In this document: positions 1 to 28,069 of the stretch, in pieces
Numbering within the stretch: the first letter of the stretch is position 1
Layout of the letters: every line of letters starts with the position of its first letter
Virus record (IMG/VR): IMGVR_UViG_3300025120_009293
Span: 1-28,069 of that record
Source of the DNA: a virus
DNA length: 28,069 nt
Strand: one strand, 5' to 3'
Notes under the pieces: model-generated
What the model was told of the DNA's origin: nothing
The model's database searches: none
The model's input: only the letters and a program-made list of their open reading frames with translations
Program-made: the position numbers and the translations under genes

Positions 1-855
1 CCAAAAGATTTACCAAAAGATGGTAGCAACCCAGGTGGATCGCAACCAGCAGTGGCGCCAGATGCAACAGCTAAAGCACCGCCAGCACCAAAAGTATCGA
101 AAGAATTGTTTATACAAAGTGGTACTAGTGCAGCAAACTTTAATGTGCCTCAAGCGAAGAAAAAATATCCATCACCATACATTGTAATTCCTCAAAAAGA
201 CGGAACAGTTATACACGGATTTGGTAAACCAGCAAACTTGACAGCATATCAAAAAACTAAAAAAGGTTCTAAGATTGTTGACAAAAGCACAGCAACAGCT
301 ACACCACCAGCAGGTATGGCGGCTGACAGAGCACCACAAGTACAAGCAGGTGAACCTAATGCCAATGCAGATGCACAACAGCGCGGAGTACAAACAGCAA
401 GTAAGGATAACAATATGAATAAAAAAGCAATTAAAGAAGCATCAATGAATATTTCCATGAACGGAAACAATTCAGCAGAAGTTGCTGAATTATTGAGTAT
501 GCTTAAAAACGCAGGTATGCCTAATGCAGAACCTGTAAGTAGTATGATGGACGAACCACCTATGGATAAACATGACGACATGGTTTCTAAAATTAAAATG
601 ATGGAACCACCAAGTGATGAATCACCATGCGGTATGGGCGAAGAAAATATTGAAGAATGGGAAAATACTCCAGACGGATATAGAGACGAAGAAGAGTATG
701 GCACAACGCAGTCTATGACAAAAGATGCAAGTGGCGGAATACATAGACCCAAAAAATCATATCCTGCTACACAAGATGGCGATAACCCAATGGCGTTAGA
801 AGCATCAATTAAAGAGCAGCTATATAAAGCATTACAAGAAAAATTATCAAAGTAA
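1..855 (+). CDS. Putative virion or prohead protein, 5'-truncated
   Basis: The reading frame is open from the first base of the window, so the start lies upstream; a GTG at 52 is the first possible internal start but the frame before it is equally coding-like (Pro/Gly-rich). The protein has a Pro/Ala/Lys-rich first part, a middle around residues 60-80 of the visible part with an IVIPQKDGTVIHGF stretch, and a Met-rich, acidic second half beginning near base 415 (NISMNGNNSAEVAELLSMLK). The end is KALQEKLSK. I do not recognise a characterised family. It lies directly upstream of the terminase gene and ends at a strong terminator, which fits a late structural or scaffold-type gene, but this is inference from position. 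It is too long and too repetitive in composition to call a small terminase (gp16). Confidence 0.65.
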   Translation, partial: PKDLPKDGSNPGGSQPAVAPDATAKAPPAPKVSKELFIQSGTSAANFNVPQAKKKYPSPYIVIPQKDGTVIHGFGKPANLTAYQKTKKGSKIVDKSTATATPPAGMAADRAPQVQAGEPNANADAQQRGVQTASKDNNMNKKAIKEASMNISMNGNNSAEVAELLSMLKNAGMPNAEPVSSMMDEPPMDKHDDMVSKIKMMEPPSDESPCGMGEENIEEWENTPDGYRDEEEYGTTQSMTKDASGGIHRPKKSYPATQDGDNPMALEASIKEQLYKALQEKLSK

Positions 856-874
856 CTACCTTTAAGGTAAAATC

Positions 875-901
875 AATAGCGTCGCGAGGCGCTATTTTTT
901 T
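875..901 (+). terminator. Rho-independent terminator with GNRA tetraloop
   Basis: A 9-bp stem (AATAGCGTC at 875-883 with GGCGCTATT at 888-896, one G-T wobble) closes on a GCGA tetraloop and runs into a T tract (895-901). It lies 20 nt after the stop of the first gene and just before the late-type promoter of the terminase gene. Confidence 0.88.
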
Positions 902-902
902 G

Positions 903-910
903 AATAAATA
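903..910 (+). promoter_or_regulatory. T4-type late promoter (AATAAATA) for terminase
   Basis: AATAAATA matches the T4-like late promoter octamer TATAAATA at 7 of 8 positions. It ends 5 nt before the ATG at 916, and no Shine-Dalgarno is present. If it acts like a T4 late promoter, the +1 base would be the A of the start codon. Confidence 0.6.
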
Positions 911-915
911 TTGAT

Positions 916-2496
916 ATGGCAACTTCATTAGATGGCGTCTTAATTAAAAAGGCGAATAAACAAGAAACTTTTACAAATGAGCAGATTGTAGACTTGCAAT
1001 CTTGTATGGATCCTGATAAAGGGTATCTATATTTTGCACGTAAGTTTGCATTCATACAACATCCTGTACAAGGTAAATTGATGTTTAATCCATACGAATA
1101 TCAGTTGGGATTAATGGATAGTTATCATAGTTTTAGATTCAACATAAACATGATGCCTAGACAAACAGGTAAGACAACTTGTGCCGCAATTTATCTAGCA
1201 TGGTTCGCAATGTTTAATCCAGATCAAACTATTCTTATTGCTGCACACAAGTACACAGGTGCTCAAGAAATTATGCAACGTATTAGATATGTATATGAGA
1301 TGTGTCCAGACCATATTAGAGCAGGTGTTACAAACTACAACAAAGGCTCAATAGAATTTGAAAATGGAAGTAGAATTGTTAGTGCTACTACAACAGGAAA
1401 CACAGGACGTGGTATGAGTATATCATTATTATACTGTGACGAGTTTGCATTTGTGCAACCAAATATCGCTGACGAATTTTGGACATCTATATCACCTACA
1501 CTAGCAACAGGTGGCCGTGCAATTATTACTAGCACACCTAACTCAGATGAAGATACATTTGCTACTATTTGGAAACAAGCAGAAGAAAAATTCGATGCAC
1601 ACGGTAACGAACAAGATCTTGGCTCAAACGGATTTCATAGTTTTGTTGCTGAATGGCATGAACATCCGGATAGAGATGACGAATGGAAAGAAGAAGAAAT
1701 AGGCCGTATTGGTGAAGAACGTTTTCGTAGAGAATATGGTTGTGAATTCTTAGTATTTGATGAAACTTTAATACACAGCATAAAGTTAGCAGGTATGACT
1801 GGCTCAACACCTATAATGAATATGGGACAAACACGCTGGTATAAAAAATTATCTAAAGATTGTACATATGCTATTGCACTTGATCCTGCAATGGGAACAG
1901 GAGGGGATCATGCCGCTATACAAGTTATAGAAATGCCAACTTATGAACAAGTAGGCGAATGGCGACATAACACTACAGGTATACCTGGACAAATACGTAT
2001 ACTATCTGATATATGTAATTACATAGTTGATCAAACAAATAACCCGCAAGGAATATATTGGTCAGTTGAGAATAATAGTATTGGCGAAGCAGCATTAATT
2101 GTTATAAATGATTTTGGAGAAGAGAATATACCAGGACTGTTTGTAAGTGAGCCTATAAGAAAAGGACATGTACGTAAGTTCCGTAAAGGCTTTAATACTA
2201 CACATGGTACAAAAGTTAGTGCATGTAGTAGGTTAAAAACAATGATTGAAAACGATAAAATGAAATTAAATAGTTTACCATTGATATCTGAATTAAAAGA
2301 GTTTATTGCTACAGGAAGTAGTTTTAGAGCAAAACCCGGTGGCACTGATGATTTAATAAGTGCTATTCTATTAATATTAAGAATGATGACTGTGTTAAAA
2401 GATTGGGATCCTCGTGTATACAATACCTTTAATACTGTTGATAATGACCCCGAATATCAAGCGCCAATGCCTATCTTCATTAGTAGTAGTTATTGA
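916..2496 (+). CDS. gp17: Terminase large subunit (gp17-like)
   Basis: This is the ATPase-nuclease motor that packages phage DNA into the prohead and cuts it. The 526 residues contain a Walker A motif PRQTGKTT (81-88), a Walker B motif LLYCDEF (171-177), a coupling motif TSTPN (205-209), and a C-terminal RNase H-like nuclease domain with acidic residues in ALDPAMGTGG (D323), SVENN (E385) and GGTDDL (D478/D479). The order matches T4 gp17, though T4 gp17 is longer (about 610 aa). The ATG at 916 follows an AATAAATA late-type promoter by 5 nt and lacks a Shine-Dalgarno. The next gene begins 11 nt after its stop, and the late-type octamer of that gene overlaps the stop codon. Identification is firm. 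Confidence 0.97.
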   Translation: MATSLDGVLIKKANKQETFTNEQIVDLQSCMDPDKGYLYFARKFAFIQHPVQGKLMFNPYEYQLGLMDSYHSFRFNINMMPRQTGKTTCAAIYLAWFAMFNPDQTILIAAHKYTGAQEIMQRIRYVYEMCPDHIRAGVTNYNKGSIEFENGSRIVSATTTGNTGRGMSISLLYCDEFAFVQPNIADEFWTSISPTLATGGRAIITSTPNSDEDTFATIWKQAEEKFDAHGNEQDLGSNGFHSFVAEWHEHPDRDDEWKEEEIGRIGEERFRREYGCEFLVFDETLIHSIKLAGMTGSTPIMNMGQTRWYKKLSKDCTYAIALDPAMGTGGDHAAIQVIEMPTYEQVGEWRHNTTGIPGQIRILSDICNYIVDQTNNPQGIYWSVENNSIGEAALIVINDFGEENIPGLFVSEPIRKGHVRKFRKGFNTTHGTKVSACSRLKTMIENDKMKLNSLPLISELKEFIATGSSFRAKPGGTDDLISAILLILRMMTVLKDWDPRVYNTFNTVDNDPEYQAPMPIFISSSY

Positions 2497-2502
2497 TAAA
2501 TA
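2495..2502 (+). promoter_or_regulatory. T4-type late promoter (GATAAATA)
   Basis: GATAAATA overlaps the terminase stop codon and ends 5 nt before the ATG at 2508. There is no Shine-Dalgarno between it and the ATG, so a leaderless transcript is predicted. Confidence 0.6.
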
Positions 2503-2507
2503 CTTAC

Positions 2508-4514
2508 ATGAAGGATCTTACGTACATAGCAGATGAACTATTCAACAAAATAAGAGGACGCTTTCCGAGTGTCACTATTGGCGATAGTGAAGGCAAGGTT
2601 ACAAACAAGCCACAAAATGCTAGATTTTATGATTTCGACTTCCAAGAAGGCACACAAAATTTAGGCAAAATTAGTGTTAATTTATTAGATGATAAAATTT
2701 CACTAATGTACAGCAATGATGTTGTCGAAAACCAAGACGAAATAACTAAAAGTAAATGGTACGATTTTTTAAAAGAATTAAGAATGTTTGCAAAGAAAAG
2801 ATTATTAAATTTTGACACAAGAAATATTAATAAAAGCAACCTAGATAAACGTGATTACAAATTCTTAGCAACAAACCGTCCAGGAGAAGAAATAATGAGC
2901 GAAGCAAAACTATACGGTACAAGCAAGATAAGCTATCAAAATATTGGTGAAGCAAGACTTGTACTAAAACACAGTCAAGCAGTTAACCAAGAAGTACCGT
3001 CAGGTAGAAGTCAACATGTAGAAGGTATCTATATTGACAGCCCACAAGGTGAAAGATTTAAATATCCGTTTAAACACATAAACGGTGCAAGAGCATTAGC
3101 AAGACACGTAAGTGAAGGTGGTACTGCATATGACGACTTTGGTAAACATATTACTAGTTTAAGTGAAGAACTTTATAAACTACGCAAGTTCAAAAATTAC
3201 ATGGGTCGCTCAAGTGTAATGGCTGAAAGTCTAGCTGGTTATGTAGATGTTGTAAAAGAACGTATTGGTACAGTCAAGAAAACAATAGAAACACTTCAAA
3301 AACCTAATGCATATAAACAAGCATTTGAGTCATTTGAAAATACAGTGTTAGAAGAGGTACCTACAGACGTAGCGGAAAACTGGATTGATCAACTTACAAT
3401 TAAACAATTTAACGAAGAATTAAAAGATGTGTTCCCTTACATTTATAAATTAGTAAGTGAAGCAACTAAAGCAAAACAATTAGGTCCTGAAGATTTAGAT
3501 GAAAGCGAAAAGGACGAAGAATTTAAGCCACACATGATGTATGATCCTAAGACAGGAGAAGGCAAAAAGGCTAACAAAGAACAAGACCATAAAGATCTAG
3601 CTAAAAAAGGTTGGACACACGATAAGCCTAAAAAAGTTAAAGAAGCAAAGAAAAATTGCGGTTGCGGCCAAGACCCATGTATAACATACGGTAAAATTAA
3701 AGAGATGGATGAAATTGAAAATTCATTTGAAGCACTAATGGGCCAGTTTGCTGAAGGTATGACTAAACTTCAAGCAAGCAAATACCATTGTGAAGATTGC
3801 GGCGATTCAATGCACAGCCCAACTACAGATTGTTCACATGATTGTGATGACGAAACAGGTAGCTGGTGGAAAGACAAAAACGGCAACGGTGTTCCAGATG
3901 CTATGGAAGGCAACAAGTTTACAGCTGCATTAAAGAAAGCAAAAGACAACGACGATGACGAAATGGACGTGGACGGCGAAAAGATTCCAGTAACAGAATT
4001 TGTTCTTTCTATGTTTGATAGACATAGTGGACAGTTTCCAAAAGGTGAAACAGCAATTCTTACAGCAGTTGAAAAAGACTATGGTGAAGAATTTATTAAT
4101 CCAGCAAAAGCATTTATTGAAGCAATAAACGAAAAGTATGCTCAATTTGTAGAAGCTAGTGTAGGAGATACAGAATACGGACGAACATCTGTAGATGCAC
4201 AAGGTAATCCAGATGTACTTGCAATAAAGAAGAATATGATTAAAGTTTTTGGTGTAATTCAAGATGACCCACAGAAACTTATGAAATATCTACAAAATCC
4301 AAAAGTATTAAAATTCTTACGTAGCTTACCTAAAGATGATGAATTTGCTCTAGCAGTAGGGCAAAGAATGAATGATATTAGAGGTGTTGGCAAATATGAG
4401 CCAACAAAAGAAGACGGCACTGTAATGGAGCCAACTGTTGATCAAGATGAACAGTTTGGCGAAAGTAAGGCCACAAAAGAAGCACAAGATATGATGAGAT
4501 TAGCAGGGCTATAA
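2508..4514 (+). CDS. Large putative structural protein with Cys clusters and Ca-loop motif
   Basis: The frame extends to a TTG at 2493, but that overlaps the promoter, so ATG 2508 (668 aa) is preferred. I do not recognise a named family. Residues 1-125 form a mixed region, 130-330 a likely globular helical part, and 330-380 a charged linker. Two cysteine clusters follow: NCGCGQDPC (C384, C386, C391) and CEDCGDSM...DCSHDC (C428, C431, C442, C446). Next comes DKNGNGVPDAMEG (456-468), whose D-x-N-x-N-x-x-x-D spacing looks like an EF-hand or thrombospondin-type calcium loop. The C-terminal third is acidic and helical. Position next to the terminase and a late-type promoter suggest a virion or assembly role. 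Metal binding is inferred from spacing only. Confidence 0.8.
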   Translation: MKDLTYIADELFNKIRGRFPSVTIGDSEGKVTNKPQNARFYDFDFQEGTQNLGKISVNLLDDKISLMYSNDVVENQDEITKSKWYDFLKELRMFAKKRLLNFDTRNINKSNLDKRDYKFLATNRPGEEIMSEAKLYGTSKISYQNIGEARLVLKHSQAVNQEVPSGRSQHVEGIYIDSPQGERFKYPFKHINGARALARHVSEGGTAYDDFGKHITSLSEELYKLRKFKNYMGRSSVMAESLAGYVDVVKERIGTVKKTIETLQKPNAYKQAFESFENTVLEEVPTDVAENWIDQLTIKQFNEELKDVFPYIYKLVSEATKAKQLGPEDLDESEKDEEFKPHMMYDPKTGEGKKANKEQDHKDLAKKGWTHDKPKKVKEAKKNCGCGQDPCITYGKIKEMDEIENSFEALMGQFAEGMTKLQASKYHCEDCGDSMHSPTTDCSHDCDDETGSWWKDKNGNGVPDAMEGNKFTAALKKAKDNDDDEMDVDGEKIPVTEFVLSMFDRHSGQFPKGETAILTAVEKDYGEEFINPAKAFIEAINEKYAQFVEASVGDTEYGRTSVDAQGNPDVLAIKKNMIKVFGVIQDDPQKLMKYLQNPKVLKFLRSLPKDDEFALAVGQRMNDIRGVGKYEPTKEDGTVMEPTVDQDEQFGESKATKEAQDMMRLAGL

Positions 4515-4530
4515 GTCCTGTTATAAGTTT
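4502..4530 (+). terminator. Possible weak terminator
   Basis: A 6-bp stem (4502-4507 with 4517-4522, one G-T wobble) overlaps the stop codon and is followed by a short T run (4528-4532). It is weak and would end the late transcript before the gp32 promoter. Confidence 0.3.
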
Positions 4531-4555
4531 TTATGTATTTTCTTTAAAAAAACAC

Positions 4556-4584
4556 TTGACAAACGTTGTAGTATAGTATATAAT
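4556..4584 (+). promoter_or_regulatory. Consensus sigma70 promoter for gp32
   Basis: TTGACA (4556-4561), a 17-bp spacer and TATAAT (4579-4584) make a perfect host-type promoter. The predicted start is near 4591, giving a leader of about 60 nt before gp32. This marks gp32 and the genes behind it as early or middle genes read by host RNA polymerase. Confidence 0.9.
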
Positions 4585-4590
4585 AATAAC

Positions 4591-4650
4591 TGTGCTACAA
4601 ACAAATAGGCACTAACACAACCATAAAGGCATATATAGGAGGCATTAATT
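4591..4650 (+). promoter_or_regulatory. gp32 leader with 5' hairpin and strong Shine-Dalgarno
   Basis: The predicted leader starts with a small hairpin (GTGC 4592-4595 with GCAC 4609-4612), continues as an A/C-rich unpaired stretch, and ends in AGGAGG (4637-4642) 8 nt before the ATG. In T4, gp32 represses its own translation by binding a structured, A/T-rich leader. The same arrangement is plausible here but a pseudoknot is not evident. Confidence 0.5.
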
Positions 4651-5661
4651 ATGGCATCATTAGCAGAAATCAGAGCTAAACTTAAAGAACAAGAAACACG
4701 CACAGGTGGTAATTCAAACTCACCAGGCGACAACGCAATTTACCCATTTTGGAATATGAAAGAAGGCGAGAACGCAGTTCTACGTTTCCTTCCTGATGGA
4801 GACGCAGATAATACTTTCTTTTGGAAAGAGCGTTTAATGATCAAACTTCCGTTCGCAGGAGTTAAAGGTCAAACAGATTCGCGTCCAGTACAAGTACAAA
4901 TTCCGTGTATGGAAATGTACGGCGAAACATGTAACATTCTTAACGAAGTACGTGCATGGTTCAAAGACGCAAGTCTAGAAGACATGGGTCGTAAATATTG
5001 GAAAAAGCGTTCATACATTTTCCAAGGATTTGTAACTGACAATCCGTTGACTGATGATCGTACACCTGAGAATCCAATTCGTAGGTTTATTATTGGTCCG
5101 CAAATTTTCCAGATTATTAAGCAGGCGCTTATGGATCCGGATATGGAAGAATTACCAACAGATTATACTGCTGGTGTAGACTTTCGTCTAAACAAAACAT
5201 CCAAAGGTGGATACGCAGACTATAGCACAAGTAATTGGGCACGTAGAGATCGTCCACTAGGTGATGCAGAAATGAATGCCGTAAACTCAAACGGATTATT
5301 TAATCTAAGTGACTTCCTCCCTAAACACCCAGGTGAGATTGAAGTTAAAGTAATGCAAGAAATGTTTGAAGCATCAGTAGATGGTGAAGCATATGATATG
5401 GACAGATTTGGACAATATTTCCGTCCTGCAGGCATGCAAGCACGTACAGGTGATCCAATGAAAGCGGCATCACCACAAGCGACTGCTACAAGTCAAAGTG
5501 CGCCAACACCAACACCAACACCAACACCAGAAGCGGCTCCTGTAGCGGCTCCTGTAGCAGAAGCAACACCAGCGGCACCAGCGGCTGAAGCGGCACCTGC
5601 AACTGGTGGTGATGCACAAGACATTTTGTCAATGATTAGAGCAAGACAATCATCACAATAA
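4651..5661 (+). CDS. gp32: Single-stranded DNA-binding protein (gp32-like)
   Basis: It coats ssDNA during replication, recombination and repair. The N-terminus (MASLAEIRAKLKEQE) corresponds to the basic cooperativity segment, and residues 30-265 form the OB-fold core, starting with YPFWNMKEGENAVLRFLPDG as in gp32 of marine T4-like phages. T4 gp32 binds zinc through one His and three Cys; here only C86 and C94 (PCMEMYGETC) are evident, so the zinc site is reduced or absent. Residues 271-320 are a low-complexity Pro/Ala/Thr/Glu tail, and the last 16 residues (DAQDILSMIRARQSSQ) are basic-amphipathic, unlike the acidic T4 tail. It has its own consensus promoter, a long leader and AGGAGG. uvsX follows beyond a hairpin. 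Confidence 0.92.
   Translation: MASLAEIRAKLKEQETRTGGNSNSPGDNAIYPFWNMKEGENAVLRFLPDGDADNTFFWKERLMIKLPFAGVKGQTDSRPVQVQIPCMEMYGETCNILNEVRAWFKDASLEDMGRKYWKKRSYIFQGFVTDNPLTDDRTPENPIRRFIIGPQIFQIIKQALMDPDMEELPTDYTAGVDFRLNKTSKGGYADYSTSNWARRDRPLGDAEMNAVNSNGLFNLSDFLPKHPGEIEVKVMQEMFEASVDGEAYDMDRFGQYFRPAGMQARTGDPMKAASPQATATSQSAPTPTPTPTPEAAPVAAPVAEATPAAPAAEAAPATGGDAQDILSMIRARQSSQ
5503..5556 (+). repeat. Short tandem repeats in the gp32 tail
   Basis: Four copies of CCAACA (5503-5526) encode a Thr-Pro run, and two copies of GCGGCTCCTGTA (5533-5556) encode Ala-Ala-Pro-Val. Both lie in frame in the low-complexity C-terminal linker, where length variation by slippage would be tolerated. Confidence 0.8.
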
Positions 5662-5670
5662 TAAACAATT

Positions 5671-5695
5671 ACTCCTAGGCTTAATACCTAGGAGT
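5671..5695 (+). terminator. Intergenic hairpin between gp32 and uvsX
   Basis: A perfect 9-bp stem (ACTCCTAGG 5671-5679, CCTAGGAGT 5687-5695) with a 7-nt loop is followed by TTTACTTT, an interrupted T tract. It may be a partial terminator that lets some transcripts reach uvsX, or a 3' stabiliser of gp32 mRNA. No separate promoter for uvsX is visible. Confidence 0.6.
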
Positions 5696-5716
5696 TTACT
5701 TTAACAAGGAGAAACT

Positions 5717-6802
5717 ATGGCTAAATCTTTTGACGTTAGTAAGTTCCGTAAGGACCTAACAAAAAGTATAACAGGTATGAGTAGTGGCTTTAACGATCCT
5801 ACAGATTGGATTAGCACAGGCTCATATGCACTCAACTATCTTATTAGTGGCGACTTCCACAAAGGTGTTCCGCTAGGTAAGGTAACAGTGTTTGCAGGAG
5901 AATCAGGCGCAGGTAAAAGTTATTTCTGTGCAGGTAACATTGTAAAACACGCACAAGATCAAGGTATTTTTGTAGTATTAATTGACTCAGAAAATGCACT
6001 TGATGAATCGTGGCTACAAGCATTAGATGTAGACACAGGAGAAGATAAACTTCTTAAACTAAACATGTCAATGATTGATGATGTTGCTAAAACAGTATCA
6101 ACATTTATGATAGACTATAAAGCAATGGATGCAGAAGAACGTCCTAAAGTATTGTTTGTAGTTGACTCACTAGGTATGCTATTAACACCAACAGATGTTG
6201 ATCAGTTTAACAAGGGTGATATGAAAGGTGATATGGGTCGTAAGCCTAAAGCACTAACATCACTTGTACGTAATACTGTTAACATGATTGGTAGTTACAA
6301 TGTAGGACTAGTATGTACTAACCATACATATGCATCACAAGATATGTTTGATCCAGATGACAAGATCAGTGGTGGACAAGGCTTTATCTATGCATCAAGT
6401 ATTGTTGTTGCAATGAAAAAGATGAAACTAAAAGAAGATGAAGCTGGTAATAAGATCAGCGAAGTACGTGGTATTAGAGCAGGTTGTAAAGTAATGAAAA
6501 CTCGTTATGCAAAACCGTTTGAAGGCGTACAAGTAAAGATTCCATACGAAACAGGTATGAATCCTTATAGTGGTCTTATTGAACTGTTTGAAAAGAAAGA
6601 CTTGTTAGTAAAACAAGGCAACAGACTCAAGTATATCGATCTAAAAGGTGAAGAACATCTTGATTATCGTAAGGCATGGATGACTCCAGAAAAGATGAAT
6701 CTTATTATGTCAGAATACGATGAAAAAACTAACCCTGTGGTAAATACCTCGGAGATGGCAGATGAAATTGATGAAGCCATTGAGGAAACAATAGAGGAGT
6801 AA
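5717..6802 (+). CDS. uvsX: UvsX RecA-like recombinase
   Basis: It forms filaments on ssDNA and catalyses strand exchange in recombination-dependent replication and repair. The 361-aa protein has a Walker A motif GESGAGKS (61-68), a following VLIDSENALDESWL segment that supplies the conserved acidic residues, a Walker B motif VLFVVDSLGML, and an L2-like region around CTNHTYASQDMF followed by KISGGQGFIYASS. The C-terminus is strongly acidic. T4 UvsX is slightly longer (about 390 aa). The ATG is preceded by AAGGAG (5706-5711) at good spacing. It sits in the order gp32-uvsX-uvsY, whose products form one presynaptic machine. Confidence 0.96.
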   Translation: MAKSFDVSKFRKDLTKSITGMSSGFNDPTDWISTGSYALNYLISGDFHKGVPLGKVTVFAGESGAGKSYFCAGNIVKHAQDQGIFVVLIDSENALDESWLQALDVDTGEDKLLKLNMSMIDDVAKTVSTFMIDYKAMDAEERPKVLFVVDSLGMLLTPTDVDQFNKGDMKGDMGRKPKALTSLVRNTVNMIGSYNVGLVCTNHTYASQDMFDPDDKISGGQGFIYASSIVVAMKKMKLKEDEAGNKISEVRGIRAGCKVMKTRYAKPFEGVQVKIPYETGMNPYSGLIELFEKKDLLVKQGNRLKYIDLKGEEHLDYRKAWMTPEKMNLIMSEYDEKTNPVVNTSEMADEIDEAIEETIEE

Positions 6803-6808
6803 TAGTTG

Positions 6809-7048
6809 ATGGACGAAAGCCAAATTGTAGATCTATGGACATTATTTAGAGAATATCTTGATAAAAAACAATCAATTGAAACTCTAGCAGAACGTTTTGT
6901 TGACATGTTAGCCGACTACGGTACATCAGACGAAGCATTAAGAAATGCTTTAGGTAGTGATAGTTATCTTGACGTTGCAATAGGTTATTATCTAGACTTA
7001 GATAGCGACTTGTATGATGATGACGACGAACATGAGGATAATTATTAA
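6809..7048 (+). CDS. Small acidic protein between uvsX and uvsY
   Basis: The protein has 79 residues from ATG 6809, chosen because AGGAG lies about 9 nt upstream; an in-frame TTG at 6806 is less likely. It is helical in its first 40 residues (DESQIVDLWTLFREYLDKKQ) and ends in a very acidic tail (DLDSDLYDDDDEHEDNY). No known domain is recognised, but similar small proteins are found beside uvsX in marine T4-like phages as far as I recall. Its stop codon shares one base with the uvsY start (TAATG), so translation is probably coupled. The acidic tail could mimic DNA or contact UvsX, UvsY or gp32; this is a guess from position. Confidence 0.82.
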   Translation: MDESQIVDLWTLFREYLDKKQSIETLAERFVDMLADYGTSDEALRNALGSDSYLDVAIGYYLDLDSDLYDDDDEHEDNY

Positions 7049-7503
7049 TGGGATGGTATTCAGAAGTTGCACGATCTATTTCAAAGATTCCTAATGCTAT
7101 ACAGTATTTTGAAGACGAATTAGTAGATGCAAGAAAAGAAGTTAAACTTTACGGAAATGTAGAACGTGCGGCTTCTGAGATGCCTGGCATTGTTGAACAT
7201 AGATTTAATCAGCTACAAGAAATCGAAGCTATATTAAACTATTTAAATATTGAGCTACGTAGGTTACGTAGCTCGTTTTTCAAAAAATATTTAGAAAACT
7301 ATCAACGTGCATTGTCTAGTCGTGATGTACAAGTATATGTTGACGGCGAAGCTGACGTTGTTGACTACGAAAAGATTATCAACGAATTTGCATTATTGCG
7401 TAACAAATGGTTAGGGTTACTTAAAGGACTTGATCAAAAACAGTGGCAGATAACGAATGTTGTCAAACTGAGAGTTGCTGGAATGGAAGATGCATCAATA
7501 TGA
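7048..7503 (+). CDS. uvsY: UvsY recombination mediator
   Basis: UvsY loads UvsX onto gp32-coated ssDNA. The 151-aa product is close in length to T4 UvsY (137 aa) and is rich in basic and aromatic residues. The core YLNIELRRLRSSFFKKYLEN (near 67-86) and a helix around NEFALLRNKWLGLLKGLDQK fit the UvsY pattern of marine T4-like phages, as does its place right after uvsX. The start overlaps the previous stop (TAATG) and the stop overlaps the next start (ATGA). Similarity to T4 UvsY itself is weak by eye, so the call rests on both sequence pattern and context. Confidence 0.85.
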   Translation: MGWYSEVARSISKIPNAIQYFEDELVDARKEVKLYGNVERAASEMPGIVEHRFNQLQEIEAILNYLNIELRRLRSSFFKKYLENYQRALSSRDVQVYVDGEADVVDYEKIINEFALLRNKWLGLLKGLDQKQWQITNVVKLRVAGMEDASI

Positions 7504-7790
7504 TATTTTGGATAGGATTCACAGTAATGGTGTTGAACGAGGGCTTTGTTATTATGCGCCACGTTCATCCTTGGTTTGCAACTAAGAGAGATCAACTAAT
7601 TGCAAAATATGGTAGTAAGTGGAAGAAGTTCCACGCAACACTTGACTATGTATGGATAGGCGGAGTTAGTATAGGAATACTAATTGATTTTTCTAATTGG
7701 AAATTTTATGCAACTGTATTAGCAGTGTTTTGGGGAATAGTTGCAGTATTTGTATATCTACCTTTACTAATTAAAAGACTTACTAAATGA
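7500..7790 (+). CDS. Small three-helix membrane protein
   Basis: The product has 96 residues starting at ATG 7500, in an ATGA overlap with uvsY; a longer in-frame start at 7443 would run deep into uvsY and is rejected. There are three hydrophobic segments: residues 1-20 (IFWIGFTVMVLNEGFVIM), about 47-64 and about 70-90, with a Lys/Arg-rich loop (KRDQLIAKYGSKWKK) between the first and second. It ends in KRLTK. No family is recognised. It lies between uvsY and the SufE-like gene in one translationally coupled operon. It is probably an inner-membrane protein; a holin-like role cannot be excluded but nothing specific supports it. Confidence 0.78.
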   Translation: MIFWIGFTVMVLNEGFVIMRHVHPWFATKRDQLIAKYGSKWKKFHATLDYVWIGGVSIGILIDFSNWKFYATVLAVFWGIVAVFVYLPLLIKRLTK

Positions 7791-8185
7791 AAATAAATGA
7801 GTGGGCAGATAATCTAAGTCTTATAGATGAAGGACATGATAAGTTAGCATACCTTGTTGAACTAGCAAGGAAAGAAACTAGTTTACCAGCAGAGCTACGA
7901 ACAAAAGACAGATTAGTGGACGGATGCATGTCACAAATATGGATAGATGTAGGTGTTGTAGAAGATAAAGTAAAAGTATATTACGACAGCGATGCAATGA
8001 TAACAAAAGGTATTACAAGTATTGTTGCAGATTGTTTCTCAGATATTCCAGTTGCAGAAGCAAAGCAACTTACACATGATGACTTTCAAAGTTTAAACAT
8101 TGCACAACTTCTTACGCAACAACGTAGAAATGGATTGGGAAACCTTATAGAAACAATTCGAAAAAAAGTGCATGTGTTGTGCTAA
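7787..8185 (+). CDS. sufE: SufE-like sulfur acceptor protein
   Basis: SufE takes persulfide sulfur from the cysteine desulfurase SufS and passes it to the SufBCD scaffold for Fe-S cluster assembly. The 132-aa product matches the family in length and key signature: RLVDGCMSQIWIDV (residues 42-55), with C47 aligning to the catalytic Cys in the bacterial motif EGCQSQVW. Supporting features are an N-terminal helix followed by a YLVELAR segment, ITKGITSIVADCFSD in the middle, and a C-terminal QRRNGLGNLIETIRKK helix typical of SufE. No SufS is encoded here, so it would act on the host enzyme. It starts in an ATGA overlap with the membrane protein gene and converges with a minus-strand gene, sharing 4 bp. 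Confidence 0.88.
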   Translation: MKINEWADNLSLIDEGHDKLAYLVELARKETSLPAELRTKDRLVDGCMSQIWIDVGVVEDKVKVYYDSDAMITKGITSIVADCFSDIPVAEAKQLTHDDFQSLNIAQLLTQQRRNGLGNLIETIRKKVHVLC

Positions 8186-8934
8186 CGATTAATTAAGTCT
8201 TCGTATAGTCTGTTAAAGTGTTGCTTACGTAACGGACCTTTAAAATCAATTAATATATTAGTAGGGTTTTCTTTTAACCCACCGCCCTTTTTTAATCCCT
8301 TGACATAACGTCCGTATTGAAAGAACTTAACCTTAAGTCCTTTAGACTCATATATTTTAAACCTACTAGAATAATCTTTTTTAAACATATCTAACAGGCC
8401 GTATTTTTTTAACAAAACAGTATAGCTCTGCTGGTCGCCGTACCATGTTTTAATTTTCTCGTCTAACTGATGATATATTTTTAAACGTTGTTTAAAGAAC
8501 TCGTCTATCCTTTTTGCATTATCGTTATTTTTTGCTACTAATACAACAGTATTGTTTACTTGTTCACCGTTCATAAAAATACCTATATCAAAGTTAGGTC
8601 CGTGAAAGAAGTTACTTACATTACTACATATAAGATGATCTGCACCGCATAATACCATTAAGCCTTCATTTTTGTATACATATTCTGTATTACTTTGTGT
8701 AAGGCTTTGCATTATATTCATGTCATTTAAATTACTACGAAATACATTATCAAAATCTAATGTTGTATGTAAGTCTGTAGCAACTTCAAAAATACCTTGT
8801 GGGTTATGTTTCTTATAGGTATTGTACATCAAAGACAATGCATTTTTGTAATCAAAAATGTCATGCATTTCTTTTAATTCATCACCTTCTGATGGAATAT
8901 TTGCGTCTTTATAAAATGGAACTAAACGTATCAT
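8182..8934 (-). CDS. Putative glycosyltransferase
   Basis: The last gene of the five-gene minus-strand operon encodes 250 residues. Features typical of nucleotide-sugar transferases are a hydrophobic strand ending in an acidic motif (LMVLCGADHL, GAD at 97-99), a central FDIGIFMN...NTVVLVAKN segment, YGDQQS (165-170), and a C-terminal ILIDFKGPLRKQHF (227-240), reminiscent of families in which a late Lys or His contacts the nucleotide. I cannot assign a CAZy family. Its start overlaps the aminotransferase stop (ATGA), so both are probably translated together. It most likely transfers the sugar made by the neighbouring enzymes, or a related one. Acceptor and donor are unknown. Confidence 0.7.
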   Translation of the reverse strand: MIRLVPFYKDANIPSEGDELKEMHDIFDYKNALSLMYNTYKKHNPQGIFEVATDLHTTLDFDNVFRSNLNDMNIMQSLTQSNTEYVYKNEGLMVLCGADHLICSNVSNFFHGPNFDIGIFMNGEQVNNTVVLVAKNNDNAKRIDEFFKQRLKIYHQLDEKIKTWYGDQQSYTVLLKKYGLLDMFKKDYSSRFKIYESKGLKVKFFQYGRYVKGLKKGGGLKENPTNILIDFKGPLRKQHFNRLYEDLINR

Positions 8935-9962
8935 ACATATTGTCCTAATACATCTATTACCTTTATAGCATCTACACCTGGATACATAGGTAAACTTAGT
9001 TCTGTATTAGCAATACGTTCTGTTACAGGTAAATGTACACCTGTTTTATGACTGTGAAACTTATGTACAGGTATTGGATAATGTATACCTGTTGCAACTT
9101 TATCATTAGTTTCTTTTCTTACATTATTTCTATCTTCAACTAGAATAGGATATATGTGATAACTGTGGGTTACACCTTTTTTAGTATAACAGTTATTAAA
9201 ATGATCGTTGTATATTTCTGCAATTTTATATTTTTCTTCTAGTATATTGCTGTAGTTTTTTAGTTTTATTTTTAAAAATTCAGCTTGTAAATTACTAAGT
9301 CTATAATTATATCCTAATGAAGTACTATCCCAGGAACGTAGTTCTTTAAGATGTTCTGAAATATCGTTATCGTCAGTAACTATACATCCTGCATCTCCTA
9401 ATGCACCTAAGCCCTTACCTGGGTAAAAACTAAATGTACCTATCTTTCCAAATGTACCAACCTTCTTACCATTAAGTGTACTACCGTGTGCTTGGCTACA
9501 ATCTTCTACTATAGGTATATTGTGTCTATCTGCTATTTCTTTTATAGCAATCATATCGCAAACATTTCCGTATATATGTACTGGTAAAATTGCTTTTGTT
9601 TTGTTTGTAATTTTTAATTCAATTTGAGTCGCATCCATACAGTAAGTAAAAGGATCTACATCTACATAAACAGGTGTTGCTCCACAATAGCGTATAGCTG
9701 ATACTGTTGCTCTAAATGTGTGTGATACTGTTATTACTTCATCACCAGGACCAATACCTAATGCCATTAGTGCCATATGTAAAGCACTTGTACCGCTAGA
9801 AACACCAATACAATTTTTGTTACCATTCCATTCTGCAAAGTCTTCTTCAAATGACTCTGTACCAAACACGTAGTTGCCACTTCTAATAATTTTGTCAGAG
9901 GCTTTACAAAGAGCATCTATACTATCCATATTAATAGCTTCCATGTCATAAAATTTAATCAT
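8931..9962 (-). CDS. DegT/DnrJ/EryC1-family sugar aminotransferase
   Basis: This PLP enzyme puts an amino group on a keto-sugar nucleotide. The 343-aa protein carries the family motifs in order: GVSSGTSALHMAL (53-65), PGDEVITVSHTF, PVHIYGN (127-133), VEDCSQAHG (152-160, with D154 and Q157 for the PLP ring), and FSFYPGKGLGALGDAG with K183 as the Schiff-base lysine. Length is slightly short for the family (about 360-390). The adjacent dehydrogenase and hexapeptide acyltransferase point to a WbpE-like 3-aminotransferase acting on a 3-keto UDP-sugar acid; QdtB/FdtB-like specificity is the alternative. It overlaps the upstream gene by 8 nt and the downstream gene by 4 nt. Confidence 0.93.
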   Translation of the reverse strand: MIKFYDMEAINMDSIDALCKASDKIIRSGNYVFGTESFEEDFAEWNGNKNCIGVSSGTSALHMALMALGIGPGDEVITVSHTFRATVSAIRYCGATPVYVDVDPFTYCMDATQIELKITNKTKAILPVHIYGNVCDMIAIKEIADRHNIPIVEDCSQAHGSTLNGKKVGTFGKIGTFSFYPGKGLGALGDAGCIVTDDNDISEHLKELRSWDSTSLGYNYRLSNLQAEFLKIKLKNYSNILEEKYKIAEIYNDHFNNCYTKKGVTHSYHIYPILVEDRNNVRKETNDKVATGIHYPIPVHKFHSHKTGVHLPVTERIANTELSLPMYPGVDAIKVIDVLGQYV

Positions 9963-10863
9963 ATAGCCACTCCATTGGTTTTATACTATTCGTAATATCA
10001 GTTAACGGTCTTTCTCTAGTTTCAATACTAGTCATCCACGCCTTTGCTCCGTTGGCTAATGCTTCTGTGGTTTTAGTATGCGGTGTTACTATATCACCTA
10101 AACTATTAAAGCTGAAATCTTTATCTATTTCACCTGTATGATATATCTTCAATTTATCATTTTCTAAATCATCATAAACTACACTTGCATCTGAACCGGC
10201 TAATATTATCTGTCTCTTTTTTACAGGACTAACCCAATTACAATTTATACATGCTGTAAATTTATTTGTAAATTTTAAATTAATAATAACTTGATTTGCT
10301 TGATCATTTACATGCGAATTTTTTACAATATGTTTCTCAGCTAATTCTAAATTAGGATACAAATAATTTAATATACTAGTATCGTGAATTGCTAAATCTA
10401 ATGCTACATCAACATCTGGTTGAAATAAACCTAAACTTATACGTTGACTGTCGTAATACAACGGTTTACCTATCTCAAGTTTTTTCATTTTAACAACAGC
10501 AGGATGATAACAAAATGTATGATCTACAAATACTATTTTATTTTTCTTTACAGCGTATGATTTTAAATCGTAAACTTGATTCAATGTTTCGCACACTGGC
10601 TTTTCTATCCACAAGTCTTTACCTGCATCAATGCATTTTATAGCAAGGTCATAATGACTATGTGCTTTTGTTGCAAGTGCTACTGCTTGAACTTTATTGT
10701 GTTTAAGAGCTTCTTCGAGCTTATCGTACATTGTAATATCTGGATATAGTTCTAATGCTGCTAACTGCTTTTCTGGATCCTGTTCACAAATTGCAACTAA
10801 ATTTTTTCCAAAGTTTCTTGCTAAATTTTTACCCCAATATCCGTAACCAACTAATAATATCAT
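9955..10863 (-). CDS. Gfo/Idh/MocA-family sugar dehydrogenase (WbpB-like)
   Basis: It is a predicted NAD-dependent sugar-nucleotide dehydrogenase of 302 aa. The start at 10863 (MILLVGYGYWG) is chosen because it forms an ATGA overlap with the upstream gene and puts the Rossmann motif GYGYWGKN at residues 6-13. Other motifs are WIEKPVC (EKP at 87-89), the usual catalytic-lysine site, and DLAIHDTSILNYL (H160-D161), which resembles the WbpB/WlbA group of 3-dehydrogenases. WbpB oxidises C3 of UDP-GlcNAcA before WbpE transaminates it, and the aminotransferase lies directly downstream. No 6-dehydrogenase (WbpA) is in the window, so the UDP-sugar acid would come from the host or another part of the genome. 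Confidence 0.9.
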   Translation of the reverse strand: MILLVGYGYWGKNLARNFGKNLVAICEQDPEKQLAALELYPDITMYDKLEEALKHNKVQAVALATKAHSHYDLAIKCIDAGKDLWIEKPVCETLNQVYDLKSYAVKKNKIVFVDHTFCYHPAVVKMKKLEIGKPLYYDSQRISLGLFQPDVDVALDLAIHDTSILNYLYPNLELAEKHIVKNSHVNDQANQVIINLKFTNKFTACINCNWVSPVKKRQIILAGSDASVVYDDLENDKLKIYHTGEIDKDFSFNSLGDIVTPHTKTTEALANGAKAWMTSIETRERPLTDITNSIKPMEWLYD

Positions 10864-11555
10864 CTTAAGTATTTTCCTTGAATAGGCCAACGCCATTCTT
10901 TTATTTCATTACGCTTTGCAACTACTACAGTAATCGCACGATTAGGTAAACTTTTTGGAGTTATAGTATTGACATCTAATTCTTTATTTTTTACCCAATA
11001 ACTTCTGTCTAGTATTTCAAATCCATTCCACTCAAATCCGTCTTGATGTGCAAGTGTACAAAAGTTCCAATATCCGTGATTTAGTTTACTTATTGGAGCT
11101 GCTGACATAAACACACCACCTTGTTTAAGTGATTCACATACGTTCTTAAATGCTGTACCAACATTAAAACAATGTTCTAATGTACCTGTATCAATAACAA
11201 TATCATATTGCTGTTTGTGTTCTTCTGCTAGAGGTTCATTTAGATCAACAATTACTTCGAAACCTCTATGATTTACACCATCAAATATTGTAGGTTCAAA
11301 TCCTTGTTCTCTAAGTATCCAAAGCATATCAAAAATTTTTGGTAACGATGCTTTTTTATGCCAGGCTCTAATTTCATCTGGTAGCGGATCTTGTGGAATT
11401 TTATTTGCAAACTTATTACCATGTAATTCAACTAAAGTATTGTAGTCAACTAAGCAATCAGGATATCCTAAACATAATGCTTTTTTAGGCCCTTCAGTTA
11501 GTTGCTCGTCTACAACCTTTTTAAATTTCCTATAATAAAAGTTATCCACACCCAT
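10860..11555 (-). CDS. SAM-dependent methyltransferase-like protein
   Basis: The 231-aa product has the later motifs of class I methyltransferases: YDIVIDTGTLEHCFN (117-131) followed by a helix, LKQGGVFMSAAP (143-154) and a hydrophobic C-terminal part. The first, SAM-binding glycine motif is not canonical: the expected position reads PTIFDGVNHRGFEVIVDLNE, with no GxGxG. The enzyme may bind SAM in a modified way or may have lost activity. It lies inside the sugar operon, overlapping the acyltransferase by one base and the dehydrogenase by four, so O-methylation of a sugar is the natural guess. Confidence 0.75.
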   Translation of the reverse strand: MGVDNFYYRKFKKVVDEQLTEGPKKALCLGYPDCLVDYNTLVELHGNKFANKIPQDPLPDEIRAWHKKASLPKIFDMLWILREQGFEPTIFDGVNHRGFEVIVDLNEPLAEEHKQQYDIVIDTGTLEHCFNVGTAFKNVCESLKQGGVFMSAAPISKLNHGYWNFCTLAHQDGFEWNGFEILDRSYWVKNKELDVNTITPKSLPNRAITVVVAKRNEIKEWRWPIQGKYLR

Positions 11556-11986
11556 TAAACAATCTCTTTCTCTAATTTCTTTGCAGGATTACCTATGTAA
11601 GTTCCTGGTTCTGTTATGTCTTTAGTAACAACTGCACCTGCACCAATTACAACATCGTCGCATACCCTTACAGGCAATAGTGTTGCATTACTACCAATAT
11701 ATACTTTGTTTCCTATACGTGTAGGTAAAAAATCTTTGCTTAATTGTCTATCTTCAAACTTATCATTAGTAAACATTACGCCATGGCCTACAAAACAGTC
11801 ATTACCTATGTATACATTACTACATATAAAACTATGGCTCTGTACTCTGGTGTTTTTACCTATTCTCACATCTGATTGTATTTCCACAAACGGGCCTACA
11901 AACACATTATCATCAAGTGTACACCCGTAAATATTTACAGGTTCAATTATTTTTACACTATCTTTTTTATCTACATCTTTTTGCAT
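11555..11986 (-). CDS. Hexapeptide-repeat sugar N-acyltransferase (WbpD-like)
   Basis: This is a left-handed beta-helix acetyltransferase of 143 aa. Hexapeptide repeats run from about residue 15 to 125 (for example VFVGPFVEIQSDVRIGKN, VYIGSN, VVIGAGAVV), ending with a YIGNPAKKL segment typical of sugar acetyltransferases. The SHSFICSNVYIGNDCFVGHG stretch (50-69), with H68 a candidate catalytic base, and the following VMFTND resemble WbpD/WlbB, which acetylates the 3-amino group left by WbpE. It is the first gene of the minus-strand operon and is preceded by CATAAATA 4 nt before its ATG without a Shine-Dalgarno. Confidence 0.9.
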   Translation of the reverse strand: MQKDVDKKDSVKIIEPVNIYGCTLDDNVFVGPFVEIQSDVRIGKNTRVQSHSFICSNVYIGNDCFVGHGVMFTNDKFEDRQLSKDFLPTRIGNKVYIGSNATLLPVRVCDDVVIGAGAVVTKDITEPGTYIGNPAKKLEKEIV

Positions 11987-11990
11987 ATAG

Positions 11991-11998
11991 TATTTATG
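11991..11998 (-). promoter_or_regulatory. T4-type late promoter (CATAAATA) for the minus-strand sugar operon
   Basis: On the minus strand CATAAATA ends 4 nt before the ATG at 11986. It is the only promoter-like site seen upstream of the five-gene operon and would give a leaderless or nearly leaderless mRNA. Confidence 0.55.
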
Positions 11999-12058
11999 TG
12001 CGTAGTTAATGGCTAAATAATTTTCACACCAAATTGAATAACTATCATTAAGTAGGTA

Positions 12059-12066
12059 TATAAGTA
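12059..12066 (+). promoter_or_regulatory. Late-type promoter variant (TATAAGTA)
   Basis: TATAAGTA differs from TATAAATA at one position and ends 5 nt before ATG 12072. It lies back to back with the minus-strand late-type promoter at 11991-11998, so the 85-bp gap is a divergent promoter region. Confidence 0.45.
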
Positions 12067-12071
12067 ATAGT

Positions 12072-12842
12072 ATGAAAGTAGTATTAGTTACAGGCGGATT
12101 TGATCCACTACACTCAGGGCATTTAGCCTATTTTAAAGAAGCAAAGAAACTCGGCGACAAACTTATTGTTGGTGTGAACAGTGACGAATGGTTAACACGT
12201 AAAAAAGGTAGACCATTTATGCCCTTTCAAGAACGTGTAGCACTAATACAAGAAATGGAAATTATTGACAAAGTAGTTGGGTTTGACGATAGCGACGATT
12301 CAGCGTGTCAAGCAATTTTTCATACGCTAAGTACACACGGAACCATTAAACTAATCTTTGCTAACGGCGGAGACAGAACTAACACTACAACACCTGAGTA
12401 TAAAACATACGGAAATCATCCTCTTGTTGAATTTGCGTTTGGCGTTGGTGGTGAAGATAAAAAGAACTCTAGTAGTTGGATACTAGAAGAATGGAAAGCG
12501 CCTAAGACTGAGCGAACCTGGGGGTATTATAGGGTGATACATGAATACGATAAACATACAAAAGTAAAAGAACTAGCAGTGCCACCTGGCAATAAACTTT
12601 CAATGCAAAGACACGAAAAAAGATCTGAACATTGGTTTGTTGCAGAAGGAACGGCAACTGTTTACACATTAAATGTAGCAACTGATTATGAATTATACGG
12701 TACATTTGATCAACATAAAAGTCTACATATACCACAAGGAATGTGGCATCAGTTAGCAAACGAATCAACAGTACCATTGAAACTTGTTGAAATACAATAT
12801 GGTACTAATTGCGTGGAGGAAGACATTGAACGTACAGCATGA
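12072..12842 (+). CDS. Fusion: cytidylyltransferase-like domain plus ManC-type cupin
   Basis: Residues 1-140 are a HIGH-type nucleotidyltransferase: VTGGFDPLHSGHLAYF with HSGH (14-17), GVNSDEW (34-40) and NGGDR (98-102), as in TagD (glycerol-3-phosphate) and HldE/RfaE2 (heptose-1-phosphate) enzymes. Residues 150-252 form a cupin like the isomerase part of bifunctional mannose-6-phosphate isomerase/GDP-mannose pyrophosphorylases: SMQRHEKRSEHW (177-188) holds candidate metal ligands and HIPQGMWHQLAN (219-230) closes the barrel. The product may activate a sugar or polyol phosphate with CTP and isomerise a related sugar. The real substrates cannot be read from sequence. It is the first plus-strand gene of the glycan island. 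Confidence 0.85.
   Translation: MKVVLVTGGFDPLHSGHLAYFKEAKKLGDKLIVGVNSDEWLTRKKGRPFMPFQERVALIQEMEIIDKVVGFDDSDDSACQAIFHTLSTHGTIKLIFANGGDRTNTTTPEYKTYGNHPLVEFAFGVGGEDKKNSSSWILEEWKAPKTERTWGYYRVIHEYDKHTKVKELAVPPGNKLSMQRHEKRSEHWFVAEGTATVYTLNVATDYELYGTFDQHKSLHIPQGMWHQLANESTVPLKLVEIQYGTNCVEEDIERTA
12815..12819 (+). promoter_or_regulatory. Shine-Dalgarno selecting a TTG start
   Basis: GGAGG lies 6 nt before TTG 12826, inside the end of the previous gene. The other in-frame candidate, ATG 12799, has no such site, so TTG 12826 is preferred. Confidence 0.65.
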
Positions 12843-14544
12843 TTTTTACAGAATCTATATAGGTTACGATAGTAGAGAAGAAATTGCATATGAAGTTGCT
12901 AAACATAGTATACTATCAAATGCAAAAGTACCAAGTAGCATAGAAGTATTGCCTCTTAAATTGGATACACTTAGAGAGAGTGGTCACTATTGGAGACCAA
13001 TAGATGAACTAGGATCAACAGAGTTTACTTTTAGTAGATTCCTTTTACCAGAATTAAATAATTTTGACGGTTGGGCATTGTTTATCGATTGTGACTTTCT
13101 TTTTCAAGCAGATGTAGCAAAGTTGTTTCGATACGCTGATCCTAGGTATGCAGTTATGTGTGCAAAACATGACTATACTCCGCCAGTAGGACAAAAAATG
13201 GATGGTAAACAACAGCATCAATATCCAAGAAAAAACTGGAGTTCAATGGTACTATGGAACTGTGGACACCCTAGTAATAAACAAGTAACAAAAGAATTAA
13301 TTAATGCAGAAGGCACTGAGGGTAAGTTTTTACATAGATTTAGCTGGTTAAGAGACGAAGAAATTGGCGAAATATCATATGAATGGAATTGGCTTGCAGG
13401 CTGGTATCATGAACCAGAAGATGGTAAACCAAAAGCTATTCATTATACAGAAGGCGGACCTTGGTTTAAGGATTACCAAAATTGTGAGTATGCTTTAGAA
13501 TGGATATTAGAAGAAAAGAACTATATAAAGTCAAATAAGAAAGAATCAAAGGCATTTCCAAAGACCGGAACTTGGGATAATTATACAGAGCTTAAAGAAG
13601 ATCTAATGCAAGCAGTTTTAAATTATAGTGTAGATCCGCATAACTATTTTTTAAAAGACACACTGGAAAACATAAAAGAAAAGGTGGAGAAACAAGCGAT
13701 GGGGAATAAAGTTGCAGCAATAAGTAGCGAAGGTGGAATTGGCTACGATAAAAAAGGTCTTCCATATGACAATCTGTTAATTAATTTTATACATGGTAGC
13801 GGTGGCTATCTAAGTGACTGGGATAGAGAATCAAAAACTACAAACACCTTAGTTATAAGAGGCTTAGGCGGCGGCAGTCGGAAAGCTCTTCACCATTGTA
13901 GAGATACAGGTAGGGAATTTTATGCAGTTGATACTGGATACTTTGGTAACGAAAAACACAAAAGGTTACACAGAGCATCACACAACAGTTTACAATGTAT
14001 GACTCCAATTAAAGAACATTCAGTTGATAGAGCTAAAAAGTTTGGTTATAAATTTAAAAAATTTAAAAAAGGATCTAAAATATTAATTTGTCCTCCAAGC
14101 ATAAAAGTTATGGATTATTTTGGACAACCAAATCCTAATGTTTGGACAGAAGACGTAGTTAGACAATTAAGAATACTAACTGATAGACCGATTGAAGTTA
14201 GATTAAAACCTTCAAGAACTGAAAGAGTAACAACGAAAACAATGCAACAAGCACTTGCTGATGATGTACATTGTTTAGTCACTTATAACAGTATAGCAGC
14301 TGTAGAAGCAATGATGGAAGGTAAACCTGCGATCGCATTAGGTCCTAATGCGGCACAACAATTATGTAGTAGCATGTTAAGTGAAGTTGAAAATCCTAAA
14401 ATACCAACATCAGAAGAGATGGATGCATTTATGGCACACCTAGCATATAATATGTTTACAGAAGCAGAGATGAGAGAAGGATACGCATGGAGACAATTAC
14501 ATGAAAATCGTGAGCTACCTGAGTGGAATCCCACCGAAGAATAA
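12826..14544 (+). CDS. Bifunctional glycosyltransferase: GT-A domain plus polysaccharide-transferase-like domain
   Basis: From TTG 12826 the protein has 572 residues, with FYRIYIGYDSREE as the first conserved block. Residues 1-235 form a GT-A fold like GT8-type enzymes, with the metal-binding motif FIDCDF (D88, D90), WSSMVLWNCGHP and HYTEGGPWF (206-214). After a linker, residues 290-572 form a second domain with INFIHGSGGYLSDWD, ILTDRPIEVRLKPSR (450-464), TYNSIAAVEAMMEGKP (486-501) and a C-terminal ENPKIPTSEE block. The same blocks occur in two proteins encoded downstream, and they resemble the KpsC/KpsS-like capsule transferase fold, where a late NS...G.P motif binds the nucleotide sugar. 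It overlaps the upstream gene by 17 nt and the downstream gene by 44 nt. Confidence 0.82.
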   Translation: MNVQHDFYRIYIGYDSREEIAYEVAKHSILSNAKVPSSIEVLPLKLDTLRESGHYWRPIDELGSTEFTFSRFLLPELNNFDGWALFIDCDFLFQADVAKLFRYADPRYAVMCAKHDYTPPVGQKMDGKQQHQYPRKNWSSMVLWNCGHPSNKQVTKELINAEGTEGKFLHRFSWLRDEEIGEISYEWNWLAGWYHEPEDGKPKAIHYTEGGPWFKDYQNCEYALEWILEEKNYIKSNKKESKAFPKTGTWDNYTELKEDLMQAVLNYSVDPHNYFLKDTLENIKEKVEKQAMGNKVAAISSEGGIGYDKKGLPYDNLLINFIHGSGGYLSDWDRESKTTNTLVIRGLGGGSRKALHHCRDTGREFYAVDTGYFGNEKHKRLHRASHNSLQCMTPIKEHSVDRAKKFGYKFKKFKKGSKILICPPSIKVMDYFGQPNPNVWTEDVVRQLRILTDRPIEVRLKPSRTERVTTKTMQQALADDVHCLVTYNSIAAVEAMMEGKPAIALGPNAAQQLCSSMLSEVENPKIPTSEEMDAFMAHLAYNMFTEAEMREGYAWRQLHENRELPEWNPTEE

Positions 14545-15433
14545 TAATTTACAAAAACCTGCAATCTTATATAATTTTATTCATGGTGTAAATCGTTTTG
14601 GCGATACTGGTATAATACATACAGGTTACGATATTATAGATAGTGATGTAGGTGTATTGCAAGGCTTTGTACACGAATCAAGTAAAAATATGCCGCACCT
14701 TAGATTACGCAAAAACGTAATAGATGCACAAAAAGTTAGAGGTGGTAGGACAGTAATTGTAGATAGTAATCTATTTTTATATGCTGATGCTTCTAACACA
14801 CACAACTATCTTCGTTATAGTTATGACGGCGTTTTTCCTGCAACAGGATACTATTTTAATGAAGAAGTTGATCCTACAAGATGGCAAAAAATATCAGCTG
14901 ATCACAATATAAGTCTAAAAGATTATAGAACAACAGGTAAACATATATTACTATGTCTACAACGTAATGGTGGCTGGAGTATGCATGGCATTGATGTAAT
15001 GGATTTCTGTCATGATATAATAAACAAAATAAGAAATTTTACAGATAGACCAATAGTTGTAAGAGGCCATCCTGGTGATAAAAAAGCAGAACAATACTTA
15101 AGATTAAACTATCCAAGAGTATTCATAAGTCCTAAAGGTACTAAGTTACAAAATGATTTGCACGGAGCATGGGCATCAGTAGTATTTAATTCTAGTCCCG
15201 GAGTTGCAAGTTTAATAGAAGGTGTGCCTGTTTTTATGATGGATCCTGATCCAGGATATAGTCAATATTCTGAAATTGCAAACACTAATTTAAAACGTAT
15301 TGAAAATCCAAAACTAAATGATAGACAACAATGGATAGAAAAAATATGTATGAGTCACTGGAAGTTTGATGAATTACTTAGTGGCGAAGCATGGGAGCAT
15401 ATGCGTAAGAGTGTTTACTTACCGGCCCAATAA
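14501..15433 (+). CDS. Polysaccharide-transferase-like protein, paralog of the upstream C-terminal domain
   Basis: The 310-aa product shares a block order with its neighbours: YNFIHGVNRFGDTGIIHTG at the N-terminus, NFTDRPIVVRGHPGD (179-193), VVFNSSPGVASLIEGVP (227-243) and RIENPKLNDRQQW near the end. This looks like a GT-B-type transferase of the capsule class (KpsC/KpsS-like), though the family is not certain. It lacks the GT-A half found in the gene before. GGAG lies about 9 nt before ATG 14501. The 3' end overlaps the convergent glycosyltransferase gene by 19 bp. Confidence 0.78.
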   Translation: MKIVSYLSGIPPKNNNLQKPAILYNFIHGVNRFGDTGIIHTGYDIIDSDVGVLQGFVHESSKNMPHLRLRKNVIDAQKVRGGRTVIVDSNLFLYADASNTHNYLRYSYDGVFPATGYYFNEEVDPTRWQKISADHNISLKDYRTTGKHILLCLQRNGGWSMHGIDVMDFCHDIINKIRNFTDRPIVVRGHPGDKKAEQYLRLNYPRVFISPKGTKLQNDLHGAWASVVFNSSPGVASLIEGVPVFMMDPDPGYSQYSEIANTNLKRIENPKLNDRQQWIEKICMSHWKFDELLSGEAWEHMRKSVYLPAQ

Positions 15434-16263
15434 TTTTCTGTTCTATTAACCATTATATCACTACCTTTACTACGACCTAATTCTTTGCGGCCGCCTTTCA
15501 TGTGATCAATCCATTTACCTAACATAGTATTAATAAGAGGGTGTCCACCGCCTCCTGTTTTAGCTTCTTTTAAATACATTTCTGAAGAGTAATCTAATAC
15601 ATTATTATCTATGTTACGCATTAATTGTAGTATATGTCCAAACACAAAACTATCATGCCATTCTTCTAATTCAAATATACCATTGTTTGCATCTTCATAA
15701 AATCTTTCAAATTCTGCTAAAAATTGTTTACACATTGGATGATCGAGATTTAATCCATAGAATCCGCACTCGGGCCAAGTTTGCGACCCTTTGCCTCTAC
15801 CTACATATGTAATCCATTTTTTATTAGGTAATAATTCTTTAAAATCTTCATATGACCATTGGTTATGTACAAATGTATCTGCGTCCATCCATACTACCCA
15901 GTTGTTATAAGTTTCACATGCATCAAATACTGCATAAACTTTGTTAGCAAATCTAATGGCATCCCATTTAAATTCTTTATGGTGATCACGCGGTCTACGT
16001 GCTACAATGTCAGGTGGTGGTTTACCATTTGCTTTAGGTACATCTTTCCAACGTTCTTTAAATGCAACTAACTTAGGTAATACTTTATGGTGATCTTTTA
16101 CAATTACTTGTGCAGGATCTTTAACTAGTGGTTGGCAGTCTTCTGCATATACAACTAGCTTAATTCTTTTATCTACACAATTTTCGAAACTTGTAATAAA
16201 TCTTTGTCCATATAAATCTAATCCAGGTTTATGAAATGTTGTAACCACAGTTATGTCTTGCAT
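15415..16263 (-). CDS. GT-A-type glycosyltransferase
   Basis: The 282-aa protein begins with ITVVTTFHKPGLDLYGQRFI, a typical first strand and loop of nucleotide-sugar transferases. The metal-binding motif is WMDADTFV (DAD at 127-129), and HDSFVFGH lies in the second half. No membrane segment is seen. It is the only minus-strand gene in this part of the island and lies between two plus-strand paralogs. It has its own site AAGGA about 6 nt before the ATG. A small divergent gap (16264-16301) separates it from the next gene. Sugar and acceptor are unknown. Confidence 0.85.
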   Translation of the reverse strand: MQDITVVTTFHKPGLDLYGQRFITSFENCVDKRIKLVVYAEDCQPLVKDPAQVIVKDHHKVLPKLVAFKERWKDVPKANGKPPPDIVARRPRDHHKEFKWDAIRFANKVYAVFDACETYNNWVVWMDADTFVHNQWSYEDFKELLPNKKWITYVGRGKGSQTWPECGFYGLNLDHPMCKQFLAEFERFYEDANNGIFELEEWHDSFVFGHILQLMRNIDNNVLDYSSEMYLKEAKTGGGGHPLINTMLGKWIDHMKGGRKELGRSKGSDIMVNRTENYWAGK

Positions 16264-16301
16264 CTTGATTCCTTTGTAAATATACTATAAAGTATTTAAG
16301 C

Positions 16302-17150
16302 ATGAAATTCAATCTTTGGACACAATATGGCGCACTAAATTCAAAACCAGTTTTTGAAGCATTTGCTGCGGGTGCAACTTCATTAGGACACCAAGTAGTA
16401 TATAATTCTAACAGTGGTATAGATGTAATTTGGAGCGTATTGTTTAATGGTAGAATGTCAGGTAATAAGCAAGTATGGGATAGAAATAAAGCAACAAAAC
16501 AACCTACAATAGTTTTAGAAGTAGGTGGCATTAAACGAGGCACAACATGGAAGGTAGGACTTAATGGGATTAATCGAGACGCTTTTTTTGCTAATAGTGG
16601 CAACGATGATACTCGTAGCATACAGTTAGGACTTAAATTATTACCTTGGCAAAAAGGTGAAAATATATTAATATGCGGACAGCATGATAAAAGTCTGCAA
16701 TGGACAAACATGCCACGTATGAGCAATTGGTTCTTAAATACATATGACGAAATACGTAAGCACACAGATCGACCTATTATATTTAGAGCGCATCCACGAT
16801 GCAGATTAGAACACATTGAACGAGGTCTTAGATACGTTACAAGACAGGAGCCGCAACACATTGCCAATACTTACGATGATTTTGATATGGGGTTTAGTAA
16901 TATACATTGCACTATCAGCCATAGTAGTAACCCTGGGATACATTCTATTATCTCCGGCGTTCCTAGTTTTGTTAGCCCTAGCAGTCTTGCTTATGATGTA
17001 GGCAATGATATCGACTTTATACATGATATAGAACAACCTTTAAAGCCAGATAGACAACAATGGTTAAATGACTATGCACACACTGAATGGACAGTGCAAG
17101 AAATTTCTAAAGGAATTCCACTTAAACACTTGACTTCTATGTTAATTTAA
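16302..17150 (+). CDS. Polysaccharide-transferase-like protein, third paralog
   Basis: The 282-aa product carries the same landmarks as the two upstream plus-strand genes: KHTDRPIIFRAHPRC (153-167), TISHSSNPGIHSIISGVP (204-221) and DIEQPLKPDRQQWLNDYAHT near the end. Its N-terminus (MKFNLWTQYGALNSKPVFEA) is its own. It is probably a GT-B-like glycosyltransferase acting in the same pathway. No Shine-Dalgarno is seen; upstream TATAAAGTA (16286-16294) is a poor version of the late promoter octamer. Its 3' end contains the -35 element of the next gene's promoter. Confidence 0.78.
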   Translation: MKFNLWTQYGALNSKPVFEAFAAGATSLGHQVVYNSNSGIDVIWSVLFNGRMSGNKQVWDRNKATKQPTIVLEVGGIKRGTTWKVGLNGINRDAFFANSGNDDTRSIQLGLKLLPWQKGENILICGQHDKSLQWTNMPRMSNWFLNTYDEIRKHTDRPIIFRAHPRCRLEHIERGLRYVTRQEPQHIANTYDDFDMGFSNIHCTISHSSNPGIHSIISGVPSFVSPSSLAYDVGNDIDFIHDIEQPLKPDRQQWLNDYAHTEWTVQEISKGIPLKHLTSMLI

Positions 17151-17158
17151 GTTATAAT
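17130..17158 (+). promoter_or_regulatory. Near-consensus sigma70 promoter, predicted leaderless
   Basis: TTGACT (17130-17135), a 17-bp spacer and TATAAT (17153-17158) form a near-perfect host-type promoter. The expected start, 7 nt after the -10 box, is 17165, the A of the downstream ATG. There is no Shine-Dalgarno. Confidence 0.82.
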
Positions 17159-17164
17159 ACATGT

Positions 17165-18379
17165 ATGAAACTAGAAAATATCGAAGAACATCTCCAACAT
17201 CTATGCGGATTTATTACAGATGAGTGTAACTATGACATTGATAAAAATGATCTAAATTTGTTAACTAGTCTTGGTAGACAGGTAGTTAAGGGCATTGCTC
17301 TTACTGACAGACAACATGTGTTATTAAAACAAAAATTAATTGCATACAAAACACAGTTTGAAAGCAATGATATTTTTTCATTAGAAGAAACATTAGATAT
17401 AACAAAGTATCCTTTGAGAGAAATAGATAGAACTAAGTCTATAGAAATTATTAATGACGGTGAAACTAAAATAAAGATAAAGTTTCCGTTTAGTAAACGA
17501 TTAATATCGTTAATTGAAAAACTTAGAATAATACAAGGCAACGATTATAACCAGGCAAGAAAGACACATACAATCCCTTATACAGACAAAAACTTTTTTG
17601 ATATATGTGAACTTACAAAATTAAAAAACTTTGACATGTCAGAAGATCTAAAAAATTTACACAAGGATTTATTACAAATGAAAGAAAACCCAAAAGATTT
17701 CTTGCCAGGCATATATGGGTTTAAATTAAAAAATTTAAATGACAGGGCAATAGAATATGCATTTAGCACAATAGGTGAACCTAGTAAAGATAACTTACCA
17801 TTGTACGCTGATAGAAAAGACCAATTAGGACTGCACTATTTTGACGAAGACGATTTGAATATAAGTTTAGATAAACTAAGCGTATTGAGTAAAAAAGTAG
17901 TACAACGCCTAAATAAAGAAATTTTTGTAGATGCAAAAAAATATAATGTTAATGACATTGCATCTACAATATTAGAACTACACAGATTTCCTGTGTTGGT
18001 AGTGTTACCAAACGAAGACCCATTAGGTCATATGTTAAACATTTATAAAACATTCAACGGCATAATTAGCAGTGATAGATTTTCAGTAATGTTTAGATTA
18101 GATAATAAATCAGAATATGAAAAAAGTTTTAATGAAGCTATAAAAGATTATGGCCTAAATAATAAACTTGACAACCAAACTAAAATAGTGTATATTAGTA
18201 AAGATAAGTTACCAAAAACACTACTCACAGCAGATTGGCAACCTGACTGTGCGTTGTTATTAGAATCACATTCTGCAACAGGCAACTTAAGACCATATCT
18301 GTCTAACTTAGATTTAGTTATACATTATGATACAGGAAAGAGTTCATTTGCAGTGAGGAATGGAATGGAAGATATTTAA
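17165..18379 (+). CDS. UvsW-associated protein, possible HARP-like/helicase-derived
   Basis: The 404-aa product overlaps the uvsW start by one base (TAATG), so both are probably made together. No Walker motifs are visible. Residues 104-150 (IKIKFPFSKRLISLIEKLR, then YNQARKTHTIPYTDKNF) resemble the short HARP-type DNA-annealing domain of SMARCAL1-class proteins. The region after 270 (FPVLVVLPNEDPLGHML) reads like a Rossmann-type strand and could be a degenerate helicase lobe. I infer a DNA-binding partner of UvsW; the family is otherwise unrecognised. The gene is driven by the sigma70 promoter just upstream. Confidence 0.78.
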   Translation: MKLENIEEHLQHLCGFITDECNYDIDKNDLNLLTSLGRQVVKGIALTDRQHVLLKQKLIAYKTQFESNDIFSLEETLDITKYPLREIDRTKSIEIINDGETKIKIKFPFSKRLISLIEKLRIIQGNDYNQARKTHTIPYTDKNFFDICELTKLKNFDMSEDLKNLHKDLLQMKENPKDFLPGIYGFKLKNLNDRAIEYAFSTIGEPSKDNLPLYADRKDQLGLHYFDEDDLNISLDKLSVLSKKVVQRLNKEIFVDAKKYNVNDIASTILELHRFPVLVVLPNEDPLGHMLNIYKTFNGIISSDRFSVMFRLDNKSEYEKSFNEAIKDYGLNNKLDNQTKIVYISKDKLPKTLLTADWQPDCALLLESHSATGNLRPYLSNLDLVIHYDTGKSSFAVRNGMEDI

Positions 18380-19842
18380 TGGCTTCATGTAAACTAATAA
18401 TTGAAGATGAAGTTAACATCAAAATAGAAGGACTAGAAGTTGACGTACGGAGAAAACTTGCGAATTCTCTTAAGTTTGAAGTCCCATATGCACGATACAT
18501 GCCACAGTATAAACTAGGACGCTGGGACGGAAAAGTTGCTTTCTTTGGTATTGGCGGCACAGGTTACGTTAATCATCTTGATATTGTTAGTGAAGTACTT
18601 GCAAAGAACAACGTACAAATAGTTGATATTGATGATAAGCGACATCCAATACAATTAGACTTTACACCAGTTACAGAAACATATTGGAAAGATCAAGGCG
18701 TTGTATGGCCTAAAGGTCATCCAGCAGAAGGCGAAGATATTATTCTACGTGACTATCAAGTAGAAGCAATTAACAATTTTTTAAAACACCCGCAGAGCTT
18801 GCAACAGATTGCTACTGGTGCAGGTAAAACAATTACGACAGCAACGCTGTCACACATAGCTGAGCCATACGGTAGGTCAATTGTAATTGTTCCTAACAAG
18901 TCGTTAGTAGAACAAACAGAAGAAGACTATATTAACTGTGGGCTTGACGTAGGGGTATACTTTGGAGATCGAAAACAACTAGGTAAGACTCACACTATAT
19001 GCACTTGGCAAAGTTTAAATATTCTTGACAAGAAGCACAAGGACGGTAGCGTAGTATTATCGCTTGCTGAATTCCTTGAAGGTGTGAGCACTATTATCGT
19101 TGACGAAGTACACCAAGCAAAGGCAGAAGTTCTAAAAAACTTGCTTACACGCAACCTACGTAACGCTCCAATACGTTGGGGACTAACTGGTACTATACCT
19201 AAGGAAAAGTTTGAATTTGAAAGTATTCATGCTAGTTTAGGTCCTGTAATTGGTCAAATTAGTGCAAAAGAATTACAAGACAAGGGTGTGTTAGCAAACT
19301 GTCATGTTAATGTTTGCCAGTTAATTGATACAGTATCACACGCAGGTTACCAAGAAGAATTAAAATATCTTGTTACTAATAAAGCAAGAGTAGAATACTT
19401 AGGCAAATTATTAAACACAGTAAGTCAATCAGGCAACACACTAATACTAGTAGACAGAATCTCCGCAGGAGAAATGTTAACAGAACTAATACCCAATAGC
19501 ACTTTTGTAAGCGGAAGTGTAAAAGTAAAAGACCGCAAGGAAACATATGATACAATACGTGAAGGTACTAATGAAGTCATTATCGCAACATACGGAGTTG
19601 CGGCAGTGGGCCTTAATATACCTAGGATTTTTAATCTTGTACTCATTGAACCTGGAAAGTCTTTTGTTCGGGTAATCCAATCTATCGGTAGAGGCGTAAG
19701 AAAGGCAAAAGATAAAGACTTCGTACAAATATGGGATATTACTAGCACTTGTAAATTTGCAAAACGTCATTTGACACAACGCAAGAAATTTTACAAAGAT
19801 GCACAGTATCCTTTTACAATAGAAAAAGTGGATTGGAATTAA
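18379..19842 (+). CDS. uvsW: UvsW superfamily 2 helicase
   Basis: UvsW unwinds R-loops and branched DNA and helps switch T4 from origin- to recombination-dependent replication. The 487-aa protein has an N-terminal small domain (1-120, with YMPQYKLGRWDGKVAFF), a Q-motif-like LRDYQVEAI (123-131), Walker A ATGAGKT (145-151), Walker B VDEVH (241-245), motif III LTGTIP (269-274), and motifs V and VI in the C-terminal lobe (YGVAAVGLNIP and QSIGRGVRKAKD). Length is close to T4 UvsW (about 500 aa). It is coupled to the upstream gene by a TAATG overlap. Confidence 0.96.
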   Translation: MASCKLIIEDEVNIKIEGLEVDVRRKLANSLKFEVPYARYMPQYKLGRWDGKVAFFGIGGTGYVNHLDIVSEVLAKNNVQIVDIDDKRHPIQLDFTPVTETYWKDQGVVWPKGHPAEGEDIILRDYQVEAINNFLKHPQSLQQIATGAGKTITTATLSHIAEPYGRSIVIVPNKSLVEQTEEDYINCGLDVGVYFGDRKQLGKTHTICTWQSLNILDKKHKDGSVVLSLAEFLEGVSTIIVDEVHQAKAEVLKNLLTRNLRNAPIRWGLTGTIPKEKFEFESIHASLGPVIGQISAKELQDKGVLANCHVNVCQLIDTVSHAGYQEELKYLVTNKARVEYLGKLLNTVSQSGNTLILVDRISAGEMLTELIPNSTFVSGSVKVKDRKETYDTIREGTNEVIIATYGVAAVGLNIPRIFNLVLIEPGKSFVRVIQSIGRGVRKAKDKDFVQIWDITSTCKFAKRHLTQRKKFYKDAQYPFTIEKVDWN

Positions 19843-19845
19843 AAT

Positions 19846-20352
19846 ATGAGAATACTTACATTAGATAATGAATGTTTCCTACTTAATAATCTGCCTGACG
19901 AATTAGAAGATGATATTAGATTTAGTGTATTGGATAACTCGGACTCTGCTAATCCAGATTTCTTTTTTATTCCACTAATATTTTTAGAATCTTTTAGTAG
20001 CCCGGCAATTATAATGGAAATAGATGGAAATGAAATAATGATGCCAATTGATTGGCACATTGCAGTTGGAGATAGCCAAAGCGGAAATGACTTAGAAGTC
20101 TTACCACTAACTAGTATAAATGATCGGGGATTTGAGGCATTCCTATTTAATCCATTGTCTAGTTATAAATGTGATTTTGGAACTTTAAAAATAACTAATT
20201 TTTACAATGAAGTTAAATGGTACTTCCCAAAAACAAAGAATGGACAGTTACTTAGTGTTCCAATAACAACAGGTAAGAATCCAAAGTGTGCTTATTTTAT
20301 AAAAGATATAAGCAGACAGAGCGAAGTAATTGATTATGCAGAATTATTATAG
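19846..20352 (+). CDS. Conserved phage protein of unknown function
   Basis: The 168-aa soluble protein starts 3 nt after the UvsW stop. It has an acidic N-terminal part (DNECFLLNNLPDELEDDIRF), a hydrophobic core (PDFFFIPLIFLESF) and a basic second half (VKWYFPKTKNGQLLSVPI). No catalytic motif or known domain is recognised. Position suggests it belongs to the uvsW transcription unit. Similar proteins occur beside uvsW in other marine T4-like phages as far as I recall, but I cannot assign a function. Confidence 0.8.
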   Translation: MRILTLDNECFLLNNLPDELEDDIRFSVLDNSDSANPDFFFIPLIFLESFSSPAIIMEIDGNEIMMPIDWHIAVGDSQSGNDLEVLPLTSINDRGFEAFLFNPLSSYKCDFGTLKITNFYNEVKWYFPKTKNGQLLSVPITTGKNPKCAYFIKDISRQSEVIDYAELL

Positions 20353-20364
20353 AAAGGTATACAG

Positions 20365-20721
20365 ATGAAAGCAGGAAAGATATGGGGTCAAACAGAATTG
20401 ATCCACGCAAACGGTGTACTAGAGTTTCACCGTATTGAATACAAAGCAGGATACAAATGTTCAGAACATGAGCATCAATTTAAATGGAACGGATTCTATG
20501 TTGAATCGGGCAAGATGATTGTTCGAGTTTGGCAAGATGATCAAGGACTAGTTGATGAAACTATTCTTGAAGCTGGAGACTTTACGCAAGTGAAGCCCGG
20601 CAAGATTCACCAGTTTGAAGGTTTAGAAGACGGTGTCGCTTTTGAACTATACTGGGCTGAATTTAACCACGACGACATTGTTCGTCGTACAAGTGGCACA
20701 TCAATAGTAAAGAAAAAATAG
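20365..20721 (+). CDS. Small cupin protein
   Basis: This is a single-domain cupin of 118 aa. The first cupin motif is AGYKCSEHEHQFKWNGFYVE, with H35, H37 and E47 as candidate metal ligands; the second is LEAGDFTQVKPGKIHQFEG with H82. Such small cupins are often sugar-phosphate isomerases or sugar-binding sensors, but no substrate can be read. GAAAGG lies upstream of the ATG. It sits between the unknown gene after uvsW and the YhhQ-type transporter. Confidence 0.83.
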   Translation: MKAGKIWGQTELIHANGVLEFHRIEYKAGYKCSEHEHQFKWNGFYVESGKMIVRVWQDDQGLVDETILEAGDFTQVKPGKIHQFEGLEDGVAFELYWAEFNHDDIVRRTSGTSIVKKK

Positions 20722-20729
20722 GAGAACAT

Positions 20730-21446
20730 ATGTTTAATAAACTATTAGAAGGTGTCGATAAGGCACTTGTAACTAAACTAGTTATTTTACACACGCTTGT
20801 TATTGCTGTGTCAAACTACTTAGTTACGATTAGATTTGATTTATTTCCAGGTGCTGAATTGCCCTTGTTTGGATCATTTCCACTAGCGGCGGCGGCATTT
20901 ACATTTCCGATCGTTGTTGTAGCAACTGACCTTACAGTACGTATGGTTGGCAAAGAAGCAGGTAGAGCCGTTGTAGCAATGGCAATTATTCCTGCTATCG
21001 TAGCATCGGTACTTGTGCTATTAGCACTAGGTGACGAACATGCATACAGAGTAGGTTTAGCATCAGGTGTAGCATATGCAGTAGGTACAATGCTTGACGT
21101 ATATGTATTCCAAGCAATTAGAGAACGATCAAATGCATGGTGGGCGGCACCAGCACTTTCAACAGTTGTTGCAAACATTATTGACACATACTCATTCTTT
21201 TATGTGGCATTTGCAGGATCGTTGGACGCAGAAGGTAACATGTCCTGGATTGGCGCAAACTGGCACATTGTTGCACAGAACAACACACTAACAAAAATTG
21301 TTGTAGGCTTAATTGTATTCCTTCCAGCATACGGTATACTACTACGTTACCTAAACGGCAAGATGTCAGATGATATTCTTGTATTGAAGGATGAAGTAAA
21401 AGAAGCGCCTAAGAAGCGTGGACGTAAGCCAAAGACAAAGGCTTAA
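20730..21446 (+). CDS. yhhQ: YhhQ-type queuosine-precursor transporter
   Basis: YhhQ proteins carry 7-deazaguanine precursors (preQ0/preQ1) across the inner membrane. The 238-aa product has about six hydrophobic segments and family signatures: SNYLVTIRFDL, VVATDLTVRMVGKEAGR, a GTMLDVYVFQAIRERSNAWW block, and APALSTVVANIIDTYSFFYV. E. coli YhhQ is slightly shorter (about 220 aa); the extra is a C-terminal tail (EAPKKRGRKPKTKA) containing a GRKP element like an AT-hook. The substrate could feed host tRNA queuosine or phage deazaguanine DNA modification, but no Que or Dpd gene is in this window. AGGAG precedes the ATG. Confidence 0.92.
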   Translation: MFNKLLEGVDKALVTKLVILHTLVIAVSNYLVTIRFDLFPGAELPLFGSFPLAAAAFTFPIVVVATDLTVRMVGKEAGRAVVAMAIIPAIVASVLVLLALGDEHAYRVGLASGVAYAVGTMLDVYVFQAIRERSNAWWAAPALSTVVANIIDTYSFFYVAFAGSLDAEGNMSWIGANWHIVAQNNTLTKIVVGLIVFLPAYGILLRYLNGKMSDDILVLKDEVKEAPKKRGRKPKTKA

Positions 21447-21449
21447 TAA

Positions 21450-21992
21450 TTGTTTACGCAATCGTATATAGAACAACTACAAAAGATGCATAATAGTGCA
21501 AGACGACCTAGAGGGTTTGGCGGCTCTATGAAAAATCTTGGAGAGATTGAAATTTTTTTAAAGAAATGGAAACCTCATAGTATTTTAGATTACGGTTGCG
21601 GCAAAGGCGTAATAGCCGCTTACCTGCGGGATCAATACCCTGATTCAAAAGTTGATGGGTATGATCCTGCAGTTCCAATTTACAAAGAGGCTCCGAACAA
21701 ACCTTACGAGTGTATTGTTTGTATTGATGTACTTGAACATATCGAGCCTGCTTATATACACGAAGTATTAGATCATATTAATACATTATCAAATAAATAT
21801 ATTTGGTTACGTATAGATACAATTCCCGCAAGAAAATTCTTAGATGACGGTCGTAATGCACATCTATTATTACATGATAAAGAATGGTGGACAGACTTAC
21901 TATCAAGAAAAATTAACGGAACAATAGTTTATAATACTTTAACAAGAAAAGGAAAAATAGACATTGCAATCGAAAAAAATGATACCAGGTGA
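21450..21992 (+). CDS. Class I SAM-dependent methyltransferase
   Basis: The 180-aa product has the canonical SAM motif ILDYGCGKG (45-53), the acidic end of strand 2 (KVDGYDP) and motif IV-like CIDVLEHIE (91-99). It starts with TTG 21450 three nt after the transporter stop; internal ATGs at 21486 and 21528 are alternatives. The substrate is unknown. A DNA-methylase signature (NPPY or DPPY) is absent, so a small-molecule, sugar or protein target is more likely. Confidence 0.85.
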   Translation: MFTQSYIEQLQKMHNSARRPRGFGGSMKNLGEIEIFLKKWKPHSILDYGCGKGVIAAYLRDQYPDSKVDGYDPAVPIYKEAPNKPYECIVCIDVLEHIEPAYIHEVLDHINTLSNKYIWLRIDTIPARKFLDDGRNAHLLLHDKEWWTDLLSRKINGTIVYNTLTRKGKIDIAIEKNDTR

Positions 21993-22233
21993 AGCTCTAA
22001 TATACGAACGGGTTGACAAAACTGTATATGCAAGGTATGCAAACAAACCAGAAATAAAAAGATGGATTATAGGCGGCGATCCATTAGATGTAGCAAAAAA
22101 ACAGGGCAAACTTTTTGATTATAGCATGTGGCAAGACATGATGGAAGAATCGGAAAATAACACAGTATTAAAAAACTATCTAACGAAAGCACTAGAGGCT
22201 TTCTATATAACAAAGGACAAGAAGGGAGAATGA
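21979..22233 (+). CDS. Small conserved phage protein
   Basis: The 84-aa product begins MIPGEALIYERVDKTVYARY and overlaps the methyltransferase gene by 14 nt; a TTG at 21964 would add five residues and is less likely. It has a short beta-rich N-terminal half with RWIIGGDP (about 28-35) and a helical C-terminal half. No family with known function is recognised; similar short proteins are common in marine T4-like phages. Confidence 0.78.
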   Translation: MIPGEALIYERVDKTVYARYANKPEIKRWIIGGDPLDVAKKQGKLFDYSMWQDMMEESENNTVLKNYLTKALEAFYITKDKKGE

Positions 22234-22234
22234 T

Positions 22235-22495
22235 ATGGCGACATGGTTGGTAATAGTAATCTTTGCTTTGGCACCTGGAGAAAACTTTAGTGCCGATAGA
22301 GATATGTATGTGTTCACAGAACCATCACATAATTCAAAAGAAGAGTGTTTAGGCTCTACAAGTGATCCTGAAGGAATTAAAATGTATATTGCAAAATTAT
22401 TTATGGAATATGGCGAACCTAAAAAAATTCAAGCAGTCACTTGTGTAGAAAAAGAAGAACTCAAGAGAATCTTAAATGAGGAGAAGATAATATGA
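22235..22495 (+). CDS. Small Cys-containing protein with hydrophobic N-terminus
   Basis: The 86-aa product begins with a hydrophobic stretch (ATWLVIVIFALAPG) that could be a short signal or anchor. It then has two cysteines, in EECLG and VTCVEKEE. AAGGGAG lies upstream. The same layout (hydrophobic start, E/N-CL, then V-x-C about 30 residues on) appears in the next gene, so the two may be distant paralogs. Export with a disulfide is possible but not shown. No known family. Confidence 0.72.
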   Translation: MATWLVIVIFALAPGENFSADRDMYVFTEPSHNSKEECLGSTSDPEGIKMYIAKLFMEYGEPKKIQAVTCVEKEELKRILNEEKII

Positions 22496-22779
22496 AGTGG
22501 GCTATAGTTTTTTATGCTCTATTTAACGTAAACGGAGAACAAGTTGAACATATAAGTTGGGGACTTACTTTCCCACATCACGAAAATTGTCTAACATTTT
22601 ATGATAAAAATGAAAATAAAATCTTAGGAGGTTTGAATGATTTTGCAAAGAATAATTTGGATACTGGTGCAATACTAAAAGAAGTTGGATGTTCTCATGC
22701 AACAGCCGACTTTGATGGCACTTCAAAAACAGCCATTACATCACTCAAAATGCCTGTATGGCAAGGGGAGCGTATATGA
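22492..22779 (+). CDS. Small Cys-containing protein, possible paralog of the previous gene
   Basis: The 95-aa product starts in an ATGA overlap with the gene before. The first 12 residues (MKWAIVFYALFN) are hydrophobic, cysteines lie in HENCLTFYD and EVGCSHA, and the C-terminus is Ser/Thr/Lys-rich. The hydrophobic start is short for a classical signal peptide. Function unknown. Confidence 0.7.
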   Translation: MKWAIVFYALFNVNGEQVEHISWGLTFPHHENCLTFYDKNENKILGGLNDFAKNNLDTGAILKEVGCSHATADFDGTSKTAITSLKMPVWQGERI

Positions 22780-23189
22780 ATTTATTTCAAGACGGCGACT
22801 TTACAAGTCACGCAGGATTGCCACTCAAGTGGAAACTAGAGTGTGATGCTATTACAGACGACGAATGGCGTTGCCTAGCAAAAATGGTTATGGATTATCA
22901 AACTCGTCCTTTTTATAAAGCAGTTGGAATTCCTAGAGGAGGCCTTAAATTTGCAGAAGCAATGAATGAATATGCAAGTGGTAACGACACAGATCAAATT
23001 ATGATCTGTGATGATGTGTTTACTACAGGTACAAGTATGTTAGATTTTATTAAAGAAGAATATCCAATGTGGTCTATGGGCCAAGGATATCGTTGGGTAG
23101 CATTTGCTAGAAAGCCTAGCAACGTAAACCCTTATCATACTAGAGCATTATTTACAATGCCAAATGTTACTACTGAGGAATATAAATGA
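22776..23189 (+). CDS. Phosphoribosyltransferase-like protein
   Basis: The protein has 137 residues from ATG 22776, chosen for its GGGGAG site and ATGA overlap. The PRPP-binding loop IMICDDVFTTGTSM (75-88) is a clear type I PRTase signature (two acidic residues, then TTGTS), and VGIPRGGLKFAEAM (50-63) matches the preceding PPi-loop region. The protein is short for orotate or hypoxanthine PRTases (about 180-210 aa), so the hood that selects the base is reduced and the substrate cannot be named. It is coupled to kdsA by an ATGA overlap. Confidence 0.85.
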   Translation: MNLFQDGDFTSHAGLPLKWKLECDAITDDEWRCLAKMVMDYQTRPFYKAVGIPRGGLKFAEAMNEYASGNDTDQIMICDDVFTTGTSMLDFIKEEYPMWSMGQGYRWVAFARKPSNVNPYHTRALFTMPNVTTEEYK

Positions 23190-23956
23190 GAATTATAGCA
23201 GGACCGTGTCAACACGAAACAATTGAACAAAGTTTAGAAATTGCAATGGAATGTAAACATGTATGCGACCTATATGGAATTGAATACATATTCAAAGCAA
23301 GTTTTGATAAAGCAAATAGAAGTAGTATGCAAGGGCAAAGAGGTCTTGGACTAATGCCTACATTACATGCGTTTGCCGATTTAAAATCAGAAATAAAAGA
23401 TTTAAAAATTTTAACAGACGTTCACACAGTAGAGCAAGTGCGAGAGCTTGCTGATAGTCCGTTGATTGATGTTTTACAAATACCTGCATTCTTATGTAGG
23501 CAAACTGATCTAGTGCAAGCTGCTTGTGCTACAGACAAGATTGTAAATATTAAAAAAGGACAGTTCTTAGCACCTTGGGATATGAAAGGTATACTGTCAA
23601 AGACAGATAAAGCTAAAGAAGTTTGGATAACAGAGAGAGGAACAAGTTTTGGATACAATACTCTTGTTGTTGATTTTACCGGTTTGGATTACATGCTTAA
23701 TAATTATGATACCCCTGTGGTTCTTGATGCCACCCACTCAGTACAGAAACCAGGCGGCAATGGAGATAGTAGCGGCGGCAATAGGGATTACGTTCCTGGC
23801 TTATGTCGTGCAGGTAGTGCTTTGGGTATTACAAATTTCTTTATAGAAGTACATGCTGATCCTGATATAGCACCTAGTGATGGTCCTAACATGCTACGCT
23901 TGAAAGATTTTGAAAGGGTTGTTGATGACATCGTCCGCTATTCTTATACCAGCTAG
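23186..23956 (+). CDS. kdsA: 3-deoxy-D-manno-octulosonate-8-phosphate synthase
   Basis: KdsA condenses phosphoenolpyruvate with arabinose-5-phosphate to Kdo-8-phosphate, the first committed step to the LPS sugar Kdo. The 256-aa product has the family blocks FKASFDKANRSS (36-47), LTDVHTVEQV, LQIPAFLCRQTDLV (97-110), NIKKGQFLAPWDM (121-133), ERGTSFGYNTLVVDF and DATHSVQKPGG (181-191). C8 (in AGPC), H184, E221 and D232 fit the four ligands of the metal-dependent class, whereas E. coli KdsA has Asn at the Cys position. It is about 25 residues shorter than usual, mostly at the N-terminus. It overlaps kdsB by 32 nt. Confidence 0.95.
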   Translation: MRIIAGPCQHETIEQSLEIAMECKHVCDLYGIEYIFKASFDKANRSSMQGQRGLGLMPTLHAFADLKSEIKDLKILTDVHTVEQVRELADSPLIDVLQIPAFLCRQTDLVQAACATDKIVNIKKGQFLAPWDMKGILSKTDKAKEVWITERGTSFGYNTLVVDFTGLDYMLNNYDTPVVLDATHSVQKPGGNGDSSGGNRDYVPGLCRAGSALGITNFFIEVHADPDIAPSDGPNMLRLKDFERVVDDIVRYSYTS

Positions 23957-24608
23957 ATACGGTAGTACACGCTACCCTGGAAAGCCGTTGGTTAACTTAG
24001 ATGGCGTTCCTATGATAAAACGTGTGTATGACGCTTGTATTGCGTCTAAGACACCAACATATGTACTAACTGATGATGTACGTATTGCTAGTATATTTCA
24101 AAATACAAGTGTTATTATAGAAGACACAGACTATATAAACGGCACTGAAAGATGTGCTGGCGCTAGTAAATTAGACTACATGCAGAAGTACGATAAGTTT
24201 ATTAATGTACAAGGCGATATGCCTGATATAACTACTGAGATGATTGAAACTTGTGTTGGATTATTAGATGAATATCCTGTTTCAACAGTGTATACTGAGA
24301 TGCCTGAAGAAATGCAAAATGATCCTAACTCAGTTAAAATGGTACGTGCAGGCAATAGTGCGTTATGGTTTGGTAGAGGTATGACAGGTTATGGTGATTG
24401 GCACTTGGGTGTATATGGATATACTCGTGATGCATTACAGTCATATATAACATTACCGCAAGAACGTGAAGAAAAGATTGAGCAACTAGAACAACTACGA
24501 TGGCTAAAAAGTGGTTGCAAAATAGGTTGTTCTAGTGTATACTTTAATGGTATAGAAATAAATGCACCACAGGACGTAATAGAATGGCACAACAAACACT
24601 CCCTATAA
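23925..24608 (+). CDS. kdsB: CMP-Kdo synthetase (3-deoxy-manno-octulosonate cytidylyltransferase)
   Basis: KdsB activates Kdo with CTP to CMP-Kdo for transfer to lipid A or capsule. The 227-aa product starts at ATG 23925 behind AAAGGG. Signatures are LIPARYGSTRYPGKPLV (7-23), NGTERCAGA (72-80), FINVQGDMPDI (92-102) and HLGVYGYTRDAL. The usual QGDEP reads QGDMP here, so the Glu after the conserved Asp is replaced. It is about 20 residues shorter than typical bacterial KdsB. The Kdo-8-phosphate phosphatase (KdsC) that should act between KdsA and KdsB is not in this window and may come from the host. Confidence 0.93.
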   Translation: MTSSAILIPARYGSTRYPGKPLVNLDGVPMIKRVYDACIASKTPTYVLTDDVRIASIFQNTSVIIEDTDYINGTERCAGASKLDYMQKYDKFINVQGDMPDITTEMIETCVGLLDEYPVSTVYTEMPEEMQNDPNSVKMVRAGNSALWFGRGMTGYGDWHLGVYGYTRDALQSYITLPQEREEKIEQLEQLRWLKSGCKIGCSSVYFNGIEINAPQDVIEWHNKHSL

Positions 24609-25039
24609 AAGATATACTAGCCGCTATTGATATGGGCGCAAAAAGTATATGGGACGAAATAACTGATGACGAACGTAAGCAAATTAATTTTTGGTTGTTA
24701 AATAGATATGCAAGTAATGTTGGCGGATCTAGAGATGCACAAGAACTTGCTGTGTTTAAGACAAACGAATATTATAACAAAAACTGGAATGTACTAGGAG
24801 CCAAACATCCTAAATTACAATGGCAGTTGTTATGTCAATCAGGAAACACAGGTAAAATAGAATGGCACAAGTGGCAAGGTTTTAAAAAGAAAACAACAAA
24901 CAATAATGGTATAAAATTATTGCTACAAGTGTATCCTAATATGAAAATGGACGAGGTAGAATTACTTGCTAGAACATCTACAAAAAAAGAACTCAAACAA
25001 TTGGCTGAAGAACATGGTATCGAAAACGCCAAGCTCTAA
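24584..25039 (+). CDS. Conserved phage protein, possible distant gp62 clamp-loader relative
   Basis: The 151-aa product overlaps kdsB by 25 nt. It contains FWLLNRYASNVGG (near 36-48), KTNEYYNKNW, KHPKLQWQLL and HKWQGFKKK, ending in a helix (TSTKKELKQLAEEHG). The order NR..S, NE, LQ..LL, W.KW resembles the pattern I associate with the small clamp-loader subunit gp62 of marine T4-like phages, but I cannot verify this and no gp44 is nearby. Treat as unknown with that suggestion. Confidence 0.72.
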   Translation: MAQQTLPIKDILAAIDMGAKSIWDEITDDERKQINFWLLNRYASNVGGSRDAQELAVFKTNEYYNKNWNVLGAKHPKLQWQLLCQSGNTGKIEWHKWQGFKKKTTNNNGIKLLLQVYPNMKMDEVELLARTSTKKELKQLAEEHGIENAKL

Positions 25040-25715
25040 ACCATATGTTTGCAAGTATTGCAATGTTGGTTATACAAAAGAAAAAACTCTTGCGGTTCAC
25101 ATGTGCGAGAAAAAACGTAGAGCTTTACAAAAAGATGAACGTCGAGTGCGATATGGATATTATGCATTTCAAAGATTTTATGAACTCTCTATGAATACTA
25201 AGAATACAAAAACATATGAAGAATTTTGTAATAGTCCTTACTATAATGCCTTTGTAAAGTTTGGTAGTTTTATAAGCAATGTAAAACCATTATACCCAGA
25301 AAAATATATAGACTATGTTGTAAGATCTGGTGTTAAACTTGATCACTGGTGTAGAGATGAAATGTATGAAAAGTATGCAATTGAACTTATACAAAAAGAA
25401 GGAGTTGAAACAGCATTGGAACGTAGTGTAATGACTATGATGGAATGGGCTGATGAGAATACTCCTGCACCTTGGAATCATTACTTTGAACATGTAAGTT
25501 TGAATAGAGCAGTATGGCATATTAAAGATGGTAAGATAAGTCCTTGGTTATTACTAAATTGTAATAGTGGTAAGAATATGTTAAGTAAATTTAATGACGA
25601 ACAACTAGCAATGATATTTCATATAGTTAATCCATCACATTGGGCAATCAGATTTAAAAGACAATCTACAGATGTAGATCTTGTTAAAGAGGTTGTAAAG
25701 GAAAGTAATTTATGA
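25014..25715 (+). CDS. Zinc-finger-containing conserved phage protein
   Basis: From ATG 25014 the protein has 233 residues. An N-terminal zinc-finger-like motif, YVCKYCNVGYTKEKTLAVHMC, gives C13, C16, H29 and C31 in the pattern C-x2-C-x12-H-x-C. A Lys/Arg-rich stretch (KKRRALQKDERRVR) follows, then a helical domain with NSPYYNAFVKFGSFI and KLDHWCRDEMYEKY. Similar proteins are, as far as I recall, widespread in marine T4-like phages. Nucleic-acid binding is likely from the finger plus basic stretch; a role in transcription or replication is a guess. It overlaps the previous gene by 26 nt and the next by 4 nt. Confidence 0.82.
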   Translation: MVSKTPSSKPYVCKYCNVGYTKEKTLAVHMCEKKRRALQKDERRVRYGYYAFQRFYELSMNTKNTKTYEEFCNSPYYNAFVKFGSFISNVKPLYPEKYIDYVVRSGVKLDHWCRDEMYEKYAIELIQKEGVETALERSVMTMMEWADENTPAPWNHYFEHVSLNRAVWHIKDGKISPWLLLNCNSGKNMLSKFNDEQLAMIFHIVNPSHWAIRFKRQSTDVDLVKEVVKESNL

Positions 25716-26302
25716 AACACACTAAAATAACAGACTTTATATATAATTTTGAAAATGTATTACGCAGAGATACATTTTTTACACTGAGTGAATTGCTAAC
25801 GAACGCAGAAGGATACCATGTAAGTGATGTACGTCCTGGCAATAGCAAGATGACTGTAAAAAATGAATTAGTGTTTGGACTGTTAGCACACATGAGAGAA
25901 AAAGTATTTGAACAAATACCTGAGCTACAACAAGAAGGCTTCGGCTGGCAGACACTAGACTTTCAATGGTGTAACGCATTGGCAAAAGGTCCAGTTAATG
26001 AAGCACATTGGCATACTGACGGTAAGCCTACTGAACTTATGATTGTGTTTTATTTTCATCATACATGGAGAGAAGATTGGAATGGTTGTTTACAATTTGA
26101 CAACACTGACATTATACCTAAACCTAATAGTTGTGTTGTTTTTCCTGCAAACATTCATCATAGAATACAGCCGTCAACATTAGATGCAAAAAGTTGGAGG
26201 TATAGTGTAACGTTTCCTACAACAGTTACTGAACAACCTTGGAAAATTGATTGCAATAAAATTAACAAAAAACTAAGCGAACTACCATATGCCAGATATT
26301 GA
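25712..26302 (+). CDS. 2OG-Fe(II) oxygenase-like protein
   Basis: The 196-aa product has the double-stranded beta-helix iron site of 2-oxoglutarate dioxygenases: HWHTD (H101, D103), a distal His in FPANIHHRI (H149 or H150) and R163 in SWRYSVTF for 2-oxoglutarate. Between them lie IVFYFHHTWREDWNGCLQF and PKPNSCVVF, the usual strands. The substrate is unknown; P4H-type hydroxylases and sugar or base hydroxylases are options. The start is in an ATGA overlap with the zinc-finger gene and the end overlaps the next gene by 14 nt. Confidence 0.88.
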   Translation: MKHTKITDFIYNFENVLRRDTFFTLSELLTNAEGYHVSDVRPGNSKMTVKNELVFGLLAHMREKVFEQIPELQQEGFGWQTLDFQWCNALAKGPVNEAHWHTDGKPTELMIVFYFHHTWREDWNGCLQFDNTDIIPKPNSCVVFPANIHHRIQPSTLDAKSWRYSVTFPTTVTEQPWKIDCNKINKKLSELPYARY

Positions 26303-26849
26303 TATAGATTTTGCAAATAGAGATATTATTCTAAACGAAGTAAAACATCGTGTGGCAAAATTAGATACAGGTAAAAAACATAACACAGGTGTGTACGCAA
26401 CAGAAATTCCGCACAATCCTGTAGACAACATAAGTACTATTGAACACAAGACCGCAGAAGAACGCGGCTATTTCAAACTAGACTTTTTAAACGTAAGCAT
26501 CTATAAAGATGTAAACAACGAGCAACATTTAACAGAATTAATGGAAAGGAAACCACTATGGGAACTATTGGAACACAAAGACTTCTCAGACAAAGTATTT
26601 CATCTAAACGGGCACAACGAACTGTTGAAGCAATTGAAACCGTCATCGGTAGAACAATTAGCAGCAACACTAGCAATTATCCGACCAGCCAAAAGACATT
26701 TAGTAGACAAAGACTGGCAAACAATAATGAACGAAGTATGGTTAAGACCAACAAACGGTGAATACTTTTTTAAGAAGGCACACGCATTTGCTTATGCTTT
26801 ATCCGTAGTAGTACATATAAACTTATTGTGTGAAAAATTTAAGTCTTAG
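26289..26849 (+). CDS. Miniature DnaE-like (PolIII alpha) protein
   Basis: The 186-aa protein carries short motifs of bacterial C-family DNA polymerases in their native order: PDIDIDF (2-8) like the catalytic PDxDxDF loop; HNTGVY (31-36) like the HxxGV element; GYFKLDFLNVSIY (60-72) like KxDFLGL, with D65 at the third catalytic Asp; PSSVEQLAATLAIIRP (118-133) like PxSFxDLxAxxALxRPG; and FKKAHAFAYA (161-170) like FNKSHAxAYA. Full DnaE is about 1,150 aa, so PHP, most of the fingers, beta-binding and OB parts are absent. It may be a minimal palm-derived protein with a non-polymerase role, or a subunit. It overlaps the upstream gene by 14 nt and the convergent gene by 11 bp. Confidence 0.82.
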   Translation: MPDIDIDFANRDIILNEVKHRVAKLDTGKKHNTGVYATEIPHNPVDNISTIEHKTAEERGYFKLDFLNVSIYKDVNNEQHLTELMERKPLWELLEHKDFSDKVFHLNGHNELLKQLKPSSVEQLAATLAIIRPAKRHLVDKDWQTIMNEVWLRPTNGEYFFKKAHAFAYALSVVVHINLLCEKFKS

Positions 26850-27213
26850 GTGGTTTTCTAACTAACTGTACATTCTTACGTTTAACTCTTCTAATAGCTA
26901 AATTAGAAATATTTACAGTAGGTCCTATTGTAATTTTTACATCTTTACTATTCATAGTCATCATTGCATAGTTAAGTCCTGATATTTCTCTACGTAGAAA
27001 TATATTAATAGGAATCATTCTATTTGATTCCCACCACCATGCATCACCTAATTCAAGTAATTTCTTTTTGCTTTCTTCTGATCTAAGTGCAGTATACACA
27101 TACATTGATGTAATATACTGATCTTGGTTGGCAATTATACCAACATATTCGTTACCACCATATGTAACGACACTAATAAAGGGATAATTTTTTTCAATAT
27201 CTTTTAATAACAT
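26839..27213 (-). CDS. Conserved phage protein of unknown function
   Basis: The start is placed at ATG 27213 (MLLKDIEKNYPFISV, 124 aa); an upstream in-frame ATG at 27372 would run into the divergent gene. The protein has a beta-rich first half (VVTYGGNEYVGIIANQDQYITS) and a WWWESNRMIPINIFLRREI block in the middle, with a basic tail (RRVKRKNVQLVRKPPKT). The short beta-rich layout with an early EYVGII segment suggests a small barrel; a resemblance to Sm-like or other RNA-binding folds is possible but weak. It diverges from the virion gene and converges with the DnaE-like gene. Confidence 0.78.
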   Translation of the reverse strand: MLLKDIEKNYPFISVVTYGGNEYVGIIANQDQYITSMYVYTALRSEESKKKLLELGDAWWWESNRMIPINIFLRREISGLNYAMMTMNSKDVKITIGPTVNISNLAIRRVKRKNVQLVRKPPKT

Positions 27214-27231
27214 AAATTCTCTAATAAGACT

Positions 27232-27239
27232 AATAAATA
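27232..27239 (+). promoter_or_regulatory. T4-type late promoter (AATAAATA)
   Basis: AATAAATA ends 5 nt before ATG 27245, the same spacing as at the terminase and the 2508 gene, and no Shine-Dalgarno is present. Confidence 0.6.
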
Positions 27240-27244
27240 CAAGT

Positions 27245-28036
27245 ATGCAGCTAACACCTAGATATTTAGTCACAAACAGAATTAACGTCCTCGCTAATGA
27301 AGCAGGACACATAACGGAGTATAGACCAATGTACCAGAGACATTTACAAGTATATAGAGGTATTGATAACAAAGTACAATTTAGATTATTAAATGCCGAT
27401 CAAAGACCAATTAGTACAAACGATAAAACACCTGTATTTGTAGCATTTGACGAAGCAGATACAATGCTATTTGAAAGCGACTGCACAGTATCAGATGATG
27501 GTAGTAGTACAACAAGAGGTCTGTTTGAATTTACAATTACTGAATCTTCGCTACGTAGTGTTAAATCTCAATATTTAAAGTATCACATATATTTAAAAGA
27601 TACTACTACTAATGATAAAGAAATAACATACAGCAATACTGGGTTTGGTAATGATGGTGTTATGTTTGTTAGTACTGAAATGTATCCTGGACCAAAACTA
27701 AGTATAAGTGTTCCTGCATTTTATGAATCAGGAGATGTTGCTGGTGAATATATAACAGGTGGGATAGTTGCAGAACCTGCTAAGAACGGTAATGAAGCAT
27801 TACATACTGCTTCAATTTACACTACTGAATTTGTTGGCGATGTAGTTATACAAGGCACACTCACTAACCAACTAGACGGTATGGCTGAGAATTGGGCTGA
27901 TATAACAACTATAACGTTTGACGGAACTGAAACAGAACCTGTACCAAGTAATTTTACAGGTGTGTTTAACTTTTTACGTTTTAAAACAACAACAGTACCT
28001 ACAGACAAAATAACAAAAATATTGGTAAGAAACTAG
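27245..28036 (+). CDS. Putative virion or baseplate-type structural protein
   Basis: The 263-aa product is beta-rich and Thr/Ser/Asp-rich without hydrophobic segments. Its first domain (HLQVYRGIDNKVQFRLLNAD, then TPVFVAFDEADTMLFESDC) looks like the N-terminal immunoglobulin-like domain of baseplate upper proteins. A second beta domain follows, with ISVPAFYESGDVAGEYITGG and NFLRFKTTTVPTD near the end. A late-type promoter 5 nt before its ATG supports a structural role. Exact part unknown. Confidence 0.78.
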   Translation: MQLTPRYLVTNRINVLANEAGHITEYRPMYQRHLQVYRGIDNKVQFRLLNADQRPISTNDKTPVFVAFDEADTMLFESDCTVSDDGSSTTRGLFEFTITESSLRSVKSQYLKYHIYLKDTTTNDKEITYSNTGFGNDGVMFVSTEMYPGPKLSISVPAFYESGDVAGEYITGGIVAEPAKNGNEALHTASIYTTEFVGDVVIQGTLTNQLDGMAENWADITTITFDGTETEPVPSNFTGVFNFLRFKTTTVPTDKITKILVRN

Positions 28037-28065
28037 TTGACTTTCTAGTCATTTGAACGTATACT
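28037..28065 (+). promoter_or_regulatory. Sigma70-type promoter at the window end
   Basis: TTGACT (28037-28042), a 17-bp spacer and TATACT (28060-28065) lie right after the stop of the last gene. The expected start is near 28072, outside the window, so it drives the next gene. A short hairpin (ACTAG 28032-28036 with CTAGT 28045-28049) overlaps the -35 region. Confidence 0.7.
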
Positions 28066-28069
28066 ATAT

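Follow-up and report, generated by a model that had tools for sequence, protein, structure and literature searches.

A glycosyltransferase cassette of marine T4-like phages with three KpsC-like domains that lack the nucleophilic aspartate

Three neighbouring genes of a T4-like marine phage carry one homologous domain. Modelling and profile comparison assign it to the fold of the retaining Kdo transferases KpsC, WbbB and KrkA, and the nucleophilic Asp of these enzymes is lost in all three copies, which probably means an altered reaction building part of a surface sugar. The genes and their surroundings in the window, as we call the whole analysed stretch of 28,069 nucleotides, are as follows.

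8182-11986, minus strand: accessory sugar genes, WbpB/E/D-like (DegT aminotransferase, Gfo/Idh oxidoreductase, methyltransferase, hexapeptide acyltransferase and one unknown)
12072-12842, plus strand: RfaE2/TagD-like nucleotidyltransferase fused to a mannose-6-P-isomerase-type cupin (Pfam CTP_transf_like 4e-16, MannoseP_isomer 1e-24)
12826-14544, plus strand: copy 1 (P1), GT8-like GT-A half fused to a KpsC-fold GT-B half
14179-14211, plus strand: TDRPIEVRLKP of copy 1, with KP at the HP of the CMP motif (Lys in 26/26 orthologs)
14501-15433, plus strand: copy 2 (P2), KpsC-like GT-B with RxHP, and QRNGG at the QXXXD position
14960-14974, plus strand: Q154-G158 of copy 2, the QXXXD nucleophile-motif position
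15415-16263, minus strand: P4, second GT-A-type protein, between copies 2 and 3 (DAD at 127-129)
16302-17150, plus strand: copy 3 (P3), KpsC-fold GT-B with RxHP and SS, and QHDKS at the QXXXD position
16680-16694, plus strand: Q127-S131 of copy 3, the QXXXD nucleophile-motif position
17165-18379, plus strand: conserved gene of no assigned function, between copy 3 and UvsW in relatives
23186-23956, plus strand: KdsA, Kdo-8-phosphate synthase (NCBIfam NF003543, 333.8 bits, cut-off 242)
23910-24608, plus strand: KdsB-like CMP-Kdo synthetase (NCBIfam NF003952, 167 bits, below the cut-off of 193; Pfam CTP_transf_3 2e-22)

One domain in three genes and its fold

BLASTP aligned the three copies at 22-26% identity across 160-175 residues, with E values of 4e-14 (copies 2 and 3), 4e-12 (copies 1 and 2) and 1e-12 (copies 1 and 3). 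Profile-profile comparison of the ortholog sets gave 2.5e-32 for copies 2 and 3, and 9e-26 and 4e-16 for the remaining pairings. When copy 2 was used as query against the whole record, it matched copies 1 and 3 only. The three genes thus carry one homologous domain, as an earlier note on this DNA had claimed. The three motif blocks described there are present as TDRPIEVRLKP, NSIAAVEAMMEGKP and EVENP in copy 1, TDRPIVVRGHP, NSSPGVASLIEGVP and IENP..QQW in copy 2, and TDRPIIFRAHP, SSNPGIHSIISGVP and IEQP..QQW in copy 3; only the Gln-Trp element, found in copies 2 and 3, is missing from copy 1.

The predicted structure of copy 3 (pLDDT 94.4) matches KpsC best (6mgc; Z 13.9, rmsd 3.5, 230 aligned), with Z 12.6 to WbbB and Z 11.0 to KrkA. 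Retaining Kdo transferases fill the best 26 Foldseek rows and the best 15 VIA rows for this model, and the families after them begin at Z 10.8 with an rmsd of 6.2. The copy 1 model matches KpsC 8fux in Foldseek only (E 5e-6), and the fold of copy 2 is linked by its profile comparison with copy 3. Rather than different folds, copy 3 and, more weakly, the GT-B half of copy 1 are predicted to have the reduced two-domain GT-B fold of KpsC (GT107), WbbB (GT99) and KrkA (GT140), to which copy 2 would belong by profile only. The likeness extends over both domains of the fold (Z 11.0-13.9 for copy 3), and the motifs (Gln loop, (K/R)XHP, Ser) follow one another in the same order and at the same spacing. 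Sequence similarity is weak but real. Structural identity is about 10-14%, and the phage enzymes differ further in having a GT8-like partner, fused or unfused.

The resemblance to KpsC and KpsS suggested earlier is borne out by the copy 3 model and by hhalign, in which a combined phage GT-B profile reached bacterial KpsC/KpsS-type proteins at E 9.5e-10 and a QXXXD-bearing extra copy reached them at 2.6e-9 (controls with unrelated GT-A, E 0.02 or worse). Pfam PF05159 Capsule_synth matched only 8 of 105 members (best E 0.004) and none of the three window copies, which do not belong to this family at its cut-off; PHROGs and NCBIfam contain none that covers the GT-B domain of any of the three. PDB sequence searches returned chance matches to tubulin only with the GT-B profile and nothing firm with the two GT-A profiles, so the fold links rest on structure and profile comparison.

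The model also agrees with the DxD GT-A half ascribed to copy 1. This N-half (about residues 9-230, the GT-B half being about 296-562) has a GT-A fold, with best Z 18.1 to the GT8 enzyme 3tzt and 17.6 to LgtC, and D88 and D90 of its DCD (88-90) are invariant in 25 orthologs. Fold (Z 15-18) and DxD are shared with GT8 (LgtC, GlyE, glycogenin, WbbM C-half); unlike these, the N-half stays under the Pfam gathering score (PF01501, 18.5 bits against 24.3) and is a member of a SAR11/phage subfamily. The PHROG match, to the uncharacterised PHROG 28018, lies in the GT-A half only. The start codon of copy 1 is ambiguous (TTG 12784, ATG 12799 or TTG 12826). The earlier note overlooked P4 (15415-16263, minus strand), a further GT-A-like gene with DxD; its DAD is invariant in 38 orthologs, and its strand varies from relative to relative.

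Motifs of the nucleophile and the CMP site

Motifs were surveyed in 105 proteins, namely 41 of copy 3, 27 of copy 2, 26 of copy 1 and 11 of an extra GT-B copy that some relatives carry beside the three. At the nucleophile position of QXXXD, copy 3 has Ser (41/41), copy 2 has Gly (27/27) and copy 1 has Val, Pro or Ala (26/26); the extra copy has Asp (11/11). The His of HP is present throughout copy 3 (41/41), copy 2 (27/27) and the extra copy (11/11), and every aligned ortholog of copies 2 and 3 has RxHP. Lys takes its place in copy 1 (26/26), which reads RxKP in the window and falls outside the (K/R)XHP CMP motif; copy 1 has none of the Gln, Asp and His of the Kdo-transferase motifs. An acid in the N-domain is invariant (105/105), and Arg162, His164, Ser209 and many other positions are invariant, along with this acid, in copies 2 and 3. 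An Asp at Q+2 of copy 3 was considered as a nucleophile and dropped, because this residue varies (D/N/E; in copy 2, N/D/E/Q).

From these motif states the three GT-B copies appear to have abandoned double displacement with an Asp nucleophile. It is improbable that they are canonical retaining beta-Kdo transferases in which another residue replaces the Asp and the lost nucleophile alters the rate only. Copies 2 and 3 do retain the fold, HP and Q, and KdsA and KdsB are supplied, but the motif loop has no invariant acid, and in KpsC it is Asp160 that forms the covalent Kdo adduct, its replacement impairing the enzyme (PMC10148158). The best tree requires three changes at the nucleophile position; a constraint that groups every Asp-less row is not rejected either (AU p 0.157), and a single loss stays compatible.

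We tentatively propose that copies 2 and 3 represent new GT families with a Kdo-transferase fold, which have lost the nucleophile, retain a general base as well as the CMP site, and transfer with inversion. The sugar would pass directly from a CMP-sugar, and the invariant N-domain acid could act as general base, a role read from the alignment rather than from a superposed active site. Retention of the CMP-phosphate His and of this acid is as expected for a switch to inverting transfer. Inverting sialyltransferases with the HP motif use no enzyme nucleophile, and they resemble the phage copies in this and in the (K/R)XHP motif. That CMP-binding motif is found in GT29, 38, 42, 52 and 80 (PMC12887879). 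Sialyltransferase folds are absent among the best fold matches listed for the copy 3 model, an absence that does not exclude kinship.

Copy 1, without Gln, Asp and His, may use another donor or serve as a helper of its fused GT-A. A more general loss, in which all three copies would be inactive scaffolds or modules for acceptor binding while the two GT-A enzymes alone transfer, would accord with the missing nucleophiles, the further losses in copy 1 and its fusion to GT-A (25 of 81 loci). We hold it to be quite improbable, however, since the invariant residues of copies 2 and 3 fit catalysis better. The active-site motifs differ between the three copies, and a different sugar per copy is possible.

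Gene order and relatives in phages and SAR11

About 80 marine viral contigs hold the cassette in the same order: nucleotidyltransferase-cupin, GT-A, GT-B1, GT-B2, second GT-A, GT-B3 and UvsW, with kdsA/kdsB downstream. It sits between UvsX and UvsW, next to replication and recombination genes; tail fibres are not adjacent. The nucleotidyltransferase-cupin gene (NCBIfam rfaE_dom_II 4e-19, score under cut-off) lies directly 5' of GT-A in nearly all relatives (74 loci), KdsA is present in 41 of the 49 loci with enough flank, and copy 3 is the most conserved of the three copies. Pfam and NCBIfam searches with the gene at 17165-18379 gave no match. Near the cassette in the retrieved relatives no accessory sugar genes were found, except one DegT.

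The position between UvsX and UvsW of a T4-like phage would also suit glycosylation of phage DNA, as by the T4 alpha- and beta-glucosyltransferases, and viral-metagenome DNA hypermodification GTs are cited in PMC13216743. This reading is nevertheless very improbable, and we regard T4-type DNA glucosylation as unlikely. PF00303, the T4 dCMP hydroxymethylase family, was found in 0 of 12 relatives' records, some of 256 and 236 kb (the control matched 9 of 14 genomes; the window is only 28 kb long, and the records could be incomplete), and the GT-A family is one kept in SAR11 chromosomes. The control of a TET/JBP oxygenase search for DNA modification matched nowhere.

Orthologs of the GT-A half occur in 91 of 162 SAR11-order genomes, and it shares 52-65% identity with genes on SAR11 chromosomes. 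SAR11 genomes also contain relatives of the GT-B copies: one chromosome has a cluster of GT-A, GT-B, TPR, P4-like and GT-B genes, and a copy 2 ortholog of a SAR11 single-cell genome falls within the phage clade. Three bacterial matches (L096, L097, L098) were rejected as cellular genes, as they are phage cassettes inside MAGs. The three copies form separate lineages, each retained across phages, and those of copies 1 and 2 each have their own SAR11 cellular relatives, which argues against a recent duplication within phages. The earlier suggestion of old duplication or separate acquisition stands as regards the separate lineages, and a recent phage-internal event falls away. Phages bearing the cassette probably infect SAR11-type bacteria, and we infer such a host for this record.

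The SAR11 GT-A orthologs adjoin long TPR proteins and a sulfotransferase, partners that also accompany protein-modifying enzymes, and phages maintain the cassette as core-like genes. Both would fit glycosylation of virion proteins (capsid, tail fibres) or of another phage or host protein, in place of a lipid-linked surface glycan. We consider this rather unlikely, as KdsA, KdsB and the RfaE2-like nucleotidyltransferase indicate LPS- or capsule-type sugars, and the substrates of KpsC, WbbB and KrkA are glycans or glycolipids (PMC10148158, PMC12887879).

Pelagimyophage and cyanophage LPS/GT clusters (Mosig EXVC030M and relatives) likewise place GT8 and LPS-type genes in marine T4-like phages, and O-chain alteration was proposed for the pelagimyophage GT8 enzymes (PMC7029224). 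Mosig EXVC030M carries, one after another, a diverged GT-A and two GT-B copies. The present cassette differs in its fixed gene order between UvsX and UvsW, its larger number of copies and the presence of KdsA/KdsB. Neither the kinship with KpsC nor the lost nucleophile was found in the literature examined.

Proposed role of the cassette

The evidence on the cassette consists of homology, fold, synteny and motif states. We give an even chance to the reading that marine T4-like phages carry here a glycan cassette of host type, whose serial transferases, with altered GT-B chemistry, lengthen or cap a glycan on the host surface. While the phage infects its host, the GT8-like retaining GT-A, the three KpsC/WbbB/KrkA-fold GT-Bs and the second GT-A would work in series. 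One donor would be a CMP-ulosonate from the phage KdsA/KdsB, and another a sugar or alditol nucleotide from the nucleotidyltransferase-cupin protein. KdsA/KdsB in the window make CMP-Kdo a plausible donor; they are the sole direct sign of the identity of the CMP-sugar, KdsB scoring below its curated cut-off. The purpose is likely a change of the host surface, for superinfection exclusion or receptor masking. Several transferases probably do act in series, as had been proposed, but the heteropolymer assembly line envisaged with them found no backing: the window genes scanned, from a record that is a fragment, included none recognisable as a polymerase, flippase, ABC exporter or lipid-linked initiating transferase. 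The cassette has no membrane-placing feature.

These results tie an unannotated set of genes, which a large group of marine T4-like phages keeps much like core genes, to an enzyme fold that can be defined and to genes on the chromosomes of SAR11, which rank with the most abundant marine bacteria. For infected cells it predicts a phage-made glycan containing ulosonate. With the nucleophile lost from three adjacent paralogs and an intact form available for comparison, the way in which the chemistry of a retaining fold can change becomes directly testable. If the proposal for copies 2 and 3 is true, stereochemistry would have switched within one fold, the QXXXD form surviving alongside in related phages and SAR11 cells.

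Fold and active site of the repeated domain

The genes at 12826 (copy 1), 14501 (copy 2) and 16302 (copy 3) carry one domain, as the earlier note had proposed, with similarity far above chance (BLASTP E values of 4e-14, 4e-12 and 1e-12). Profile-profile comparison of the copies with their orthologs added gave E values of 2.5e-32, 9e-26 and 4e-16, and a search of their own record with copy 2 returned these three only. The motif blocks described for the three proteins were found letter for letter, except that the Gln-Trp block is missing from copy 1. The N-terminal half of copy 1 is indeed an added GT-A domain, with a DCD motif. A second gene of this kind, unmentioned in the earlier note, lies between copies 2 and 3:

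15415-16263, minus strand: P4, a second GT-A-like gene with an invariant DAD motif

An AlphaFold2 model of copy 3 was built from a 105-row alignment (pLDDT 94.4). The best 26 rows of a Foldseek search against the PDB were all retaining Kdo transferases, and VIA-align gave KpsC (6mgc; Z 13.9, rmsd 3.5, 230 aligned), WbbB (5fa1; Z 12.6) and KrkA (9yfz; Z 11.0), followed after the Kdo transferases by UDP-GlcNAc 2-epimerases (Z 10.8, rmsd above 6). The comparison with KpsC suggested earlier thus returned the KpsC fold for copy 3; for the copy 1 model, KpsC appears in the Foldseek list together with KrkA. That model has a pLDDT of 82 and a pTM of 0.51, so the relative placement of its two domains is poor; residues 3-243 match GT8-type enzymes (3tzt, Z 18.1; LgtC, 17.6). 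A combined phage GT-B profile matched a profile of bacterial PF05159 proteins, taken from alphaproteobacterial genomes, at E 9.5e-10, against 0.02 or worse for GT-A controls.

Retaining Kdo transferases are defined by a QXXXD motif, whose Asp is the nucleophile and forms a Kdo adduct; they also have phosphate-binding Ser residues and a (K/R)XHP CMP motif common to several sialyltransferase families (PMC10148158, PMC12887879). Residue states were read from 105 aligned phage proteins. At the nucleophile position, all copy 3 orthologs have Ser (41/41), those of copy 2 Gly (27/27) and those of copy 1 Val, Pro or Ala (26/26); Asp stands there in 11/11 examples of an extra GT-B copy found in some relatives (LQRPGDSSL at L027:2978-3712, in one of the fetched loci). 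Copies 2 and 3 have the motif Gln and the His of the HP motif; in copy 1 the Gln is gone and the His position is Lys in 26/26 orthologs. All 105 phage proteins have an acidic residue in the N-domain, which in copy 3 is Glu73. By hhalign, Gln127 and Ser131 of copy 3 pair with the bacterial QXXXD Gln and Asp, a pairwise match that is short and weak alone; the same register is given by copy-to-copy alignments and by those of the extra copy to KpsS. The three copies therefore share the fold of the retaining Kdo transferases but, with the nucleophile replaced in all of them, do not belong to that mechanism class as defined. Direct inverting transfer would be the simplest chemistry for an enzyme that retains the CMP site and the acid but lacks the nucleophile, and the alignment suggests the N-domain acid as a candidate base.

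A conserved cassette of old lineages

The window is a 28 kb piece of a T4-like phage genome, with terminase, gp32, UvsX and UvsW as markers. Searches with each protein gathered 89 viral loci, and nearly all with enough flank keep the order gp32, UvsX, an unknown gene (7048), a variable slot, nucleotidyltransferase-cupin, GT-A, GT-B copy 1, copy 2, P4, copy 3, an unknown gene (17165) and UvsW. KdsA and KdsB often lie farther on, beyond UvsW: KdsA in 41 of 49 testable loci and KdsB in 27, a count limited by the available flank. Three GT-B copies were counted in 62 loci, four in 16 and five in 4; the contigs are mostly fragments, so that absence counts are lower bounds, and each of 12 longer records has at least three.

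GT-A and copy 1 form a single fused gene in 25 loci, and in 56 each has a gene of its own. On the copy 3 tree this state changes 11 times, at least seven of them forced by well-supported branches, and the fusion is thus a labile detail, not a defining trait. P4 keeps its place, on the plus strand relative to its neighbours in 53 loci and on the minus strand in 34 (about nine changes on the same tree). A second fusion stands beside GT-A/GT-B: nucleotidyltransferase and cupin (12072-12842) form one protein in phages and separate small proteins in SAR11. Downstream of UvsW, 20730-21446 encodes a Vut_1 family membrane protein (YhhQ-like, of the queuosine-precursor transporter type) conserved in many relatives. 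In several relatives (L070:6440-9246, L072 and L076-L079), UvsW is divided among two or three ORFs about 0.9 kb apart; an inserted intron, intein or homing endonuclease is a possible cause.

In a tree of 75 proteins, the copy 1 sequences make up a single clade and so do those of copy 3, both with full or starred support; those of copy 2 also make up one clade, which includes a SAR11 gene. Copy 1 clusters with a 250-residue SAR11 family and phage Mosig; copy 2 falls inside a QXXXD-bearing set that also holds SAR11 genes. The nucleophile state changes three times on the best tree, but the AU test does not reject a tree with just one loss (p 0.157). Old duplication or separate acquisition had been put forward; these separate clades indicate old lineages and not recent phage duplicates.

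SAR11 relatives and a proposed surface-glycan role

Of 162 SAR11-order genomes searched with profiles, 91 have GT-A orthologs (nearly all at E 1e-98 to 1e-121), 57 have GT-B relatives, 13 have P4 relatives and 157 match the nucleotidyltransferase/cupin domains. The window GT-A is 65% identical to the GT-A of one of these genomes, G131, and about 52% to others; between purH and a thioredoxin gene, the G131 chromosome has a cluster of GT-A, GT-B, TPR, P4-like and QXXXD GT-B genes. The cultured SAR11 phage Mosig encodes a diverged GT-A and two GT-B copies consecutively. From these chromosomal homologs and the Mosig genes, the host of the window is probably of SAR11 type. A lone copy 2 ortholog lies between guaA and a thioredoxin-like gene, among ordinary chromosomal genes, on a genuine SAR11 chromosome contig of the single-cell genome SAG-MED31 (L095:8001-8909; JACWEB010000005.1); its placement within the phage clade suggests that the gene moved from a phage into the host.

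Bertelyvirus phages, such as Caulobacter phage C1 (L094:5809-8012), have a diverged GT-B beside GT-A, plus an FkbM methyltransferase, so the pairing extends past marine T4-like phages. A further fusion may exist in a phage from Manatee Spring (MW202713.1), where the annotation of a pyridoxal-phosphate-dependent enzyme covers a GT-B relative at 37070-37792.

Between gene 7048 and the nucleotidyltransferase, the slot of the window (7504-12071) spans about 4.5 kb and is larger than any seen in relatives, where it reaches at most 3.4 kb. It holds mostly minus-strand aminosugar-type genes, a DegT, Gfo/Idh, hexapeptide and methyltransferase set that, one DegT excepted, was not found in the fetched relatives, a difference suggesting that the GT core is constant and the accessory sugar chemistry around it variable. 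In relatives the slot often houses the extra GT-B with intact QXXXD, which mostly occurs there. A SufE-like Fe-S gene (7787-8185) had no match in the flanks of the fetched relatives.

T4-type DNA glucosylation by the cassette is disfavoured: PF00303 is missing from the records of 12 relatives, of which two exceed 230 kb, and the control search was positive. The heteropolymer assembly line envisaged earlier is not supported either, because none of the window genes scanned was recognised as serving export or polymerisation. Three lines of evidence favour a role in which the cassette would modify a surface glycan of the host: the fold, the homologs in the host's own chromosome, and the donor genes, with KdsA scoring above its curated cut-off, KdsB near its own, and an RfaE2-like nucleotidyltransferase. 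Such a role was previously proposed for pelagimyophage GT8 genes (PMC7029224).

What the first reader, a model, noticed from the sequence alone, without database searches (positions are those of the whole stretch)
26289..26849. 186-aa protein with the DnaE (PolIII alpha) catalytic motifs in native order
The sequence shows PDIDIDF, HNTGVY, GYFKLDFLN, PSSVEQLAATLAIIRP and FKKAHAFAYA at residues 2-8, 31-36, 60-68, 118-133 and 161-170. These correspond in order to the PDxDxDF, HxxGV, KxDFLGL, PxSFxDLxAxxALxRPG and FNKSHAxAY elements of C-family polymerases, and all three catalytic Asp positions have Asp. Everything else of the roughly 1,150-aa enzyme is missing. It could be a minimal nucleotidyltransferase, a stripped palm reused for another reaction, or a regulator that mimics the host polymerase core. 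It lies in a run with KdsA/KdsB and a 2OG oxygenase rather than next to a DNA polymerase gene.
Basis: partly seen in the sequence, partly recalled or inferred. Interest (0 to 1): 0.8.

Follow-up and report, generated by a model that had tools for sequence, protein, structure and literature searches.

The report
Half of a split phage DNA polymerase
The 186-residue protein is one half of a tiny bacterial-type replicative DNA polymerase that giant phages encode as two separate genes; the arrangement was described by computation in 2021, but I found no laboratory test of it.

Summary
In detail: the ORF at 26289-26849 carries the C-family polymerase motifs in order, and profile alignment to bacterial DnaE (94% probability; reversed control 0.7%) confirms homology. 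The interpretation that everything else is missing is wrong. Phages with this gene carry a second ~180-aa gene, tens of kb or more away, encoding the part of the Pol III alpha palm directly upstream, with the GRGSS nucleotide-binding loop. The second gene stops at ...EFLK and this one starts at MPDIDIDF, so the two meet at one point of the DnaE chain. 59 of 60 listed GenBank phage records with this gene also have the partner. D3, D5, D65 and H165 (E. coli D401, D403, D555, steric gate H760) are conserved in 90-91 of 91 homologs, arguing against a decoy or remnant. The pair lacks the PHP, thumb and tail domains. Modelled alone, the palm part of this half is unstructured, while the partner folds and matches Pol III alpha. 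Most likely the halves reconstitute a thumbless minimal Pol III alpha beside the phage's family B polymerase; its role is inferred. Iyer et al. 2021 (PMC7824862) already described this split enzyme. This is a marine-phage member of a known, apparently untested kind.

The parts
26289..26849 (+). C-terminal half of split minimal Pol III alpha: metal-binding palm segment plus reduced fingers, 186 aa (phrog_11778)
26289..26312 (+). MPDIDIDF motif; D3 and D5 = E. coli D401 and D403 (catalytic metal ligands)
   Evidence: 90/91 (one gap) and 91/91 homologs; E. coli numbering
26379..26396 (+). HNTGVY motif (H31, G34 = E. coli H511, G514); resumes the palm after the deleted thumb
   Evidence: H31 and G34 in 91/91; E. 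coli thumb is 433-509 (PMC4703070)
26475..26492 (+). K63-x-D65-F-L-N; D65 = E. coli D555, third catalytic Asp
   Evidence: K63 and D65 in 91/91
26682..26687 (+). R132-P133 of the fingers (E. coli R639-P640)
   Evidence: 91/91; DNA_pol3_finger match 103-135
26769..26798 (+). FKKAHAFAYA; H165 = E. coli H760, steric gate against ribonucleotides
   Evidence: H165 in 91/91; H760 role from PMC8485763
26839..27216 (-). Convergent neighbour, about 125 aa (phrog_11637, unknown function), 3' end overlapping the polymerase gene; conserved in the same place
24966..25715 (+). Upstream neighbour (phrog_11058) with an N-terminal C-x2-C...H-x-C zinc-finger-like motif; part of the conserved block, possible partner (inference)
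27245..28036 (+). Downstream virion structural protein (phrog_14467); in related phages followed by primase and helicase

Best explanation
This is the C-terminal half of a phage-specific, minimal C-family (Pol III alpha) polymerase encoded as two chains. The N half (~170-190 aa, phrog_11127, outside this window) supplies the helices before the palm and the GRGSS triphosphate-binding loop. The C half supplies the three metal-binding Asp and a shortened fingers domain ending just after the steric-gate helix. The halves are predicted to associate non-covalently into one palm-fingers nucleotidyltransferase without PHP, thumb, clamp-binding or OB domains. It should add dNTPs to a primer by the two-metal mechanism, probably with low processivity. 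The likely role, beside the phage's family B replicase, is gap filling, repair or lagging-strand/primer work. Shown: homology, split point, partner co-occurrence, conservation, domain loss. Inferred: complex formation, activity, biological role.
For: Split genes meet exactly: N ends ...GRGSSVASYVL.LIG.HK..S..Y.LD..EFLK (E. coli up to L392), C starts MPDIDIDF (from M399). N matches PF07733 over its cut-off. 59 of 60 listed GenBank records are shared, and 9 long IMG/VR contigs carry both. Catalytic residues conserved in 90-91 of 91 C homologs while other positions vary, and GRGSS in 61/61 N. Foldseek top hits are Pol III alpha for both halves. C residues 1-69 (D3, D5, D65) are low-confidence alone while 70-186 fold, as expected of half a palm. 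The conserved neighbourhood leads to primase and helicase. The same conclusion was published in PMC7824862.
Against: No complex could be modelled and no activity is known. The thumb, which holds primer-template in Pol III alpha, is deleted, so polymerase activity without another DNA-holding factor is uncertain. Foldseek E-values are weak (C half about 1, N half 0.008). The phages already have a family B polymerase. Some contigs have only one half: G001 (262 kb, C only, also no family B match) and G011 (359 kb, N only, family B present); both are linear and possibly incomplete.
Confidence: 0.82

Rival explanations
1. The pair is an active nucleotidyltransferase but not a template-directed DNA polymerase, for example an end-processing, terminal-transferase or primer-type enzyme.
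For: The thumb is missing and the fingers are strongly reduced, and a family B replicase is present.
Against: Steric-gate His and fingers RP motif kept in 91/91, which suggests dNTP selection and template contact are retained.
Confidence: 0.12
2. A regulator or decoy that mimics the host Pol III alpha core and binds host factors, without catalysis.
For: It lacks the enzyme's DNA-holding domains, and hosts use Pol III (inference only; no direct evidence found).
Against: Metal ligands, GRGSS and steric gate do not vary across homologs down to 32% identity. The PHP, clamp-binding and tail regions that bind host replisome partners are what is absent.
Confidence: 0.04
3. A decaying remnant of a full-length polymerase gene.
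For: It is 186 aa instead of ~1,160; one annotation paper called the N half truncated (PMC5259590).
Against: The same two sizes and the same split point recur in diverse phages, with intact frames and conserved catalytic residues.
Confidence: 0.02

Closest known systems
Split minimal Pol III alpha of group 2.2 jumbo phages (Iyer et al. 2021, PMC7824862)
   Different: This copy is from an uncultivated marine phage. Its N half is not in the 28-kb window; it was seen in long contigs of the same clade (G002, G018).
phrog_11778 (C half) and phrog_11127 (N half), 'DNA polymerase'
   Same: Whole-length matches: C 2e-56; N 6e-37 for the marine-clade copy
   Different: None of substance; the PHROGs entries seen here do not say that the two families form one enzyme.
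Bacterial DnaE / Pol III alpha
   Same: Palm and fingers motifs, metal ligands and steric gate in the same order
   Different: Two chains, about 365 aa in all instead of 1,160; no PHP, thumb, tip of fingers or C-terminal tail; shortened fingers
Cyanobacterial DnaE split by inteins (own knowledge)
   Same: A C-family polymerase encoded by two genes
   Different: There the split lies elsewhere and trans-splicing joins the halves. Here no room for an intein is present, so the two chains would stay separate.

Membership tests
C-family DNA polymerase (Pol III alpha) catalytic core | Three catalytic Asp (E. coli D401, D403, D555) | tested here: met
   D3, D5, D65 in 90, 91 and 91 of 91 homologs
C-family DNA polymerase (Pol III alpha) catalytic core | GRGS triphosphate-binding loop of the palm | tested here: met
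   Absent from this protein; present in 61/61 partner proteins
C-family DNA polymerase (Pol III alpha) catalytic core | Fingers with RP and steric-gate His | tested here: met
   R132, P133, H165 in 91/91
C-family DNA polymerase (Pol III alpha) catalytic core | Pol-beta-like palm fold | tested here: inconclusive
   N half confident, with Pol III alpha/PolC filling ranks 1-11; palm part of the C half disordered alone
Full-length DnaE | PHP, thumb, tip of fingers and C-terminal tail with clamp and tau binding | tested here: not met
   Alignments cover only E. coli ~272-392, 399-419, 541-641 and ~740-770
Split minimal Pol III alpha of jumbo phages | Two stand-alone halves encoded apart | tested here: met
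   In related genomes; the window itself is too short to be expected to hold the N gene
Split minimal Pol III alpha of jumbo phages | Accompanied by a family B polymerase | tested here: met
   All six phages fetched, G002, and 9 of 10 further long contigs; not visible in the 28-kb window itself
Split minimal Pol III alpha of jumbo phages | Halves associate and polymerise DNA | not testable with these tools
   No two-chain modelling or assay available

The most novel reading that the evidence does not exclude
A thumbless, two-chain C-family polymerase of about 365 residues acts as a dedicated second polymerase at the phage fork, with a conserved neighbour (perhaps the zinc-finger-like protein phrog_11058) holding the DNA in place of the missing thumb.
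Probability: 0.15. Interest if true: 0.75.

Novelty: new member of a known kind. Interest (0 to 1): 0.42.

Why it matters
If the two ~180-aa proteins are active together, they would be a very small C-family polymerase and a simple system for asking what the catalytic core of the bacterial replicase needs, how it evolved, and why giant phages keep it beside a family B replicase. The idea has been in print since 2021. What is added here is the partner's near-perfect co-occurrence in GenBank phages, the invariance of catalytic and steric-gate residues across 91 homologs, the exact split point, the deletion corresponding to the thumb, and the conserved neighbourhood in marine relatives.

Tried and rejected
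Searching the window for the missing half found nothing; a 28-kb fragment is too short to expect it. Natural fusions of the two halves: none among the ORFs of the 103 C-half and 94 N-half loci held at that point; a long open frame around one N half (L128) looks like a chance extension upstream. Cellular or prophage copies: a scan of bacterial and archaeal genomes gave only ordinary DnaE at 25-31% identity. Structure of the C half alone as a test of Asp clustering: uninformative, because that part is unstructured without its partner. An intein explanation of the split: rejected by inspection, since N ends and C starts at DnaE sequence with at most about 20 extra residues. Later experimental papers on the split enzyme: none found in the held open-access library, which does not hold most subscription papers. 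A mirror-tree test was considered and not run, because shared phage ancestry would give a high correlation anyway.

Full report
Observation. The window is a 28,069-base IMG/VR virus record. The ORF at 26289-26849 (+) starts with ATG, is 186 aa long and overlaps the end of the preceding ORF by 14 bases. It matches phrog_11778, annotated 'DNA polymerase', over its whole length (2e-56), and the fingers region of the ~1190-aa C-family phage polymerase profile phrog_405 (4e-8). Pfam (0.005) and NCBIfam (~0.001) see only weak Pol III alpha signals. HHalign against an alignment of bacterial DnaE gives collinear blocks at residues 1-19, 48-134 and 144-172, the best at 94% probability; the same profile reversed gives 0.7%. 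The motif order is therefore true homology, not chance.

What it is. Searching complete relatives with Pol III alpha profiles showed a second, ~170-190-aa ORF in all six GenBank phage genomes tested and in contig G002, well away from the first gene. It matches PF07733 over its cut-off and phrog_11127. Each copy ends with a GRGS loop followed by a stretch closing in ...EF(L/F)(K/N/R/E), at or within one residue of the stop, equivalent to E. coli DnaE up to L392, and the present gene begins with MPDIDIDF, from E. coli M399. The two genes split one catalytic domain at a single point. Among GenBank phages, 59 of 60 listed records with the C half are also listed with the N half; the C-only record is a 109-kb partial genome, and the one N-only record may be the C record that fell off the 60-row list. 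In IMG/VR, nine contigs of 228-462 kb hold both. G002 and G018 belong to the window's own clade by C-half similarity.

Conservation. In an alignment of 91 C halves down to 32% identity to the window, D3 (90/91, one gap), D5, D7, H31, G34, K63, D65, R132, P133, H165 and Y169 do not vary, while control positions vary freely. By position these are E. coli D401, D403, D405, H511, G514, K553, D555, R639, P640, H760 and Y764. H760 is the presumed steric gate of Pol III alpha (PMC8485763). GRGSS is invariant in 61 N halves. This is the pattern of an active enzyme, not of a mimic or remnant.

What is missing. The aligned E. coli stretches are about 272-392 (N half) and 399-419, 541-641 and ~740-770 (C half). 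Domain limits from PMC4703070 are PHP 1-280, palm-fingers 281-432 + 510-810, thumb 433-509, tip of fingers 811-928 and tail 929-1160. The 23 residues between D7 and H31 replace 105 in E. coli, so the deletion corresponds to the thumb. The N half has about 70 N-terminal residues not aligned to DnaE.

Structure. AlphaFold2 of the C half alone gives confident residues 70-186 but pLDDT mostly below 50 for 1-69, which carry D3, D5 and D65. The N half alone is confident (mean 88.6). Foldseek ranks Pol III alpha first for both: ranks 1-12 for C, although E is about 1 or worse; ranks 1-11 Pol III alpha/PolC for N, best E 0.008, probability 1.00. A palm shared by two chains would behave this way.

Surroundings. 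In related jumbo phages the gene lies upstream of a convergent small gene, a virion structural gene, the primase and the helicase, and in several downstream of uvsX, uvsY, a DnaQ-like exonuclease and uvsW. Among 80 marine loci, the upstream phrog_11758 and phrog_11058 genes and the downstream phrog_11637 and virion genes are present in 73-80. The N half lies near the clamp loader and topoisomerase genes in RaK2 and GAP32.

Mechanism. Most likely (inferred) the N and C chains assemble into one palm-fingers site: GRGSS binds the triphosphate, D3/D5/D65 bind the two metals, and H165 excludes ribonucleotides. Without thumb and clamp-binding domains it should be distributive unless a partner holds the DNA. 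A family B polymerase is encoded as well, so a repair, gap-filling or strand-specific role is more likely than sole replicase. Exceptions to co-occurrence, G001 and G011, are linear contigs that may be incomplete.

Known or new. Iyer et al. [quoted passage not shown] Two earlier genome papers, as far as read here, mention one alpha-like protein only (PMC6102473, PMC5259590). The present protein is a marine member of that kind. I found no experimental test in the held library.

Noticed in passing
window 24966-25715: Upstream neighbour phrog_11058 belongs to a family with a conserved N-terminal C-x2-C...H-x-C zinc-finger-like motif, found in 89 of 91 loci examined; function unknown.
   Followed up: partly
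window 26839-27216 (-): Convergent gene phrog_11637, conserved in position in marine loci and most jumbo phages examined (WW.ESNR.IP motif), no known function.
   Followed up: partly
window 25712-26302: 2OG-Fe(II) oxygenase directly before the polymerase gene; no match in any of 80 related loci, so probably a local insertion.
   Followed up: partly
window 23186-24608: Adjacent DAHP/KdsA-type synthase and CMP-sugar (KdsB-type) transferase genes, suggesting KDO-like sugar synthesis by the phage; matches in 48 and 60 of 80 related loci.
   Followed up: partly
GenBank orthologs, e.g. JN882285 (GAP32), KU574722 (CBB): Orthologs of the C half are annotated 'putative membrane protein' in several records, probably a misannotation.
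   Followed up: no
PHROGs phrog_7513 and phrog_13169: Two other phage families of about 460 aa match the N half close to their C-terminal ends, which may mean that other phages also split Pol III alpha near this point.
   Followed up: no
N half, residues 1-70 (e.g. L202:8001-8210): An N-terminal region that does not align to DnaE; predicted folded, function unknown.
   Followed up: no
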